Made by a program: the position numbers and the translations under genes. Below, piece after piece: positions 1-64,000 of a stretch of 64,000 nt of DNA. The notes below the pieces were generated by a model. The model had not been told where the DNA came from. It saw only the letters and a program-made list of their open reading frames with translations, and searched no databases. Position 1 is the stretch's first letter. Each line of letters starts with the position of its first letter. Location: positions 124,001 through 188,000 of the forward strand of contig NZ_PVTF01000015.1 of the NCBI RefSeq assembly GCF_003002815.1. The letters run 5' to 3'. The stretch is from Umezawaea tangerina. Its GTDB lineage: Bacteria; Actinomycetota; Actinomycetes; Mycobacteriales; Pseudonocardiaceae.

Positions 1-21
1 GCGATACCCCGTAGTCCGCTG

Positions 22-98
22 CAGCGACACCCCCCAAGAAACCACCGCACCGACACCCCCGGAGACCGCGGACAGCGACACCCCCAAGAAACCACCGC
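22..98. repeat. Pair of 26-27 bp direct repeats
   Basis: Two near-identical copies lie at 22-48 and 73-98. They differ only by six versus five C in an internal run, and a 24 bp C-rich spacer separates them. They sit between the window edge and the end of the pentapeptide-repeat gene. No coding frame is convincing in bases 1-160. They could be the end of a longer repeat array outside the window; the function is unknown. Confidence 0.5.
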
Positions 99-160
99 CC
101 CCGGACACCCTGGAAAGCGTCACCGGGCGAGCCCCACCGCCATCCCACACCCCAAAACCC

Positions 161-1060
161 CTACCCCCGACTATCCTCCGCCAACGGCGGCACCCTCCTC
201 CCGAACCGCGTCCCCTCAAAACTCGCCCCGTCCGCGAACAACGCGTCGTTCACATCGGTCCGCCCCCGGAACCACGACCCGTCGAAAACCGCGTCCTTCC
301 CGAACACCGTCCCCGTGAAGTACGCCCTCCCCCCGAACCTCACCCTCCGGAAGTGCGCCGCTTCCGCGAACTCCGCCCGCGGGAACGTCGCCCGTCCGGA
401 GAACCGGGAGTGGCTGAACGTCACCTCGTCGGTGACCCGCATCGCGTCGAACGTCGCGTTCCCCGTGAACTTCGTGCCGCGGAACGACGCGGACCGGGCG
501 AACAGGGCGTCGTCGAAGCTCACCCGGCGGCCGAACCGCGCTTCGTCGAACTCGGCGTCGCCGGTCACGGTGACCGCGTCGAACCGGGTCGTCCCGAGGA
601 ACTCCGCGCGCGAGAACTTCGCCGCGCGGATGCGGCACCCGGTGACGTCGAAGTCGACCAGCGTGGCGGACTCGAACTGCAGGCTCATCCCGGCCCAGAA
701 CTGGGTGCCGGGGCGCAGGTGGCGCACGAGGGCGTCCTGGAGGGTGCGGCGCCACTCCTCGTCCACGCCGAGGTCGACGCCGCCGCGCAGGCCCGCGCAG
801 ATGGAGGTGACGATGTCCTGGCGCAGCCGGGACTTCTCCTGGCCTATGCGTTCGAGGGTGCGCAGGCCTTCGACGTCGCCGTCGCGCAGCCTGCGGTGGG
901 CTTCGCGCCATTCCGAGAGGTGCCGGTCGGCTTCGCCGTTGGTGCGTCTGCGGGCGTGGTCGTCGAGCAGGGTGTCTGCTTGGCCCTGGCGGTAGTGGCG
1001 GACTGCGATCACGAGGGCCACGACACCGAAGAACAGCGCCGTGAGCCAGGTCGAGGACAT
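161..1060 (-). CDS. Membrane-anchored pentapeptide-repeat protein
   Basis: The protein has about 299 residues. It opens with a single hydrophobic segment (roughly residues 3-22) followed by a charged, probably helical stretch. From about residue 120 to the end it consists of five-residue repeats of the A(D/N/R)F type, with Phe, Leu or Val at every fifth position, as expected for a pentapeptide-repeat quadrilateral beta-helix. Such proteins can mimic DNA or act as scaffolds, but nothing here identifies a target. I chose the ATG at 1060 because it starts just before the transmembrane segment. An upstream GTG at 1165 would add an uninformative polar peptide. Transcription is divergent from the DUF1707 gene. 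Confidence 0.75.
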   Translation of the reverse strand: MSSTWLTALFFGVVALVIAVRHYRQGQADTLLDDHARRRTNGEADRHLSEWREAHRRLRDGDVEGLRTLERIGQEKSRLRQDIVTSICAGLRGGVDLGVDEEWRRTLQDALVRHLRPGTQFWAGMSLQFESATLVDFDVTGCRIRAAKFSRAEFLGTTRFDAVTVTGDAEFDEARFGRRVSFDDALFARSASFRGTKFTGNATFDAMRVTDEVTFSHSRFSGRATFPRAEFAEAAHFRRVRFGGRAYFTGTVFGKDAVFDGSWFRGRTDVNDALFADGASFEGTRFGRRVPPLAEDSRG

Positions 1061-1185
1061 GCTCGCATCATCCACGATCGCGCGGTGTACGTCGCCAGGC
1101 GTACGCGCGATGTCAGCTTCCTGCCGGACGCGGTGACGCGGCGGCGCGGCGAGGATGGGCGGCACCGAAGTCCTAGGAGGTCACC

Positions 1186-1551
1186 ATGAGCGTCGAGCCG
1201 AACCCGGTGCGCGCGTCCGACGCCGACCGGGAGGCGGTCGCGGGGGTGCTCAACGCCGCGGTCGGGGCGGGCACGCTCACCCTCGCCGAGGTCGAGGAGC
1301 GCCTGACCGCCGTCTACGCCGCGAAGTACCGCCACGACCTGCTGCCGTTGACCGCGGACCTGCCCGTCCCCGTGCCGAGGGAACGCCGTCGGCCGCCGGT
1401 GCGGGCGTTCGTGCCGGTCGCGGCGCTGCTGCTGGTGCTGCTGTGGGTCGTCTCGCCGGTGCCGTTCTTCTGGCCGGTGTTCCCGCTGGCGTTCATCGCG
1501 GTGCGGGTGTCCGCAGCGAGCCGACACCGGAGATGGCGCACGGGCACCTAG
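1186..1551 (+). CDS. DUF1707 (SHOCT-like) membrane protein
   Basis: This 121-residue protein carries an N-terminal DUF1707 domain (residues 8-60), recognisable by RASDADRE, the TLAEVEERL helix and a closing LTADLP. One or two hydrophobic segments follow (about 72-105), then a basic tail. DUF1707 is an actinobacterial domain of unknown function, usually cytosolic and fused to membrane segments. A strong AGGAGG eight bases before the ATG fixes the start. The amidase gene begins 10 bases after its stop, so the two may be co-transcribed, although no functional link is evident. Confidence 0.85.
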   Translation: MSVEPNPVRASDADREAVAGVLNAAVGAGTLTLAEVEERLTAVYAAKYRHDLLPLTADLPVPVPRERRRPPVRAFVPVAALLLVLLWVVSPVPFFWPVFPLAFIAVRVSAASRHRRWRTGT

Positions 1552-1561
1552 TGTTCGGGGC

Positions 1562-2965
1562 ATGGACCTGACCGAGGTGTGCTTCGCCGGCGCGGCACGC
1601 CAAGCCGAACTGCTGCGCTCGGGTGAGCTGACCTCGCGCGAGCTCGTCACCGAGTGCCTGCGTCGTGTGCACGCCCACGACCGGGAGCTCAACGCGTTCC
1701 GGGTCGTGTTCGACGACCGGGCGCTGGCCGAGGCCGACGCGGCGGACGCCAGGCGGGCCCGCGGCGAGGACGCGCCGTTGCTGGGGGTGCCGATCGCGGT
1801 CAAGGAGGACCTGGCGATCGCGGGGCTGCCGACCACCAGGGGGACCGACGCCGTGGTGCGGGTCGCCGAGGCGGACTCCGAGGTCGTCCGGCTGCTGCGC
1901 GCGGCCGGTGCGGTGGTCCTGGGGCGCACGCGGATGCCGGAGCTGGGGCTGTGGCCCTACACGGAGAGCTCGTGGGCGGGGGTGACGCGGAACCCGTGGT
2001 CCCGCGAGCACTCGCCCGGCGGGTCCAGCGGCGGGTCCGCGGCCGCGGTGGCGGCCGGGTTCGTCGGTGGGGCGATCGGGACCGACGGGGCCGGGTCGAT
2101 CCGGATCCCGGCCGCCAGCACCGGGCTGTTCGGGTTGAAGCCGCAGCGGGGTCGGGTGTCGTTGCTGCCCGACGAGCAGGTGTGGACCGGGCTGGTGGCG
2201 GCGGGACCGATCACGCGGCACGTGGCCGACTGGGCGTTGATCGCGGACCAGATCAAGGACGCGAACGGGGCCGCGCGGCCGCCGCGGAGCAGTTTCACGG
2301 CGGCGACGACCGCGGACGCGGGCCGGTTGCGGATCGCGGTGTCGTTGCGGCCGTGGGGGCCGGGGATCCCGTTGTCCCAGGAGGTGCGGGACGTCGTGCT
2401 CGACACGGCGAGCCTGCTCGGGGACCTGGGGCACGACGTGGTGCGGCTGGACCCGGAGATGAACGACATCGCGGGGTCGACGGGCTTCGCCGCGCGGTAC
2501 CTGCACTGCGCCGACATCGGGCGCTCGGCGGTGGACCGGCCCACGCGGCTGGACCGCCGCACCCAGCAGATCGCGGCGCTGGGCAGGCGGCTGCCCGCGG
2601 GCCTGGTGCGCAAGGTGGTCGAGCAGGGCGACCGGGTCGGGGCGCACGCCAACCGGATCTTCTCCGGGTTCGACCTGCTGCTCACGCCGGTGCTGACCCG
2701 GCCGCCGCTGCGGGTCGGCGAGTGGTCGCGGTGGTCGACGGTGCGGGCGCTGCTGGCGGCGGCGCGGATGACGACCTTCCTGCCGTTGTGGAACATCGCG
2801 GGCAACCCGGCCGCGTCGGTGCCCGCCGGGTACACCCGCGACGGGCTGCCGCTGGCGGTGCAGCTCGTGGGACGCCCGCACGACGAGTGCACGATCCTGT
2901 CCGTCGCGGGACAGCTGGAGCGGGCACGACCGTGGGCCGACCGGCGGCCGCCCGCGTTCGCCTGA
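1562..2965 (+). CDS. Amidase signature (AS) family amidase
   Basis: This 467-residue protein has the Ser-cisSer-Lys catalytic apparatus of the amidase signature family. The Lys is K81 in PIAVKED, the cis-Ser lies in the GGSSGGS loop (about 153-159), and the nucleophile is S179 in GAGSIRIPAA. Length and motif spacing match full-length family members, which hydrolyse carboxamides in the cytosol. The C-terminal half (NPAASVPAG, then LPLAVQLVGRP) is also typical. The substrate cannot be read from sequence. Members include acylamidases, aryl amidases and the non-Gat relatives of GatA, and the absence of gatB/gatC nearby argues against tRNA amidation. Confidence 0.9.
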   Translation: MDLTEVCFAGAARQAELLRSGELTSRELVTECLRRVHAHDRELNAFRVVFDDRALAEADAADARRARGEDAPLLGVPIAVKEDLAIAGLPTTRGTDAVVRVAEADSEVVRLLRAAGAVVLGRTRMPELGLWPYTESSWAGVTRNPWSREHSPGGSSGGSAAAVAAGFVGGAIGTDGAGSIRIPAASTGLFGLKPQRGRVSLLPDEQVWTGLVAAGPITRHVADWALIADQIKDANGAARPPRSSFTAATTADAGRLRIAVSLRPWGPGIPLSQEVRDVVLDTASLLGDLGHDVVRLDPEMNDIAGSTGFAARYLHCADIGRSAVDRPTRLDRRTQQIAALGRRLPAGLVRKVVEQGDRVGAHANRIFSGFDLLLTPVLTRPPLRVGEWSRWSTVRALLAAARMTTFLPLWNIAGNPAASVPAGYTRDGLPLAVQLVGRPHDECTILSVAGQLERARPWADRRPPAFA

Positions 2966-3199
2966 CCCGAGGACGTCGGGGCCGGGTCCGCAGGAAGTGC
3001 TTCACGCAGACGCCGCTCAGCCAACGCGCCTGCATAAGGCTCATGTCCAGTGCGACGGCGGCGTCGACCTCACGCCGGCGCACGAGGTCGGAGCGCCACG
3101 GGAAGTGCCGGCACCGTCCTGACACCGGCCGGGTCCGCGCTCCCTCGTGCGCCCACGCCCGAGGCCGCGAGCACCGCCTCGACCTCGCGTGGTGCAGGC

Positions 3200-3334
3200 G
3201 AGGTCCGTCCCGCCTCCGAAGTCCTCGATGCGCGGTGGGTGGCCGAGCGGCACGGTCCGGAGCGCTTCCACACCGAGCAGCCGACCCACTCGATCCCCAC
3301 CCGCGGCATCGAGGCCGAGCCGCTGCCCGTCGCC
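3200..3334 (+). pseudogene. Aldo/keto reductase remnant
   Basis: Reading the plus strand in the frame of base 3200 gives about 45 residues that look like an internal piece of an aldo/keto reductase: SEVLDARWVAERHG, then FHTEQPTHSIPTRGIE, then AEPLPVA. In intact enzymes the equivalent stretch is the segment ending in EQPPYSxxxRGIE and the following PxA helix. No barrel sequence is recognisable on either side, so this is a decayed fragment rather than a gene. The 455-base gap between the amidase and the phosphotransferase contains nothing else I can identify. Confidence 0.55.
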
Positions 3335-3420
3335 GCTCGACAAGCGCGGCCGCATAACCGGTTGCCCACCGCCCCCGCACTGCCCGAGGCTGGCCCCCGC
3401 CGACGACGAGGGAGCCGCGG

Positions 3421-4320
3421 ATGCGGATGCACGACGACGAGGTGGACATCGACCTCGCGCTGGTCCGCGCGCTGCTCGCCGAGCGGTTCCCGCGGTGGGC
3501 CGACCTGCCGGTGCGGGCGGTGCCCTCCACCGGCACCGACAACGCGATGTTCCGCGTCGGCGACGACCTCGCGGTGCGGCTCCCCCGCGTCGAGTGGGCG
3601 GTGAAGGGGGTGGAGCTGGAGCGGCGGTGGCTGCCGCGGCTCGCCCCGCACCTGCCCGTGGCGATCCCCGAACCCGTCGGGCTCGGCGCCCCGGCGTGCG
3701 GCTACCCGTGGCCGTGGTCGGTCTACCGGTGGCTGCCCGGCACCAATCCCGCGGTCGGCGCGCTCGCCGACCCGCACGCCCTGGCCCGCGCGGTCGCCGG
3801 GTTCGTCGCGGCGCTGCGGGCCGTCGACACGGCAGGAGCGCCCGCCGCCGGGCGGGGTGTGCCGCTGGCGCGGCGCGACACCGGTACCCGCGAGGCGATC
3901 GCCGAGCTGGAGGGCGTGATCGACACCGACGCGGTCACCGACGCGTGGGAGAAGGCCCTGCGCGCGCCGCAGTGGACCGGGGACCCGGTGTGGCTGCACG
4001 GCGACCTGTCACCGGGCAACCTGCTGCTCTCCGGCGACGACGAGCTGACGGCGGTCATCGACTTCGGCGCGCTCGGCGTCGGCGAACCGGCGTGCGACCT
4101 GATCAGCGCCTGGAACCTGCTCCCCGCGGACGCCCGCGACACCTTCCGCGGCGCGCTCGACGTGGACGACGCCACCTGGGCCCGCGGGCGGGGCTGGGCG
4201 CTGTCGATCGCGCTGCTCCAGCTCCCCTACTACCGGGACAGCAACCCCGGTCTGGCCGCCAACGCCCGCCACGTGATCGACCAGGTGGTCGCCGACCACA
4301 TCACTTTCGGGTGTCGTTGA
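3421..4320 (+). CDS. Aminoglycoside phosphotransferase (APH) family kinase
   Basis: This is a 299-residue protein kinase-like small-molecule kinase. The catalytic loop is HGDLSPGNLL (193-202; Asp195 and Asn200) and the metal-binding Asp is D214 in VIDFG. The N-lobe shows AVRLPR with VELERRW as the likely ATP-anchoring region. Family members phosphorylate aminoglycosides, macrolides, choline, homoserine or related alcohols, and motifs alone do not decide the substrate. Actinomycete genomes hold many such genes that give no resistance. A GGGAG about eight bases before the ATG supports this start. The DUF4232 lipoprotein gene follows 65 bases later in the same direction. Confidence 0.85.
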   Translation: MRMHDDEVDIDLALVRALLAERFPRWADLPVRAVPSTGTDNAMFRVGDDLAVRLPRVEWAVKGVELERRWLPRLAPHLPVAIPEPVGLGAPACGYPWPWSVYRWLPGTNPAVGALADPHALARAVAGFVAALRAVDTAGAPAAGRGVPLARRDTGTREAIAELEGVIDTDAVTDAWEKALRAPQWTGDPVWLHGDLSPGNLLLSGDDELTAVIDFGALGVGEPACDLISAWNLLPADARDTFRGALDVDDATWARGRGWALSIALLQLPYYRDSNPGLAANARHVIDQVVADHITFGCR

Positions 4321-4385
4321 CGACGGAACGTGTGACCACCACGTGCGTCCTGGGTAGTCAGGGGACGAACACAGGGAGGACACCG

Positions 4386-5042
4386 ATGCGCACACGCGTT
4401 CTGATCACCACCGCCGTCGCCGCCAGTGCCGGAATGGCACTGCTCGCGGGATGCACCGGCGGAGGGCAGGAGACCTCCGGGGCCGCGGCGACGGGCAGCT
4501 CGCCGTCCGTCCGCACGATCAGCCCGGCCCCCGGCAGCTCGTCCACCGCACCACCCCCGCCGCCGCCGTCGACCTCGCCCGGCGCCCCGGCGACCAACGC
4601 CTCCTCGGGGACGTGCACCTCGGCCGAGCTGGGCGTCACCGCGGGCCCGAGCCAGGGGCAGAGCGGGATGCAGAAGTCCGACGCCACGTTCACCCTCACC
4701 AACAAGGGCACCCGTTCCTGCACCCTGGAGGGTTTCCCGGGGGTGTCGTTCGTGACCGGTGACAACGGCACCCAGGTCGGGGCGCCCGCGCGGCGCAACG
4801 ACGCGGTGGCCCCGCAGCTGGTGACGCTCGCGCCCGGAGCGGGCGCGGCGACCGTGCTGCTGATCACGGCACCGGAGGCCTACGACCCGGCCGAGTGCAA
4901 GGCGGTCGACGTGCGGGGCCTGCGGATCTACCCGCCGGGCGAGACTGCGGCGCTGTTCCTGGACATGCAGACCCACACGTGCAGCGGCGAGCCGCAGGGG
5001 TCCACGCTGCTGTCGGTGAACCCGGTCGGCGTCCTGCAGTAG
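4386..5042 (+). CDS. DUF4232 lipoprotein
   Basis: This is a 218-residue secreted lipoprotein. The signal peptide ends in LLAGC with the lipidated Cys at 23. A Ser/Pro/Thr-rich linker (about 30-75) follows, and then a DUF4232 domain (about 77-218) containing paired cysteines and the FTLTNKGTRSCTLEGFPG core. DUF4232 proteins are common extracytoplasmic actinobacterial proteins with a beta-sandwich-like domain of unknown role. A GGGAGGA sequence six bases upstream fixes the ATG. Confidence 0.88.
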   Translation: MRTRVLITTAVAASAGMALLAGCTGGGQETSGAAATGSSPSVRTISPAPGSSSTAPPPPPPSTSPGAPATNASSGTCTSAELGVTAGPSQGQSGMQKSDATFTLTNKGTRSCTLEGFPGVSFVTGDNGTQVGAPARRNDAVAPQLVTLAPGAGAATVLLITAPEAYDPAECKAVDVRGLRIYPPGETAALFLDMQTHTCSGEPQGSTLLSVNPVGVLQ

Positions 5043-5107
5043 CCACCGCGGACGGTGGGCGGGTCGAGGTTGTCGAGGGACCTCGCGTCGTCACCGCGGC
5101 GGTGCTC

Positions 5108-5140
5108 GTGCCCGTCTCCTCGCGTCGAGGGGGCGGGCAC
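5108..5140. terminator. Hairpin between convergent genes
   Basis: A 12-pair stem (two G-U pairs) with a nine-base loop lies 66 bases after the DUF4232 stop and just past the end of the minus-strand gene at 5149. The position suggests a shared terminator. There is no clear T tract, so this is only moderately supported. Confidence 0.45.
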
Positions 5141-5148
5141 GTCGCCGT

Positions 5149-5877
5149 TCAGCGACCGTCCTGCCGGGGCGGGTCCTGTTTTCGCAGCCGGGCCGCCTCC
5201 TCGGGCATGCCGAGGCGGGTGTACTCGGTGACGGCGAGGTCGACCAGCCGCCCGGCGGCACCGCGACCACCGGTCGCGGCCAGCCCGCGGTGCACCCACT
5301 CCAGCGCCTCCTGCGACCGGCCCGCCTCCTGGAGCACGGTCGCGACCTGGAGGTAGTGCCACCCCGAGGACAGGTCCTTGCCCAGCACGAGCACCTGGAG
5401 GTCGACCTCCTCGGTGAACTCCGCGAGCTCCTCCATGATCCGCAGCAGCGCCCAGCGCGCCCGGTCGTAGCGGCCGGTCTGCCCGAACCCGATCACCGGG
5501 AGCGCGGAGAACCGGGTGACCGCCCACTCCCGGTACAGCCCCACCCCGTCCTCGCCGAGGAGGTCGGCGTAGCGGGCCAACCGCACCTCGGGCGCGGCGG
5601 GGAAGTCCAGCTGGAGGCGCAGCAGCCACGTCGCCAGCGCCGCGGGGTCGGGCGGCACCGCCGCGCAGGCGAAGGCGTGGGTGTCGAGCACCCGGTCGGC
5701 CAGGTCGGTGTGGGTCGCCGACGACAGCGCCTCCACGAGCCGCTCGCACGCCGCGACGTGCTCGGCGGTGGGAGCGGCCCGGACCTCCTTGTCGAAGGCG
5801 GCCACCGCCGCCACCAGGTCGTCCCACCGCGGGGGTGCGGCCAGTGCCGAGGCCAGGGCGGCCGGGAGGATGTCCAT
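5149..5877 (-). CDS. Helical-repeat hypothetical protein
   Basis: This 242-residue protein is rich in Leu/Ala helices. Its C-terminal stretch (about 165-235) resembles TPR-like helical pairs: LQVATVLQEAGRSQEALEW, then GRLVDLAVTEYTRLGMPEEA. This style recalls DUF6880 or SWIM-associated helical-repeat proteins, but I would not assign a family. I see no signal peptide or catalytic motif. I start at the ATG at 5877 because a GGGAGGA lies about nine bases upstream; the earlier ATG nine bases upstream would overlap that ribosome binding site. Confidence 0.65.
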   Translation of the reverse strand: MDILPAALASALAAPPRWDDLVAAVAAFDKEVRAAPTAEHVAACERLVEALSSATHTDLADRVLDTHAFACAAVPPDPAALATWLLRLQLDFPAAPEVRLARYADLLGEDGVGLYREWAVTRFSALPVIGFGQTGRYDRARWALLRIMEELAEFTEEVDLQVLVLGKDLSSGWHYLQVATVLQEAGRSQEALEWVHRGLAATGGRGAAGRLVDLAVTEYTRLGMPEEAARLRKQDPPRQDGR

Positions 5878-5961
5878 GCAGGACATCCTCCCGCAGAATC
5901 CCGCCCGTGGGCCGCGTGCTGATGATCACCCGCACGGTGACCACCGGCCCGGTAGGGCGGC

Positions 5962-7185
5962 CTACTCCTCCGGCTGCTGCAGTGACCTGGGCGTGACCGG
6001 CGACTCGCCGCCGATCTCCGCGCGCGCCTCGGCAGCGGACACCGCGGCGGCCGACCGGCTCGTGCTCAGCGGGCCCGGCACCTCCTGGCGCGCCACGGCC
6101 TCGGCCGCCCGCACCGCCTCGAGCACGTGCGGGTCGGGGGCGGTGTCGAACCACTCGGCGATCGACGAGTCGTCGTCCTCGGGCTTGGTCTGCGAGGTGT
6201 CCTCGGCGGGCGGCTCGTAGCGGAACACGCCGTCGTCGCCCTGCTTGCCGAGCGTCCGCGCGAAGCCCTCCAAGGCCTTGCCGAAGTCCGACGGGATCAT
6301 CCACACCTTGTTGGCGTCGCCCTGCGCCATCTGCGGCAGCGTCTGCAGGTACTGGTAGGCCAGCACCTCCGGGGTGGGCTTCCCGGCCTTGATCGCGGCG
6401 AACACCTTCTCGATCGCCTTGGCCTGGCCCTGCGCCTGGAGGTACCGCGCGGCCCGTTCACCCTGGGCCCGCAGGATCGCGGACTGCCGCTCGGCCTCGG
6501 CGTTGAGGATCGCGGCCTGCTTGCCGCCCTCCGCGGACAGGATCGCCGCCTGCTTCTGGCCCTCGGCGGACTTGATCGCCGCCTCCCGCTGGCCCTCAGC
6601 GGTGAGGATCATGGCGCGCTTCTCCCGGTCGGCGCGCATCTGCTTCTCCATCGAGTCCTGGATGGAGGGCGGCGGGTCGATCGCCTTGAGCTCGACGCGG
6701 GCGACCCGGATGCCCCACCGGCCGGTCGCCTCGTCCAGGACGCCGCGCAGCTGGTTGTTGATGGAGTCGCGGGAGGTCAGCGTCTCCTCCAGGCTCATGC
6801 CGCCGACCACGTTGCGCAGGGTCGTCGTGGCCAGCTGCTCGACACCGACGATGTAGTTGGAGATCTCGTACACCGCGGCGCGCGGCTCGGTGACCTGGAA
6901 GTACACGACGGTGTCGATGGACACGGTCAGGTTGTCCTGGGTGATCACCGGCTGCGGCGGGAACGACACGACCTGCTCGCGCAGGTCGATGCGGGCGCGG
7001 ACCCGGTCGATGAACGGGACCAGGATGTTCAGGCCGGGAGCGGCGGTGTTGCGGTAGCGGCCGAGTCGCTCGATGACCGCCGCGGTCGCCTGGGGGATCA
7101 CCAGGACGGACTTGGCGGCGACGATCAGCACGAACAACACGACTACGGCGATGACGATTAGCGTGGTCAACTCTCCAGCCTCCAC
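5962..7185 (-). CDS. SPFH/stomatin (Band 7) membrane protein
   Basis: This 407-residue protein has one N-terminal membrane helix (about 7-27), a Band 7/SPFH domain (about 28-190, including VIERLGRYRNTAAPGLNIL and DNLTVSIDTVVYFQV) and a long Ala/Glu coiled coil (about 190-270) built of repeated EGQKQAAILSAE-like units. An acidic tail of some 100 residues follows. Stomatin-like proteins oligomerise at the membrane and are linked to membrane-domain organisation and protein quality control. The GTG start directly abuts the stop of the NfeD-like gene, the standard nfeD-stomatin operon arrangement, which strongly supports the call. Confidence 0.92.
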   Translation of the reverse strand: MEAGELTTLIVIAVVVLFVLIVAAKSVLVIPQATAAVIERLGRYRNTAAPGLNILVPFIDRVRARIDLREQVVSFPPQPVITQDNLTVSIDTVVYFQVTEPRAAVYEISNYIVGVEQLATTTLRNVVGGMSLEETLTSRDSINNQLRGVLDEATGRWGIRVARVELKAIDPPPSIQDSMEKQMRADREKRAMILTAEGQREAAIKSAEGQKQAAILSAEGGKQAAILNAEAERQSAILRAQGERAARYLQAQGQAKAIEKVFAAIKAGKPTPEVLAYQYLQTLPQMAQGDANKVWMIPSDFGKALEGFARTLGKQGDDGVFRYEPPAEDTSQTKPEDDDSSIAEWFDTAPDPHVLEAVRAAEAVARQEVPGPLSTSRSAAAVSAAEARAEIGGESPVTPRSLQQPEE

Positions 7186-7611
7186 TCAGGACTCGGCGAG
7201 TACCACAGCGGTCGCGCCCGAGATCTCGAAAACAGTGACTTCAGTGCCCGGTTCGAGCACGCGGTGGTCGAGCGACCGCGCGGACCAGATCTCACCGTGG
7301 AGCTTCACCCGGCCCTCGTGGCCGTCCACCCGCGACACCACGACCGCCTTGACGCCGATCAGCGCCTCCACGTTGCTCTTGAGCCCGTGCCCGATCTCCA
7401 GCCGCCTCTTGAGCACCGGCCGGGCGCCGAGGACCAAGAGGATCGAGGCGACAGTGAACACCACGACGCTGATGACCGTGCCGGCACCCAGTGCCGCGAC
7501 CCCCGCACCGCCGAGCGCCGCCAGACCCAGCATGAGCAGCACGAAGTCACCCGAGACGATTTCCGCGCCGACCAGCAGGGCACCGATGATCAGCCAGATG
7601 AGGGCGGCCAT
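7186..7611 (-). CDS. NfeD-family membrane protein
   Basis: The protein has about 141 residues: two to three membrane helices (about 2-65), then a small beta-barrel OB-fold domain (about 80-141) with the LIGVKAVVVSRVDGHEGRVKL signature region of short NfeD proteins. NfeD partners stomatin-like proteins, and the downstream Band 7 gene begins at the next base after this stop. The ATG at 7611 and a GTG at 7617 are both possible starts. There is no obvious ribosome binding site, and a TGTAAGCAT sequence immediately upstream could be an extended -10 giving a near-leaderless transcript. Confidence 0.88.
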   Translation of the reverse strand: MAALIWLIIGALLVGAEIVSGDFVLLMLGLAALGGAGVAALGAGTVISVVVFTVASILLVLGARPVLKRRLEIGHGLKSNVEALIGVKAVVVSRVDGHEGRVKLHGEIWSARSLDHRVLEPGTEVTVFEISGATAVVLAES

Positions 7612-7687
7612 GCGCACATGCTTACACCAAAGAGCGAACGGGGACCGATCGGTCGGTGCGGATTCACCGTGCCGCAGCAGCCGCCGG

Positions 7688-8500
7688 TCACCCCTCCGGC
7701 TCGGTGACGAAGTCGATCAGCCGCTCCACGGCGCCGATCAGCGGCGTCTCCAGGTCGCGGAACCCGTGGACCCCGGCCAGCACGCGCGCCCAGCCCTCGT
7801 AGGACTCGCCCCACCCGAGCGCCTCGCACACGCCCTCCTTCCACGGCACGCCGCGCGGCACCACCGGCCACGCCCCGATGCCGACGGAGGAGGGCTTGAC
7901 CGCCTGCCACACGTCCACGTACGGGTGACCGGTGACCAGCACGTTCTCGTCCCGCACCGCCGCGACCAGGCGGGTCTCCTTGCTGCCGGGCACGAGGTGG
8001 TCGACCAGCACCCCCAGCCGCCGGTGCGGGGCCGTGCCGAACTCCGCGACCCGCTCGGACAGCACGTCCACGCCGTCCAGCGGTTCCACCACGACGCCCT
8101 CGACGCGCAGGTCGTGCCCCCACACCCGTTCGACCAGCTCGGCGTCGTGGACGCCCTCGACCCAGATGCGGCTGTCGCGGGCGGTGCGCGCCCGCAGCCC
8201 CTGCACCTTCACCGACCCGGACGCCGACCGCACCGGCGCGGCGGGCTGCCGGGAGGGCAGCGGCTTGACCAGGGTGACCGGCTTGCCGTCGACCAGGAAC
8301 GCCGCCGGGCGCAGCGCGAACAGCTTCTGCCGCCCGTGCCGGTCCTCCAGGACCACCTGCCCGTACTCGAACCGCACCACCGCCCCGCAGAACCCCGTCA
8401 CGGGGTCCTCCACGACCACGCCGACGTCGGCGGCCAGCTCGGGGACGGTCTTGCGCCTGCGGTTGGCCAGCACGTCGCGGCCGTAGTCCTCGGATCGCAC
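7688..8500 (-). CDS. DUF3097 family protein
   Basis: This protein of about 270 residues matches the actinobacterial DUF3097 family: RSEDYGRDVLANRRRK at the N-terminus, DPVTGFCGAVVR, the central DSRIWVEGVHDAELVERVWG, and LVDHLVPGSKETRL. The central portion resembles a Toprim-like fold, as expected for this family, whose function is not known. The start is a GTG at 8500, chosen because the family begins directly at this sequence and the preceding kinase gene stops 11 bases upstream. Confidence 0.85.
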   Translation of the reverse strand: MRSEDYGRDVLANRRRKTVPELAADVGVVVEDPVTGFCGAVVRFEYGQVVLEDRHGRQKLFALRPAAFLVDGKPVTLVKPLPSRQPAAPVRSASGSVKVQGLRARTARDSRIWVEGVHDAELVERVWGHDLRVEGVVVEPLDGVDVLSERVAEFGTAPHRRLGVLVDHLVPGSKETRLVAAVRDENVLVTGHPYVDVWQAVKPSSVGIGAWPVVPRGVPWKEGVCEALGWGESYEGWARVLAGVHGFRDLETPLIGAVERLIDFVTEPEG

Positions 8501-8511
8501 GGGCCGCGACG

Positions 8512-9282
8512 TTAGCGGCCACCCGGATGGATGAGGCGGTGCCACGCCGGGGAGAACACCGACAGGGCCCGGCACCACGCGAGCAGCCGGTCGCCGTCCA
8601 CCGCGTCGGACAGCTCCCGCACGCGGGCGTGCAGGTCCTCGCCCTCGAAGGCGAAGTCGACCGCGTCGAACGCCGGGTCGCCCGCGCACGGCCGCGGGTC
8701 GATCACGACCAGGCCGCGCGGCCCGGCGTCCAGGACGTTGCCGGGGTGCAGGTCGCCGTGCAGCAGCACCGGCCGCACGTCGTCCTCGGCCAGCTCCAGC
8801 GCCGCGGCGTGGGCGCGGTCGTAGTAGCCGGGGACGCGGCGGCGCAGCAGCGCGAACATGAGGTCGATCCGGTCGGCCAGCGGCCGGAACCCGTCCGGCG
8901 CGGGCCGGTGCAGCACGTCGAGCAGCTCCACGACCTCGGGCGCCGTCACCGTCCGGGCCGGTCCGCCGGGCAGCAGCCCCTCCAGGAGCAGCGCCCCCTC
9001 GGACAGGTCGGCGTCCACCACGTCCACCACCCGGCGGGTGTCGGACCACCGGGTGAGCGCCGCGTGCTCCTGCACGGCGATGTCGGGGTCGGGCGTCACC
9101 TTCAGCACCACGGGTGTGGTACCACCGCGGTGGCAGAACAGGGAGTGCGAGGTGCCTCCGGGCAGGGGGCGCACCACGGTCAGGTCCCAGCGTCGGGTCA
9201 GCCTGTCCACCCGCTCCGGCAGGGCGTCCACCCAGGTCAGGACGCCGGAGCCGAAGCGGGAGACCAGGCGGTCGGTGCTCAG
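8512..9282 (-). CDS. APH(6)/hydroxyurea-type aminoglycoside phosphotransferase family
   Basis: The protein has about 256 residues and resembles aminoglycoside 6-phosphotransferase/hydroxyurea resistance kinases: VLTWVDALPERVDRL, RPLPGGTSHSLF, VVLKVTPD (ATP-binding Lys), and the catalytic loop LLHGDLHPGNVL followed by VIDPRP. The last motif replaces the usual DFG-like IDFD with IDPRP, which is normal for this subfamily. Resistance function is possible but unproven. The start is ambiguous. A CTG at 9282 overlaps the upstream stop by four bases and has an AAGGTGG upstream; a GTG at 9339 would overlap the upstream gene by 61 bases with no ribosome binding site. Confidence 0.78.
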   Translation of the reverse strand: MSTDRLVSRFGSGVLTWVDALPERVDRLTRRWDLTVVRPLPGGTSHSLFCHRGGTTPVVLKVTPDPDIAVQEHAALTRWSDTRRVVDVVDADLSEGALLLEGLLPGGPARTVTAPEVVELLDVLHRPAPDGFRPLADRIDLMFALLRRRVPGYYDRAHAAALELAEDDVRPVLLHGDLHPGNVLDAGPRGLVVIDPRPCAGDPAFDAVDFAFEGEDLHARVRELSDAVDGDRLLAWCRALSVFSPAWHRLIHPGGR

Positions 9283-9917
9283 CGGACCACCTTCACGCCG
9301 AACGACACCGTGCCGAGGGTGCCCGACAGGCGCAGCCACAGCGGCAGGTGCATCTCCATGGCCCGCGCCCCGGTCAGGTCGCCCAGGTCCAGGACGTCCT
9401 CCCAGCCGAAGTCGTCCAGCAGCCCCACCACGACCGCCTTGGCGTCCGCGTCGTCACCGGCGACGAACATCGTGGTCGCGCCACCGGCCGCGGCGGGGGC
9501 GACCATCACCTCCGCCGACACGGTGTTGAGGGACTTCACGACCAACGCGGCGGGGAACGTCCGCTGGATCCGCTCGGCCAGCGAGTCGGTGTCCTTGACG
9601 AACAGCGACGGCGGGAACCCGCCGGAGAAGTCCAGCGGGTTGGACACGTCCAGCAGCACCTTGCCCGCCAGGTTCTCCGCCCCGGCCGCGACCAGCACGT
9701 CCAGCGCCGACGACCCGCCGCAGGCGTGCACGACCAGCTCCGCACCCGCGGCGGCCTCCGCGAACCCCGCCAGAGCCGGTGTCCCCGCGCCCCACTCGGG
9801 CCGCGCCCGCGTGGTGTCCACGTCCCGCGTCCCCGCGGTCACGTCGTGCCCCAGCTCCACCAGCCGCCCGGCCAACGCGCGCCCCACGGCACCCGTCCCC
9901 AGGATCGCGATCCTCAT
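9279..9917 (-). CDS. F420/NADP-reductase-like Rossmann oxidoreductase
   Basis: This 212-residue single-domain protein opens with the dinucleotide-binding motif GTGAVGRALAGRLVELGHDV. It continues with TRDVDTTRA (adenosine-ribose side), VVHACGG, KVLLDVSNPLD and KSLNTV, as in proteins of the NADP oxidoreductase coenzyme-F420-dependent family. These catalyse hydride transfer between NADP(H) and F420 or related cofactors, though many members are uncharacterised. It is probably translationally coupled to the APH(6)-like gene downstream. Confidence 0.82.
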   Translation of the reverse strand: MRIAILGTGAVGRALAGRLVELGHDVTAGTRDVDTTRARPEWGAGTPALAGFAEAAAGAELVVHACGGSSALDVLVAAGAENLAGKVLLDVSNPLDFSGGFPPSLFVKDTDSLAERIQRTFPAALVVKSLNTVSAEVMVAPAAAGGATTMFVAGDDADAKAVVVGLLDDFGWEDVLDLGDLTGARAMEMHLPLWLRLSGTLGTVSFGVKVVR

Positions 9918-9938
9918 GCCGCCCAGGATGGCACCTGA

Positions 9939-10415
9939 TCAGTCCAGCCGGAGGATGTACTCCTCGACCTCTTCGCCACGACCTTCGGCAAACCCCTGGT
10001 CCTCGCCGACCACCAGGAACCCGCACTTCTCCAGCACCCGCAGCGACCCGTAGTTGTCCTTGACCGCCCGCGCGTACAGCGGCCGCGTCAACACCTCGTC
10101 GAGGAACCTCGACAGCGCGGCGCTGGCCAGCCCCATGCCCCAGTAGCGCGGGTCGATCCAGTACGACACCTCGGGCGCGCCGAACTCCACGAACGCGAGC
10201 ACGTGCCCCACCACGTACCCGTTGAACAGGACCGTGCGCGCGACGCTGGTGTTGTCGGTCAGGATCCGCGTCCACTTCAGCAGGAACGCCACCCGATCGG
10301 TGGGATCCTCGGCCGTGAACGCGGCCATCCAGGTCGACTCGGGGTCACGTTGGTGCTCGAAGAACGCGAGTACGTCCGACTCGGTCACCTCGCGCAGCTC
10401 GACGACGTCGTTCAC
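9939..10415 (-). CDS. GNAT N-acetyltransferase
   Basis: This 158-residue GNAT-fold protein has the acetyl-CoA pyrophosphate loop around YWGMGLASAALSRFL, preceded by VSYWIDPR, and the beta-alpha end ARAVKDNYGSLRVLEKCGFLVVG. This pattern is typical of RimJ/RimL-like acetyltransferases. It starts at a GTG. Acceptor specificity is unknown. It occupies the position after the SCO1664-family gene where other actinomycetes often carry mycothiol-related genes. Confidence 0.85.
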   Translation of the reverse strand: MNDVVELREVTESDVLAFFEHQRDPESTWMAAFTAEDPTDRVAFLLKWTRILTDNTSVARTVLFNGYVVGHVLAFVEFGAPEVSYWIDPRYWGMGLASAALSRFLDEVLTRPLYARAVKDNYGSLRVLEKCGFLVVGEDQGFAEGRGEEVEEYILRLD

Positions 10416-10484
10416 GGCGCAAGTAGACCGCGAGAAGGGCCGCCAAGGCCACCGGAAGATCGCAACGCCTGCGTTAACGACACG

Positions 10485-11279
10485 TCAGAAAGCAGGCCAG
10501 GGGATCGACGGCCACTCCGACGACGGCGCCGGGAAAGTGCCCGCGACCAGCAGTTTCTCCGTGCGCTCGACCAGTGCGCGGACTTCGCCGCGGGTGAGGT
10601 GCTCGTGCAGCCGCTCCCCCAGCGCGCCGTCGAGCTCCGAGCGCAGACGTCGCAGACCATCGATCGCCTCCGAGGGGAGTTCTTCACCCAGCCACCCCCA
10701 CAGGACCGTCCTGAGCTTGTCGTCGGTGTGCAGGCAGATCCCGTGGTCCACCCCGTACACCGCGCCGTCCGCCGCGTGCAGCACGTGCCCGCCCTTGCGG
10801 TCGGCGTTGTTCACGGCCACGTCGAACGCGGCCATCACCCTCATCCGCTCGTGGTCGGCGTGCACCAGCACCGCCGGGTCCCCGTAGCGGTCGTGCGCGT
10901 GCAACACCGTGCGCCACCCCGGCGGCACCTCGGCCTCCGCCACCACGTCCACCAGGTCACCGCCCTCGAGGGTGTCCACCCACAGCTGCACCATCCCGCT
11001 GCCGAACGGACCCGGCCGCAGCACCGTCGGCGGCACCACGCCCAGGCCGGACGCCTCCGAGATCAGGTACGTCGACACCTCGCGGCCCGCCAGGGTCCCG
11101 TTCGGGAAGTCCCACAGCGGCCGCTCGCCGCGCACCGGCTTGTACACGCACTGGGCCGCCACGCCGTCCAGCGAGATCGCGCAGAACAGCGTCGCGTTGG
11201 ACGCGTCCACCAGTCGGCCCTCGACCTCGATCCGCCCGCGCGCCAGCAGGTCCAGCACGCCCTCGTCACCGGGCAGCAC
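10485..11279 (-). CDS. SCO1664-family kinase-like protein
   Basis: This protein of about 264 residues belongs to the actinobacterial SCO1664 family. The kinase-like signature is visible: FCAISLDGVAAQCVYKPVRGERPLWDFP (nucleotide-anchoring Lys region), AFDVAVNNADRKGGHVL and YGVDHGICLH, resembling the catalytic and metal motifs of PI3/PI4-kinase and HipA folds. In many actinomycetes it is encoded with a DUF3090 protein, a histidine phosphatase and the mycothiol ligase mshC; here only DUF3090 is adjacent. I use the GTG at 11279. A CTG overlapping the DUF3090 stop is an alternative. Confidence 0.82.
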   Translation of the reverse strand: MLPGDEGVLDLLARGRIEVEGRLVDASNATLFCAISLDGVAAQCVYKPVRGERPLWDFPNGTLAGREVSTYLISEASGLGVVPPTVLRPGPFGSGMVQLWVDTLEGGDLVDVVAEAEVPPGWRTVLHAHDRYGDPAVLVHADHERMRVMAAFDVAVNNADRKGGHVLHAADGAVYGVDHGICLHTDDKLRTVLWGWLGEELPSEAIDGLRRLRSELDGALGERLHEHLTRGEVRALVERTEKLLVAGTFPAPSSEWPSIPWPAF

Positions 11280-11287
11280 GACGGCGC

Positions 11288-11854
11288 TCAGCTCTCCTCG
11301 GTACGCCGGTAGCCGTTCTGCCGCGGACAGACGTGCCCGTCCGGGTCCAACGGCTCCGAGCACAGCGGGCAGGGCTTGCGCCCCGCGTTCACCACCCGGT
11401 CGGCCCGCTCGGCGAACGCCCGCGCCTCCGAGGGCGACAGGAACACCCGGACCGCGTCCGGACCCTCCTCGGTGTCGTCGAGCACCACCGCCTCGTCGAC
11501 CTCTTCCTCGGTGATCGCGAGCAGCTCGATGACGACCGCGCTGGACTCGGCGTCCCAGCCCAGGCCCATCGTGCCGACCTTGAACTCCTCCTCCACCGGC
11601 GCCGTGAGCGGTTCGGTGTCCCGAAGATCCGGCGGGGTGTCGTCGGGGACGTCCGCGCCGAACCGGCGGTGCACCTCCTCCAGCAGCGACGAGATGCGCT
11701 CGGCGAGGACCGAGACCTGTTGCTTCTCCAGCGCGACGCTCACCATCCGGGCCTCCTCCGAGGCCTGGAGGTAGAACATGCGGTCGCCTGGCTGCCCGAC
11801 TGTTCCGGCGACGAACCGGTCGGGCTGGCGGAATACGTGAATGACCCGTGACAT
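11288..11854 (-). CDS. DUF3090 family protein
   Basis: This 188-residue protein starts MSRVIHVFRQPDRFVAGTVG and ends with a zinc-ribbon-like CPLCSEPLDPDGHVCPRQNG segment (four potential ligands) followed by RR. Both ends are diagnostic of DUF3090. The middle is acidic. The function is not established; the family is genomically linked to SCO1664-type proteins and mycothiol synthesis. A GGGAGGT just before the ATG marks the start. It diverges from the S9 peptidase across about 100 bases. Confidence 0.88.
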   Translation of the reverse strand: MSRVIHVFRQPDRFVAGTVGQPGDRMFYLQASEEARMVSVALEKQQVSVLAERISSLLEEVHRRFGADVPDDTPPDLRDTEPLTAPVEEEFKVGTMGLGWDAESSAVVIELLAITEEEVDEAVVLDDTEEGPDAVRVFLSPSEARAFAERADRVVNAGRKPCPLCSEPLDPDGHVCPRQNGYRRTEES

Positions 11855-11952
11855 GACCTCCCAACCCTAAGCCACGACCCGACCCCCGGCAGAGGCTCCC
11901 CCACAGATGTCGTCATCCCTGCGAACGGCATTCCGCGTATAGGGTCCCAGCC

Positions 11953-13875
11953 GTGGGGAAGATCGCATCGTGCGGAACGTGGACATCGCCCATCGGCTCG
12001 GCCGACGTAGCCGAGGCCGGGGGTGGGCTGCAGTGGATCGACGTGCACCGGGGCACACCCTGGTGGGCCACCAGCCGTCCCGAGGAGGGCGGCCGGGTCG
12101 GTCTCGTCCGCGACGGCGTCGACCTGCTCCCGGCCCCGTGGAACGTCCGCAACCGGGTGCACGAGTACGGCGGCCGCCCGTTCGTGGTCCTGGACACACC
12201 CGCCGGTGAGCGCGTCGCCTTCACCAACTGGGCCGACCAGCGCGTCTACCTCGCGGACCCGGCGAACCCCGATCCCGTGCCGCTCACCCCCGAGCCCGAG
12301 CGCCACCACGGCCTGCGCTACTCCGACCTGACCGCCGGGCCCGACGACACCGAGGTGTGGTGCGTCCGCGAGACCGTCACCGGCGACGCCCGCACCGACG
12401 TGCGCCGCGACCTCGTCGCGATCCCCCTCGACGGCGGCCACGTAAGAGTCCTCGCGGCCAGCCACCACTTCATGACCGGTCCGCAGCTCAGCCCCGACGG
12501 GCGCCGGTTCGCCTGGCTCGGCTGGAACCACCCCGCCATGCCGTGGGACGGCACCGAGCTGTGCGTCGCCGAGGTCGGCTCGACCGACCACCAGGTCGTC
12601 GCGGGCGGTCCGACCGAGGCCGTCTGCCAGATCCAGTGGGAGACCGACAACGCGCTGCTGGCCGTCACCGACCCCGACGGCTGGTGGAACCTGCACCGCA
12701 TCGGCGTCGACGGCAGCCGCAAGAACCTCGCCCCCGTCCAGGACGAGCTCGGCGGCCCCATGTGGCGCCTGGGCCACCGCTACTTCGCCGTGATCGCGCC
12801 CGGCCGCTACCTCGTCCTGCGCGGTACCCGGCTCGCGGTGCTCGACGAGCGCACCGCCACCGTGACCGACGTCGACACCGACCTGCCCGTCTGGACCTCG
12901 CAGCTGCACGTCCACGACGGGATCGTCCACGCCGCGGCGGCGGGCCCGCTCGAGGAGGCGGCCCTCGTCCGGCTCGACCTGTCCAACGGCGAGCTCACCC
13001 GCCTGACCGAGCACGGCGGCCCGACCGTCGACGAGGCGTACCTGCCCGTCCCGGTCGAACGCGTCTTCACCGGAGCGGACGGCCAGGACATCCCGGCCTA
13101 CGTCTACGCGCCCCGCAACCCGGACCACACCGTCCCCGAGGGCGAGCGACCGCCGTACCTCGTGCACGTCCACGGCGGCCCCACCAGCCGCGCCACCCCC
13201 GTGCTGGACACCGACTTCGCCTACTTCACCAGCCGCGGCATCGGCGTGGTCTCGGTCAACTACGGCGGTTCCACCGGTTACGGCCGGGCCTTCCGCGAAC
13301 GGCTCCGCGAGCAGTGGGGCGTGGTGGACGTCAACGACTGCGCCACCGTCGCCCAGGCGCTCGCCGACGAGGGCACCGCCGACCCCGACCGGCTGGCCAT
13401 CCGCGGCGGCAGCGCCGGGGGCTGGACCGCGGCCGCCTCGATGACCAGCGTGAAGACCTACCGGTGCGCCATGATCGCGTTCCCGATCCTGGACCTCGGC
13501 GGCTGGACCGGCGACGGCGGCGAGACCCACGACTTCGAGTCCCGCTACGTCGAGGGCCTGGTCGGCGCGCTCCCCGAGGCGGCCCGGCGCTACACCGACC
13601 GGTCGCCCAGCCACCGCGTGGAGCACCTCGCCGGACCCGTCCTGCTCCTGCAGGGGCTGGAGGACGAGATCTGCCCGCCCGACCAGGCCGACCGCTTCGT
13701 CGCGGCGCTGGACGGCACCGGCGTCCCGCACGCGTACCTCACCTTCGAGGGCGAGCAGCACGGGTTCCGCAAGGCGGAGACCATCACCGCCGCCATCGAG
13801 GCGGAGCTCTCCTTCTACGGCCAGGTCTTCGGCTTCACCCCGCCCGACGTCCCCGTCCTGGAGCTGCGTAGGTGA
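11953..13875 (+). CDS. S9 prolyl-oligopeptidase family peptidase
   Basis: This 640-residue cytosolic serine peptidase has an N-terminal beta-propeller (about 1-380, with repeated SPDGRRFAWL-like blades) and a C-terminal alpha/beta hydrolase domain. The hydrolase domain has the nucleophile elbow GGSAGGW, the Asp region LQGLEDEICPP and the His in EGEQHGFR. It resembles acylaminoacyl/dipeptidyl peptidases that cleave short peptides. The start is a GTG without an obvious ribosome binding site. A TATAGG sequence ends about 10 bases before it, so the mRNA may be almost leaderless. Its stop overlaps the GTG of the LD-carboxypeptidase by four bases, implying translational coupling of two peptide-processing enzymes. 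Confidence 0.9.
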   Translation: MGKIASCGTWTSPIGSADVAEAGGGLQWIDVHRGTPWWATSRPEEGGRVGLVRDGVDLLPAPWNVRNRVHEYGGRPFVVLDTPAGERVAFTNWADQRVYLADPANPDPVPLTPEPERHHGLRYSDLTAGPDDTEVWCVRETVTGDARTDVRRDLVAIPLDGGHVRVLAASHHFMTGPQLSPDGRRFAWLGWNHPAMPWDGTELCVAEVGSTDHQVVAGGPTEAVCQIQWETDNALLAVTDPDGWWNLHRIGVDGSRKNLAPVQDELGGPMWRLGHRYFAVIAPGRYLVLRGTRLAVLDERTATVTDVDTDLPVWTSQLHVHDGIVHAAAAGPLEEAALVRLDLSNGELTRLTEHGGPTVDEAYLPVPVERVFTGADGQDIPAYVYAPRNPDHTVPEGERPPYLVHVHGGPTSRATPVLDTDFAYFTSRGIGVVSVNYGGSTGYGRAFRERLREQWGVVDVNDCATVAQALADEGTADPDRLAIRGGSAGGWTAAASMTSVKTYRCAMIAFPILDLGGWTGDGGETHDFESRYVEGLVGALPEAARRYTDRSPSHRVEHLAGPVLLLQGLEDEICPPDQADRFVAALDGTGVPHAYLTFEGEQHGFRKAETITAAIEAELSFYGQVFGFTPPDVPVLELRR

Positions 13876-14777
13876 CCCGCGGCCCGCGTCGCCCCGCACC
13901 GCTGCGCACGGGCGACCGGGTCACCGTCATCGCCCCCGCCGGCCCCACTCCCGAGGGCCTGCTCACCGCGGGCGTCGCCGTCCTCAGGACGTGGGGGCTC
14001 GACGTCCGCGTCGCGCCCCACGTGCTGGACCGGCATCCGACGCTGCCCCACCTGGCGGGCCTCGACACCGACCGCGCGGGCGACCTGCGCGACGCCTGGC
14101 ACGACCCCGAGGTCAAGGCCGTAATCTGCGCGCGGGGCGGCTACGGCAGCCAGCGGACCCAGGACCACGTCGACTGGGCCGCCGTCGCCGCCGCGCCGCC
14201 CAAGATCTTCGCCGGGTCCAGCGACACCACCGCGCTGCACACGGCGTTCACCACCGCGGGCGACACCGCGACCCTGTTCGCGCCCATGATCGCCACGCAG
14301 GCATTCGTCCACGACGTCCAGGCCCAGGAGCACCTGCGCCGCTCGCTGTTCACCCCCGCCGCCGAACGCGTCCTCACCCGCCCCGCGGCACGCGCGCTCG
14401 TCCCCGGCACGGCACGGGGGACCACCACCGGCGGCAACGCCACTCTCGTCGCGTTCGACCCCGGCACCCCGCCGCCCGGCTCGATCGCGCTCCTGGAGGA
14501 CGTCGACGAGGACCTCTACGCCCTCGACCGGATCTTCACCAACCTCCTGCGCAGGCGCTGGTTCGACACCGTGGCGGGCATCGCGCTCGGCAGCTGGACC
14601 GGCTGCGGCGACGTCAACGACCTCGCCCACGAACGCCTCGGCCCGCTCGGCGTCCCGATCATCGCCGACCTCGGCTTCGGCCACTGCGGGGGCCAGCTCA
14701 CCATCCCCCTCGGCGTCCCGGTGGAGCTGGATGCCAACCGGGCGACCCTCACCGTGCTCGGCGACGGCTGGGCGTGA
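13872..14777 (+). CDS. LD-carboxypeptidase (peptidase S66)
   Basis: This 301-residue protein has the S66 Ser-Glu-His triad: S117 in AGSSD, E209 in LLEDVDE and H271 in LGFGHC. The Gly-rich ARGGYGSQR segment after the first Rossmann-like half is also characteristic. S66 enzymes cleave L,D-peptide bonds, classically removing D-Ala from murein tetrapeptides during cell-wall recycling; some relatives act on microcin C-like compounds. No signal peptide is visible, so a cytosolic recycling role is likely. The gene starts with a GTG overlapping the peptidase gene. Confidence 0.9.
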   Translation: MTRGPRRPAPLRTGDRVTVIAPAGPTPEGLLTAGVAVLRTWGLDVRVAPHVLDRHPTLPHLAGLDTDRAGDLRDAWHDPEVKAVICARGGYGSQRTQDHVDWAAVAAAPPKIFAGSSDTTALHTAFTTAGDTATLFAPMIATQAFVHDVQAQEHLRRSLFTPAAERVLTRPAARALVPGTARGTTTGGNATLVAFDPGTPPPGSIALLEDVDEDLYALDRIFTNLLRRRWFDTVAGIALGSWTGCGDVNDLAHERLGPLGVPIIADLGFGHCGGQLTIPLGVPVELDANRATLTVLGDGWA

Positions 14778-14870
14778 CCACCCGCTCGGGGAGGCCGGTG
14801 CCCGGAGCAGGTGACCCGCGGGAACAGGCGACCACATCGGGGGTACGCCCCGCACCCCGACCAGGTCACC

Positions 14871-15848
14871 ATGGGACGGGTGGACAACGACAACCCGCCG
14901 CCGCTGCGCATCGACGCCGAGACCGCCACCGTCCTGCGCGAGGCCTACCACAAGATCAGGGCCATCCCCCGCACCGACCACCACGCCCTCTACGACTACG
15001 TCCGCGCGGTCGCGACCAAGATCGCCCCGGTCGACACCTTCTACATCGGCTTCCTGCACGGCTCCAACCGCGTCCGCTACCCCTACGGCTACGAGTCCGG
15101 CACCTACGACGACCCGGCGTCGCACACCTACGGCCCGCACGGCCAGACCGCGTGGCTGCTCAAGCACCGCGTCACCTACCGGTTCGCCTACGACAACGGC
15201 GCCACCCTCCACGCGGGCGTGATGTGCGGCGACACCGGCAGGCGGTCCGCCGACGCGGCGACCGTGCCCCTGTTCCGCTCCGACGGCCGCGGCGGCACCC
15301 GCGTGTTCGGGATGCTGTCCATCCAGAGCTACTCGCCGGGCGCGTTCGACGACAACGCCGTGCGCGCCGTCGAGTGGCTGGCCGAGCTCCTCGCCCGCGT
15401 CCTGGGCCGTGACCACGACGACCGCGAGGCACTGCAACGATTACCCGCGGGCGACCAGCCCACCTACCCGGTCACCTCCGACCACATCGTCGAGTACCTC
15501 TCCTCCCGCGTGGCCCGCATCCGCGGCATCGCCGAGCACGCCCGCACCGACCCGCACAGCGACTACCTCGCCGCCATCGTCCGCGCCTGCGAGCAGATCC
15601 AGTCCGAGCTGATGGAGATGGCGCTCGACGTCGACGACGGCCCCGAGCACCGGTTCCTGTCGCTGACGCCGGTCGAGCAGGAGATCGCCGTGCACCTCGC
15701 GAACGGCCTGGACAACGAGCGCCTGGCCGCCGAGCTGGGCCGCAGCCCGCACACCGTCAAGACCCACCTGCGCAGCATCTTCCGCAAGTACGGGATGGGC
15801 ACCCGCCAGCAGGTAGCCGACGACGTCCGCAGGCACCTGGCGCGGTGA
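14871..15848 (+). CDS. GAF-domain LuxR-type transcriptional regulator
   Basis: The protein has about 325 residues. The N-terminal half (about 10-190) has the features of a GAF sensor domain (ATKIAPVDTFYIGFLH, FGMLSIQSYSPGAFDDNAV). A linker helix region follows, and then a C-terminal LuxR helix-turn-helix (about 265-322) with LTPVEQEIAVHLANGLDNER and SPHTVKTHLRSIFRKYGMGT. It probably senses a small molecule and binds DNA. The target is unknown, and the adjacent peptidase/LD-carboxypeptidase pair is a candidate only by proximity. I start at the ATG at 14871; a GTG nine bases later is also possible. It converges on the giant helicase gene. Confidence 0.85.
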   Translation: MGRVDNDNPPPLRIDAETATVLREAYHKIRAIPRTDHHALYDYVRAVATKIAPVDTFYIGFLHGSNRVRYPYGYESGTYDDPASHTYGPHGQTAWLLKHRVTYRFAYDNGATLHAGVMCGDTGRRSADAATVPLFRSDGRGGTRVFGMLSIQSYSPGAFDDNAVRAVEWLAELLARVLGRDHDDREALQRLPAGDQPTYPVTSDHIVEYLSSRVARIRGIAEHARTDPHSDYLAAIVRACEQIQSELMEMALDVDDGPEHRFLSLTPVEQEIAVHLANGLDNERLAAELGRSPHTVKTHLRSIFRKYGMGTRQQVADDVRRHLAR

Positions 15849-15891
15849 CCCCGTGACGGCGGCCCGGCGTCGGCGAGGACGCGGGGCCGCG

Positions 15892-18800
15892 TCAGCCGGT
15901 CGGCTGGACGGCGACCACGGTGTCGTCCGGGTCGACGCGGAGGCGTCCGCCTCGCACCCCGAACTCCACGGCGGCGTCCAGCCGCGACCCCACCCCGGCT
16001 GTGACCCGGCGGCCGCCGAAGATCCCCAGCACCTCGCGGCGCAGCTCGGCCAGGGGCATCCCGCCCGACCCGCGCGCCACCGACACCAGCGCGTTCACCA
16101 CCTCCCGCACCGGCACGTGCTCGAACGGCCGCTCCACACCCTCGGGGGTGCGCCGGAAGCCGCTCCACTCCCCCGGCCGCATCCCGGCGGGCCACACCAC
16201 GTCGTGCTCGACGACCAGGTCGCCGACGACCTCCAGGATCGCCGCGCGCCGCGGCCCGGCCACGCGGGTCAGCCCGAACGCGCCCGCCACCAGCCGGACC
16301 AGCCGGTCGACGTGCACGGGCCCCTCGACCCGGACCACCTCGCCCACCACGGCCGCCACCGAGGCCGCGGCGGCGGGCGCGGGCAGCGCGTCCAGGACGC
16401 CCACCGGGCCCGCGACCCGCTCGGCCCACGGCACGAACACCGAGGCGTGGTCGGGCACGGCCACGCCGACCCCGACCGGCACCGGGACGGTCGCGGGGAC
16501 CGGTGGTTCCCGGACCGGCTCCGGCGCGACCACCGGCTCCCGGACGGCCGCGACCAGGCGCGCCACCACGGCGGCGGGCTCGTCCAGCCAGTCCGGCAGC
16601 CACACCCGGCGCACCGCGGGCCAGCCGAGCCGACCCCGCAGGACCTCCACCGGCAGCCCGTCGCGGTCGCGGACGGTCAGCCGCGAGGCCCACCCCGGCC
16701 CGTCCAGCAGCACCGCCACGACGGGCGCGTCGGGCGTGGCCGGGTCGGCGAGGGCGAGGTCCACCCGGAACTCCGACAAGCCGACGTCGGTGGTCACGAC
16801 CAGGCCTGCCGCGCGCAGCGCCGAGGCGACCTCGTCGCGGTGCCGGTCCACCACCGCGCGCCACCGCGACGACGCGGGCAGCGCGACCCCGGCGGCCATG
16901 TCGAGGTAGGTCCGCAGGTGGCGCACCCCGACCGAGGACGTCTCCTCGGCGCGCAGCTGCTCGGGGGCGAAGCTGGAGAACACCACGACCTGCCGCCGGG
17001 CGCGGGTGACGGCCACGTTGAGCCGCCGTTCCCCGCCGACCCGGTTGAGCGGGCCGAAGTTCAGCGGCAGCACACCCCGCTTGTCCACGCTGAACGCCGT
17101 GGAGAACAGCACCACGTCGCGCTCGTCGCCCTGGACGTTCTCCAGGTTCTTCACGAACAGGCCCTCGACGTCGGACTCCAGCGCCTCCGCGATCCGCGGG
17201 TCGCCGCTGTCGCGCAGCAGCGCCTCCACGCAGGTCCGCTGCTGCTGGTTGAACGTGACGACGCCGATCGACGGCACCGCGTCGGGCGAGGCGTCGAAGC
17301 GCCGCCTGATCTCGGCGACCACCGCCTCGGCCTCGACCGGGTTCGTCCGCAGCGGCCCGCCCTCGCCGGACCGGTGGAACGTCCCGTCGACCCGCACCAG
17401 CGACACCCCGCGGTCCGGCCGCGTGCCGGGCGCGGGGAAGGAGGCCAGCGCGCCGTCGTAGTAGTGGTGGTTGCTGAAGGCGATCAAGGACTCGTCCTGG
17501 CTGCGGTAGTGCCACGCCAGCCGTTGCCTGGGCACCCTGGCCTGCACGCACTCGGTGAGGATCGACTCCTCGTCCTCCACCGCGTCGCCCAGCGCCTCCG
17601 GGTCGAACGCGCTCTCCATGAACGACGTGGGCGGCATCTGCCTGCTGTCCCCGACGACCACGACGGACCTCGCCCGCCCCATGGCGCCGACCGCGTCCGC
17701 CACCCGCACCTGGGAGGCCTCGTCGAACACCACGATGTCGAACTGGCCCGACGTGGCCGGGAAGAACCTCGCCACCGAGTCCGGGCTGACCAGCACGCAG
17801 GGCATGGCGGCGGTGACCAGGTCCCCGAACTGGATCATCAGCTCGCGCACCCGGAGACCGCCGCGCTGCCGGTTGAGCTGCCGCCGCAGCAACCCCACCC
17901 GACCGCCGGTGGCCGCCGGGTCGAACTCCCGTCCCCGCACGACCTGCTGCGGCACCGCCGTCCGCAGGTGCTCGCGCACCATCCCGGACACCGACACGAA
18001 CCGCGCGATGCCCCGTTCGTGCGCCGCGGGGTCGAACGACCGCAGCCCGGTGGCCCGCCCGCGTTCCCGCACCGACGCCTCGGCCAGGCCCAGCTCGAAG
18101 GACCGCACCGCCCCGTCCGGGTCGACCTCGCCCCGCAGCACCAGCGAGCGCGCGTCGTCCAGGTGCTCGTCGCGCAGCGGCTCCAGGTGCACCAGCAGCG
18201 CGAGCCACCGGTGCAGCGACCCGAGCCGGTCGTCACCCAGCTGCCGCTCCACCGCGCCCGCGACCCAGGTGGCCACCAGCCCCGGCTCCGCGGCCCACTC
18301 CGCGATGGCCCCGACGGTGATCCGGCAGGCCTTCGCGAGGTCGTCCACGGCCGCCGCGGCGGCGACCAGCGGTGCCGGGTCCAGCACCGCCCCCGTGACC
18401 AGGAACGCCCGCGCCGGTCCGGCGAACCGGCCGCGCACCGGGTCGGCCGGGTCCACCACGGAGGCCGCCCACCGCAGCCACTCCACCCTCCGCACCAGGT
18501 GCTCGCGGCCCTCGGCGGTCAGCGGGTTCCACCCGGCGGGCAGCACCAGACCGGGCACCTGCCGCACCGACGCGGCCAGCCGGTCGACGCCCTCGCGCAG
18601 CGCCACCAGCTCACCGGTCAGCTCGACCACCCGCTTCGGCGCGACACCGGCTCCCGGCCGCAGCACCGGCTCCAGCCGGTCCCGGACCGCGACCAGCCGC
18701 TTGCGCCGACCCCAGAACCGCGACGCCGCGGCGGCACGGGCGGCGGCGTGCACGTCGGCGACCGGGAGGTCCAGCACCGCGGGCGTCACCACGTCCAGCC

Positions 18801-21600
18801 CCGGATGGGCCAGCACCGCGAACTCCGCGACCTGCCGCCGCACCCCGTCCACGGCCTGGGCCCAGCGGGTCGTGCGCACCTCGTCCAGCACGCCCAGCGG
18901 TGTCCGGTCGGCCAACAGCGCCGCCAACGAGCGCAGGTCCTCCGGTTCGCGCACCGCCCTGACCACCTCGTGCCGCGTCAGCGCCCGCAGGGCCGCGTCC
19001 GCCCGACGCGCGGCGGGCAGCACCTCGGCCACGACCGGTCCGCGGAAGTCGTCCAGGAACGCCCACGGGTGGTCCGGCCGCGGCCGGACCGGGTAGGCCA
19101 CGTCCGGCAGGTCGGTGAGCACCTTCCGCATCCGGTTCGCCGTGTCCGACGACGCCGTCGCCAGGAACGCCGACGACACCGGCATCGCCTCGACGCCCTC
19201 GCCGATCGCCAGGACCGCGTCGCGCGCCGAGTACAGCGACAGCCCGACCGGGTTGCGGTCGTGCAGCTCGTAGGCGTACCTGGTCAGCGCGCGCCGGGCC
19301 GACCGCAGCTCGTCCAGCCGCGCCGCCAGCCCCGGCGGGTCGGAGGCGACCACGTGCTCCAACGCGCGCCGCACCTGCTCCCGCACCGCGACCGGGCTGC
19401 TGCCCTTGTCGTGCAGGTCCAGGCACAGCGGCCCCATTCCCACCGCGTCCAGCCGCCGCCGCACGACGTCCAGCGCGGCCCGCTTCTCGGCGACGAACAG
19501 CACCTTCTTGCCCTCGGCCACCGCGTGGACCAGCAGGTTCGTGATCGTCTGCGACTTGCCGGTGCCCGGTGGCCCCTCCAGCACGAACGTCCGCCCCGCC
19601 ACGGCCTCCGCGACCGCCTTGAGCTGGGAGGCGTCCGCGGGGACCGGGCACTTCTCGGCCAGCTCCTCCAGGTCGTGCACCGCCGAGGTGGCCACCGGGT
19701 CGACGAAGGCGTCCGCGGGCGTCCGGACCAGGTGGTCCACCAGGGGGTTCGCCGTGAACGCGGACCAGTTCTCGTCCAGGTCCTTCCACAGCCGGAACTT
19801 CGCGAACTGGAGCACCGCGAGGTCCGCCGTGGGCTCCACCCGGAACGGCAGGCCGCGCTCCGCGACCGCCTCGCGGGTCGCCCGGAACGCCGCGTCCAGG
19901 TCGATGCCCGCGTCGTCGAGGGCGGGCTCGGCCAGGCCCGGCACCTCCAGGCCGTGCACCTGCCGCAGCTTCTCCACCAGGCAGTAGTTCGGCGTGGACG
20001 ACCCGGACTCGTCGAGCCGCAGCTGGTAGCGGCCGCCGCGACCGGACGGCGTCAGCGTCACCGGGACCAGCACCAGAGGCGACCGCAGGGCACGCCCGTC
20101 GAACTCCCACACCAGCGACCCCAGCGCCAGGTACAGGTTGTTCGCGCCGGTCTCCTCCAGCACCGTCCTGGCCTTGTGCGCGACCCCGCGCAGCCTCGTC
20201 CTGTACGCCGCCTCGGTCACGTCCGCGTACACCGTGCGGCGGTTCACCAGCAGGTCGACCAGCTGGTCCGGCGGCAGGTCGCGCCCGGCCCGGACACCCC
20301 TTTCCCGGTCGACGGCCGACATCTCGTCCGACGCGCGCAGCGCCACCGCGGCGCCCTCGTGCAGGACGTCCTCCAACGCGCCCAGCCGGTCGCCGGGCAC
20401 CACCAGCGGCAGTCCCGCCCGCGCGCTGAAGTTCACCAGGCGGTTGCGCAGGCTCAGGTCCAGCAGGGCGTTCTTCCACTGCGCCACCCGCGGGGGCGGT
20501 GGCGCCGCGTGCCGCGGTCCCGCACCCGGCCGGGCCACGGCCGCCACCTCTGGCCAGAACCTCGCGGTGGGCGTGTAGAAGCTGACCACGGCGTTGCCCT
20601 GGTCGTCCGTGGTGCGCGCGGGCAGCGGCACCACCCGGTCCCGCCGGGCCTGGTGCACGTCCACCACCCCGAGCACCCGGTCCAGGCCGCCGGTCAGGTA
20701 CGCGTCGTAGGGCGGGCGGTGGCTGTCCGCGAACGACGGCGCGTCCGCCCGGACGGTCGCCAGCACCGTCTCCACCAGCCGAATCCGCCCGAGGTCGACG
20801 AGGTTGACCACGTCGCCCACGTCGGTCTGCGCGGCACCGTCCAGCGCCGAGTCCTCGCGCCAGTACCCGAGGAACGCGTGCCCCTCGACCAGCCACAGCA
20901 GCGGGCTGACCCCGGCCTGCTCCAGCGCCGCCGCCATCACGACCACCAGGTCGAGGCAGGTGCCGACGCGGTCCTCCAGCACCTCGCCCGGCGTGCGGAC
21001 CTTCTGGCCCTCGTCGGCCCAGCTCGCGGGCGGCTCGCTGTAGCGGATCGCCCGCGTCCGCAGCACGTCGAACACCGCGCGCACGATGTCGTCGACCCGC
21101 TCCGGCCCGGCCTGGTAGCCCTGCAGCGACGGGCTGCCGGTCGTGACCAGCAACCGGTCGGCCACGTGCCCCATCAGCTCCACGACGGCAGGGTGGTTCG
21201 GCATCACGTGCGCCGCCAGCATCTCCAGGCCCAGCGCGAGCGGGTTGGCCGACCACTGCCGAGCCGCCAGCACGCGCACCCGGACCGACGCCTCGGCCAG
21301 CCGGACGCCGTCGACCTCCAGCCACACCCGGATGACCCCCGGCCGCTGCTCCTCGACCCGCGCCATCGCCAGCGGGTCGAGCGCGAGCCGCAGGTCCGTG
21401 AGCACCACGGGTCGGCCGCCGGGCAGGTCGAGCGTCCGGCTGTGCGGCTCCGCCAGCGGTCCGTTCGCGTCCACGACGTCGAAGCGCACGACGGCGCCCA
21501 CGACGTCGTCGTCCACGCCGTCGACCACCAGCCGGTTGATCACCGAGACCTCGTTGTGGGCCATCGCGTAGCTGATCACCGACGTGGTCTCCAGGGTCAT
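15892..21600 (-). CDS. DUF4011 - SF1 helicase - Vsr-like - DUF3320 protein (Hhe-type defence candidate)
   Basis: This giant cytosolic protein has about 1,902 residues. In order I see: an N-terminal region with a transglutaminase-like segment (C215 in VGTCLDL, H241 in EGHAFLGYW); the DUF4011 start at about 370 (WKNALLDLSLRNRLVNF); a superfamily 1 helicase with Walker A GPPGTGKS (K682), Walker B FDEAS (D1293) and late motifs NVQGDERDVV and NVAVTRARR; a Vsr/restriction-like domain (about 1585-1680, D1614 in FRVDLAL); and a C-terminal DUF3320 domain (about 1745-1880). DUF4011-helicase-Vsr proteins were reported as the single-gene anti-phage system Hhe (Gao et al. 2020). A defence role here is inference. 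The start is set at the ATG preceding the conserved MAHNEV region; the upstream 90 codons read in frame look non-coding. Confidence 0.88.
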   Translation of the reverse strand: MTLETTSVISYAMAHNEVSVINRLVVDGVDDDVVGAVVRFDVVDANGPLAEPHSRTLDLPGGRPVVLTDLRLALDPLAMARVEEQRPGVIRVWLEVDGVRLAEASVRVRVLAARQWSANPLALGLEMLAAHVMPNHPAVVELMGHVADRLLVTTGSPSLQGYQAGPERVDDIVRAVFDVLRTRAIRYSEPPASWADEGQKVRTPGEVLEDRVGTCLDLVVVMAAALEQAGVSPLLWLVEGHAFLGYWREDSALDGAAQTDVGDVVNLVDLGRIRLVETVLATVRADAPSFADSHRPPYDAYLTGGLDRVLGVVDVHQARRDRVVPLPARTTDDQGNAVVSFYTPTARFWPEVAAVARPGAGPRHAAPPPPRVAQWKNALLDLSLRNRLVNFSARAGLPLVVPGDRLGALEDVLHEGAAVALRASDEMSAVDRERGVRAGRDLPPDQLVDLLVNRRTVYADVTEAAYRTRLRGVAHKARTVLEETGANNLYLALGSLVWEFDGRALRSPLVLVPVTLTPSGRGGRYQLRLDESGSSTPNYCLVEKLRQVHGLEVPGLAEPALDDAGIDLDAAFRATREAVAERGLPFRVEPTADLAVLQFAKFRLWKDLDENWSAFTANPLVDHLVRTPADAFVDPVATSAVHDLEELAEKCPVPADASQLKAVAEAVAGRTFVLEGPPGTGKSQTITNLLVHAVAEGKKVLFVAEKRAALDVVRRRLDAVGMGPLCLDLHDKGSSPVAVREQVRRALEHVVASDPPGLAARLDELRSARRALTRYAYELHDRNPVGLSLYSARDAVLAIGEGVEAMPVSSAFLATASSDTANRMRKVLTDLPDVAYPVRPRPDHPWAFLDDFRGPVVAEVLPAARRADAALRALTRHEVVRAVREPEDLRSLAALLADRTPLGVLDEVRTTRWAQAVDGVRRQVAEFAVLAHPGLDVVTPAVLDLPVADVHAAARAAAASRFWGRRKRLVAVRDRLEPVLRPGAGVAPKRVVELTGELVALREGVDRLAASVRQVPGLVLPAGWNPLTAEGREHLVRRVEWLRWAASVVDPADPVRGRFAGPARAFLVTGAVLDPAPLVAAAAAVDDLAKACRITVGAIAEWAAEPGLVATWVAGAVERQLGDDRLGSLHRWLALLVHLEPLRDEHLDDARSLVLRGEVDPDGAVRSFELGLAEASVRERGRATGLRSFDPAAHERGIARFVSVSGMVREHLRTAVPQQVVRGREFDPAATGGRVGLLRRQLNRQRGGLRVRELMIQFGDLVTAAMPCVLVSPDSVARFFPATSGQFDIVVFDEASQVRVADAVGAMGRARSVVVVGDSRQMPPTSFMESAFDPEALGDAVEDEESILTECVQARVPRQRLAWHYRSQDESLIAFSNHHYYDGALASFPAPGTRPDRGVSLVRVDGTFHRSGEGGPLRTNPVEAEAVVAEIRRRFDASPDAVPSIGVVTFNQQQRTCVEALLRDSGDPRIAEALESDVEGLFVKNLENVQGDERDVVLFSTAFSVDKRGVLPLNFGPLNRVGGERRLNVAVTRARRQVVVFSSFAPEQLRAEETSSVGVRHLRTYLDMAAGVALPASSRWRAVVDRHRDEVASALRAAGLVVTTDVGLSEFRVDLALADPATPDAPVVAVLLDGPGWASRLTVRDRDGLPVEVLRGRLGWPAVRRVWLPDWLDEPAAVVARLVAAVREPVVAPEPVREPPVPATVPVPVGVGVAVPDHASVFVPWAERVAGPVGVLDALPAPAAAASVAAVVGEVVRVEGPVHVDRLVRLVAGAFGLTRVAGPRRAAILEVVGDLVVEHDVVWPAGMRPGEWSGFRRTPEGVERPFEHVPVREVVNALVSVARGSGGMPLAELRREVLGIFGGRRVTAGVGSRLDAAVEFGVRGGRLRVDPDDTVVAVQPTG

Positions 21601-21994
21601 GGACACCGACGCGCGCTCCGACTGCACCAGCGACTCCCTGCTCGGACCGTTCAGCCGACCGACCTCCCCCGGTGACGAGCCGATCGACTCGGATTCGACC
21701 GGGACGGCGTCATCGTTACAGCGGTACCCACCCGTGTTCGTCCCGAACGTCGACGTCGGTTCGCCCCGGCGGGCACCGACCGTCCCGACTCGGCCGCCCC
21801 TCCCCGCTCCGACGCCGCCGAGGGCCGTGCGGCTCCCACGAGTTCGGACGGGCTCGCCGACCCCGACGGACGCCACCCGGAAGCGTGATTTCCACCCGTT
21901 GCGGCCGGTCGGGCACGAGGCGCGACTTCAGTCGGCACTGACGCTGCGGAACCCATCAGGTTTACGATTCGCCCCGACCGGGGATCTTGTGGCG
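21601..21994. other. Divergent intergenic region, helicase/kinase
   Basis: This 394-base gap separates the minus-strand giant helicase gene from the plus-strand kinase gene. A CTGACG (21938-21943) and TACGAT (21963-21968), 19 bases apart, could serve as a weak kinase promoter. No conserved RNA, clear operator or small gene is evident. The frames that remain open through it have no gene-like sequence. Confidence 0.35.
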
Positions 21995-23362
21995 GTGATC
22001 CTTGACCGGGCTGATCTGCTGGCAGGCAGGTACAGGCTGCTCGACCGAATCGGGTCGGGCGGCATGGGTGTCGTGTGGTCGGCGGAGGACCACCTGCTGC
22101 GCAGACAGGTGGCCATCAAGGAGGTCCACCCCGACCACGAGGACCGGATGCGGCGCGAGGCGCAGGTCGGCGCGAAGGTGTGCCACCCCAACGTCGTGAC
22201 CGTGTACGACCTGGTCTACGAGGACGACAAGCCGTGGCTGGTGATGCGACTGGTGCCGTCGCGGTCGCTCTCCGCGGTGCTCGCCGACGACGGGACCATG
22301 TCCCCACAGCAGGCCGCCGCCATGGGCCGCCAGGTCCTCGCCGGGCTGGCCGCGGTCCACGCCCAGGGTGTCCTGCACTGCGACGTGAAGCCCGGCAACG
22401 TTCTGCTCGACGAACGCGACGACGCCCACCTGACCGACTTCGGCATCGCCGCCGACACCGGGACGCGGATGGTCGGCACGCTGTTCGGCGCGCCCTCCTA
22501 CATCGCCCCGGAACGAGCCCGCGGGCTGCCGATGGGCCCCGCGTCGGACCTGTGGTCGCTGGGCGCGACCCTCTACGCGGCGGTCGAGGGCAGGCCGCCG
22601 CTGGACAGGGGCGACCCGCTCGCCACCGTGACGGCGATCGTGACCGAGCGGCCCGAGCCCCCGACCCACGCCGCCGAGCTGCGCCCGGTGATCGACCGGC
22701 TGCTGGCCGCCGACCCGGCGGACCGCCCCGAGGTGGACGAGCTCGACCGGCTCCTGCGCCGGGTCTCCGACGGTTCCAGGCCCGCGGTGATCACCAGGCC
22801 CTCCCTCGTGCCCGCCGACCTCTCCAGCGACCTCCTGGACCCCACCTCGGCCGACATCCCGAGCCCGCGCCCGCCCGACGCCATGCCGACCCGCCAGGTC
22901 CCGCTGCCCACCCCGGCCCGCCGCCACGCCCGCCGGGCCTCGCTCGCGCTGCTCGGCCTGTCGGTGAGCGCGGCCGCCGCGGTGTTCTGGTTCGTCGGCG
23001 GCTCCCCCGCCGACCCGGTCGTCACCCCCGACTCGCCGGCGTCGGCGGTCAACGCGCCCGCCGCGGTGCCCGAGGCCGCCGCCGTGTCGCCGTCCGAAGG
23101 TCAGCCCGCGGGTCAGCCGGCGGCGCCCGTCGCACAGGCATCTGCACAGGCGCCTGCACGCGCACCGGAGGCGTTCAGCGCCCCGAACACCACCCCCGAG
23201 TCGTCGGCACCCCAGGTGACCAGCAGCGAAGCGCCTCCCGTCGCCACCACGACGGAGGCTCCCCCGACCTCCGAGGCACCGACCACGACGGTCGAGACGC
23301 CGCCCAGCGAGCCCGTGACAACCCCGCCGAACGGACCGTCCGAGGTCGAACCACTAGGGTGA
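21995..23362 (+). CDS. Receptor-like Ser/Thr protein kinase (non-RD)
   Basis: The protein has about 455 residues. The N-terminal PknB-type kinase domain (about 10-270) has the Gly loop IGSGGMGVVW, ATP-binding K42 in VAIKEV, the catalytic loop HCDVKPGN (D130), and DFG at 148-150. The usual HRD is HCD, making it a non-RD kinase that may not need activation-loop phosphorylation. A Pro-rich juxtamembrane linker leads to one membrane helix (about 313-335) and an extracellular tail of about 120 residues rich in Pro, Ala, Thr and Ser, with no PASTA repeats. I chose the GTG at 21995 (GGGGA 10 bases upstream); a GTG at 21989 is equally possible. Confidence 0.87.
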   Translation: MILDRADLLAGRYRLLDRIGSGGMGVVWSAEDHLLRRQVAIKEVHPDHEDRMRREAQVGAKVCHPNVVTVYDLVYEDDKPWLVMRLVPSRSLSAVLADDGTMSPQQAAAMGRQVLAGLAAVHAQGVLHCDVKPGNVLLDERDDAHLTDFGIAADTGTRMVGTLFGAPSYIAPERARGLPMGPASDLWSLGATLYAAVEGRPPLDRGDPLATVTAIVTERPEPPTHAAELRPVIDRLLAADPADRPEVDELDRLLRRVSDGSRPAVITRPSLVPADLSSDLLDPTSADIPSPRPPDAMPTRQVPLPTPARRHARRASLALLGLSVSAAAAVFWFVGGSPADPVVTPDSPASAVNAPAAVPEAAAVSPSEGQPAGQPAAPVAQASAQAPARAPEAFSAPNTTPESSAPQVTSSEAPPVATTTEAPPTSEAPTTTVETPPSEPVTTPPNGPSEVEPLG

Positions 23363-23368
23363 CCCGCC

Positions 23369-24121
23369 GTGGAAGCGCCCCCGTCATCCCAAGACCCCAC
23401 CGATGCCCTGTCCGCGGTCCCCGTAGCCGGTTCACGCGGCTCCGCGCCCGTGGTCGGGCACCTGAAGTTCTACTTCGGGCCGATGGACTGCGGGAAGTCG
23501 ACACTGGCGCTGCAGATCGACCACAACAACTCCCGCCAGGGCCGCCGAGGCCTCCTGCTGGTGCGCCACGACCGCTCCGGCAAGCCGCAGATCTCCAGCC
23601 GCATAGGGATCGCCCACGAGGCCGTCGAGGTCTCCGACGACGACCTGAGGCTGCTGGTGCGGGCGCAGTGGGCGCTCGGGCAGCGGGTGGACTACCTCAT
23701 CGTGGACGAGGCCCAGTTCCTGTCACCCGTTCAGGTGGAACAGTTGGCGGAGCTGGCGGACGAGGTCCAGGTCGACATCTACTGCTTCGGGCTCGCCACG
23801 GACTTCCGCGGCGAGATGTTCCCCGGCTCGCGCAGGCTGTTCGAGCTGGCAGACGACCTGCAGGCCATCCAGGTGGAGGTCCTGTGCTGGTGCGGCCTGC
23901 CAGGGCGGTTCAACGCCAGGGTGCGGGCCGGGCGAGTCATCCGAGCGGGTGACACGGTGATGGTCGCGGACACGGAGCAGATGCGGCCTGACACGGAGCG
24001 TGGCAGTGTGCCGGAACACACTGAAACTACTGTCCGCTATCAAGTCCTCTGCAGGCGTCACTTCCGACTAGGCGACCTAGGGCCGAACGTAGCCCAAAGT
24101 GGTCAGCTTAGGCTGGCGTAA
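23369..24121 (+). CDS. tdk: Thymidine kinase (type II, TK1-like)
   Basis: This 250-residue protein has the P-loop GPMDCGKST (about 37-45), the DEAQF Walker B/lid motif in LIVDEAQFLSP, and zinc-site cysteines (CWCG and CRRH near the C-terminus). These define the TK1-like thymidine kinases that salvage thymidine to dTMP. An extra N-terminal leader of about 30 residues precedes the conserved GHLKFYF strand, so the GTG used at 23369 might be upstream of the true start; a later in-frame GTG at VVGHLK is possible. It begins six bases after the Ser/Thr kinase stop, consistent with co-transcription. Confidence 0.9.
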   Translation: MEAPPSSQDPTDALSAVPVAGSRGSAPVVGHLKFYFGPMDCGKSTLALQIDHNNSRQGRRGLLLVRHDRSGKPQISSRIGIAHEAVEVSDDDLRLLVRAQWALGQRVDYLIVDEAQFLSPVQVEQLAELADEVQVDIYCFGLATDFRGEMFPGSRRLFELADDLQAIQVEVLCWCGLPGRFNARVRAGRVIRAGDTVMVADTEQMRPDTERGSVPEHTETTVRYQVLCRRHFRLGDLGPNVAQSGQLRLA

Positions 24122-24151
24122 GCGCACGCCTTCATCGGGGACTGCTCCATT

Positions 24152-24170
24152 CGTGTGACGAACTCACACG
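24152..24170. promoter_or_regulatory. Inverted repeat downstream of tdk
   Basis: A perfect seven-base inverted repeat (CGTGTGA / TCACACG) with a five-base spacer lies 31 bases after the tdk stop. It could be a weak hairpin ending the tdk transcript or an operator in the rbpA upstream region. The context does not decide. Confidence 0.35.
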
Positions 24171-24275
24171 GTAGCTTGCTAACGCGTCACGATCCTGGCG
24201 CGATTGCATCCCTTAGTAGGACGCCTTCGTTGACGGGTGAAAGACGTCACTGTGGGCGACCATGACCGTATACCG

Positions 24276-24303
24276 GGGAACGAACGGACCAATCCGTTCG
24301 TTG
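24276..24303 (+). promoter_or_regulatory. SigR/SigH-type promoter of rbpA
   Basis: GGGAAC at 24276-24281 and GTTG at 24300-24303 are separated by exactly 18 bases. They match the disulfide-stress sigma factor consensus (GGGAAY-N18-GTT) known from Streptomyces SigR, which drives rbpA there. The predicted transcript would start near 24310 and leave a leader of about 50 bases. A perfect 10-bp inverted repeat (24279-24302, AACGAACGGA / TCCGTTCGTT, CCAA spacer) occupies the same DNA. Confidence 0.75.
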
Positions 24304-24360
24304 CACTCGGTGAGCAAGAAGCCTGGGCCCCGGCCCTGAGCCGAGCGAAAGGACAGCGCC

Positions 24361-24705
24361 ATGGCCGACCGCGTTCTACGTGGCAGCCGGCTCGGAGCAG
24401 TCAGCTACGAGACGGACCGCAACCACGACCTAGCCCCGCGCCGTGTCGCGCGGTTCGCCTGCCCCAAGGGGCATGACTTCGAGGTCCCGTTCTCCGACGA
24501 CGCCGAACTGCCTCCGACCTGGGAATGCCGCCTCCACGGCACCGAGTCGAAGATCATCGACGGAGTCGAGCCGGAGGCCAAGAAGATCAAGCCGCCGCGC
24601 ACCCACTGGGACATGCTGCTGGAGCGTCGGACCATCCCGGAGCTCGAGGAGCTGCTCGACGAGCGGCTCGAAGAGCTGCGCGGACGGCGCACCCGGACCG
24701 CCTGA
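24361..24705 (+). CDS. rbpA: RNA polymerase-binding protein RbpA
   Basis: This 114-residue protein matches actinobacterial RbpA along its whole length. It has the N-terminal tail and core (MADRVLRGSRLGAVSYETDR), a core domain with FACPKGHDFEVPF and WECRLHG holding three Cys/His-type ligand positions, the basic linker around KKIKPPRTHWDML, and the C-terminal sigma-interaction helix ERRTIPELEELLDERLEELR. RbpA binds RNA polymerase and group 1/2 sigma factors, stabilises open complexes and affects rifampicin response. A GAAAGGA ribosome binding site lies upstream. It is transcribed toward ppm1, with a strong terminator between. Confidence 0.96.
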   Translation: MADRVLRGSRLGAVSYETDRNHDLAPRRVARFACPKGHDFEVPFSDDAELPPTWECRLHGTESKIIDGVEPEAKKIKPPRTHWDMLLERRTIPELEELLDERLEELRGRRTRTA

Positions 24706-24723
24706 CCCCAGGCACGCCGAACC

Positions 24724-24764
24724 ACAAGGGGCCGCCCACCGGATTCCGGTGGGCGGCCCCTTGT
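24724..24764. terminator. Shared bidirectional terminator, rbpA/ppm1
   Basis: A perfect 19-bp stem with a three-base loop (24743-24745) lies in the 71-base gap between the convergent rbpA and ppm1 stops. The stem ends are A/T, giving short T runs on either strand. Its length, perfection and position make it the clearest terminator in the window. Confidence 0.88.
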
Positions 24765-24776
24765 GCCGTGCGGGTG

Positions 24777-25574
24777 CTACTTGGCGGTGCCGCTGGGCGT
24801 CTTGGCCTTGGGGGCGAACACGGAGCGCAGCTGGTTGCCGCGGCGGCGCAGGCCCCACTTGGTGACCCGGATCAGGGCCTCGCGCACGACGTTGCCGCTC
24901 ATCTTCGACTCGCCGATCACGCGGTCGGTGAAGGTGATGGGCACCTCGACGATGCGGAAGCCGAGCTCGTGGGTGCGCCACGACAGGTCGATCTGGAAGC
25001 AGTAGCCCGACGAGGCCACGTTGTGCAGCTTGAGCTTGCGCAGCACCTCGGCCCGGTACACCCGGAAGCCCGCGGTGATGTCCTTGATCGGGGCGCCGAG
25101 CGCGATCCGCGAGTACAGGTTCGCGCCGCGGGAGAACACCTCGCGGGACTTGGGCCAGTTCACGACGCTGCCGCCGGTCACGTAGCGCGAGCCGATCACC
25201 AGGTCCGCGTTCGCGGCGGCGTCGAGCATCCTGGGCAGGTCCTCGGGGGCGTGCGAGCCGTCCGCGTCCATCTCGACGAGGAACTCGTACCCGCGCTCGA
25301 GGCCCCAGCCGAAGCCCGCGACGTACGCCGCGCCGAGTCCCGCCTTCTCCGTGCGGTGCAGCACGTGGACGCGGTCGTCCGCGGCCACCATCCCGTCCAC
25401 GACCTGTCCGGTCCCGTCCGGGCTGCCGTCGTCGACCACGAGCGCGTGCACCTGCGGCAGAGCCGCGTGCAGCCGCTTCACGATCTTCCCGATGTTGTCC
25501 CGCTCGTTGTAGGTCGGGATCACCACCAGCACCGGCCCGAGCTCGCGGTCAGGCTGCGCCTGCTGGTCCGTCAT
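24777..25574 (-). CDS. Polyprenol monophosphomannose synthase
   Basis: This 265-residue GT2 glycosyltransferase is of the DPM1 type: VVIPTYNERDNIG (nucleotide site), VVDDGSPDGT, the metal-binding EMDADGSHAPEDLP, GSRYVTGG, DITAGFRVYR, and the conserved lipid-acceptor segment ITFTDRVIGESKMSG. It transfers mannose from GDP-mannose to polyprenyl phosphate, supplying the donor for periplasmic protein O-mannosylation and lipoglycans. It lacks the membrane domain that is fused in Mycobacterium tuberculosis Ppm1; that domain is encoded by the upstream lnt gene, whose 3' end overlaps this gene by 26 bases. Confidence 0.93.
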   Translation of the reverse strand: MTDQQAQPDRELGPVLVVIPTYNERDNIGKIVKRLHAALPQVHALVVDDGSPDGTGQVVDGMVAADDRVHVLHRTEKAGLGAAYVAGFGWGLERGYEFLVEMDADGSHAPEDLPRMLDAAANADLVIGSRYVTGGSVVNWPKSREVFSRGANLYSRIALGAPIKDITAGFRVYRAEVLRKLKLHNVASSGYCFQIDLSWRTHELGFRIVEVPITFTDRVIGESKMSGNVVREALIRVTKWGLRRRGNQLRSVFAPKAKTPSGTAK

Positions 25575-27162
25575 CCGTTTCCTCCTCGCCGGGGCCCCGC
25601 TCGGGCTCCGGACGCGCTCCTCGTCGTTTCTGGGTAAGGCTGAACGCCACGGCCAGCAGCCCGAGTGCGGACATCACCCACTCGGGCCAAGCACCAAGCC
25701 GAGTCGCCAGCGTAGTCTGCCCGCGCAGCGGCAACCTCTCGACCAGTGCCGCCGGGGTGAACATGCCCGTGCTCTGGCTCACCGAGCCGTCCGGGTGCAC
25801 GATCGCGCTGACCCCGCTCGTGGCCGCCACGACCACGGCCCGACCGTGCTCGACGGCGCGGATCCGCGACATCGAAAGCTGCTGGTAGGTCATCTCGGTG
25901 TACCCGAAAGTGGCGTTGTTCGTCGGGATCGCGATCAGGTTCGCCCCGGTCCTGACGTTCTCCCGGACGATCTCGTCGAACGCGACCTCGTAGCACGTGT
26001 CCAGCGACACCTTGGCCGGTCCCATGGTGAACCCGCTGGGGTCGGTGCCGGGCTGGAAGTTGTTCGCCCGGTCGACCAGCTTGGTGAAGATCCGGAAGAA
26101 CGACCGGTAGGGCATCGTCTCGCCGAACGGCTGGAGCTTGCGCTTCGTGTACTGGTCGGTCGGCCCCTTCTCCGGGTCCCAGAGGATCACCGTGTTGCGC
26201 GGCAGCCCGTCGTCGCCCAGCACGACCGCGCCGACCGCGATCGGCGCCTTGATCGCCTGGGCCGCCTGCTGGATGCGCAGGGCGGCGTCGGGGTTGCGGA
26301 ACGGGTCGATGTCCGAGGAGTTCTCCGGCCAGATCACCACGTCCGGCTGCTCCTGCTTGCCGTCCGCCACGTCCCGCGCCAGCTCCTCCGTGCGCTTCAC
26401 GTGGTTGTCCAGCACCGCCCGCCGCTGCGAGTTGAAGTCCAGCCCCGCGCGCGGCACGTTGCCCTGGATCGCCGCCACCACGGCCGTGCCCTCGCTCGCG
26501 TCGGTCCCCACCACCCCGTTCGCCGCCAGTCCCGCCGCCAACGGCACGACCACCAGCAGCCCCGACGGCCAGTCCCGGACGTTCCGCACCAGCCCGGCCA
26601 CCCCGAACCCGGTCAGCACCACCGCGAACCCGATCAGCGGCGCCCCGCCCAACGCCGCCAACGGCAGGTACCAGCCCTCCGGCTGCCCGAACGCGATCTT
26701 CCCCCACGGGAAGCCGCCGAACGGGAAGACGCCGCGCAGCGCCTCGTCCGCCACCCACAGCAACGCCCCCCACAGCGGTGCCAGCGGCAGTTTCGACACC
26801 ACCGCCATGGCGGCGGTACCCAGCCCGATCAGCGCCGCGCAGGCCAAGCTCAGGGGCAACCACGCGATCGCCCCCACGAACTCCCCGGTCCACGCCAACA
26901 ACGGCACCAGGAACCCCAACCCGAACAACACCCCGAACCCGAACCCCGCCCGCGCCCGCCGCCCGTGCAGCACCCACCCCAGGAAGGCGAAGCCGATCGG
27001 CGCGAGCCACCAGAGGGTGCGCGGCGGGAAGCTCAGGTAGACGAGCACACCGCCCGCCGCGGACAGGGCGGCACGAAGGAGAAGACCACGCACGTCACGC
27101 TCACGACGGCTGGGCGGGATATCGGCGACGGGAACATCCGCCACCACAGGGTTTGCGACCAC
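25549..27162 (-). CDS. lnt: Apolipoprotein N-acyltransferase
   Basis: The protein has about 537 residues: six or more N-terminal membrane helices (about 30-220), then a periplasmic nitrilase-fold domain with the Glu-Lys-Cys triad (E280 in VVIWPENSSD, Lys in YTKRKLQPFGE, Cys in LDTCYEVAF), and a final membrane helix. It N-acylates the diacylglyceryl-Cys of lipoproteins, several of which are encoded in this window. The overlap with the mannose synthase gene mirrors the two-domain Ppm1 fusion of mycobacteria. The start is uncertain; the GTG at 27162 lacks a ribosome binding site, and in-frame GTGs follow at 27147 and 27144. Confidence 0.9.
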   Translation of the reverse strand: MVANPVVADVPVADIPPSRRERDVRGLLLRAALSAAGGVLVYLSFPPRTLWWLAPIGFAFLGWVLHGRRARAGFGFGVLFGLGFLVPLLAWTGEFVGAIAWLPLSLACAALIGLGTAAMAVVSKLPLAPLWGALLWVADEALRGVFPFGGFPWGKIAFGQPEGWYLPLAALGGAPLIGFAVVLTGFGVAGLVRNVRDWPSGLLVVVPLAAGLAANGVVGTDASEGTAVVAAIQGNVPRAGLDFNSQRRAVLDNHVKRTEELARDVADGKQEQPDVVIWPENSSDIDPFRNPDAALRIQQAAQAIKAPIAVGAVVLGDDGLPRNTVILWDPEKGPTDQYTKRKLQPFGETMPYRSFFRIFTKLVDRANNFQPGTDPSGFTMGPAKVSLDTCYEVAFDEIVRENVRTGANLIAIPTNNATFGYTEMTYQQLSMSRIRAVEHGRAVVVAATSGVSAIVHPDGSVSQSTGMFTPAALVERLPLRGQTTLATRLGAWPEWVMSALGLLAVAFSLTQKRRGARPEPERGPGEEETDDGPAGAA

Positions 27163-27305
27163 CCGATGAGGGTACGAGCCCAAGGTCACGCCCCGGTGTG
27201 GTCGTCCCCCGCACACCCACCAGAACAGGACTCACCCGACAAAGCCCCCACGAAAAGCACTGACAAGAACGGATCGCACCACCACAAACAGACAACGAAG
27301 GCCTT

Positions 27306-27667
27306 CACCCGACGCGCAGCGAGGCATCCCGACCCGGCGCAGCCGCCACCTCGCATCCGGCGCGGAGCGCCCGCCCGCTTCGTCCGACGCGCAGCGAGGA
27401 TGCCCCGTCCAACGGCGAAGCCGAGGATCCCCACGACGGGCGCAGCCCGGCCCCGCGCACCCGGCGCGGAGCGCCCCACCGCCTTGTCCGCCGCGAAGCA
27501 AGGATGCCCAGTCGGCGACAGCCGATGCCTGAGTCGGACGCAGTCCGATACTGGCGAAGCCAGATCCCCCTCCGCCCCCGATACACAGCGCCCTCCTGTC
27601 GCACCCCTTCTTGTCAAGATAGCTTTATCGTCTTGACAAGAAGGGGTGCGACATTGAGACAATTGCG
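27306..27667 (-). repeat. Palindrome/hairpin-array element, copy 1
   Basis: This non-coding element is read on the minus strand. It comprises a 16-base conserved leader (27667 to 27652), a long palindrome (27597-27653), an AGGAGGG-GTG block (just below 27597), then about 290 bases of consecutive short stem-loops (for example CTGGC-TTC-GCCAG, TCGGAC-GCA-GTCCGA). The array contains a homologous unit twice, at 27352-27410 and 27456-27514 (104-base period). A second copy in opposite orientation lies at 57420-57640. Open frames run through it in several registers but are not conserved between copies. It fills most of the gap between lnt and the pspC-like gene. Confidence 0.75.
27597..27653. repeat. 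Long perfect palindrome, copy 1
   Basis: Perfect 23-bp arms flank an 11-base loop (27620-27630). The inner ten base pairs (CTTGTCAAGA / TCTTGACAAG) and the loop are shared with the palindrome at 57434-57488. The outer arm differs completely in sequence yet is fully self-complementary. As RNA it would form a very stable hairpin immediately before an AGGAGGG. Confidence 0.9.
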
Positions 27668-27678
27668 CTGCGGGGTCT

Positions 27679-27754
27679 GGGCTTCGCTACGCGGTCAGGC
27701 CTTGGCTACTCGGTCAGGACTTCACTACGCGGCCAGGCCTTCGCCACGAGGCCA
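27679..27754. repeat. Four tandem 19-bp repeats
   Basis: Four contiguous 19-base units start at 27679, 27698, 27717 and 27736. Each follows the pattern GGNCTTNGCTACNCGGTCA with a few substitutions. They abut the leader of palindrome element copy 1. The 19-base period (not a multiple of three) and the lack of a gene argue for non-coding DNA. No equivalent array flanks the second element copy. Confidence 0.8.
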
Positions 27755-27863
27755 GACCAAAGGTTGCCTCCCCACCCCCATGACAACTCCCACACTCCCC
27801 TGACCCCCCACTTCAGGGTCTTCACCGATGCGCGGGGGGTTTGGCCGCGGGCACTCTTGTGTC

Positions 27864-28052
27864 ATGACTTCCACGTTGACGAGGCCCCAGCACAAGAAGG
27901 TCATCGCCGGTGTCTGCGCCGGCCTGGCCGACCGTTTCGGCATGAAGCCCAACACGATGAGGTTGATCTTCGTGTTGTCGTGCCTGCTCCCCGGACCCCA
28001 GTTCGTCGTCTACCTCGTCCTGTGGGTGATGATGCCCAAGGCCGGCTACTGA
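27864..28052 (+). CDS. PspC-domain membrane protein
   Basis: This 62-residue protein is almost entirely a PspC domain: KKVIAGVCAGLADRFGM, then NTMRLIFVLSCLLPGPQFVVYL and a final VLWVMMPK, giving one or two membrane-associated helices. Stand-alone short PspC proteins are widespread in actinomycetes and are thought to relate to envelope stress. The ATG at 27864 places the conserved domain about 10 residues in. No strong ribosome binding site is present. Confidence 0.88.
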   Translation: MTSTLTRPQHKKVIAGVCAGLADRFGMKPNTMRLIFVLSCLLPGPQFVVYLVLWVMMPKAGY

Positions 28053-28097
28053 CCCCTCCGAGCGGCCCCCGATAAGATCGTCGCAACGACTACGGGG

Positions 28098-31010
28098 GTG
28101 GCGGTGCGGCGCTGGGAATTCCTGGTGCTCGGACCGCTCGAGGTTCGGGACGGCGGGCGGGTGGTGGCCATCCGCTCCGCCAAGCAGCGCGTGCTGTTGT
28201 CCGCGTTGCTGGCCAGGCCGAACGAGCCCGTGCACGTCGACGAGCTCATCGACCACCTGTGGGGTGCCGGCGCGCCGGGTGCGGCGCGCGGCACCCTGCA
28301 GACGTACGTGATGCGCCTTCGGCAGTTCCTGGACGACGGGTCGGCGCGGGAGGTCGTGCGCACCACCGCGACCGGGTACTCGATCCACGTCGACTCCGAC
28401 CGGCTCGACCTGACCAGGTTCCGGGAGCTGCGAGCACGGGCGCGGGCGGCCGAGGAGGCCGGGGACCTGGACGCGGAGTCCGCGTTCCTGGACGAGGCCG
28501 TGCGGCTGTGGCGGGGGCCCGCGTTCGACCAGGTCCCGTCCAGGCGGGACGGGAGCGCGGACTCCGACCGGTTGGACGAGCAGCGGTGGGAGGCGGTCGA
28601 GCGCCGCAACGAGGTGGAGCTGCTGCTCGGCAGGCACGAGAGCCTGGTCGACGACCTGTTGGCGCTGGTCGCGCTGCACCCGTTGCGGGAGCGCTTCTGG
28701 GCGCAGCTGATGTCCGCGCAGCACCGCGGCGGCCGCCAGGCGCAGGCCCTCGACACCTACCGGCGGGCCCGCGAGGTGCTCGCCGAGGAGCTGGGCATCG
28801 AGCCCAACGCCGAGCTGCGCAGGCTCCACCAGGCCGTGCTCGCGGGGCGGACCGGTCCCGCGTGGCTGCCGCCCGCGGTGCCCGACTTCACCGGGCGGGC
28901 CGCCGAGGTCGAGGCGATCACGACCGGGCTGCGGGGCGTGTGGACGATCACCGGGCCCGGCGGTGTCGGCAAGACGACGCTGGCCGTGCACGTGGCGCAC
29001 CTGGTGCGCGCCGACTACCCCGACGGCCAGCTGTACCTGAACCTGCGCGGCACCGGGGTCGACCCGACCGAGGCGCTGGACCGGCTGCTGCGCGGCCTCG
29101 GGGTGCCCGGCAGCGCGATCCCGGCGTCGCTGGACGACCGGATCGGCCTCTACCGCGACCGGCTGGCCGACCGGCGGGTGCTGGTCGTGCTGGACAACGC
29201 CGCCGAGGAGGCCCAGGTCCGCCCCCTGCTGCCCGGAACGCCGACAGCGGCCGTGCTGGTCACCAGCCGGGCCGCGCTGGCGGGGCTGGAGGGGGCGCGG
29301 GTCGTCCCGCTGGGCGTGTTCCCGGCCGAGGACGCGCTGGGCCTGCTCCGCGGTGCGCTGGGCGCGCGGCGGGTGGACGCCGAGCCCGAGGCGGCGCGCG
29401 AGATCACCGGGTACTGCGGCAGCCTGCCGCTGGCGCTGCGCATCGCCGCCGGTCGGCTGGTGGCACGCCCGCACTGGCGCCTCTCGCAGCTCGCCGGCAG
29501 GTTGGAGGACCAGCGCGGCAGGCTCGACGAGCTGCGGGTGGGCGACCTGGACGTGCGGGCCAGCCTGGCGCTGAGCCACGACGGCCTGACCCCCGCGCGG
29601 CGGCGGCTGTTCGGGCTGCTGGCGCGGCTCGACGCGGTGGACTTCTCCGCGAGCACGGCCGCTCCCCTGCTGGACGTCGGGCTGGACGAGGCCGAGGAGC
29701 ACGTCGAGGCGCTGGTGGACGCGCGGCTGGTCGACCTGGCCGGGCGCGACGTGCTGGGGCGGCAGCGGTACCGGCTGCACGACCTGGTGCGGGTGTTCGG
29801 CCGCGAGGTCGCCGACGACGACCCCGCTCCCCTGCGCAGGCTGTTCGACACGTGGTGCGACCTGGCCGAACGGGTCGACGCCGACCTGCCGCAGGAGGCG
29901 CTGCGGCTGCCGGTGCGGCCGCGGCCGGACTCCGAGCTCGCCGACCGGCTGCTGGCCGACCCGGTGGCGTGGCTGGACGCGGAATGGCTCGGCATCCGGG
30001 CCGCGGTGGCGCAGGCGGCCGCGCTGGGGATGGCCGAGCAGGTGTGCGGGCTGGTGATCGCGACGGGGGCGTTCTGCGACCTGCGGGCCCGGTTCGACGA
30101 CTGGGCGTGGCTGATCGAGGTGGCGCTGCCGTTCGCGACCTGGCGCACCGAGGCGGTGCTGGTGCAGCAGCGCGGGATCCTGCGGGTGCGGCAGCACCGG
30201 TTCGACGAGGCCGAGGCGGACTTCGACCGCGCGCGGCTGGGCTTCGAGTCGGTCGGCGACGACTGGGGCTCCGCGTACGCCTGGTACGCGTCGGGGTGGA
30301 TGCACGAGTGGCGCGGGCGGCCGGAGCGGGCGCGCGAGTGCCACCGGCAGGCGACGGCGCGGTTCCGGACGTCGGGCAACGCGCTCGGCGAGGTCGAGGT
30401 GCTGGCGTCGTTGGGGGCGATCGCGCGGCGCGCGGGCGACTTCGACGAGGCGCGCGGGCACCTGACCCGCTGCCACGACCTGGCCACGGTCCTGGACGAC
30501 GAGCGCGGGACGTTCGGCGCCGTGCTGGAGCTGGGGCGGCTGCTGCGGTTCACCGGCGAGCTGGAGGCCTCCGCCCACCGCCTGGCCACCGCGCTCACCA
30601 TGGCCGAGCGGATGGGCGACCCGGACATGGCGGCGATCATCCGGCTGTTCCTGGCGGACGCGCTGCTGCGCGCCGGGCACGTGGAGGCCGTCGACGAGCT
30701 GGTGCGGCAGGCGCACGAGTACCTGGAGGAGCACGACGACCGGGTCGGCCTGGTGTGGTCGTGGCGGCTGCTCAGCGCGCGTTCCGCCGACCCCGTGACC
30801 GCGCTGGGGTGGGCGGGACGCGCGCTGGACGGGGCCGAGGAGCTGGACCTCCCGCCCGAGGTGGCGCGGTCGCTGTGCACGCTCGGGTACGCGCTCGCCG
30901 GCGTCGGGCGGCACGACGAGGCGGTGCGGGCCTGGGAGCGGGCCGCGGCGCTGTTCGTCGAGGCCGGTTTCCACGCCGAGGCGGCCGAGGTGCCGGTTCA
31001 GGCCAGGTAG
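28098..31010 (+). CDS. AfsR/SARP-type regulator (BTAD, NB-ARC, TPR)
   Basis: This regulator of about 970 residues has an OmpR-like winged helix (about 5-95, LGPLEVRDGG), a bacterial transcriptional activation domain (about 100-250, ending in REVLAEELGIEPNAELRRLH), an NB-ARC ATPase (about 265-520; P-loop GPGGVGKTT, Walker B VLVVLDNAA, CGSLPLALRIAAG) and a long C-terminal TPR-like region. AfsR-type proteins activate specialised metabolism or development after ATP-dependent oligomerisation. The start is a GTG at 28098, or a GTG two codons later. No biosynthetic cluster is adjacent, so it may be a pleiotropic regulator. Its stop overlaps the convergent permease stop by 13 bases. Confidence 0.9.
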   Translation: MAVRRWEFLVLGPLEVRDGGRVVAIRSAKQRVLLSALLARPNEPVHVDELIDHLWGAGAPGAARGTLQTYVMRLRQFLDDGSAREVVRTTATGYSIHVDSDRLDLTRFRELRARARAAEEAGDLDAESAFLDEAVRLWRGPAFDQVPSRRDGSADSDRLDEQRWEAVERRNEVELLLGRHESLVDDLLALVALHPLRERFWAQLMSAQHRGGRQAQALDTYRRAREVLAEELGIEPNAELRRLHQAVLAGRTGPAWLPPAVPDFTGRAAEVEAITTGLRGVWTITGPGGVGKTTLAVHVAHLVRADYPDGQLYLNLRGTGVDPTEALDRLLRGLGVPGSAIPASLDDRIGLYRDRLADRRVLVVLDNAAEEAQVRPLLPGTPTAAVLVTSRAALAGLEGARVVPLGVFPAEDALGLLRGALGARRVDAEPEAAREITGYCGSLPLALRIAAGRLVARPHWRLSQLAGRLEDQRGRLDELRVGDLDVRASLALSHDGLTPARRRLFGLLARLDAVDFSASTAAPLLDVGLDEAEEHVEALVDARLVDLAGRDVLGRQRYRLHDLVRVFGREVADDDPAPLRRLFDTWCDLAERVDADLPQEALRLPVRPRPDSELADRLLADPVAWLDAEWLGIRAAVAQAAALGMAEQVCGLVIATGAFCDLRARFDDWAWLIEVALPFATWRTEAVLVQQRGILRVRQHRFDEAEADFDRARLGFESVGDDWGSAYAWYASGWMHEWRGRPERARECHRQATARFRTSGNALGEVEVLASLGAIARRAGDFDEARGHLTRCHDLATVLDDERGTFGAVLELGRLLRFTGELEASAHRLATALTMAERMGDPDMAAIIRLFLADALLRAGHVEAVDELVRQAHEYLEEHDDRVGLVWSWRLLSARSADPVTALGWAGRALDGAEELDLPPEVARSLCTLGYALAGVGRHDEAVRAWERAAALFVEAGFHAEAAEVPVQAR

Positions 31011-32278
31011 AGCACGGTGGTCAGCACCAGCCCGCCGATGGCGACGAGCCAGGTGTAGGGCAGGGTCGAGGCCATCACCCGCTCCGGGCGGACGCCCGCG
31101 TACTGGGCGCTCCACACGGTCTGGGTGCTGGTCGGGTCGGAGACGCCGAGCACCTGCCCGTAAGACGCCATCAGGCCGAGCACCGCCGTGGCCGGGTAGA
31201 CGCCGCCGGACACCAGCACGCCCGCGACGCCCGCGCCGAGGCCGTAGACGTTGAACGGCCCCCGGTACAGGCACAGCGGCACCAGCGCGGCGAACACGAG
31301 CACGAACGGCAGCGTCCCGGACGGGCTGAGCGCCGAGACGATCGGCGTCAGCGCGTCGACCGCGCCGGGCAGCCGCACGGCCGAGAGCAGCATCCCGATC
31401 GCCACGAACAGCACGATCGGCGGCGCGGCCACGTCGAACGCCCGGTACAGCGAGCGCAGCGCCCGTTCGCCGAGCTTGCCCGGCCGGGTCGTCGTCACCA
31501 GCGCGAACACCACGCCCGCCAGCAGGGACGGCACGATCGGCACGTGGAGGCCGAGCGCCAGCACGATCGGCACCAGCGGGGAGACCAGCGCGTACCAGGG
31601 CGCGTCGCCGCGGCGGACCCGCGTGGACGGCTTAGGGTCGAGCCGGACGGCCCAGGCGTGCCGGGCGCCGCGGCGGCGGGTCTCGACCAGGATGTAGAGC
31701 AGGCTGCCGACCAGCACGACCGGGAACAGCTTGAGCTGGAACGACCGGACCTGGTCGATCGGCAGCTTGATCGCGTCGGACAGGAACTGCCAGCCGATCA
31801 GGTCCAGCGGCAGACCGGTCGCGATGCCCATCAGCACGGTGCCGCCCGCGACCACGGGCCGGACGCCGACGGCGATCATGGCCGGGATGCCGACCACACC
31901 AGCGAGCATCGCGGCGGGCGCGGAGCCGGTGATGCTGCCGCACAGGACGGCCACGACGTACACGCCGAGCGCGACGACCACCGGGCGTTCGCCGCCGAAC
32001 TCGACGATCTTGCGGACGAGCGTGGCGGCGATGCCGGTGTCCTCCATCAGCGTGCCCAGCCACGAGCCGAGCAGCACCGCGACCATCGTCGCGGCCAGCA
32101 GGGTAGAGCCGGTCTGCAGGACGGTCGTGCCGACGCTGTTCTTGTCCCCCAGCACGGAGGCGCCCGCGAGCAGGGCGATCACGACCGACATGAGGCCGAG
32201 CGCGAACGCGGTGGGCAGCACGCGGGTGAGCATCAGGACGACCCCGACGGCCATCACGGCCAGGATTGCGTATCCCAC
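30998..32278 (-). CDS. Ion-transporter-superfamily permease
   Basis: This 426-residue integral membrane protein has roughly 11-12 hydrophobic helices and two similar halves, each with a re-entrant-like Gly/Ser/Ala-rich segment (CGSITGSAPAAMLAGVVG and LCLYRGPFNVYGLGAGVAG). The architecture resembles Na+- or H+-coupled organic acid carriers of the ion transporter superfamily (citrate/gluconate/dicarboxylate type). It is the last gene of the LacI-headed operon, so it likely imports the compound processed by the oxidoreductase and hydantoinase. The substrate is unknown. It starts three bases after the HExxH gene. Confidence 0.78.
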   Translation of the reverse strand: MGYAILAVMAVGVVLMLTRVLPTAFALGLMSVVIALLAGASVLGDKNSVGTTVLQTGSTLLAATMVAVLLGSWLGTLMEDTGIAATLVRKIVEFGGERPVVVALGVYVVAVLCGSITGSAPAAMLAGVVGIPAMIAVGVRPVVAGGTVLMGIATGLPLDLIGWQFLSDAIKLPIDQVRSFQLKLFPVVLVGSLLYILVETRRRGARHAWAVRLDPKPSTRVRRGDAPWYALVSPLVPIVLALGLHVPIVPSLLAGVVFALVTTTRPGKLGERALRSLYRAFDVAAPPIVLFVAIGMLLSAVRLPGAVDALTPIVSALSPSGTLPFVLVFAALVPLCLYRGPFNVYGLGAGVAGVLVSGGVYPATAVLGLMASYGQVLGVSDPTSTQTVWSAQYAGVRPERVMASTLPYTWLVAIGGLVLTTVLYLA

Positions 32279-32281
32279 GGG

Positions 32282-32809
32282 TCAACCTCCGAGTTCGGCC
32301 AGGGCGGCGGACAGCTGCAGGGGGCTGCGCCGCAGGCCGCTGGCGCGGTGGGCGTAGCGGTGGGCGACGACCTCGTCGGCGCCCACGACGTGGCCGCGGA
32401 CCCGGAGCGGGCCGACGCGGCAGACGACGTGGTCGAGGCGGCGGCGCAGGTCGCGCGCCAGCCCGCCGTGCAGCCGGTGGTGCACGACCTCGTGCGCCAC
32501 GGCGGCCGCGCGCAGCGCCTCGGGCGTGACGTCGGTCCAGCCCTTGCGGGTGGCGACCTCGGCGAGCAGCGCGAGGCTGTCGGTGCGCACGGTGACGGTG
32601 CGCGTGCGGGTGTCGTACTCGGCGAGCGTCACCAGGTGGTCGGTGACACCGCCGGACTCCTCGACCACGCGGACGTCCGGCGGCTCCACGGGGAGCTCGT
32701 CGGCGAACGCCAGCGCGGTGGCGGCCCAACCGCGGAGCTGCTCGTCGGAGCGGTCCTCGTGCGTCGGCGTGGCCCTGAGCAGTGCCACGGCCAGGTCCTC
32801 GTCGGTCAT
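32282..32809 (-). CDS. Hypothetical protein with HExxH motif
   Basis: This is a 175-residue soluble protein that I do not recognise. Its one striking motif is HEVVHHRLHGG (H106, E107, H110), the zinc-metallopeptidase-type HExxH within AAAVAHEVVHHRLH, with a Tyr/His-containing C-terminal region (GADEVVAHRYAHR) that could supply a third ligand. The N-terminus is acidic. The ATG overlaps the hydantoinase stop by four bases and the permease gene follows after three bases, so it belongs to the catabolic operon. It could be a small peptidase-like or hydrolase accessory protein; this is inference from the motif alone. Confidence 0.65.
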   Translation of the reverse strand: MTDEDLAVALLRATPTHEDRSDEQLRGWAATALAFADELPVEPPDVRVVEESGGVTDHLVTLAEYDTRTRTVTVRTDSLALLAEVATRKGWTDVTPEALRAAAVAHEVVHHRLHGGLARDLRRRLDHVVCRVGPLRVRGHVVGADEVVAHRYAHRASGLRRSPLQLSAALAELGG

Positions 32810-34953
32810 CCCCGGTCCTCCAGGATCGCCACGAGCGGCTCGTCCGGCGTGCGGGACTCCAGCTCGGCGCCGATGAGCGCGACGAGCTGGTCGCGGTCGA
32901 GCACACCGGACAGGTCGGCGATCTTGGGGCCGACCAGCAGCCACACGGCGGGGGCGCGGCTGCCGCCGTCGCCGACGCGGGTGTGCTCGTCGACGAGCCG
33001 GGCGAGCGTGCCGGACGCCTCCCTGACGCTCGTGCGCTCCACGTGGGCGTTCGCGCTGTGCAGCCGGACCACGCCGTCGGTGTCGACCACCCGCACGTGC
33101 TGCGAGACGGGGCGGAACCGGCCGAGGAACCCCTTCGGCCTGGCGCGGGCGCCGAGTGCGCGGTGGTGGCCGGTGCGGGCCAGCTCGCTGACCTCCCCGC
33201 CGGGCACGCCGAGCGTACGGGCCACCTCGGCGAGCACCTGCTCCTCGTCGGCCACGGCGGCGCGGTCCTTGGCGCGCAGCTCGGTCGCGCCGGTGGCGAC
33301 GGCGAGGATCAGGTTGCGCTGGGGGTCGACCGTGACGTCGACCTCGACACCGGCCGGGTCGGCGCCCTGGGCGATCACCGCCTGCTCGGCCTGCGCGCGC
33401 ACAGCCAGCACGTCGGTGTGCGACGGGTTGGGCACGATCCTCTCGACCGACTCTCGGACCAGGGCCAGGGCGGCGCCCAGCGGGCTGATGACCTCGCTGT
33501 GCGCGGCGATCCGCCAGTCCAGTCCGGTCTCCTCGCCCAGGAACGGCGTGACCGCGGCCGCTCCTCCCCCGCCGCCGACCAGGCCGAGCGACGACCGGTC
33601 GAGGCCGTAGCCGTCGACCAGCTCGTCCACGACCGCCCGCACCGGCTTGACCGCCTGGTGCAGCACGGCTTCCGCGGCGTCCTGGATGGACAGTCCGAGC
33701 ACCTTCGCCAGGTGCTCCAACGCCCTTCGCGCCGCCTCGGGGTCGCAGTGCGCGTAGCTGTCCTCGGGCACGACGCCCAGCGCGTTGGCCGCGCACGTCA
33801 GGGTGAGCGCGTAGCGCGTGCCGTCGGGGGTCTCCAGCGCCGCGTAGTCCGCCGGGTCGCCCTGCTTCGGCGCGATGGTCACGAGCTTCGCTCCCGCCAG
33901 GGCCTCGGCGGGCGCGAAGCAGGCGTAGGCGAGTCCGGCGATGTGGGCGCTGCGCGGGCCGACGGCGCGGACGGACGTCCCGTCGAGCCGCACCAGGGAC
34001 CCGCCGCCGACCCCGACCGTGCGCACGTCCAGCGCGGGCAGGTAGGTCTCGCGGCCGCCGAGCCGGGCGTGCCGCACCTGCACCCGGCCGCGGCGCACGA
34101 CGCTGATGTCGGTCGACGTGCCACCGGTCTCCAGGAACACGCCCTCGCTGAGCCGTTCCCCCATCAGCGCCCCGGCCACCCCGGCCGCCGGACCGCTCAA
34201 AGCCGTGAGCAGCGGCCGTTTCCGCATCTCCGGCAACGACATCACGCCGCCGTCGCCGCGCATCACCATCAGCGGCGCGGTGATGCCCGCCGCCGCGACG
34301 CTGCGCTCGACCAGGTCGGCGGTCTCCACCATCCGCGGCATGATCCCGGCGTTCAGCACCGCCGTGCGGGCCCGTTTCGCCAACCCGTACAGGCCGGTGA
34401 TCTCATGGGTCGCGGTGGCGAGCAGCCCCTGCGACCGGGCCTGGGCCACAACCTCCTGCTCCCCCACCGGGTCGTCGACGCTGAACGGCTGCACCGCCAC
34501 GACGACCTCCGCGCCCTCGTCGACGACCTTCGCCACCGCGGCCTTCACCGCGACCGGGTCGTCGGCGTCGCGCAGCCCCGCGTACCGGACGGGCAGCCCC
34601 TTGCCGGGCGTCAGCCGGAGCTTCGCCAGCCCCCTGAGCCGCCCGGTCGCCCACGACTCGAAGCCGCGCCCGATCCCGACCACGCCCACGGTCGCGACGT
34701 CGCCCTCCAGCAGCGCGTTCGTCGCCTGGGTCGTGCCGTGCGCCAGGAACGACACCACCGAAGCGTCGATCCCGGTCCGCTCCTGGAGCTCGCGCAACGC
34801 GGCCAGGATGCCGTGCGCGACCCCGTCGGGGTGGTCGTGGCTGGTGGGGACCTTCACCTGGCCGAGCAGGGCGAACGTCGTCGCGTCCACGGCCACGGCG
34901 TCGGTGAACGTGCCACCGACGTCGACGCCGATCCGGACGGGGTGTGGCATCAT
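32806..34953 (-). CDS. Hydantoinase/oxoprolinase family protein (HyuA-like)
   Basis: This 715-residue protein has the actin-like ATPase signature of hydantoinase A/oxoprolinase: N-terminal RIGVDVGGTFTDAVAVD, AHGTTQATNALLEGDVA, GPAAGVAGA, FLETGGTSTDISVVRRG and GVGGGSLVRLDG. Such enzymes use ATP to open lactam or hydantoin rings or to carboxylate ketones. The partner HyuB-like subunit is not in the operon; instead an FAD oxidoreductase is directly upstream. A GGAGG eight bases before the first of two tandem ATGs supports 34953. The substrate cannot be deduced. Confidence 0.87.
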   Translation of the reverse strand: MMPHPVRIGVDVGGTFTDAVAVDATTFALLGQVKVPTSHDHPDGVAHGILAALRELQERTGIDASVVSFLAHGTTQATNALLEGDVATVGVVGIGRGFESWATGRLRGLAKLRLTPGKGLPVRYAGLRDADDPVAVKAAVAKVVDEGAEVVVAVQPFSVDDPVGEQEVVAQARSQGLLATATHEITGLYGLAKRARTAVLNAGIMPRMVETADLVERSVAAAGITAPLMVMRGDGGVMSLPEMRKRPLLTALSGPAAGVAGALMGERLSEGVFLETGGTSTDISVVRRGRVQVRHARLGGRETYLPALDVRTVGVGGGSLVRLDGTSVRAVGPRSAHIAGLAYACFAPAEALAGAKLVTIAPKQGDPADYAALETPDGTRYALTLTCAANALGVVPEDSYAHCDPEAARRALEHLAKVLGLSIQDAAEAVLHQAVKPVRAVVDELVDGYGLDRSSLGLVGGGGGAAAVTPFLGEETGLDWRIAAHSEVISPLGAALALVRESVERIVPNPSHTDVLAVRAQAEQAVIAQGADPAGVEVDVTVDPQRNLILAVATGATELRAKDRAAVADEEQVLAEVARTLGVPGGEVSELARTGHHRALGARARPKGFLGRFRPVSQHVRVVDTDGVVRLHSANAHVERTSVREASGTLARLVDEHTRVGDGGSRAPAVWLLVGPKIADLSGVLDRDQLVALIGAELESRTPDEPLVAILEDRG

Positions 34954-34981
34954 CGCGAACACCTCCGGGTTCTGGGGGATC

Positions 34982-36604
34982 TCAGTAGCCGCGCACGTCG
35001 GGCCAGTGGCGTTCGACGCCCGCCTGGTCCAGGACCTGGGCGAACTCGTCGTGCAGCTTGGCGTCGGCGCGGATCTGCCGCGGGGACCTGCCGCGGCGCA
35101 GGGCGAAGCCCGCGAGGTGGCCCGCGACCTCGCCGACGTTCCACTCCACGGGGTGCAGGCGGTAGCAGCCGTTGGTGATGTGGGTGGTGCCGATGTTCTT
35201 GCCCGCGGGCAGCAGGTTGTCGACCCGCAGCGGCAGGAGTGCGCCGAGCGGGATCTCGAAGGGGACGCTGGCGATGTCGATGTAGCCGTCACCGGCGGTG
35301 GACGGGTGCAGGTCGATGCGGTAGCTGCCGACGCCGACGGAATCGGCGTACCTGGTGCGCTTGCCGGGGCCGAGCAGGTCGAGGGACACGTCGTGCTCGG
35401 TGACCGTGGTGACGGCCTTGATGCGGCGGGACTCGCGGACGTACGCCGACTTGGCCAGGCCGTCGGACGTGCCCATGACGTCGGGGCGCAGCCGCAGACC
35501 GGGGAAGCCGGTGCCGCCGTCGACGCGCGGGGCCTCGGTCTGCAACCAGTGCAGGACCGACAGGGAGAGCTGCTTGGCCTCGTCGTGCGCCCTCGCCACG
35601 GCTACCTCGTCGACGTGGCCGTCGACCTCCAGCGCCGGGGAGAGCCAGTAGTCGTTGAGCGGCCAGTTGACCAGTGTGATGTCGGAGTCGAACGCGCCGG
35701 GCTGGTGGATCCCGCGGGCGAGGATGCGGCGGAACGCCCACAGCTCCTTGTCGCCCGCGTCGGCGCTCTGGTCGGCGGTGACGGCCAGCGGGTCGGCGTC
35801 GGGGTTCGGCACGAACGTGCGCGCGACCGGTTCGAGCGTGCGCGGGTCGGGGGCGGTGAAGCCGAGCAGCGGACCGGGCCAGAACTCCGGGGTGTAGGCC
35901 CGCCAGAAGTCGTACATCCGGGGGCGGTCGATCGTGTGGTCCTCGCCCGCGTGGTGCGAGAGGGCGAAGCAGTAGGTGATGCCCTGGAGGTTCGTCGGGT
36001 CGGCGACGTCCGGGGCGTGCGGCTCGTCGTGCTCGGCCCGCGACTCCGCGCCCACGACGTGCTCGACGCCCGCCATCGGCAGCAGGTCGCCGTTCTCGGT
36101 GGCGTCCAGCACGTAGTCCGCCCGCACCGTGACGGTGTCGCCGTCGTCGTCCACCAGGTCCACCGCGTCGACCACGTCGCCGGTCGTGTGCACGCCGGTC
36201 GGCCGGTGCCGGGTCAGCAGGGTGATCCGGCCCGCGCTGCGGTGCGGCGCGAGGGCGGCCTCCAGCACGGCCAGTGCCACGCGCGGCTCGTGGCAGAGCT
36301 TGCTGACCCGGCCCGCGCCGGGGTTCAGCTCCGCCAGCCGCATCGCCTCCGCGCGCAGCGGGTAGTGCCTGCGGTAGTAGTCGCGGACGCCCTCGCGGAC
36401 CCGCCGGTAGGACGCGGTGGCGCCGAACCGCTCGATCCACGGGTTCTCGTCCGGCGGCACGCCCTGCGCGGTGAGCTGGCCGCCGACCCAGTCGGTCTCC
36501 TCGGTCAGCACCACCCGGTGCCCGGCGCCCGCGGCGGCGAGCGCCGCGGCCACACCGCCTAGCCCGCCGCCGACCACGAGGATCTCGGTGTCCAGTTCGG
36601 TCAT
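34982..36604 (-). CDS. FAD-dependent oxidoreductase (FAD_oxidored family)
   Basis: This 540-residue flavoenzyme opens with the FAD dinucleotide motif ILVVGGGLGGVAAALAAAGAGHRV, then TEETDWVGGQLTAQGVPPDE, a second FAD contact at VLDATENGDLLPMAGVEHVVG, and a C-terminal NLLPAGKNIGTTHITNGCYRLHPVEW block. These are features of the FAD_oxidored family found in sugar and organic acid catabolic clusters. It probably oxidises a hydroxylated substrate that the HyuA-like protein then processes. Its ATG overlaps the LacI stop by four bases (ATGA), which indicates co-translation with the regulator. Confidence 0.88.
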   Translation of the reverse strand: MTELDTEILVVGGGLGGVAAALAAAGAGHRVVLTEETDWVGGQLTAQGVPPDENPWIERFGATASYRRVREGVRDYYRRHYPLRAEAMRLAELNPGAGRVSKLCHEPRVALAVLEAALAPHRSAGRITLLTRHRPTGVHTTGDVVDAVDLVDDDGDTVTVRADYVLDATENGDLLPMAGVEHVVGAESRAEHDEPHAPDVADPTNLQGITYCFALSHHAGEDHTIDRPRMYDFWRAYTPEFWPGPLLGFTAPDPRTLEPVARTFVPNPDADPLAVTADQSADAGDKELWAFRRILARGIHQPGAFDSDITLVNWPLNDYWLSPALEVDGHVDEVAVARAHDEAKQLSLSVLHWLQTEAPRVDGGTGFPGLRLRPDVMGTSDGLAKSAYVRESRRIKAVTTVTEHDVSLDLLGPGKRTRYADSVGVGSYRIDLHPSTAGDGYIDIASVPFEIPLGALLPLRVDNLLPAGKNIGTTHITNGCYRLHPVEWNVGEVAGHLAGFALRRGRSPRQIRADAKLHDEFAQVLDQAGVERHWPDVRGY

Positions 36605-37587
36605 CGCACGTCCTTCACGGTGGTGCCGGGCACGGGCGTGCAGGGCAGGAGCTGGTGGAGGTCGCCGGGGTCGCCGGTGATGAGCTCGACGAGCAGTTCG
36701 ACGGCGCGGCGGCCCATCTCGCGGCGGGGCACCTCGAAGCCGGTCACGTCGGTGCCCCCCTCCGGTGGCCTGCCGAGCACGGCGAAGGAGAGGTCGGTGC
36801 CGTCGACGGCGGCGCGCACGGCGCGGTAGGCGGCGTGGGTGTCGGTCTCCTCGACCACGACCGCGGTGACGCCATCGCGCCGCCACTCGTCCACGGGGGC
36901 CTCGTCGCGCACGACCCGGCACTCGACGCCCGCTCTTGCCGCCGCCTCGACCACCCCGCGCTCGCGGTCCGTGGACGAGGGCGCGTCGTCGTTCTCGCGC
37001 ACGTACCGGACGTTCCGGTGGCCGAGCGACACGAGCCGGTCGACGACGGCGGCCGACGCGGAGACGTAATCCGCGCCCACGAAGGGGATCCGGCCTTCCA
37101 GCTCGTCGCGGCGTCCTATGTAGACCAACGGGAAGCCGGTCTCGACGAGCTTCTCGATCGAGGCGACGGGCACGTGCCGCCCGAAGAACAGGCACCCGTC
37201 GGCGATCTTCGTCCGCCGGATCGCGGCCTCGTCGTGGGTGCGCTCGCCCCGGCCGTCGGCCCCGGTGAACAGGATCAGGTCCTGCCCCAGCGCCGCGGCC
37301 TGCTCCTCGACGCCGACCAGGATCGGGTAGTAGGAGTCGGCGACGTCGGTCGGGAAGGTCGCCTTGAACGTGTACAGGCCGAGCATGTGGTTGCGCCTGG
37401 ACGCGAGTCGCGTGGCGACCGGGTCCGGCACGTACCCCAGCTTCTCGGCGGCCGCCAGCACCCGCAGCCGGGTGTCCTCGGACATCCGCACACCGCCTTG
37501 GTTGCCGCCCAGGACGACGGAGACGGTGGCTTGCGAGACACCCGCCAGCGCGGCGATGTCCGCCTGCCGTGGTGCGCGGCGCGTCAT
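36601..37587 (-). CDS. LacI-family transcriptional regulator
   Basis: This protein of about 328 residues has an N-terminal LacI helix-turn-helix and hinge (DIAALAGVSQATVSVVLGG, then RLRVLAAAEKLGYVPDPVA) and a periplasmic-binding-protein-like sensor domain (about 60-328). I start at the ATG at 37587, which puts the recognition helix at the usual position. It is the first gene of a minus-strand operon with the FAD oxidoreductase, hydantoinase, HExxH protein and permease, and is divergent from a Tat-exported hydrolase-like gene. A typical LacI-type palindrome lies 93 bases upstream, consistent with autoregulation. Confidence 0.9.
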   Translation of the reverse strand: MTRRAPRQADIAALAGVSQATVSVVLGGNQGGVRMSEDTRLRVLAAAEKLGYVPDPVATRLASRRNHMLGLYTFKATFPTDVADSYYPILVGVEEQAAALGQDLILFTGADGRGERTHDEAAIRRTKIADGCLFFGRHVPVASIEKLVETGFPLVYIGRRDELEGRIPFVGADYVSASAAVVDRLVSLGHRNVRYVRENDDAPSSTDRERGVVEAAARAGVECRVVRDEAPVDEWRRDGVTAVVVEETDTHAAYRAVRAAVDGTDLSFAVLGRPPEGGTDVTGFEVPRREMGRRAVELLVELITGDPGDLHQLLPCTPVPGTTVKDVR

Positions 37588-37679
37588 GGGCCCTCCCGGT
37601 GCCAATGCGGATAGGCAGCGAGAGTGGTGGTGCCGCCCGGACATGTCAAGGGTTTGTCCGATTTTCCGTTTCCCCAGCA

Positions 37680-37693
37680 CTAATACGTATTAG
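37680..37693. promoter_or_regulatory. LacI-type operator palindrome
   Basis: The perfect 14-base palindrome CTAATACGTATTAG has a central CG, the hallmark of LacI-family operators. It sits between the divergent lacI-like gene (start 37587) and the Tat-exported protein gene (start 37761), so it can control both. A TTGACA for the lacI direction (minus strand, 37649-37644) and a TTGACC for the other direction (37698-37703) lie close on either side. Confidence 0.8.
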
Positions 37694-37760
37694 CACCTTG
37701 ACCTGCTCATTGTCGGGCCTCCACACTCGGCCACCCCCAACGGCGAGAGGGAGAACCACG

Positions 37761-38744
37761 ATGACCATCGACCGCAGGACCCTGTTCCGCGCGGGAGCGG
37801 GCCTCGGCCTCGGCCTGGCCGCGACGTCACTGGCACCGGGAGTCGCCTCGGCCGGACCCGCCGGGTTCCCGACCTACCGGTACGTGCGGACGGCGTTCGA
37901 CAAGAGCGCGCTGAGGTACAACCCGACCAACGAACTGATCTTCCCGACCATCCGCGGCACGGTCGGCCGGGTGAGCGGCGCGCTCGGGCGGTTCTACCTC
38001 TACTACGCACCCCACGACGCACCCGGCGGCATCTGCCTCGCCTACGGCGACTCGCTGGAGGGACCGTTCACCGAGTACCCGGCCAACCCGATCGTCTCGC
38101 GCGACTGGGCCCCGCACTACTCGGTCTCGCACGTGTCGTCCGCCCACGTCCTGTGGAACACCGCGGCCAAGGAGATGTGGCTGTACTTCCACGGCGAGAA
38201 CACGACCACCCGTCTTGCGCGCTCGAAGGACGGCATCCACTTCACCTACGACAAGGTCGTGCTGTCCACGTCGATGCTGCCCGCCGGCACCACGGAGACC
38301 TCCTACGCCAGGGTGTTCGAGCACAAGATCGCCTCGCGCGGCGCGAACTACGTCATGGTGTTCATGACGAACACCACGGCGAACAAGCGCAACATCGGCT
38401 GGGGCTGGTCGGCCGACGGCCGCGACTGGACGTTCTCCCAGACACCCCTCGTCAAGGCGTCCGAGGTCGGCGCCACCGACGCCGCCGCCCCCTCGTTGGC
38501 CTACCGCAACGGGACCACGTACGTCGTGTTCCACACGAACCTGGGGACGATGCACCTGACCGAGGTGGGCAACGACTTCACCCGCAAGGTGCACCTCGGG
38601 GTGTTCCACACGCCGTTGAGCGGAGCACCGGACCGCGGCCGGTCGGCGGCGCCGTCGTTCGGGACGGAGAACGGGGTCGAGTACATGTTCTACGAGGCAG
38701 GCGCACGGCTCGAAGGGGCGATCGCCATCGCCCGAGCCGTGTGA
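37761..38744 (+). CDS. Tat-exported five-bladed propeller glycosidase-like protein
   Basis: This 327-residue protein has a twin-arginine signal (DRRTLFRAGAGLGLGLA, cleavage likely after GVASA, about residue 31). The mature part shows repeated beta-blade features typical of GH43/GH62/GH117-like propellers: RFYLYYAPHDAPGGICLAYGDSLEGPF, MWLYFHGENTTTRLARSKDG, GWGWSADGRDWTFS. I cannot place a catalytic triad with certainty, so call it hydrolase-like. It shares a LacI-type operator region with the divergent catabolic operon, suggesting it releases or binds the sugar derivative that the operon imports. Confidence 0.75.
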   Translation: MTIDRRTLFRAGAGLGLGLAATSLAPGVASAGPAGFPTYRYVRTAFDKSALRYNPTNELIFPTIRGTVGRVSGALGRFYLYYAPHDAPGGICLAYGDSLEGPFTEYPANPIVSRDWAPHYSVSHVSSAHVLWNTAAKEMWLYFHGENTTTRLARSKDGIHFTYDKVVLSTSMLPAGTTETSYARVFEHKIASRGANYVMVFMTNTTANKRNIGWGWSADGRDWTFSQTPLVKASEVGATDAAAPSLAYRNGTTYVVFHTNLGTMHLTEVGNDFTRKVHLGVFHTPLSGAPDRGRSAAPSFGTENGVEYMFYEAGARLEGAIAIARAV

Positions 38745-38750
38745 CGTCGA

Positions 38751-38778
38751 TGTGGTCGGTGCCGCCGGACCGACCACA
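38751..38778. terminator. Shared hairpin terminator
   Basis: A perfect ten-base stem (TGTGGTCGGT / ACCGACCACA) with an eight-base loop fills the 39-base gap between the convergent Tat-protein and GNAT stops. It probably terminates both transcripts. Confidence 0.7.
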
Positions 38779-38783
38779 CCCGC

Positions 38784-39251
38784 TCAGGTGATGTCCCTGT
38801 TCAGCTGCAACGACGACGGCACGTACCCGTGGGCCTCGTAGAAGCGGATCGCGGACGTGTTGGACGCGAACGCGTGCACGGACACCTCGGTCACCCCGCG
38901 CCCTCGTGCCCACTCGACGAAGGCCGCGTCCAACTCCGCGCCGATGCCCGAACCGCGGTGGGCCGGGTCGACGCGGACGCTTTCGAGTTCGGCACCCACG
39001 ACCGTGGGGCGGGTGGGGTTGGGGCGTTTGAGCCTGCCGATCAGGTGGCCGATCACCTGGTCGCCCGACACGGCGACCAGGCACAGCACGTCGGGGTCGG
39101 TGATGGCTGACCCGTAGTACTCGTGCCCCTCGCGGACGGGCCACGAAACGTCCATGAGGGGGTCGCGGGTGCCGGCGTCCTCGGCGAACAGGCCGACCGC
39201 CGAGGCGACGACGGCGTCCAGGTCGTCGGGGACGGCGGGTCGGACGGTCAT
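38784..39251 (-). CDS. GNAT N-acetyltransferase
   Basis: This 155-residue protein has the GNAT core: LCLVAVSGDQVIGHLIGRL (strands 2-3), LESVRVDPAHRGSGIGAEL (acetyl-CoA loop R/QxxGxG/A) and VSVHAFASNTSAIRFYEAHGYVPSS (strand 5 to helix 4). The substrate is unknown. Its ATG overlaps the GntR stop by four bases. It is the last gene of the six-gene run that begins with the DUF4331 protein. Confidence 0.87.
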   Translation of the reverse strand: MTVRPAVPDDLDAVVASAVGLFAEDAGTRDPLMDVSWPVREGHEYYGSAITDPDVLCLVAVSGDQVIGHLIGRLKRPNPTRPTVVGAELESVRVDPAHRGSGIGAELDAAFVEWARGRGVTEVSVHAFASNTSAIRFYEAHGYVPSSLQLNRDIT

Positions 39252-39622
39252 GGGGTCCCCTCGTGGTACTGGTCGGCCAGGGCGGCGCGGACGATCTCGC
39301 CCGCTTCCTCCACCGACAAGCCGATCTCGCGTGCGGTCAGGGCGTAGGAACGGGCCGCGCGCAGTGCTCGTTCGCGGGATCGCTCGCCCGCCGCGGACAC
39401 GACGGTCCCCGCGCGGCCGCGGGTCTCGATCAGGCCGGCTTCCTCCAGTTCGCGGTAGGCGCGGGCGACCGTGTTGACCGCCAGGCCCAGGTCCGCGGCC
39501 AGGGCGCGGACCGTGGGCAGGCGGGCGCCGACGGCCAGTTCGCGGTTCGCGATGCGCAGCGCGAATCCCGCCCTCACCTGCTCGAAGGGCGGGATCGGCG
39601 AGTCCGGGTCGATGCTGATCAC
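39248..39622 (-). CDS. GntR-family regulator (short YtrA type)
   Basis: This 124-residue protein consists of the GntR winged helix (about 8-75: PPFEQVRAGFALRIANRELAVGARLPTVRALAADLGLAVNTVARAYRELEEAGLIETRGRAG in pieces) and a short helical tail of about 45 residues, with no effector domain. YtrA-type repressors of this size usually control adjacent transport genes, so the NicO permease genes just upstream in the same direction are plausible targets. It begins nine bases after the lipoprotein stop. Confidence 0.9.
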   Translation of the reverse strand: MISIDPDSPIPPFEQVRAGFALRIANRELAVGARLPTVRALAADLGLAVNTVARAYRELEEAGLIETRGRAGTVVSAAGERSRERALRAARSYALTAREIGLSVEEAGEIVRAALADQYHEGTP

Positions 39623-39631
39623 CCGGTGAAG

Positions 39632-39955
39632 CTACCCCAGCAGCTTCGCCACGTTGGCCTTGTCCGCGCCGAGGTCGACGTAGACGGCGGCCCAGGCCTT
39701 GTCGGCGGCGTTGGGGCCCGCGCCGTCGCAGTAGGCCTTCTTGCCGTGGGCGGTGTAGTACCGCAGCACGGGCAGCACCTCGTCGGTCGGGCCGCCGTCC
39801 TCGTTGGTGTAGTTCGCGCTCGGAGGGGCGGGCTGGTGCTTCATGCACGCCACGTCGGCCAGGCCCTCGTCGTCGAACTTGACGCCCGCGGCGGTCGCGC
39901 CCGAGGTGCAGCCTGCGAGCACGAAGAGGGCCGTGGCGATCAAGAACAGCTTCAC
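39632..39955 (-). CDS. Small lipoprotein
   Basis: This 107-residue secreted lipoprotein has the lipobox VLAGC (Cys16). The mature part is short, with two further cysteines (in DVACMKH and AYCDGAG) that could form a disulfide, and I see no known domain. It begins with a GTG nine bases after AAGGAG. It lies between the NicO permease (22-base gap) and the GntR gene, so a role in the same metal or envelope function is possible by context only. Confidence 0.78.
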   Translation of the reverse strand: MKLFLIATALFVLAGCTSGATAAGVKFDDEGLADVACMKHQPAPPSANYTNEDGGPTDEVLPVLRYYTAHGKKAYCDGAGPNAADKAWAAVYVDLGADKANVAKLLG

Positions 39956-39977
39956 GGTGGTTTTCTCCTTAACCGAT

Positions 39978-41366
39978 TTAACCGATCAGTGCGCGGGTGG
40001 TGAGACCGAGTCCGACGACCAGCACCAGTGCTGCGGTGCTGAACGGCGTGAAGTCGGCCAGCTTGCGGAGCCTCGCGGTGACCGCGAGGTTCTCCAGGCG
40101 GTCGCGGACCTTGATGAGCAGCAGGCCCGCGGCCGTGAGCATGGCGGCCATGCCCGCGCCGTAGGCGAAGACGAGGACCACGCCGAACCAGGTGCGGCCC
40201 AGCGCGACCGCGCCGAGCAGCACGATCAGGGCGGACGGGCTGGGGACGAGACCGCCCGCGACGCCCATCCCGATCAGGCTGGCCCGGCCGTAGCGCGGGC
40301 CGTGCGAATGCCCGTGGCCATGACCATGCCCGTGGCCATGGCCGTGCCCATGTCCATGGCCTGTCTCCGCGAGAGCAGGTTCCCGACGACGGCGCAGCGC
40401 GGAGAACAGCAGGGTGCCGCCGATGACGACGACCAGCAGCCCGCTGGCCAGCCCCAGCCAGCGCAGCACGACGTCGCCCGCCAAGGCGCTGGACACGCTG
40501 AGCAGCAGCCCCAGCACCAGCACGCCCGCGGTGTGGGTGAACGTCACGGTCGCACCCACCAGCACGGCGTCGCGGCTGGTGCCGCGGCGGCCCGCCAGGT
40601 AGGCCGCCATCAGCGTCTTGCCGTGGCCGGGCAGGGCCGCGTGGGACGCGCCGAGCACCAGCGCGAGCAGCACCGCGAGGAACCCGACCATCGGGGTCAG
40701 GTCGCGCGAGCCGATCATGCTGTTGAACGCGGAGGTGGTGGCGTCGATGAAGCCGATGCCGGTCTGCACGGGCGTCGTGCCGCCGGCCGCCGCGGTGCCC
40801 TCGCCGGGCCGGGCGGTCAGGGTCACCGCGCGGACGTCCATCGGCGTGGCGAGCAGGTCCTCGGGGTACTTGCGCAGCTCGTCGGTGGGGCTGGCGCTCG
40901 GGGTGTCACCGGTCACCGCCACGCCGGTCCCGGTGGCGACGATCTCGCGCCAGCCCATCCGGTCGCCGAGGTAGGTGTCGCCGAACGTCAGCCCGACGTC
41001 GCCACCGACCCGCAGCGGCGCGGTGAACTCGCACACCAGCCGCGTGGTCGGCAGGTCGGCCTGCCCCGGCGGGTGGGTGACGGCGGACGACCTCGTCGTG
41101 AGCGCCAGCCGGTCGCCGTCGGCACGGGCGTCGAGCGCGGCCAGCACGTCGGCGCACTTGGCCGCCGCGTCGACCGGCTTGGCCTCCTGGAGGGTGGGGA
41201 TCTCCGCGAGGTCCACGACGGACCGCACGTCGAGCCGGTCGGGGTGCACCTGGAGGACGTCGGAGTGGTTGACGCTGAAGTTGCCCAGCGGGTGGGCGGC
41301 CGACACCCCGGACCCGAGCAGCAGCCCGAGTCCGCACAGGACGGTCACGACCGCCGCGCGCCTCAT
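39978..41366 (-). CDS. NicO/HupE-like metal permease with Gly-His tract
   Basis: This 462-residue protein has a signal peptide (about 1-23), then an extracytoplasmic domain of about 200 residues (AHPLGNFSVNHSD onward), and a six-helix NicO nickel/cobalt transporter domain (about 235-460) with the signature LGASHAALPGHGKTL and FTHTAGVLVLG. Between helices is a tract of about 11 Gly-His repeats, encoded by an imperfect hexanucleotide repeat near 40300-40362, which probably binds metal. It likely moves Ni2+, Co2+ or a similar ion; direction is unknown. The ATG overlaps the TPR gene stop by four bases. Confidence 0.87.
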   Translation of the reverse strand: MRRAAVVTVLCGLGLLLGSGVSAAHPLGNFSVNHSDVLQVHPDRLDVRSVVDLAEIPTLQEAKPVDAAAKCADVLAALDARADGDRLALTTRSSAVTHPPGQADLPTTRLVCEFTAPLRVGGDVGLTFGDTYLGDRMGWREIVATGTGVAVTGDTPSASPTDELRKYPEDLLATPMDVRAVTLTARPGEGTAAAGGTTPVQTGIGFIDATTSAFNSMIGSRDLTPMVGFLAVLLALVLGASHAALPGHGKTLMAAYLAGRRGTSRDAVLVGATVTFTHTAGVLVLGLLLSVSSALAGDVVLRWLGLASGLLVVVIGGTLLFSALRRRREPALAETGHGHGHGHGHGHGHGHGHSHGPRYGRASLIGMGVAGGLVPSPSALIVLLGAVALGRTWFGVVLVFAYGAGMAAMLTAAGLLLIKVRDRLENLAVTARLRKLADFTPFSTAALVLVVGLGLTTRALIG

Positions 41367-42655
41367 CGGGTGGTCTCCAGCTCGGCGAGCTTGGCCCGCG
41401 CCGCGGGGGCGTGCAGCGGGGAGAAGTAGGGGTTGACCGACAGCGCCTGGGTGAGCGCGGCCACGGCCTCGGGGCCGCGGTCGAGCGAGGCGAGGATCAT
41501 GCCGCGGTGGAAGGAGAACGCGGCGTTGTGCCAACCGAGCACGGAGGCCTTGTCGGAGAACTCCAGCGCTTCGGCGTGACGCCCGTTGACCTGCAGCGCC
41601 CACGCCATCGCGTCGGCGGCGAGCACGCTCTGCCTGCGCCCCCACTCCTCCTGCGCCAGCCGCAGCGCCTCGGCGGGGTCGCCGTGGTCGGCCGCGACGG
41701 TCGTCAGGGTCAGGTCGTCGTTGGCGCCCTGCGCGGCGAGCAGCTTCTTCTGCTCGGCGAGGATCGCGTACTGGGCGGCCGCCTCGGCGGGCTTGCCCGC
41801 CAGGTCGAGCAGCTCGGCGTACTCCAGCAGGAACTGCGGTACCGGGACCCGGCTGACGACCTGTTTGTAGCCCGCGATGGCCTCGTCGAACCTGCCCAGC
41901 GCCCCGGCGACCTTCGCCTTGCCCTGCAACGAGGTCACGTCGTGCGGGCTCAGCCCGAGCCCCTGGTCGTACTGGTGGGCGGCCTCGGTGAGGTCGCCGC
42001 GGTTGAACGCGAGCTCGCCGAGGTAGTAGTGGCAGAACACCTGCTCGTCGGCCGACGACGCGGCGGTGAGCGCGCGGTCGAGCGCCTGCTTCGCCTCCTC
42101 GTCACGACCGTGCAGCTCGAAGTGGTAGGAGGCGCGGGTGAACGACGCGACGCCGGGACGCAGGTCCAGCATGCGCTGCAACGCCGTGGTGGCGGCCGCG
42201 TCGTCGCCGAGCTGGGTGTAGGCGTCGACCAGGACGCCCTGCACCTCGGCGGAGTCCGGCCGGACCGCCTGCGCCTTGAGTCCCCAGTCGCGCGCGGCGC
42301 CGAAGTCGTGCCGGGCGTTGGCGAGCGCGCCCTGGCCGAGCATGGCGTCGCCGTTGTCGTCGGGCTTGATCCTCAGCGATTCCTCCAGTGCGCCTTGGGC
42401 TTTGACGTAGTACGAGGGATCGGCACCGGCACGGGCGAGCTCGGTGTAGGTGGCGCCGAGCTCGGCCCACGTCCCGGCGTCGGTCGGCCTGGCGTGCAGC
42501 TTGTCCTGCAGTGCGACCGTCCTGGTCTGCAAGGCGTTCGCCCTGTTCGGCTCGGGGGCCGACGCGGGGGTGCCGCCCGAGCGGGCGGCGAACGAGACGG
42601 CCGTCACCGCTACGGCGACGACGGCGGCGGACCACAGCCAGTACTGGCGCTTCAT
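41363..42655 (-). CDS. TPR-repeat protein, membrane-anchored
   Basis: The protein has about 430 residues. A single N-terminal hydrophobic segment (about 6-24) could be an uncleaved signal anchor. The rest is tetratricopeptide-like helix pairs, clearest at ADPSYYVKAQGALEESLRIKPDD, ADEQVFCHYYLGELAFNRGDLTEAAHQYDQGLGLSP and FDEAIAGYKQVV. It likely scaffolds proteins on the outer face of the membrane. It sits between the DUF4331 gene (88-base gap) and the NicO permease (four-base overlap), an association suggesting the three act together. Confidence 0.83.
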   Translation of the reverse strand: MKRQYWLWSAAVVAVAVTAVSFAARSGGTPASAPEPNRANALQTRTVALQDKLHARPTDAGTWAELGATYTELARAGADPSYYVKAQGALEESLRIKPDDNGDAMLGQGALANARHDFGAARDWGLKAQAVRPDSAEVQGVLVDAYTQLGDDAAATTALQRMLDLRPGVASFTRASYHFELHGRDEEAKQALDRALTAASSADEQVFCHYYLGELAFNRGDLTEAAHQYDQGLGLSPHDVTSLQGKAKVAGALGRFDEAIAGYKQVVSRVPVPQFLLEYAELLDLAGKPAEAAAQYAILAEQKKLLAAQGANDDLTLTTVAADHGDPAEALRLAQEEWGRRQSVLAADAMAWALQVNGRHAEALEFSDKASVLGWHNAAFSFHRGMILASLDRGPEAVAALTQALSVNPYFSPLHAPAARAKLAELETTR

Positions 42656-42687
42656 GGCGATTCCTCGGTCACTCCACACCCGACACC

Positions 42688-42721
42688 CCACGCCGGACGC
42701 GGACGGCCGCGGCCGGCGTGG
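42688..42721 (-). promoter_or_regulatory. Hairpin between DUF4331 and TPR genes
   Basis: A nine-base perfect inverted repeat (CCACGCCGG / CCGGCGTGG) with a 16-base loop lies in the 88-base gap. There is no T tract, so it may be an attenuator or a transcript-stabilising hairpin rather than a full terminator. Confidence 0.4.
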
Positions 42722-42743
42722 AGTGGTTCGGGTCCGAAAGCGG

Positions 42744-44183
42744 TCAGGGGGTGTTGACGGCCTTGTTGCGCGGCAGCCCGACGTACGGGAAGTTCGGGGC
42801 GAAGGTCACGTCGTTGTGGTGGACCTTGTCCCCGGCCGCGAGGGCCTTCACCAGGTGGCCGCTCTGCGCCGCACCCTCCAGGGCCTGGATCTCGATGTCG
42901 ACGACGTCGTCGAACAGGCGCCTGCCGTTCGGGAAGCCCTGCGTGTCACCGGCCAGCACACCCAGGCGGTTGGGCTGGGGGTTCGGCGCGATCGACATGT
43001 TGAGCCGCAGCTGCTCGGACGGCACGAACTTCTTCGGGTCGACGTCCATGTTGTTCAGCTGCGAGTTCAGGTCCGTCTTGATCGGACCGCCCGCCTTGGT
43101 GGTGACGCCGGTCAGGAAGATCTCCAGCAGGTCGTTGCGCGGGGCCGCGGGCGCCTTGATCCCGTAGATCGACTCCACCAGCGCGGGCAGCTCCGGGGTG
43201 AGGACCCGGTCGAGCAGCGCCTGCACCTTGCCGTCGTTGACCGGCTCCAGGCCGTTGAACGCGTCCTTGATCCCGGCCGAGGAGACGACCTCGTTCACCA
43301 GCGGGTTGCCCAGTCGGGACACCTGCACGAACGGGCCTTCCGGGTTGGCCTGGCCCGGCGACAGCTTCAGGGTCTGCCGCTCGGTGTCGGCCCAGATGCC
43401 GATGACCGGGTTGCGCTGCGCGTCGCCCTTGAGCGCCAGCATGTGCTTGGGGATCTGCAGCGCGATGGTGTTGACGTTGTAGCCCTTGAGCGTGTCCTGG
43501 CCGACCTCGGACAGGTTCGCGCCGTAGAGCAGGTCGAACACCCGCAGGTCGGCGAAGAACGGGTCGTCGGCCGGGCCCGCGTAGATCTGGCCGCCACCGG
43601 GCAGCTTGCTGATCGCCTGGTCGCGCAGCGGCTGGAAGTACGGCATGGACGCCGGTCCGACGATGGACGGGGCGACCGGACCGTCCTTGATCAGCATCTT
43701 GCGGCCGCCCGCGTCGTCGAGCTGTTCGAGGCTGTAGGTCTGGCGGAACAACAGGTTCTCGTCGTCCAAAGAGGACACGACCCCGTTGTTGTAGAGGAAC
43801 GTGTCCGCGCCGCGCTTGTCCTCGGTCTTGAACGTCAGCCGGTAGGTGAGGTCCGGGACCGAGTTGCCGTCGTTGTCGATGTTGATGTCGTAGTGGGCGT
43901 CGGTCGCCCACGGGTAGAAGTTGGGGCCACCGTTGGGTTCCTGGAACCCGTAGTAGTTGGCGATCACCGTCACGAAGTCCGGCTGGTCACCGGCGACGAA
44001 CGCGTACAGGTCGGTGTTGTCGACCGACGGGTCCGCCGAGATCAACGGCGCTTCGCGGTGGCTCGACGCCACCGAGGAGCCGGGCACCAGGACGTCGACC
44101 GCGGCGATCAACAAGGTGGCGCCCGCGGCGGCCAGCACGCCCCTCGTGCGTCGCCGCCGTGTCAGTGGTGGTGCTTCTGCCAT
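42744..44183 (-). CDS. Secreted DUF4331 protein
   Basis: This 479-residue protein has a basic N-terminus and hydrophobic signal (about 15-40), then a DUF4331 domain through to the C-terminus. It is recognised by ASSHREAPLISADPSVDNTDLYAFVAGD, ANYYGFQEPNGGPNFYPW, AHYDINIDNDGNSVPDLTYRLTF and a final DDVVDIEIQALEG. The domain is extracytoplasmic and of unknown function. The SHREAP motif with conserved His/Glu/Asp residues could bind metal. It heads the run TPR-NicO-lipoprotein-GntR-GNAT. Confidence 0.88.
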   Translation of the reverse strand: MAEAPPLTRRRRTRGVLAAAGATLLIAAVDVLVPGSSVASSHREAPLISADPSVDNTDLYAFVAGDQPDFVTVIANYYGFQEPNGGPNFYPWATDAHYDINIDNDGNSVPDLTYRLTFKTEDKRGADTFLYNNGVVSSLDDENLLFRQTYSLEQLDDAGGRKMLIKDGPVAPSIVGPASMPYFQPLRDQAISKLPGGGQIYAGPADDPFFADLRVFDLLYGANLSEVGQDTLKGYNVNTIALQIPKHMLALKGDAQRNPVIGIWADTERQTLKLSPGQANPEGPFVQVSRLGNPLVNEVVSSAGIKDAFNGLEPVNDGKVQALLDRVLTPELPALVESIYGIKAPAAPRNDLLEIFLTGVTTKAGGPIKTDLNSQLNNMDVDPKKFVPSEQLRLNMSIAPNPQPNRLGVLAGDTQGFPNGRRLFDDVVDIEIQALEGAAQSGHLVKALAAGDKVHHNDVTFAPNFPYVGLPRNKAVNTP

Positions 44184-44282
44184 GCCCGCTCCTTTCCCTC
44201 TCGCCCACGCACGCGGGCTTCAGGGAGGGATTCGCAGGAATCGGCAGTGGCGTTCAACGCTCAGCCATCACACAGGTGATAT

Positions 44283-44320
44283 TGGTCCGAACAGCCCACT
44301 GTTTGGGGCTGTTCGGACCA
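44283..44320. terminator. Hairpin after the amidohydrolase gene
   Basis: A perfect 15-bp stem with an eight-base loop (44298-44305) begins about 30 bases beyond the amidohydrolase stop on the minus strand and about 100 bases upstream of the DUF4331 start. It is most simply the terminator of the tct-NACHT-amidohydrolase operon. An operator for the DUF4331 operon is an alternative. Confidence 0.6.
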
Positions 44321-44349
44321 GTTCTGCGACGCGCACAAGATCGTTGGGT

Positions 44350-45945
44350 CTAGTCCCGCTCGAAGATGGTGCGTCCGTTCAGGACGGTCCGCAGGCACAC
44401 GGGCAGCGCCGCGCCCGGCTCCAGCGACGGCAGACCCGGCACCCCGGAACGGGGGTCGAGCGACCACCGCTGGACCCGCGAGTCCGACCCGGCGACGACG
44501 AGCTCGCCCGCCTCCCACACGGCGTAGGTGGCGGGCGCGCCGGGCTGGAGCGTGCCGGTGATGCCGTCGTCCACGCCCGCGGCCCGCCAGCCGCCCCTGG
44601 TGTGCGCGGTGAAGGCCGCGCGCGGCGACAGGCCGGACCCCGGCGTGCGGTGGTGCACGGCCGCGCGGACGGCGGCCCACGGGTCCAGGCTGGTCACCGG
44701 GGTGTCCGAGCCGAAGGCGAGCAGCATCCCGGCGGAGGCGAGCTGGGCGAAGGGGTTCAGGCGGGTGCCGCGCTCGGTGCCGAGGCGCTGCGAGTACATG
44801 CCGTCCGGTCCGCCCCACTCGGCGTCGAACATCGGCTGCACGGAGGCGACGACGCCGAACGCGCCGAGGCGAGCGGCCTGGTCGGCGGTGATCATCTCGA
44901 CGTGCTCGAGGCGGTGCCGCCGGGCGGCCAGTGCCGGGGCGCCGACCTTCGCGGCGGCGAGCTCGAAGCCGTCGACGACCGCGGCCATGCCCGCGTCGCC
45001 GATGACGTGGAACCCCGCCTGCAGACCGGCTTCGGTGCAGGAGACCAGGTGGGCGGCGATGGCGGCGGCGTCGCGGTAGAGGGCGCCCGAGGTGTCCGGC
45101 CGGTCGGCGTAGGGGGCGACCAGGGCGGCGGTGCGGGACCCGATGGCGCCGTCGACGAACAGGTCGCCCGCCAGGCCGTGGACCGGGAGGTCGACCGGGT
45201 CCACGTCACCCCAGTAGCCGACGACCTGCGGGCCGTCGGTCATCGCGAGGAGGTCGGCGAGGTCGTCCGCGCTGGAGATCACAGGGCCCGCGCACTCGTG
45301 CACGGCGGCGACGCCGCGGCTGGCGGCGTGGCGCAGGAAGGCCCTTTGCGCGGCGCGCCGCCGCTCGACCGGGATGGCCGCCTGGGCGACGGAGCGCACG
45401 TGGTGGTGGGCGTCGCGCGACAGCGGGCCGTCCTCGGACCAGCCGTCGGCGGTGCGCGCCCCGTGGGCGAGGTCGACCAGCGCGGAGGAGGCCAGCGCGG
45501 AGTGCACGTCGATCCGCGAGAGGTAGACCACCGCTCCCCCGGCGACCTCGTCCAGCTCGGCGCGGGTGGGCGTGCGGCCCTCGGGCCACCGGGTCTCGTC
45601 CCAGCCGTGACCCCAGATCAACGGGCCGTCGGCCGCGCGGACGGCGTCGAGGCACTCGGCCAGCGAGGCGCACCCGGTGAGGTCGAGGCCGGTTAGCTGG
45701 AGTCCGGCGGCGGTGGCGTGCACGTGCGCGTCCACGAACGCGGGCGCGACGAACGCCCCGTCGAGCTCCACGACCTCGGCGTCCGGGTGCAGCGTGCGCC
45801 CGACGGTGTCCTGCCCCACCCACACGATCGTGCCGTCGGTGATGGCCATCGCCGTCGCCGCCGACGAGGAGTAGATGCGGCCGCCGACCAGGAGGCGCGT
45901 CGAAGTGCTTTTCCCCGCTGAGGCGCCGGGCGTTGTTGTCGTCAC
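44350..45945 (-). CDS. YtcJ-like metal-dependent amidohydrolase
   Basis: This 531-residue member of the amidohydrolase_3 family has a small beta domain (residues 18-70), the metal motif PAFVDAHVHATAAG, a DLTGCASLAECLDAV region, GHGWDETRWPEGR, GFHVIGDAGMAAVVDGFE, HRLEHVEMI and FGSDTPVTSLDPW (late Asp). YtcJ-type enzymes hydrolyse C-N bonds in N-acyl or cyclic amides; the substrate is unknown. Its start overlaps the NACHT gene stop by four bases (GTGA/ATGA type), so the two are translationally coupled at the end of the tctCBA operon. It is cytosolic; no signal peptide is seen. Confidence 0.87.
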   Translation of the reverse strand: MTTTTPGASAGKSTSTRLLVGGRIYSSSAATAMAITDGTIVWVGQDTVGRTLHPDAEVVELDGAFVAPAFVDAHVHATAAGLQLTGLDLTGCASLAECLDAVRAADGPLIWGHGWDETRWPEGRTPTRAELDEVAGGAVVYLSRIDVHSALASSALVDLAHGARTADGWSEDGPLSRDAHHHVRSVAQAAIPVERRRAAQRAFLRHAASRGVAAVHECAGPVISSADDLADLLAMTDGPQVVGYWGDVDPVDLPVHGLAGDLFVDGAIGSRTAALVAPYADRPDTSGALYRDAAAIAAHLVSCTEAGLQAGFHVIGDAGMAAVVDGFELAAAKVGAPALAARRHRLEHVEMITADQAARLGAFGVVASVQPMFDAEWGGPDGMYSQRLGTERGTRLNPFAQLASAGMLLAFGSDTPVTSLDPWAAVRAAVHHRTPGSGLSPRAAFTAHTRGGWRAAGVDDGITGTLQPGAPATYAVWEAGELVVAGSDSRVQRWSLDPRSGVPGLPSLEPGAALPVCLRTVLNGRTIFERD

Positions 45946-47738
45946 GACTGTGCAGTCTGCCCGTGGTCCTCGGCCAGCCGGTCACGGAGGCGGGCGTGGC
46001 GGAACTGGTGGACCGGACCGGCCTGCCGCAGCACACCCCGCCGGTGGGCATCGCGGAGGAACGCCATCAGCCGCCAGGGCAGCCTGCCGGTCGCCGCCAG
46101 GTAAGCGCGGGCCAGTCCGAGTCGGCCCCACGCCTGGTAGGCGGCCGTCTGGACCGCACCGACGCAGAGCCCCACCACGAGCACCTCCCGGCCGAGGCCG
46201 CCGGGCACCACGCCCACGACGAGGGCCACGGGCAACGCCCACTTGGCGAGGTTCACCGCGGCGGCCGCCCGGTCGACGCGCAGCAGCCGGTCGGGGTCGC
46301 TCACGACGTGCCGCACCGCGCCCTCCCCCACCGCCGTGGCCAGCGCGGGCGCCGCGAAGGCCAGGGCGGCCACCGCGGCCCGGAGTGGACCAAGGCCGAG
46401 CAGCAGTCCCGCGCCCAGGCCGCACAGCGCACCGACCAGAGCCGCCCGCGGCACTCCGGTCCAGCGGTCGGGACGCAGGCGCACCGGTGGCCGGGAGGCG
46501 GTCGAGCCGACGCTCACCGCGACCACCAGCACGGCCACCGCGAGGGCCGCCGCGGGTGATCCGAGGAGCGCCGCGGCGGCGATCAGCGGGATCCCGGCGG
46601 CCACCAGGACCAGCCGCGGGTAGTTCGGCACCAGGTCGGGCAGCTCCCACCAGGCCAGGTCGTGGGTGCCCCGGCCCACCAGGAACCGGGCTAACTCACC
46701 GAAGTACCGCGCGTGCGCCTCGTCGTACAGCGCGGGCACGAACCGGTCGACCAGGTGGCCTTCGGGGTCGTCGACCTCCAGCAGCTCGGCCGGGTCCGCG
46801 GTCTCGTAGACCGTGCGCGCCAGGGTGAGCATCAGCGGCGTGTCCAGCACCGGGGCCAACCGGTCGACCACCGGTGCCCACTTGTCGTTGCGCGTGGCCA
46901 GCCGCAGGTACTTCGCCACGTCCACAGAGGACAGGTCGGCCAGCTCGACCACCGCGGCGCCGGTCACCACGTCGCCCGCCGCCGCGTACTCGTCGACCCG
47001 GCTGGTCAGCACCACCGGGTCGCCCTCCCCCAGTGCCGCGTTGATCCCGCGGACCGCCTCGGCCCGCAGCTGAGGGGCGATCTCGTCGAACCCGTCGAGC
47101 ACCGGCAGGATCCGGCCCGCCTCGACCAGTGCCCTGGTGTCCCGGCCGTAGGACCGCTCCAGCCGGTCGGCCATCCACTCCCGCAGGTCCTGGCCGGCGG
47201 GGTTCCACGACGCCAGGGTGAAGACCACCGGGACGCGGTCGGTCTCGACGCCGAGCACGAACCTGGTGGTGAACACCGTCTTGCCCGATCCCGGCCGTCC
47301 GAGCACCACCAGCCGTCCCGACGGCACCGCGGCGTAGACCTCGGCGACCCGGTCGAGGGTGCCGTCGAGGTCGAGCGGATCCTCGCGGTCGGGGTCGCGG
47401 TGCACGGCGGGCCAGTGGTCGGCCAGCGCCGCCGGGGCGCCGGTCCACCGCACCGGCAGCGGGTACGGGTCGTGCACGCCGCGCACGCGTTCCTCGCGCT
47501 GCCACTGGGCGCGCACGGCGGCCCTGAGGTCGGCGGCGACCCGGTCGGCGTCCGGTGTCCCCGAACGCCCCTGCCACCACTGCGACAGCGCCAGCAGCAG
47601 CCCGGCGGCCCCGAAGAGCATGCCGAGCACGCTCGACTTCTGGTCGGCCAGCTCCCAGCCGTCGCCGCGCAGGAACAAGAAGAGGCCGGTGGCGGCCACG
47701 AGGGCCACCACCGGCCAGGTCCACCGGGGTGAGGGCAT
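45942..47738 (-). CDS. Membrane NACHT-domain NTPase
   Basis: This 598-residue protein has two N-terminal membrane helices (about 8-24 and 38-54), a linker, a NACHT NTPase (about 135-330) with Walker A VLGRPGSGKT (K153), Walker B LPVLDGFDEI (about 213-222) and sensor LTSRVDEY, and a C-terminal membrane region of at least five helices (about 375-545). I see no C-terminal repeat sensor. NACHT proteins are signal-transducing STAND ATPases, and some bacterial ones are anti-phage. It starts seven bases after the tctA stop and is coupled to the amidohydrolase, so it is part of a transport operon rather than an obvious defence island. Confidence 0.86.
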   Translation of the reverse strand: MPSPRWTWPVVALVAATGLFLFLRGDGWELADQKSSVLGMLFGAAGLLLALSQWWQGRSGTPDADRVAADLRAAVRAQWQREERVRGVHDPYPLPVRWTGAPAALADHWPAVHRDPDREDPLDLDGTLDRVAEVYAAVPSGRLVVLGRPGSGKTVFTTRFVLGVETDRVPVVFTLASWNPAGQDLREWMADRLERSYGRDTRALVEAGRILPVLDGFDEIAPQLRAEAVRGINAALGEGDPVVLTSRVDEYAAAGDVVTGAAVVELADLSSVDVAKYLRLATRNDKWAPVVDRLAPVLDTPLMLTLARTVYETADPAELLEVDDPEGHLVDRFVPALYDEAHARYFGELARFLVGRGTHDLAWWELPDLVPNYPRLVLVAAGIPLIAAAALLGSPAAALAVAVLVVAVSVGSTASRPPVRLRPDRWTGVPRAALVGALCGLGAGLLLGLGPLRAAVAALAFAAPALATAVGEGAVRHVVSDPDRLLRVDRAAAAVNLAKWALPVALVVGVVPGGLGREVLVVGLCVGAVQTAAYQAWGRLGLARAYLAATGRLPWRLMAFLRDAHRRGVLRQAGPVHQFRHARLRDRLAEDHGQTAQS

Positions 47739-47745
47739 CAGGACA

Positions 47746-49251
47746 TCATGCCGGGACCTTCACCTCGTCGACCTTGTTTCGACGGAGCCGGAGCACGAGC
47801 GTCGTGATCAGCACGAGCGCGAGCAGGCCGTAGGCGACCATCGCGAACGGGCTGTCCACCAGGGCGACCGGGTTGCCCTGGCTGATGGTCAGCGTCCGGC
47901 GCAGCTGCTCCTCCGCCATCGGCCCCAGGATCATGCCCACCACGGCGGGCGCGACCGGGTAGCCGTGGCGGCGCATGAAGAAGCCGACGACACCGATCAC
48001 CAGCAGGACGACCAGGTCCTCCACGATGAAGTTCACCGCGTACGTGCCGAGCGCGGCGAACAGCAGGATGCCCGCGTACAGGTACGGCCGCGGGATCTGC
48101 AGCACCTTCACCCAGATCTTCACCAGGGGCAGGTTGAGCACCAGGAGCATCACGTTGCCGATGTAGAGGCTCGCGATCAGCGCCCACACCATCGCCGGGT
48201 TGTTGGTGAACAGCTGCGGACCCGGCTGGATGCCGTAGCTCTGGAACGCCGCGACGATGACCGCCGCGGTCGCCGTCGTCGGCAGGCCCAGCGTCAGCAG
48301 CGGCACGAGCACGCCCGCCGCCGCCGCGTTGTTGGCCGCCTCCGGTCCCGCGACACCCTCGATCGCGCCCTTGCCGAACTCCTCGGGGCGCTTCGCGAGC
48401 TTCTTCTCGGCCGCGTAGGACAGGAACGTCGAGACGTCCGCGCCACCGGCCGGGATGGTGCCGATCGGGAACCCGATCGCGGTGCCGCGCAACCACGGCT
48501 TCCACGAGCGGGCCCAGAACTCCCTGGTCATCCACTTGCCGCCCAGCGGGACGACCTCGACCGGCCCGTGCCGCAGCCGCGACGCCACGTACAGCGCCTC
48601 GCCGACGGCGAAGAACCCGACCGCGACGACGACCACGTCGATGCCGTCGGCCAGCACCGACATGCCCATGGTCAGCCGGGGCTGGCCGCTGAGCGTGTCG
48701 GTGCCGATCAGCCCGGCGAACAGGCCGAGGGCCAGCGAGGCCAGCCCCCGGCTGATCGACGAGCCGAGCAGCGCGGCGACCGTGACGAACGCGACGACCA
48801 TCAGCGCGAAGTAGTCGGGCGGCCCGAGGGTCACCGCGAGGTCGGCGATGGTCGGCGCCAGCACGGTCAGCAGCACCGTGGCGATGGTGCCCGCGACGAA
48901 GGAGCCGATGGCGGCGGTGGCGAGCGCGGCGGCACCGCGCCCGGCTTTCGCCATCTTGTTGCCCTCGAGCGCCGTCACGATCGAGGACGACTCACCGGGC
49001 GTGTTCAGCAGGATCGACGTGGTCGACCCGCCGTACATGCCGCCGTAGTAGATGCCCGCGAAGATGATCAGCGCCGCGGTGGGCTCCAGCGTGTAGGTCA
49101 ACGGCAGCAGCAGCGCCACCGTCATGGCCGGGCCGATGCCCGGCAGCACGCCGACCGCGGTGCCCAGCGTGACGCCGAGCAGCGCGTAGAGCAGGTATTC
49201 CGGCTGCATCGCGGTCGCGAAACCCTCGAGCAGCAGCGTGACGTTATCCAT
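47746..49251 (-). CDS. tctA: Tripartite tricarboxylate transporter, large permease TctA
   Basis: This 501-residue permease has about 12 membrane helices and the TctA signatures [42 protein letters not shown] and [20 protein letters not shown], with the conserved [12 protein letters not shown] and [12 protein letters not shown]. It forms the translocation pore of a tripartite tricarboxylate transporter with TctB and the TctC receptor. The ATG at 49251 overlaps the tctB stop by eight bases. The length is standard for the family. Confidence 0.94.
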
Positions 49252-49780
49252 CGAGGAGTGGCACTCCCTCAAAGATCCCGGCGGGCAGGGAGAGCCCCAG
49301 TCCGGACGCGAAGGCCACCTGGATCACGAGGGACAGCACCACCGCGATCAGCAGCACCTTCCACCACGGCCGGGCGCCCAGCGTCCAGGCGGCGCCCGCG
49401 AACAGCAGCATCGCCGCCACCGGCCAGCCCACCAGGTCGATGAGGACCAGGTGGGCGACCAGGAAGGCCAGCAGCTTCACGACCGTCAGCCAGTCGGTCC
49501 TGGCGTCCGCGTCGACGTCCTCGGCGTCCTCCTGCTCGCCGAACTTGCCGCGCACGGTGGCCACGACGGCCGCCAGCCCGGTGGCGACGAGCAGGACCCC
49601 CACGGCGTAGGGGAAGGCACGGGGGCCGATCGAGCTGGCCGAGGCGGGCACCTTGATGGTGCCCGCTTCGACCAGCGTGAAGATCCCCAGGACCACGATC
49701 AGGCCGCCGAAGACGTACTCCTCGATCTGCCGGCCGCGGACGGGGTCCGCGGTCGGTGTCGGAGAGTCGACAGACGTCAC
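49244..49780 (-). CDS. tctB: Tripartite tricarboxylate transporter, small permease TctB
   Basis: This 178-residue protein has four membrane helices (first at [21 protein letters not shown]; last at [25 protein letters not shown]), typical of TctB. It contains [22 protein letters not shown], the family core. The GTG start at 49780 overlaps the tctC stop (GTGA). It works with TctA as the membrane part of the secondary transporter. Confidence 0.92.
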
Positions 49781-50763
49781 TTCACCAGCCCGATCTCCTT
49801 GAGAGTGGTCTGGATGGTGTTGATCTCGGTGGTCAGGAACTTGGAGAAGTCGTGACCGGTCAGGAAGGTGTCCGTCCAGCCCTTCTTGGCCAGCTCCGCC
49901 TTCCACGCCTCGCTGTCGTGCATCTCGGTGACCAGCTTGACGAGCTTGTCCTTGGCGGCCACGGAGATGCTGCCGGGGGCCACGACGCCGCGCCAGTTGA
50001 TGAGCTCGACGGCCAGGCCCGCGCCCTTGAGGGTCGGGGCCTTGAGGTCGGCGTGCTCGTTCGGACCGGAGGTGGCCAGCGCGCGCAGCTTGCCCGACTT
50101 GATCTGCTCGGAGTACTCGCCGACACCGGAGATGCCGGCGTTGACCTTGTTGCCCAGCAGCGCGGCGAGCGACTCGCCACCGCCGGAGAACGCGACGTAG
50201 TTGAGCTTCGAGGGCTCGATGCTCTTCGCCTTGAGCATCATCGCGGCGAGGATGTGGTCGGTGCCGCCCGCGGAGCCGCCGGCGATCGAGACGCCCTGGC
50301 CCTTCGCGGCGATGTCGGCCAGCAGGTCGTCGACCTTCTGGTACGGCGACTCGGCGGGCACGACGATGACCTCGTCCTCGGCGGTGAGCCGGGCGATCGG
50401 GGTCGCGTCCTCCAGGCGCTTGTCCACGCCGTTGGACTCGACAGCGCCGACCATGACCAGGCCGGTGATCATCAAGTAGCTCTCGGACTTCTCGTTGGCG
50501 AGCTTCTGGAGCCCGACCGTGCCACCCGCGCCGCCCACGTTGCTCACCTGGACCGACTTGACCAGGTCGGCAGCGGTGATGCTGGCCTGCATGGCCCGCG
50601 CGGTCTGGTCCCAGCCGCCGCCGGGGTCGGCGGGAGCCATGATCTCGAGCTTCGCGAGCGAACTCGACGAGGAACCCGATGCGCCACAACCCGCGAGCGC
50701 CAAGCCCACCGCGATCGTCGCGGCCGCCACCGTGCGCGCTCCACGGGCGTGAATCGTTGACAT
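49777..50763 (-). CDS. tctC: Tripartite tricarboxylate transporter receptor TctC
   Basis: This 328-residue extracytoplasmic solute receptor is probably lipid-anchored through Cys26 (LALAGC). The Bug/TctC fold is visible: [50 protein letters not shown], and [24 protein letters not shown] (ligand carboxylate loop). It captures a di/tricarboxylate and delivers it to TctAB. It is the first gene of the operon tctC-tctB-tctA-NACHT-amidohydrolase and is divergent from the sensor kinase/response regulator pair. Confidence 0.93.
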
Positions 50764-50848
50764 TGTTGGAAGCCTCTCAGTCGCCGGAGCTCCTAGTGCC
50801 CCGATGGCGGCTGAGGCTAGGCAGACCGCGCGTGATCGTTAACGCACT

Positions 50849-50884
50849 GGCCGTAACGGTCGTATTGGTCGTTACGGTCGTGAA
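50849..50884. promoter_or_regulatory. Four tandem 9-bp operator-like repeats
   Basis: Four contiguous nine-base units (GGCCGTAAC, GGTCGTATT, GGTCGTTAC, GGTCGTGAA) begin at 50849, 50858, 50867 and 50876 in the divergent region between tctC and the sensor kinase gene. Within them CCGTAAC and GTTACGG form a seven-base inverted repeat. A palindrome CGTTAACG lies just before (50837-50844). This is the expected place for response-regulator sites controlling tctCBA. Confidence 0.65.
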
Positions 50885-50910
50885 GCGGCTCACCAGGCAC
50901 TTGGGCCAGA

Positions 50911-52497
50911 ATGCGCAGCATGCGTCGGTCGTACTCCCTCGGTGTCTACCTGCTCGCCCTGCAGGTGATCATCGTTCTGGTCACGACCTGCACAGCCGGT
51001 CTACTCGCGGCCAAGCTCCAGAGCGACCGGATCCGCGAGGCGTACAAGGACCGGATGCTGTCGGTGGCCGAGAGCGTCGCGCGGCTGCCGTCGGTCATCG
51101 ACGCGTTCGACACCCCGCACCCCGCCGAGACGATCCAGCCGCTCGCCGAGGTGCTGCGCAAGGCGTCCGGCGTGACCTACGTCGTGGTGACCGACCGCGA
51201 CGGCATCCGCTACGCCCACCCGGACCCGAGCCGCATCGGCCAGAAGGTGTCGACGGACCCGTCGTCGCCGCTGTCCGGGCAGGTGTTCGTGGGCACCGAG
51301 ACCGGCACGCTGGGCACGTCGCTGCGGGCGAAGGTGCCGATCAGGGCGAACGACGGGACGATCATCGGCATCGCGTCGGTGGGCATCCTGGAGACCCAGC
51401 TGTCCTCGGACTTCGCCGACGACCTGCCCGAGCTGATCGGCTGGCTGGCCGCCGCGGCGCTGATCGGGTCGCTCGGCGCCGCGCTGGTGACCAGGACCGT
51501 GCGCAGGCGGACGTTCCGCCTCGAACCCGCGGAGATCGGCCAGCTGCTGGAGACGCGCGACGCGATGCTGCACGGCATCCGCGAGGGCGTGGTGGCCGTC
51601 GACGACCGCGAGCACCTGGTGCTGGTCAACGACGAGGCGATGCGGCTGCTCGACCTGCACGAGGACCCGACCGGCCGACCGGCGGCCCAGGTGCTGGAGC
51701 GCGGCGGGCTGCTCGACCTGGCGCGCGGCGCCGAGGACATGGCCGACCGGCTGGTGCTCGCGGGCGAACGGGTGCTGGTGGCGAACCGGATGACGGCCAA
51801 GTCGCAGGGGCGGCCGGTCGGCGTCGTGCTGACCCTGCGCGACCGCACCGAGCTGCACGACGCCCTGCGCGAGCTGGACGGCCAGCGCACCATCACCGAG
51901 GTGCTGCGCACCCAGGCGCACGAGTTCTCCAACCACCTGCACGTCATCAGCGGGCTGCTGGAGCTGGACCGCCCCGCCGACGCCGTGCGCTACATCGAAC
52001 GCGTCGGAGGGGCGGGGTCGCTGTCGTCGGCCACGGTCGACGGCGCGATGGCCGATCCGGAGCTCGCGGCGCTGCTGCTGGCGAAGGCGGGCACCGCCCA
52101 CGAACTGGGAGTCACCTTCCGCTTCTCCCCTGAGTCCTCGGTCACGAGGGAGGCGGGTGACGACGCCCTGACGGTGTTGGGCAATCTGATCGACAACGCC
52201 GTCGACGCGGCCGGGGCGGGCGGCACCGTGCACGTGCTGGTCCGCTCCGACGGCGACGGCGCGCGCATCCTGGTCGAGGACGACGGACCGGGCATCGAGG
52301 AATCGCAACGCGGGAGGATCTTCACGTTGGGCGTCACCACCAAGCAGCCGCGCCGCACCCACGGCCGGGGCATCGGACTGGCACTCGTGTCGCGGGTAGT
52401 CACCCGCCGCGACGGCCACGTCGACATCGGCGAGTCCGAGCTCGGCGGCGCCTCGTTCGACGTGTGGCTCCCCACCCCCGTGGGGGCGGACGCGTGA
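50911..52497 (+). CDS. CitA/DcuS-type sensor histidine kinase
   Basis: This 528-residue membrane kinase has helix 1 (about 10-33), a periplasmic PAS-like sensor (about 34-170, with YVVVTDRDGIRYAHPDPSRIGQ as in CitA), helix 2 (about 175-195), a cytoplasmic PAS region (about 215-320), and a SpoOB-type phosphoacceptor AHEFSNHLHVISGLLEL (H337). A short HATPase with NLIDNAVDAAG, EDDGPGIEE and HGRGIGLALV follows. Such kinases sense external C4/C6 carboxylates. It pairs with the response regulator (four-base overlap) and faces the tctCBA operon, so it very probably controls tricarboxylate uptake. Confidence 0.92.
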   Translation: MRSMRRSYSLGVYLLALQVIIVLVTTCTAGLLAAKLQSDRIREAYKDRMLSVAESVARLPSVIDAFDTPHPAETIQPLAEVLRKASGVTYVVVTDRDGIRYAHPDPSRIGQKVSTDPSSPLSGQVFVGTETGTLGTSLRAKVPIRANDGTIIGIASVGILETQLSSDFADDLPELIGWLAAAALIGSLGAALVTRTVRRRTFRLEPAEIGQLLETRDAMLHGIREGVVAVDDREHLVLVNDEAMRLLDLHEDPTGRPAAQVLERGGLLDLARGAEDMADRLVLAGERVLVANRMTAKSQGRPVGVVLTLRDRTELHDALRELDGQRTITEVLRTQAHEFSNHLHVISGLLELDRPADAVRYIERVGGAGSLSSATVDGAMADPELAALLLAKAGTAHELGVTFRFSPESSVTREAGDDALTVLGNLIDNAVDAAGAGGTVHVLVRSDGDGARILVEDDGPGIEESQRGRIFTLGVTTKQPRRTHGRGIGLALVSRVVTRRDGHVDIGESELGGASFDVWLPTPVGADA

Positions 52498-53183
52498 TCC
52501 CCGTGCGCACCCTCGTGGTCGACGACGACTTCGCCGTCGCCGCCGTGCACCGCGCGTTCCTCGACGCCCTGCCGGAGTTCACCGTCGTCGGCGAGGCCCA
52601 CCACGGCATGGACGCCCTGCGCGCCGTCGAGGAACTGCACCCCGACCTCGTCCTGCTCGACATCCACCTCCCCGACATCTCCGGCCTCGAGGTCCTGGCC
52701 CGCCTCCGCGCCCGCAGCGGCCCCCCGGTCGACGTCATCGCCATCACCGCCGCCCGCGAAGTCGAGACCGTCCGCCAGGCCATGTCCCGCGGCGTCGACC
52801 ACTACCTCGTCAAGCCGTTCACCCGCACGTCGTTCCTGGAACGCATGAACGCCTACCTGGCGCAGCGGGCCGAGGTGCTGCGGGTCGGCCGCGAGCCGGT
52901 GCTGGACCAGGAGGCGGTCGACCAGCTGCTGTCCGCGGGCCAGCGCAAGCCGCGGTCGACGGCGTTGCCGAAGGGGCTGTCGGCGGTGACGTTGAGGTTG
53001 GTGACGGAGGCGCTGCGGTCCACCGACGGGGACATGTCGGCGCAGGAGGTCGGGGACAGCGCGGGGGTGTCACGGGTCAGCGCGCGACGGTACCTGGAGC
53101 ACCTGGTGGCCATCGGGAAGGCGGAGGTGCAGCCGCGGTACGGGGTGTCGAACCGGCCGGCGCACGGGTACCGGCTGGTGTGA
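52494..53183 (+). CDS. CitB/DcuR-type response regulator
   Basis: This 229-residue protein has a receiver domain (about 5-122; acidic DDD near residue 10, phosphoacceptor D56 in VLLDIHLPD, Thr in VIAITAA, Lys in YLVKPF) and a C-terminal helix-turn-helix (about 160-225; MSAQEVGDSAGVSRVSARRYLEHL) of the CitB family. The GTG start overlaps the kinase stop by four bases. It likely binds the 9-bp repeats in front of tctC. Confidence 0.92.
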   Translation: MIPVRTLVVDDDFAVAAVHRAFLDALPEFTVVGEAHHGMDALRAVEELHPDLVLLDIHLPDISGLEVLARLRARSGPPVDVIAITAAREVETVRQAMSRGVDHYLVKPFTRTSFLERMNAYLAQRAEVLRVGREPVLDQEAVDQLLSAGQRKPRSTALPKGLSAVTLRLVTEALRSTDGDMSAQEVGDSAGVSRVSARRYLEHLVAIGKAEVQPRYGVSNRPAHGYRLV

Positions 53184-53430
53184 GAAAGGTTGCTCGCATT
53201 CCGCAGTAGTGCGGGATTCACAACGTCATTCGCGGCTTTATCACACGTCGTCCAAGAGGGTGCACCACCAACTACGCGAACCCGCGAACCCCTGCGCGGG
53301 AATCCGAAAAAGACGAACCACTCACAGTGGAGCGAATCAGGCCGATTGGATGATTCCCGGCGGACGACGCTCACAACACCACGTTCCGGACGATTCACCT
53401 CGGTCAGGTCCCGACATCGAGGAGGACGTC

Positions 53431-54582
53431 TTGGACGACAAGGAAAACCGAAGACGTACGACTACGACCAGCGCGGTTCGACGTCCAACAGGACGCACCA
53501 CAAGATTCCTGACGATGATCGTGGTGTCCGTTCTGACCGGACTCGGGCTCGTGTCGTCACCCACCGCCATGGCGGGCACAGACGACTACCCGTCGCAGTG
53601 GAAGAACGCCGCCCAGGACAGCAAAGTCGACTCGTGGGGCTATTACAACCGCGAGTGCACGAGTTTCGTCGCCTGGCGACTCCACTCGCGCAACGGGTTC
53701 GAGATGCCCAGGGCGATCGGCAACGCGGGTGGCTGGGGATCCTGGTTCTCCTCGCACGGCTACGCGGTCAACAGCTCCCCGGCGATCGGAGCCATCGCGG
53801 AGTCGTCGGGCCACGTCGCGTGGGTGGAGGCCGTGCACGGAGACGGAACGGTCACCATCGAGGAGTACAACCGGAACTACACCGGCACCTACGGCTCGCG
53901 CCGGGTCACCGCGTCCGGCTTCCACTACATCCACGCCAAGGACTTGGCCACCACGTCCAACGGCTCCCCGACCGGCAGTTTCGACATAGCCACCCAGAAC
54001 GGGACCGGCGTGCGTTTCCGCGGGTGGGCCCGTGATCCCAACACGTCCGCACCCATCGCGGTCCACGCCTACGTCACACCCAACCACGGTGTCGCCACCA
54101 CTGCTGACATCCAGCGCTCCGACGTGGGAACGCACGGGTTCGACGTCACTCGCGGAGGGATCATCGCGGGCACCTACAACGTGTGCGCCTACGGGATCAA
54201 CGCACCCGGAACACCCGGTGAGAACGCATTGCTCGGCTGCAAGTCCATCACCCTGACGCAGAGCCCGATCGGGAGCCTCGACGTGGTGGAGCAGAACGGC
54301 AGCGGCGTCCGGTTCGCCGGATGGGCGATCGATCCCGACACGTCCGCACCGATCGCGGTGCACGCCTACGTCACGCCCAACCACGGTGTGGCGACGACCG
54401 CCGACGGGTCGAGGCCCGACGTCGGCGCGGTGTACCCCGCGAGCGGCGCGGACCACGGCTACGACGTGACCCGCGGAGGGATCGTCGCAGGCACCTACAA
54501 CGTGTGCGCCTACGGGATCAACACACCTGGAACGGCCGGCGAGAACGCGTTGCTCGGCTGCCGGACGATCACGTTGAGGTAG
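53431..54582 (+). CDS. Secreted CHAP-domain cell-wall hydrolase with two C-terminal repeats
   Basis: The protein has about 383 residues. A basic N-terminus and hydrophobic signal (about 28-48, cleavage after TAMA) precede a CHAP amidase/peptidase domain (about 52-165) with catalytic C76 in NRECTSFVAWRL and H128 in SSGHVAWVE. Two tandem repeats of about 95-105 residues follow, each with GVRFxGWAxDPxTSAPIAVHAYVTPNH and AGTYNVCAYGIN, likely envelope-binding. It probably cleaves peptidoglycan cross-bridges. The start is a TTG at 53431, six bases after GAGGAGG, which fits better than the ATG/GTG codons further upstream that lack ribosome binding sites. Confidence 0.86.
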   Translation: MDDKENRRRTTTTSAVRRPTGRTTRFLTMIVVSVLTGLGLVSSPTAMAGTDDYPSQWKNAAQDSKVDSWGYYNRECTSFVAWRLHSRNGFEMPRAIGNAGGWGSWFSSHGYAVNSSPAIGAIAESSGHVAWVEAVHGDGTVTIEEYNRNYTGTYGSRRVTASGFHYIHAKDLATTSNGSPTGSFDIATQNGTGVRFRGWARDPNTSAPIAVHAYVTPNHGVATTADIQRSDVGTHGFDVTRGGIIAGTYNVCAYGINAPGTPGENALLGCKSITLTQSPIGSLDVVEQNGSGVRFAGWAIDPDTSAPIAVHAYVTPNHGVATTADGSRPDVGAVYPASGADHGYDVTRGGIVAGTYNVCAYGINTPGTAGENALLGCRTITLR

Positions 54583-54626
54583 GCCGGTACACCCGGAACG
54601 CCGAAGTTCGTTCAGCGGCAACGGAT

Positions 54627-54664
54627 CCCGCGGGTACCGGCTGAGGGAGGCCGGTACCCGCGGG
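54627..54664. terminator. Shared terminator, CHAP/GH13
   Basis: A perfect 15-bp stem with an eight-base loop is followed by GGTTT on the plus strand. It lies in the gap between the convergent CHAP-protein and GH13 stops and probably serves both. Confidence 0.82.
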
Positions 54665-54669
54665 GGGTT

Positions 54670-56313
54670 TCAGGAGGCGCGGAACCAGCGGCAGCCGTAG
54701 GGCGGGAGGGTGATCTTGGCGGTGCCGTTCTTGAGCACCTTGGTGGTCCCGTCCTGCAGCTGGTCCTCCAGTCGCTCGAAGTCCTTCATCGGCAGCTTGA
54801 CCGTGACCTCCGCGTCACCCAGGTTGTGCACGGCGACAACGGTTCCGTCGGCGTCGCACCGGTGGGCGAGGACGGCGGGGTTGTCGACGTCGAGGATCTG
54901 GAAGTCGCCCCAGGCGAACTCGGGGCAGTCGCGGTAGCGCTCGACGAGCAGGCGGATCCACGACAGGAGGGAGTCGGGGTCGCGGTGCTGCTGGTCGACG
55001 TTGACGTGCTTGGGCGAGAACTTGCCCTCGACGACGGGGCCGGGCAACGCTTTCGCGTCGGCGGTGGAGAAGCCGCCGTTGACGCCCGCGTCCCACTGCA
55101 TCGGGGTGCGCACGGCCAGCCTGCCCTCGGCGGCGAGGTTCTCGGCCATGCCGATCTCCTCGCCGTAGAACAGGACCGGTGTGCCGGGCAGGGAGAACAG
55201 CATGCTGTACACCATGCGGATGCGGCGCTGGTCGCCGCCGAGCATCGACGGCAGCCGCCTGCGCAGCCCGCGGTCGTAGAGCTGCATGTCCTTGTCCGGA
55301 CCGAAGGCCTCGAAGACCTCCTTGCGCTCGTACTCGGTCAGCTTGTCCAGGGTCAGCTCGTCGTGGTTGCGCACGAACGTGGCCCAGTGCGCGTCGCGCG
55401 GCGGCTTCGGGCGTTCGGTCAGCGAGCGGGCGAGCGCGCCGGAGTCCTGGCGCGCCAACGAGAGGTACATCTGCTGCATGCCGATGAAGTCGAAGCACAT
55501 CGTCAGCTCGTCGCCGACGCCGTCGGCGTGGCCGAAGAACTTCATCGCGTCGGCGTAGGGCAGGTTGACCTCGCCGAGCAGGACGCCCTCGCCGTTGCGG
55601 CGGCTCAGGAACGCGCGCAGGTCGCACAGGTAGTCGTGCGGGTCGGGCAGGTTCGCGGCGTCGAGCTGGCCGTCGGTCTCCAGCAGGAACGGGACCGCGT
55701 CCACCCGGAAGCCGGACAGGCCGAGCTCCATCCAGAACCCCATGATGCGCACGATCTCGTCGCGCACCTCGGGGTTGGCGACGTTGAGGTCGGGCTGGTA
55801 GCGGTAGAAGCGGTGCAGGTAGTACTCGCCGGTGGGCTCGTCCAGCTCCCACAGGCTGGTCTCCTGGTCCGGGAACACGACGCCCTGCGGCCCGTCCTCC
55901 GGCGGCTCCTCGGCCCACACGTACCAGTCGCGCTTTGCCGAGTCCTTGCTGGAACGGGAATCCGCGAACCACGGGTGCTGGTCGGAGGTGTGGTTCACGA
56001 CCAGGTCGGCGATGACGCGGATGCCGCGGTCGCGCGCGGTCCGCATGAACTCGACGAAGTCGCCGAGCGTGCCCAACCTCGGGTCCACGCCGTAGAAGTC
56101 GGTGATGTCGTAACCGTCGTCGCGGTCGGGCGAGGGGTAGAACGGCATGAGCCACAGGCACGTCACACCGAGCTTGTGCAGGTGGTCGATGCGCTGGGTG
56201 AGCCCGCGGAAGTCGCCGTGGCCGTCGCCGTCCGAGTCGGCGTAGGTCTCGACGTCGAGGCAGTAGACGACGGCGTTCTTCCACCAGACGTCGGCGGTGT
56301 TGGTGAGCTTCAC
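54670..56313 (-). CDS. GH13 alpha-amylase family enzyme (trehalose synthase/alpha-glucosidase-like)
   Basis: This 547-residue protein has the GH13 barrel motifs: LADVVVN-type region I (VIADLVVNHTSDQHPWF), region II GFRVDAVPFL (nucleophile Asp), region III LLGEVNLP (acid Glu) and region IV VRNHDELTLD, plus YDITDFYGVDPRLGT near the N-terminus. The closest style is trehalose synthase and related alpha-glucan-acting enzymes. No maltokinase partner is present, so the activity stays open. The GTG start at 56313 overlaps the preceding LLM-oxidoreductase stop by four bases and has a GGAGGT upstream. Confidence 0.87.
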   Translation of the reverse strand: MKLTNTADVWWKNAVVYCLDVETYADSDGDGHGDFRGLTQRIDHLHKLGVTCLWLMPFYPSPDRDDGYDITDFYGVDPRLGTLGDFVEFMRTARDRGIRVIADLVVNHTSDQHPWFADSRSSKDSAKRDWYVWAEEPPEDGPQGVVFPDQETSLWELDEPTGEYYLHRFYRYQPDLNVANPEVRDEIVRIMGFWMELGLSGFRVDAVPFLLETDGQLDAANLPDPHDYLCDLRAFLSRRNGEGVLLGEVNLPYADAMKFFGHADGVGDELTMCFDFIGMQQMYLSLARQDSGALARSLTERPKPPRDAHWATFVRNHDELTLDKLTEYERKEVFEAFGPDKDMQLYDRGLRRRLPSMLGGDQRRIRMVYSMLFSLPGTPVLFYGEEIGMAENLAAEGRLAVRTPMQWDAGVNGGFSTADAKALPGPVVEGKFSPKHVNVDQQHRDPDSLLSWIRLLVERYRDCPEFAWGDFQILDVDNPAVLAHRCDADGTVVAVHNLGDAEVTVKLPMKDFERLEDQLQDGTTKVLKNGTAKITLPPYGCRWFRAS

Positions 56314-57269
56314 GAGCGGACCTCCGGGAGGACCTTGGCGCCGAAGGCGTCGATGAACGGGTCCAGTTCCTGGCCCACGTGGTGCAGGTAAAGCTCGTCG
56401 AAACCGAGGTCGGCGTACTCGCGCAGCCACGCCGCGTGCCTGCCGAGGTCGGAGGAGATGTTCACGACCTCGGCCACCTTCGCCGGGGTCACGTCAGCGG
56501 AGGCCACGTCGAACGCCTCGGCGGTGTCGAGGTCCCAGCACACCGGCGGCGCGAACACGTTGCTGCGCCACTGCTCGTGCGCGACCCGCACGGCGGTGTC
56601 CTCGTCCGGGTCCCAGCTCAGGTGGACCTGCAGGTGCAGCTTCCCCCGGCCGCCCGCGTCGCGGTAGGCGTCGACCATCCGGCGCAGCTGCTCGGGCGGC
56701 GCGTTGACGGTGATCAGCCCGTCGGCCCACTCCGCGCACCACCGGGCGGTCTCCACGCTCACGGCGGCACCGATCAGGGGCGGCGGCTCGTCCGGCCTCG
56801 TCCAGACCCTCGCCCGGTCCACGGTCACCAGCCCGTCGTGGCTGACCTCCTCGCCGGCGAGCAGGGCGCGGATGATGTCGACGCACTCCCGCAACCGGGC
56901 GGTGCGGAGCCCCTTGCGGGGCCAGGCGTCACCGGTGATGTGCTCGTTGCTGGCCTCACCGGTCCCCAGAGCGGCCCAGAACCGGCCGGGGTACATCTCG
57001 GCGAGCGTGCCGATGGACTGCGCGATGATCGCCGGGTGGTAGCGCTGACCAGGGGCGTTGACGACGCCAAACGGGAGGCTGGTGGCCTCCAGGGCGGCAC
57101 CCAGCCAAGACCAGGCGAAAGTGGACTGGCCCTGGCGTTCGCTCCACGGGGAGAAGTGGTCGGAGCACATCGCGGCGTCGAAACCGGCCTGCTCGGCGTG
57201 GCGGACAGCGGACAGGGACTCGGAAGGGTGGACCTGTTCGTGGGAGGCGTGCACTCCGTACGACGTCAT
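56310..57269 (-). CDS. Luciferase-like (LLM) FMN oxidoreductase, TIGR03885 type
   Basis: This 319-residue TIM-barrel luciferase-like monooxygenase family member has AEQAGFDAAMCSDHFSPWSERQGQS, TSLPFGVVNAPGQRYHPAIIAQ, LGTGEASNEHITGDAWP and PLIGAAVSVETARWCAEWADG. These fit the TIGR03885 group, described as probably using FMN rather than F420. Its gene is typically beside a GH13 enzyme, as here with a four-base overlap; the biochemical reason for that pairing is not established. Palindrome element copy 2 lies just upstream. Confidence 0.85.
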   Translation of the reverse strand: MTSYGVHASHEQVHPSESLSAVRHAEQAGFDAAMCSDHFSPWSERQGQSTFAWSWLGAALEATSLPFGVVNAPGQRYHPAIIAQSIGTLAEMYPGRFWAALGTGEASNEHITGDAWPRKGLRTARLRECVDIIRALLAGEEVSHDGLVTVDRARVWTRPDEPPPLIGAAVSVETARWCAEWADGLITVNAPPEQLRRMVDAYRDAGGRGKLHLQVHLSWDPDEDTAVRVAHEQWRSNVFAPPVCWDLDTAEAFDVASADVTPAKVAEVVNISSDLGRHAAWLREYADLGFDELYLHHVGQELDPFIDAFGAKVLPEVRS

Positions 57270-57419
57270 GGGAGGGCGGGTACCCGGAATGGGGTGGGTT
57301 TAGGCGGGTGGGGGTGATTTGGTGGTTGGGGAGTGTGTGGGGCGCGGTGTGTGGCTACCTGCCCTCGGTGAAGCCTGCTTCCGGCCCTCTCACCCTCTGA
57401 GGAAGCCCAGCCCCCGGCG

Positions 57420-57640
57420 CGCGATTGTCTCAATGCTTGATCTTGCTTGTCAAGACGGTGAAGCTGTCTTGACAAGCAAGATCAAGCAGGAGGGCGCTGT
57501 GGATCGGGGGCAGAGGGGAAGTCTGGCTTCGCCAGCATCAGGCTCCGCCTGACTCAAGCATCGGACTTCGTCCGACAAGGCCCCAGGCGCTTCGCGCCGG
57601 ATGCGCGCTGGCGGGCTGCGCCCAACGTGTATGGGGTGGC
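57420..57640 (+). repeat. Palindrome/hairpin-array element, copy 2
   Basis: This is homologous to the element at 27306-27667 but in the opposite orientation. It has a conserved leader (57420-57435, 15 of 16 bases identical), a long palindrome (57434-57488), the AGGAGGGCGCTGTG block (57488-57501), then about 140 bases of short stem-loops (CTGGC-TTC-GCCAG, CAGGC-TCC-GCCTG, CGGAC-TTC-GTCCG, GGCGC-TTC-GCGCC, GGGC-TGC-GCCC). The array is shorter than in copy 1, lacking its 104-base internal duplication. It fills most of the 440-base gap between the LLM oxidoreductase and GH8 genes; I see no gene there. Confidence 0.78.
57434..57488. repeat. Long perfect palindrome, copy 2
   Basis: Perfect 22-bp arms flank an 11-base loop (57456-57466). 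The inner stem is identical to copy 1, and the loop differs at three positions, each an A/G change. The outer ten base pairs are unrelated to copy 1 but perfectly self-complementary. Confidence 0.9.
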
Positions 57641-57711
57641 TTACTTGCTTCGGTCGCACATGTTTGACGGTGGCGCGCACCCGGTGTCGGGTGCGCGTCG
57701 CCAGTCGGTGG

Positions 57712-58926
57712 TTATGGGGTGGTGAAGTTGCCGGTCAGGATGATCAGGACTTGTACCTGGATGCCGGTGCCGTAGTAGTCGGTGCTGTCGAGCGACACCG
57801 TGGAGATTCGGGCCCACAGCTTGTCGAGCCAGGCTTGGCTGTTGGGGTCGCTCATCGCCGCGACGGCGAAGGGGGCGGTGAAGCAGGGGTGTTCGCCGGG
57901 TTCGGTGGTGGTGCCGGTGAGGGTGTAGCCGCTGCTGATCTTGGTGGGGTCGTTGCCGGTCTTGGACTTGATCCAGGTGGTCATCTTCGCCACTTGGGCC
58001 TTGGCCGCGCTGCCGGAGACCGTGACGGCGTCCACGCCCAGGCGCCACGGGTCGCGGCAGGCGTTCCAGCTGTACTTGCCGTCGTACTCGCTTTCCAGGA
58101 AGTTGGCCGGGGCGGGTTTCGGGGTGGTGTTGGTGTTGACCACGAAGTCGGGGAGCAGGCCGGTGGTGGGGGCGTACTGGGACTGGAGCTGGGTCACCGC
58201 GGTCTCCTGGCGGGTGCGGACCTGGTCCCAGAACGGGTCGCCGGTGGCGGCCTTGAACGCGCGGAGGTGGCCGGGCATCCAGTCGGAGGAGCGGGAGCTG
58301 TTCTTGTACTGGGAGTCGTTGCCCCAGTCGCCCAGCAGGGGGAACTTGGTGCTGTTGTTGACCTCCGCGCGCTTGATGCCGTTGATGATCCGGACGGCCT
58401 CGGCCTTGTAGTCGTAGGTGCCGGTGGTGCTGCCCCACTGCTTGTCGGCGATCAGCAGGCCGTAGGCGATCTCCAGGTCGCCGTCGGTCGCGGAGTCGCT
58501 TCCGTTGACGCTCTTGCAGTTCGCGTCCTGCTCGGCGGCGTGCAGGTCCTTGTCGTTGACTGACGGGTGGGCCTTCACGAACTTGAGGATGCCGTCGAAG
58601 ATCTTGCGGGCGTCCGGGTCCTTGCCGGCCATCAGCGCGGCGATCGTCATGCCGTACCCCTCGCCCTCGGCGACGAAGGAGTGGTCGGCGTCCTTGGACA
58701 GCACGGCGTAGGTGCCGGTGCCGCACTTGGTGGTGAGGAAGTTGGCCTTCCAGAAGGCGTAGTACTTGTTCAGGACCGAGTCCTGGGTGGACTGCGCGAC
58801 CGACGGCCGGAGCGTGCCCGGCACGTAGGCCGACGCCGTGACGGCCGCCTTGGCGCCACCGCCCGTGACGACCACACCGCCGACCAGCGCCGCGGACACG
58901 GCCAGCGCGCGTACTGCTCTGTTCAT
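57712..58926 (-). CDS. Secreted glycoside hydrolase family 8 enzyme
   Basis: This 404-residue protein has a signal peptide (about 1-27, AKA/AV cleavage) and a GH8 (alpha/alpha)6-barrel. The acid Glu lies in AEGEGYGM, the family signature is SATDGDLEIAYGLLIADKQW, and SSDWMPGHLRAFKAATGD and ESEYDGKYSWNACRDPWRLGVDA are typical. GH8 members are endoglucanases, licheninases, xylanases or chitosanases, and the subgroup cannot be settled by eye. A GGAGG six bases before the ATG supports the start. A palindromic AGGAAACTTTCCT lies 75 bases upstream as a probable operator. Confidence 0.9.
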   Translation of the reverse strand: MNRAVRALAVSAALVGGVVVTGGGAKAAVTASAYVPGTLRPSVAQSTQDSVLNKYYAFWKANFLTTKCGTGTYAVLSKDADHSFVAEGEGYGMTIAALMAGKDPDARKIFDGILKFVKAHPSVNDKDLHAAEQDANCKSVNGSDSATDGDLEIAYGLLIADKQWGSTTGTYDYKAEAVRIINGIKRAEVNNSTKFPLLGDWGNDSQYKNSSRSSDWMPGHLRAFKAATGDPFWDQVRTRQETAVTQLQSQYAPTTGLLPDFVVNTNTTPKPAPANFLESEYDGKYSWNACRDPWRLGVDAVTVSGSAAKAQVAKMTTWIKSKTGNDPTKISSGYTLTGTTTEPGEHPCFTAPFAVAAMSDPNSQAWLDKLWARISTVSLDSTDYYGTGIQVQVLIILTGNFTTP

Positions 58927-59000
58927 TCGTTCCTCCGCAAGGGGAAGCGGCGGCGGGCGAACGGAGCGTGGCAGACCGGCGAAGGGGCGGTCAATAAGTT

Positions 59001-59013
59001 AGGAAACTTTCCT
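59001..59013. promoter_or_regulatory. AGGAAA-C-TTTCCT operator upstream of GH8
   Basis: A perfect 13-base palindrome centred on 59007 lies 75 bases before the GH8 start. Similar AGGAAA/TTTCCT palindromes precede secreted chitosanase and other polysaccharidase genes in actinomycetes, where a ROK-type repressor such as CsnR has been implicated. I recall this from the literature and have not compared the sequences here. Confidence 0.55.
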
Positions 59014-59072
59014 TCCGATTAACGGGCCCGGTCACCCGGTCAGCGGATGGTCACCGCCGGGGGTGCCCCGTG

Positions 59073-59549
59073 CTACGCCAGTTCGGGCTTGTTCGTCGGA
59101 CGCGGGTCGGTGTCGACGTCGACGACCATGCCGTCGACGACCACCCCTCCCGCGGTCGGGGGCCTGCCGTACTGGCGGTTGAGCACGGCCGTGGCGGCCC
59201 GCTCCTCGGCGCGGCGCGCGAGCCCGCGGCTGACCAGCCTGCGGGTCGGCGGGAACAGCAGGAACAGGGCCACGACGTCGCTGACGAAGCCGGGGATGAT
59301 GATCAGCACCCCGGCGGCGGCGATCAGGACGCCGTCGGCGACCTCCTGGTGCGGCGCGCGCCGGGTGCGCAGCGCCTCGGAGAACGACGCCATCGTGCGC
59401 GCGCCTTCTCTGCGGAGCAGGAACGACCCGACGATCCCGCCGAGGATCAGCAGGCCGACGGTGGCCAGCACCCCCACGGACCTGCCAACGGCCACGAGGG
59501 TGGCGATCTCGACGGCCATGCCGACCAACAGCAACAGGAAGACGCGCAT
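59073..59549 (-). CDS. fxsA: FxsA family membrane protein
   Basis: This protein of about 158 residues has three or four membrane helices in the first 110 residues and the FxsA features RVFLLLLVGMAVEIATLV, VGRSVGVLATVGLLILGGIVGSFLLRREG and PGFVSDVVALFLLFPPTR. A hydrophilic tail ends in TDPRPTNKPELA. FxsA was named in E. coli, where its overexpression relieves phage T7 exclusion by F; its normal role is unknown. I use the ATG at 59549; a GTG two codons earlier is possible. Confidence 0.9.
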   Translation of the reverse strand: MRVFLLLLVGMAVEIATLVAVGRSVGVLATVGLLILGGIVGSFLLRREGARTMASFSEALRTRRAPHQEVADGVLIAAAGVLIIIPGFVSDVVALFLLFPPTRRLVSRGLARRAEERAATAVLNRQYGRPPTAGGVVVDGMVVDVDTDPRPTNKPELA

Positions 59550-59627
59550 GCCCACTCAACGCACAAGTCGGTCAAATCGCTCCCTTGACACGTGTAACAC
59601 GGTCAACACGCAGTCGTACGGGAATAT

Positions 59628-59656
59628 TTACGCAGAACTAGCGGTGTGACAGGATA
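59628..59656 (+). promoter_or_regulatory. Possible kamA-like promoter
   Basis: TTTACG (59628-59633) and CAGGAT (59651-59656) are 17 bases apart, giving a plausible housekeeping promoter with a leader of about 27 bases. A related sequence (TATTTACGC and TATCTTTACGC) occurs twice, starting at 59625 and 59655, and could mark a regulator site. A TTGACA also occurs at 59585. Confidence 0.4.
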
Positions 59657-59688
59657 TCTTTACGCGAACCAACCCGTAGGGAGCACGT

Positions 59689-61071
59689 ATGACCGCGCTT
59701 CACGAGGTCGTGCCCGCGTCTCAGGGCGTCGACCACCAGCCGTACACCTACGTGCGCAAGGAGCTGGTCGAGCCCGACTGGCGGCGGTTCCCCGGCTGGA
59801 GCCACGTCACCGACGCGCAGTGGCGCGACGCGCAGTGGCAGCGCGTGAACTGCGTGAAGAACGCGAAGCAGCTCCGCAAGATCATGGGTGACCTGCTCGG
59901 CGAGCACTTCTACGACGAGCTGGCGGCCGACCAGGCCCAGCTGGCCACCATGTCGATGCTGCTGCCGCCGCAGATGCTGAACACGATGGCGCCGACCGCC
60001 GCGCCGGAGGACTTCACCGAGGCGTTCCTCGCCGACCCGGTGCGCCGCTACATGATGCCGGTCCGCTCCGACCGCGACCCGGAGTGGCCGAGCCACCCGC
60101 ACTCCGAGCGCGACTCGCTGCACGAGGCCGAGATGTGGGTGGTCGAGGGCCTGACCCACCGCTACCCCACCAAGGTGCTGGCCGAGCTCGTGTCGACGTG
60201 CCCCCAGTACTGCGGCCACTGCACCCGCATGGACCTCGTTGGCAACTCCACGCCCCAGGTCCAGAAGCACAAGCTGCAGCTCAAGCCGGTCGACCGGCAG
60301 GACCGGATGATCGACTACCTCAAGCGCACGCCCGGCGTCCGCGACGTGGTCGTCTCCGGCGGCGACGTCGCCAACGTGCCGTGGCCGCAGCTCGAGTCGT
60401 TCCTCATGCGCCTGCTCGACATCGACACCGTCCGCGACGTCCGCCTCGCCACCAAGGCGCTCGCGGGCCTCCCCCAGCACTGGCTCCAGCCGCGCGTCGT
60501 CGAGGGCCTGGAGCGCGTCGCCCGCACCGCGTCGCGCCGCGGCGTCAACCTGGCGATCCACACCCACGTCAACCACGCCCAGTCGGTCACCCCGCTGGTC
60601 GCCGAGGCCGCCCGCACCGCGCTGGAGGTCGGCGTCCGCGACGTGCGCAACCAGGGCGTGCTGATGAAGGGCGTCAACGCCACCCCGAACGACCTGCTGG
60701 ACCTGTGCTTCGCGCTGCAGGGCGAGGCGAACATCCTGCCGTACTACTTCTACATGTGCGACATGATCCCGAACGCCGAGCACTGGCGGGTGGCGGTCTG
60801 GGAGGCGCAGGCGCTCCAGCACGCGATCATGGGCTACCTGCCCGGCTACGCCACCCCGCGCATCGTCTGCGACGTGCCGTACGTCGGCAAGCGCTGGGTG
60901 CACCAGCTCGCCGAGTACGACCGCGAGCTGGGCATCTCCTACTGGACGAAGAACTACCGCACCGGCATCGAGCTGGCCGACCCCGAGGCCCTCGACCGCC
61001 GCTACCCGTACTACGACCCGATCTCCACGCTGGGCGAGACCGGCCAGGCCTGGTGGTCGGCCAAGGCCTGA
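59689..61071 (+). CDS. KamA-family radical SAM aminomutase
   Basis: This 460-residue protein is homologous to lysine 2,3-aminomutase. The 4Fe-4S/SAM motif CPQYCGHC (CxxxCxxC) follows TKVLAELVSTC; VVSGGDVANVPW and HTHVNHAQSVTPL resemble the barrel strands of KamA. The Asp in YYFYMCDM and the Asp plus Lys in CDVPYVGKRW occupy places equivalent to the substrate-carboxylate/amine Asp residues and the PLP Lys. The usual PGGGGK loop is replaced by PYVGKR, so the amino-acid substrate may not be lysine. It stands alone, followed by a strong terminator. Confidence 0.88.
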   Translation: MTALHEVVPASQGVDHQPYTYVRKELVEPDWRRFPGWSHVTDAQWRDAQWQRVNCVKNAKQLRKIMGDLLGEHFYDELAADQAQLATMSMLLPPQMLNTMAPTAAPEDFTEAFLADPVRRYMMPVRSDRDPEWPSHPHSERDSLHEAEMWVVEGLTHRYPTKVLAELVSTCPQYCGHCTRMDLVGNSTPQVQKHKLQLKPVDRQDRMIDYLKRTPGVRDVVVSGGDVANVPWPQLESFLMRLLDIDTVRDVRLATKALAGLPQHWLQPRVVEGLERVARTASRRGVNLAIHTHVNHAQSVTPLVAEAARTALEVGVRDVRNQGVLMKGVNATPNDLLDLCFALQGEANILPYYFYMCDMIPNAEHWRVAVWEAQALQHAIMGYLPGYATPRIVCDVPYVGKRWVHQLAEYDRELGISYWTKNYRTGIELADPEALDRRYPYYDPISTLGETGQAWWSAKA

Positions 61072-61077
61072 CGACTC

Positions 61078-61108
61078 GTGGGCGCGCCTGCCTCGGCGGC
61101 GCGCCCAC
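61078..61108 (+). terminator. Rho-independent terminator of the kamA-like gene
   Basis: A perfect 11-bp GC-rich stem with a nine-base loop begins six bases after the stop codon and is followed by a T-rich stretch to about 61129. It is a good intrinsic terminator for this genome. Confidence 0.82.
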
Positions 61109-61165
61109 TTGCTTGTCCGTTTATTTTGGTCAGCACTGAAGCCACTGCGCAAGTTCAAGCCCGGC

Positions 61166-62161
61166 TCACATGTCCGCCGTAAACGTCAGGTGGGCCGGGT
61201 CGAGGGAGCGGAGGAAGGCGGCGGGGTCGAGGAGGGTGCCCGCGGTGTGGGCGCCGGCGGTGGGGTGGGTGAGGAGGTGGGCGACGGCGCCGGCGGCGAG
61301 GGGGCCGGTGACGGCGTAGATGTCGCGGCCGGACGCGGTGGCGCGGCGGTGCTGGGGGCCGCGGGTGACGACGGCCTCGACGTGGAACGTCTGAGCGGAG
61401 CGGCCGTGGGCGTCGGCCGGGACGGGTGCGGGTGAGGTGGGGTCGGCCAGGTCGGCTAGCGGGTCGGTGTTGATGTGGACGTCGACGCGCGGGGTGCTCA
61501 GGTGGTGGGCGATGGTGACGTGGTCGGCGGTCGGCAGCCCCGTGAGCGACCGGACGCCGATCGGGTCGGGGAACCGCCAGGTGAGGGTGCTCGGGGTGGC
61601 GGGGACGAACCGGTGGTCGGTGAAGACCACGTGCCTGCCGGAGTTGCGGGCGACCGTGCGGCGGGTGCCCTCGGTGGGCAGCCAGCTGCTCAACGCGATG
61701 GCGACCTGGACGTCGTCGGCGGCGGGCCAGTCGCCGAGGGCGGCGGTGGCGAGCAGGTCGCCGAGCCCTCCGTAGAAGGCCATCGACGGCACGACGGCGA
61801 CCCCCACCTCACGGGCCCGGCTGTCGAACCGGGACAGCAGGTCCATGGTGACGGTCTGCTCGGCGGAGATGTCGACGTAGTGGGCGCCCGCGCGCAGGGC
61901 GGCTTCGACGACGGGGACCGCGGTGTCGGCGAAGGGGCCCGCGCAGTTGACCACCGCGGCCACGCCGGCGAACGCCCGGTCCAACGAGGCCGGGTCGTCG
62001 ACCGACGCGACCCTCGGACGAGCGCCGGGCGCGTGCGGGCGTTCGGGGTCGCGGTCGACCGGGACGGGGTCAAGGCCCAGGTCGCGCAGGCGGGCCAGGA
62101 CGAAGCGGGCGGTGTGCCCGGAGGCGCCCAGTACCGCGACGGCGGTGTTCGGAGTGGTCAC
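61166..62161 (-). CDS. Saccharopine-dehydrogenase-like NADP-binding protein
   Basis: This protein of about 331 residues has an N-terminal Rossmann motif VAVLGASGHTARFVLARLRDLG, then VPVDRDPERP and VVNCAGPFADTAVPVVEAALRAGAHYVDISAEQ, the hallmark of saccharopine dehydrogenase/trans-acting enoyl-reductase-like reductases. The C-terminal half is a mixed domain typical of the family. The substrate is unknown. The GTG at 62161 starts directly before the Rossmann strand. It diverges from the GlxA-type regulator across about 70 bases, so the regulator may control it. Confidence 0.83.
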   Translation of the reverse strand: MTTPNTAVAVLGASGHTARFVLARLRDLGLDPVPVDRDPERPHAPGARPRVASVDDPASLDRAFAGVAAVVNCAGPFADTAVPVVEAALRAGAHYVDISAEQTVTMDLLSRFDSRAREVGVAVVPSMAFYGGLGDLLATAALGDWPAADDVQVAIALSSWLPTEGTRRTVARNSGRHVVFTDHRFVPATPSTLTWRFPDPIGVRSLTGLPTADHVTIAHHLSTPRVDVHINTDPLADLADPTSPAPVPADAHGRSAQTFHVEAVVTRGPQHRRATASGRDIYAVTGPLAAGAVAHLLTHPTAGAHTAGTLLDPAAFLRSLDPAHLTFTADM

Positions 62162-62231
62162 GCCGTCATCGTCACAGCCGTGGTCACGCGGCACGAGTGG
62201 CTGATCCGACCACATCCGTACACTTTCGGAC

Positions 62232-63188
62232 ATGCGATCCGTGGTGCTGGCGCTCTACGACGGGGCCATGCTGTTCGAGGCCGCGACGGCGATCGAGGTG
62301 TTCGGCGTCGACCGGAGCGACATCGCGGACCCCTGGTACGACTTCACGGTCTGCGGCCCCGGCGCCGACCACCTCGGTCGGGTCGCCCGTGTCGCCGGCG
62401 CCCCCACGTTCGCCCCGGTCCTCGACGCGCACACCGTCGTCGTGCCCGCCTACCACGACGTGGACGAGCCGCCGCCCGCCGACGTCGTCGCCGCGCTGCG
62501 CACCGCCCACGACCGCGGGGCGCGGATCGTGTCGCTGTGCACGGGGGCGTTCGTGCTCGCGGCCGCAGGGCTCCTGGACGGCAAGCGGGTCACGACCCAC
62601 TGGTCGCACGCCGCGACGCTCGCCGACCGCTACCCGGAGGTCGTGGTCGACGCCGACGTCCTGTACTTCGACGACCACCCGATCCTCACGTCCGCGGGCA
62701 AGGCCGCGTGCATGGACCTGTGCCTGCACGTCGTGCGCGCCGACCACGGAGCGGCCGCCGCCAACACCCTCGCCCGACGCCTGGTCGTGCCGCCGCACCG
62801 CGCCGGCGGGCAGGCGCAGTTCATCACCGCCCCCGCCCCGGTCGACGGCTCCCACCTCCAGGACCTGATGCGGTGGGCCACCGAGCACCTGCACGAGCCG
62901 CTGACCGTTCGGCGGCTCGCCGACCGGATCGGCATGAGCACCCGCAACCTCGCCAGGCACTTCGTCGCCACCACCGGCACGACACCCCTGCGGTGGCTGC
63001 ACAACCAGCGCCTGCACCTCGCGCAGGAACTGCTGGAGACGACCGACGCGGCCGTCGACGCGATCGCCGAGCGCACGGGCATGGGCACGGCCGCCACGTT
63101 GCGCAGGCACTTCAACCGGTCGGTCGGCGTCGCGCCGGACACCTACCGGCGCACCTTCCGGGGCGCGCGAACCACTTCCCGGCCGTAG
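62232..63188 (+). CDS. GlxA-type AraC transcriptional regulator
   Basis: This 318-residue protein has an N-terminal DJ-1/PfpI (class I glutamine amidotransferase-like) domain (about 3-170) with C103 in the nucleophile-like elbow SLCTGAFVLA, and two AraC helix-turn-helices (about 215-310; LTVRRLADRIGMSTRNLARHF and DAIAERTGMGTAATLRRHFNRSVGVAP). This architecture defines GlxA-family regulators, often linked to nitrogen or specialised metabolism. It lies between the divergent reductase gene and the ketosynthase gene. Confidence 0.92.
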   Translation: MRSVVLALYDGAMLFEAATAIEVFGVDRSDIADPWYDFTVCGPGADHLGRVARVAGAPTFAPVLDAHTVVVPAYHDVDEPPPADVVAALRTAHDRGARIVSLCTGAFVLAAAGLLDGKRVTTHWSHAATLADRYPEVVVDADVLYFDDHPILTSAGKAACMDLCLHVVRADHGAAAANTLARRLVVPPHRAGGQAQFITAPAPVDGSHLQDLMRWATEHLHEPLTVRRLADRIGMSTRNLARHFVATTGTTPLRWLHNQRLHLAQELLETTDAAVDAIAERTGMGTAATLRRHFNRSVGVAPDTYRRTFRGARTTSRP

Positions 63189-63238
63189 CCCCCAGCACCG
63201 CGTTCCAGGTCCGAGCACTCCCCTCCAGCCCTTCAGGT

Positions 63239-63259
63239 CCGCTTTAGCGACCGCTTTAG
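63239..63259. promoter_or_regulatory. Direct repeat upstream of the ketosynthase gene
   Basis: Two identical nine-base sequences CCGCTTTAG start at 63239 and 63251 (12-base spacing), 50-70 bases before the ketosynthase ATG. This is a plausible activator site. The spacing is close to, but not the same as, the 11-base period usual for SARP regulators. Confidence 0.45.
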
Positions 63260-63308
63260 GCCAGGCACCCAGCATTGGCCGCGAGCCGTCCACCGAAGGG
63301 ACCCCGGA

Positions 63309-64000
63309 ATGACCACGACCGAAGTTCGCGTCCTCGCGGCGGGCTCGGCGCTGCCGGGTCCGCCGGTGGACAACGCCGCGCTGGCCGACCGGTTCCGGAT
63401 GGACGCGTCCTGGCAGCAGTGGGTGGACGTCTTCATCGGCACGCGGTCGCGCCACCTGGCCGTCGACCTGGCCAGCGGCGAGGTGCGGTCGTCGTTGGCC
63501 GAGCTCGCCGCCTCCGCCGCGACCCGCGCGCTGGACAACGCGGGCGTGGCGCCGGGCGAGGTCGACGTGATGGTGCTCGGCACCGCGACACCGGACCGGC
63601 TGATGCCCGCGACGGTGAACACAGTCGCCGACCTGCTCGGGATCGACGGGATCCCCACCTACCAGCTCCAGTCCGGCTGCACCGGCGCCGTCGCCGCGCT
63701 CGACATCGGCCGCCAGCTGCTGCTCACCGGCGAGCACCGGACCGCGCTCGTGCTCGGCGGTGACGTGTGCGCCAAGCACTTCGACCCCGACATCGACCTG
63801 AAGTCCTTGTCCCCGGCCGAACTCGTGAACGTCGTGCTGTTCGGCGACGGCGCGGGCGCCGCGGTGCTCACCACCGAACCGGTCGACGGCGCCCCGGTGC
63901 TGCGCCGGGTGCTCAACCGGCTCGTCGGACTGGGCCGGGCGCCCGGCCAGGTCGTCGACTGGTACGGGCAGGCCCGCCGCGCGTCCGACGGACCGGCGCT
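63309..64000 (+). CDS. 3-oxoacyl-ACP synthase III family protein (5' part)
   Basis: The reading frame from the ATG at 63309 runs off the window, giving 230 codons. The thiolase-fold N-terminal half is clear: VRVLAAGSALPGPPVDN, GTRSRH, a region around VMVLGTATPD, and the active-site Cys124 in QLQSGCTGAVAALDIG, then VLGGDVCAKHF and VVLFGDGAGAAVL. The Cys context (SGCTGA rather than SACSGF) resembles KAS III-like enzymes of specialised metabolism, including acyltransferase variants. The catalytic His and Asn would lie outside the window. It may be the first gene of a biosynthetic cluster. Confidence 0.87.
   Translation, partial: MTTTEVRVLAAGSALPGPPVDNAALADRFRMDASWQQWVDVFIGTRSRHLAVDLASGEVRSSLAELAASAATRALDNAGVAPGEVDVMVLGTATPDRLMPATVNTVADLLGIDGIPTYQLQSGCTGAVAALDIGRQLLLTGEHRTALVLGGDVCAKHFDPDIDLKSLSPAELVNVVLFGDGAGAAVLTTEPVDGAPVLRRVLNRLVGLGRAPGQVVDWYGQARRASDGPA

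Follow-up and report, generated by a model that had tools for sequence, protein, structure and literature searches.

The REP/REPIN elements with RAYT are among the described systems closest to the hairpins analysed here, as both are high-copy extragenic palindromes. The subfamilies of REP elements are described as having alternative complementary stem residues, and G-T pairing is said in the same account to be frequent in GTAG repeats (PMC3733652). In yeast, inversion of a hairpin tip has been reported as an outcome of template switching (PMC8604942). The family described below shares with the REP subfamilies, as they are presented in that account, the occurrence of complementary stem changes (PMC3733652), but differs in other respects. 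REP elements measure 20-40 bp and the present hairpins about 115 nt; neither a GTAG nor a CGTC tag stands beside the hairpin in a 93-row alignment inspected by eye; and G-T pairs are rare (17 of 3122 cells in 223 unique arm pairs), unlike in the GTAG repeats of that account. Mobilisation by RAYT was rejected because PF01797 was found in 0 of 12 element-rich genomes, in a search whose control recovered PF01797 in 5 of 14 known genomes.

Two hairpins in the window and the anatomy of the element

The window, which is the whole stretch of 64,000 nucleotides analysed, contains two copies of the element, A and B, and these are its only loci matched by model R2 at E values up to 1; the opposite strands of both copies also score with R2, as palindromes do. 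Their features are as follows.

57403..57519, plus strand: copy A, whole hairpin element (model R2 match, E 5.1e-23)
57411..57416, plus strand: copy A, basal helix, left strand CCCCCG
57505..57510, plus strand: copy A, basal helix, right strand CGGGGG
57434..57446, plus strand: copy A, variable left arm, 13 bp
57447..57475, plus strand: copy A, core, i.e. invariant inner stem and loop, 29 nt
57476..57488, plus strand: copy A, variable right arm, fully complementary to the left arm
57522..57640, plus strand: short-hairpin array 3' of copy A
27566..27684, minus strand: copy B, whole hairpin element (model R2 match, E 2.2e-22)
27671..27675, minus strand: copy B, basal helix, left strand CCCCG
27575..27580, minus strand: copy B, basal helix, right strand CGGGGG
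27640..27653, minus strand: copy B, variable left arm, 14 bp
27611..27639, minus strand: copy B, core, i.e. invariant inner stem and loop
27597..27610, minus strand: copy B, variable right arm, fully complementary to the left arm
27306..27565, minus strand: short-hairpin array 3' of copy B

The two copies proved to be as a preliminary description of this DNA had them, with a common inner stem (TTGTCAAGA/TCTTGACAA) and an 11-nt loop carrying three A/G differences, and its central observation, that the outer arms are unlike between A and B yet perfectly paired within each, was confirmed. The sequence CAGGAGGGCGCTGTG stands 3' of the hairpin in both. When folded as single-stranded DNA, both strands of each copy were more stable than 200 of 200 shuffles (z -8.6 to -9.7). 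Two genes on the minus strand flank copy A, one for a luciferase-like monooxygenase (56310-57269), the other for a protein of glycosyl hydrolase family 8 (57712-58926). The neighbours of copy B are divergent, with an apolipoprotein N-acyltransferase gene on the minus strand (25549-27216) and a gene for a BTAD regulator on the plus strand (28098-31010). The names are taken from Pfam, and the gene limits from a rough ORF caller together with the ORF list. Near 24742 stands another perfect hairpin, unrelated to the family and terminator-like in appearance, whose arms are 20 bp long.

Each element is a hairpin of about 115 nt, assembled from the outside inwards of a basal helix (CACCCCG/CGGGGTG and covarying forms), conserved internal-loop strands (ATTGT or AGTGT on the left, an ATCGGGG type on the right), a variable stem (13, 14 or 17 bp long in the window genome), an inner stem that does not vary (TTGTCAAG) and a loop whose type is conserved, GRTRAAGCT or GGGAAAGAT. 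The conservation of the basal helix, the internal strands and the tip supports the earlier suggestion of a constraint on the hairpin. Within 350 bp of 129 copies in the window genome, 683 of 994 three-base loops of the short hairpins on the 3' side, as a raw count, have the sequence TNC (GNA when the opposite strand is read). The loops of these short hairpins resemble those of the packed palindromes of Streptomyces telomeres.

Copy number, spread and placement

The core occurs at 177 places in the window genome when up to 3 mismatches are allowed, whereas its reversed control occurs at none; 129 distinct copies out of these places were examined in detail. With up to 2 mismatches, the window's own type of core was found, among 60 genomes including its own, only in that genome and in one other (G002), and its exact form gave 0 matches in named genomes. 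A related core, TCAAGGC-GGGAAAG-GCCTTGA, is present in at least 119 stretches of named genomes; the titles among the 80 matches listed are Amycolatopsis, Umezawaea and Actinokineospora, all Pseudonocardiaceae, and eight genomes hold 7 to 86 copies each of this pattern. Covariance model R1 matches 92 of 390 genomes of the family and 9 of its 46 genera, with copy numbers that are lower bounds as at most nine candidates were scored per genome. The search of relatives with a covariance model, advised when the two copies were first noticed, thus returned many further copies. Across the class, R1 matches 8 of 394 genomes and R2 matches 3 of 394, the window genome being counted in both.

The possibility that these are chance palindromes was rejected on two counts. 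In 1.25 Mb of sequence from the window genome, 71 of the 78 perfect hairpins with arms of at least 20 bp contain the family core, a proportion biased upward by the choice of loci around copies, and 199 kb of base-shuffled sequence gave 0 such hairpins.

Several observations lie at the edges of this distribution. In five genomes of a genus from another family (g107; L328, L331-L334, L336 and L338), hairpins of similar design have ATTGTCT and TATCAGGGGG strands and differing stems. They match R1 weakly and have no R2 match, and we treat the likeness as a weak lead since R2 matched only the 3 class genomes, its own included. A single match with an exact GGC-type core (L330/L406, E 2e-13) in genome G464, also of another family, may reflect transfer or contamination. 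At a contig end of Amycolatopsis circi (L275, near 2476-2498), a 45-bp perfect palindrome surrounds the tip and is possibly an assembly artefact. A second repeated hairpin, of GTGAAGGGCTCCTTGAGG type, was seen by eye in the same intergenic regions at L183, L285 and other Amycolatopsis loci.

Copies are concentrated at convergent junctions, which hold 68 of 124 copies in the window genome against a background of 148 of 825 gene pairs, and 72 of 136 copies in relatives against 130 of 606; the other placements in the window genome are tandem (49/124) and divergent (7). By a rough ORF caller, no copy lies inside a called ORF (0/129 in the window genome, 0/185 in relatives), which led us to reject a coding role, and association with one particular gene was rejected as neighbours differ between copies. 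The convergent enrichment and the absence from called ORFs would both suit a bidirectional transcription terminator, or a boundary between convergent genes, whose stem is free because only its stability matters. Yet both window copies lie elsewhere than at convergent junctions, and the upstream gene is at a median distance of 132 bp for convergent copies in the window genome and 186 bp in relatives. By eye, the right flank in the 93-row alignment is G-rich with no T-run after the hairpin, and at one junction (L389) a smaller hairpin also stands just past the stop codon. Such a terminator would also leave the invariant tip and base unexplained, and we regard this reading as decidedly unlikely.

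The direction in which elements point was compared with that of replication in eight genomes, using rounded chromosome lengths and a terminus assumed to lie opposite dnaA, a test that bears on element orientation and not on mutation rate. Elements point with the fork in 39/43 cases in G165, 63/86 in G186, 27/35 in G192 and 26/29 in G209 (the first 29 of 72 places listed), and show no clear bias in G202 (9/15), G220 (9/14) and G226 (4/7). G002 is mixed, with 42/71 pointing with the fork for one core and 13/41, i.e. the opposite, for the other. The four fork-biased genomes belong to a single genus (g16), as does G194, whose locus L205 matches an Amycolatopsis record without a difference over 3114 bp.

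Pairing of the arms and change at orthologous sites

Among 223 unique arm pairs collected with no pairing filter, we counted 1090 double-changed Watson-Crick cells, 17 G-T, 58 A-C and 87 other mismatches; 151 pairs are perfect over 14 bp and 72 are imperfect, mostly at one to four positions. The preliminary description had held that a lack of further copies, or further copies with unpaired arms, would reduce the pattern to chance; what was found is a large set of copies, most of them perfectly paired. Pairing differs by subtype. GAC-core arm pairs (n=92) have 388 double-changed cells, 6 G-T, 8 A-C and 14 other mismatches, with 79 of 92 perfect, and GGC-core pairs (n=131) have 702, 11, 50 and 73, with 72 of 131 perfect and many of the imperfect pairs sharing a C-C mismatch at one place. 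With only this proportion of GGC-core pairs perfect, arm correction is therefore not universal. Light mismatches, counted in arm pairs with at least 6 of 14 positions paired, show no bias towards wobble (12 G-T, 17 A-C, 38 other).

The covariation check proposed at the outset was carried out with shuffles and slides, and covariation lies well above both. In the 93 copies that have distinct arms, pairing holds in 95.9% of 2867 cells, double-changed cells number 529 against 149.7 +/- 11.8 when shuffled (0/500 shuffles as high), and covariation is 0.471, compared with 0.122 after shuffling and no more than 0.080 after sliding. Two of the five covariation measures in these copies fail to exceed the shuffles, namely pairs changed on both sides (17 vs 15.9; 82/500) and pair types (48 vs 44.8; 41/500). 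For 36 hand-chosen copies, covariation is 0.581 against 0.138 shuffled and at most 0.131 slid, with 45 pair types against 47.0 (415/500), and stem columns 41-52 of these copies, which come from several genera, contain 200 double-changed cells, one single-sided and 7 unpaired. The alignments differ in how they were chosen: A1, the seeds of R1, takes 49 of the 93 rows by hand with most imperfect rows left out; A2 takes all 93 rows; and A3 takes 36 copies out of 38 chosen by hand, without L392 and L041, its pairing being biased upward because, from one set of 30 loci, 15 were taken and all six with short perfect stems were omitted (L193, L200, L202, L203, L205 and L208).

Evidence for RNA structure is drawn mainly from matched changes in stems, and a structured noncoding RNA or RNA 3'-end element, with a stem varying by ordinary compensatory mutation under selection for pairing, has to be weighed here. 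Stems drifting through wobble intermediates should look different from these arms, in which wobble or one-sided states are very few. The covarying basal helix and the conserved internal-loop strands and loop do argue for an RNA, as does the excess of A-C cells (G-U on the bottom strand) over G-T, an excess that comes partly from one lineage. An RNA reading is nevertheless at odds with the tips, which are inverted in place relative to the base in 3 of 336 copies (18 undecided), and an Rfam search of the window at gathering scores matched no family. Taken together, we consider it unlikely.

The element persists at orthologous sites, and there its two arms change jointly. Our comparison began with 33 rows, became 32 rows at 24 sites once the row pairing L023 with the window was dropped as a paralogue, and retained 26 ortholog pairs (20 sites) with flanks of at least 85% upstream and 80% downstream. 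The arms are identical in 3 pairs (all from one site), changed and perfect in both members in 19, and changed with a mismatch in 4; the changed positions comprise 88 paired double changes, 4 one-sided changes and 3 changed on both sides and unpaired. The core is identical in 23 of the 26. The wholesale matched replacement of the stem proposed from the two window copies is thus borne out in many copies and at orthologous sites. At three junctions the element is shared across genera, between peptidase M17 and LysR genes (L009/L193), Rv2179c-like exoribonuclease and DAHP synthase genes (L231/L393), and DUF5130 and ERAP1_C protein genes (L199/L383), and 9 of the 16 first-examined G002 elements have an element at the matching site of the window genome, few loci of which were compared.

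Outer arms differ by 31.5% in these pairs against 10.1% in the mostly genic BLAST flanks, and a claim that arms change three times faster than their surroundings, true only of that comparison, was dropped. Measured against intergenic strips 70-170 bp away, arm change is 0.315 versus 0.197 and 0.311, and is the higher in 14 of 26 pairs. The stem sequence is therefore about as free to drift as the DNA around it, while its arms stay paired, and exchange between copies is not needed to explain the speed.

Subtypes differ at a single orthologous site in three cases (L047/L086, L180/L171 and L031/L106), which would be in keeping with repeated insertion of a non-autonomous mobile element into the same sites, where it would displace the resident copy. 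High copy number, extragenic placement and the fork orientation of some genomes point the same way, as do 23 candidate empty-site rows, against 123 filled, among the loci compared. However, in the 3 of these 23 rows that were aligned the whole intergenic region differs and there is no target duplication, and a search limited to Y1 among mobile enzymes found Y1 transposase absent from 12 of 12 element-rich genomes. Re-insertion of this kind is in our judgement most unlikely.

The variable stem had also been put forward as an identity tag, and this idea failed. Of the 167 GAC-core copies, 29 carry one and the same left arm, and 19 of the 167 GGC-core copies carry another; unlike arms are found in 23 of 26 ortholog pairs. 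The stem therefore identifies neither an individual locus nor, when species are compared, a site.

A proposed copying mechanism and its nearest parallels

The reading we somewhat favour is that of a dispersed extragenic hairpin family of Pseudonocardiaceae, held at fixed sites with a constant tip and base and a free stem, whose arms are kept matched by hairpin-templated copying. The hairpin would form at replication and one arm would be recopied from the other, by template switching or quasipalindrome correction; because such a hairpin lets one arm template the other, we place the matching of the arms, provisionally, at the level of DNA. Recopying of this kind would fix a mutation on both sides and could invert the tip. 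Hairpin-templated copying predicts matched arms, paired changes of several bases and inverted tips, and all of these are seen. Stem versions probably also move between copies, as suggested by arms common to several loci and by copies with two different known arms (L029, L135 and L147). We infer both the copying and the exchange steps, no copying event itself having been observed. The few one-sided intermediates, the lack of G-U enrichment, the inverted tips and the copies with two different arms all support the copying mechanism that had been suggested from the window alone. The hairpin might be retained because it forms a structural boundary at replication forks or at the ends of genes, a role that is plausible and the weakest of these steps.

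A further version appears doubtful to us, in which some factor reads the constant tip and base and stem versions spread from site to site as alleles, one arm entering from a different copy and the other being remade to match it. The hairpin would then replicate as a unit between fixed addresses, not by transposition, and with a fixed fork direction in some genomes.

The design had been thought to belong to no named family, and neither Rfam, for the window, nor the literature supplied one: a search on repeats and RNA motifs of these bacteria, covering few subscription journals, found no paper on this hairpin family. Antibiotic-producing actinobacteria thus harbor a conserved hairpin family for which the searches made returned neither a name nor a function. 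Its many paired changes, few intermediates and site-by-site comparison of sister species offer a natural test of DNA copying against RNA selection.

Three further systems invite comparison with this hairpin family. Hairpin repeats of sponge mitochondria are likewise dispersed and intergenic, with two types described that differ by a few complementary substitutions; in that description the stems are conserved and the loops vary (PMC2800124), whereas the present family has a variable outer stem and a conserved loop. The packed palindromes of Streptomyces telomeres, as portrayed in one report, are packed like the short-hairpin arrays of the window genome (PMC4513846), but the latter are chromosome-internal, occur at many places and are attached to a large hairpin. 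As a mechanism, template switching fits the present observations, since perfect arms, multi-base paired changes and inverted tips also mark the template-switch and quasipalindrome mutations reported elsewhere (PMC8794818, PMC7202029, PMC8604942). In the accounts given by those papers it is a mutation process acting in unrelated sequences, whereas here it would act throughout one dispersed family with a constant tip and base.
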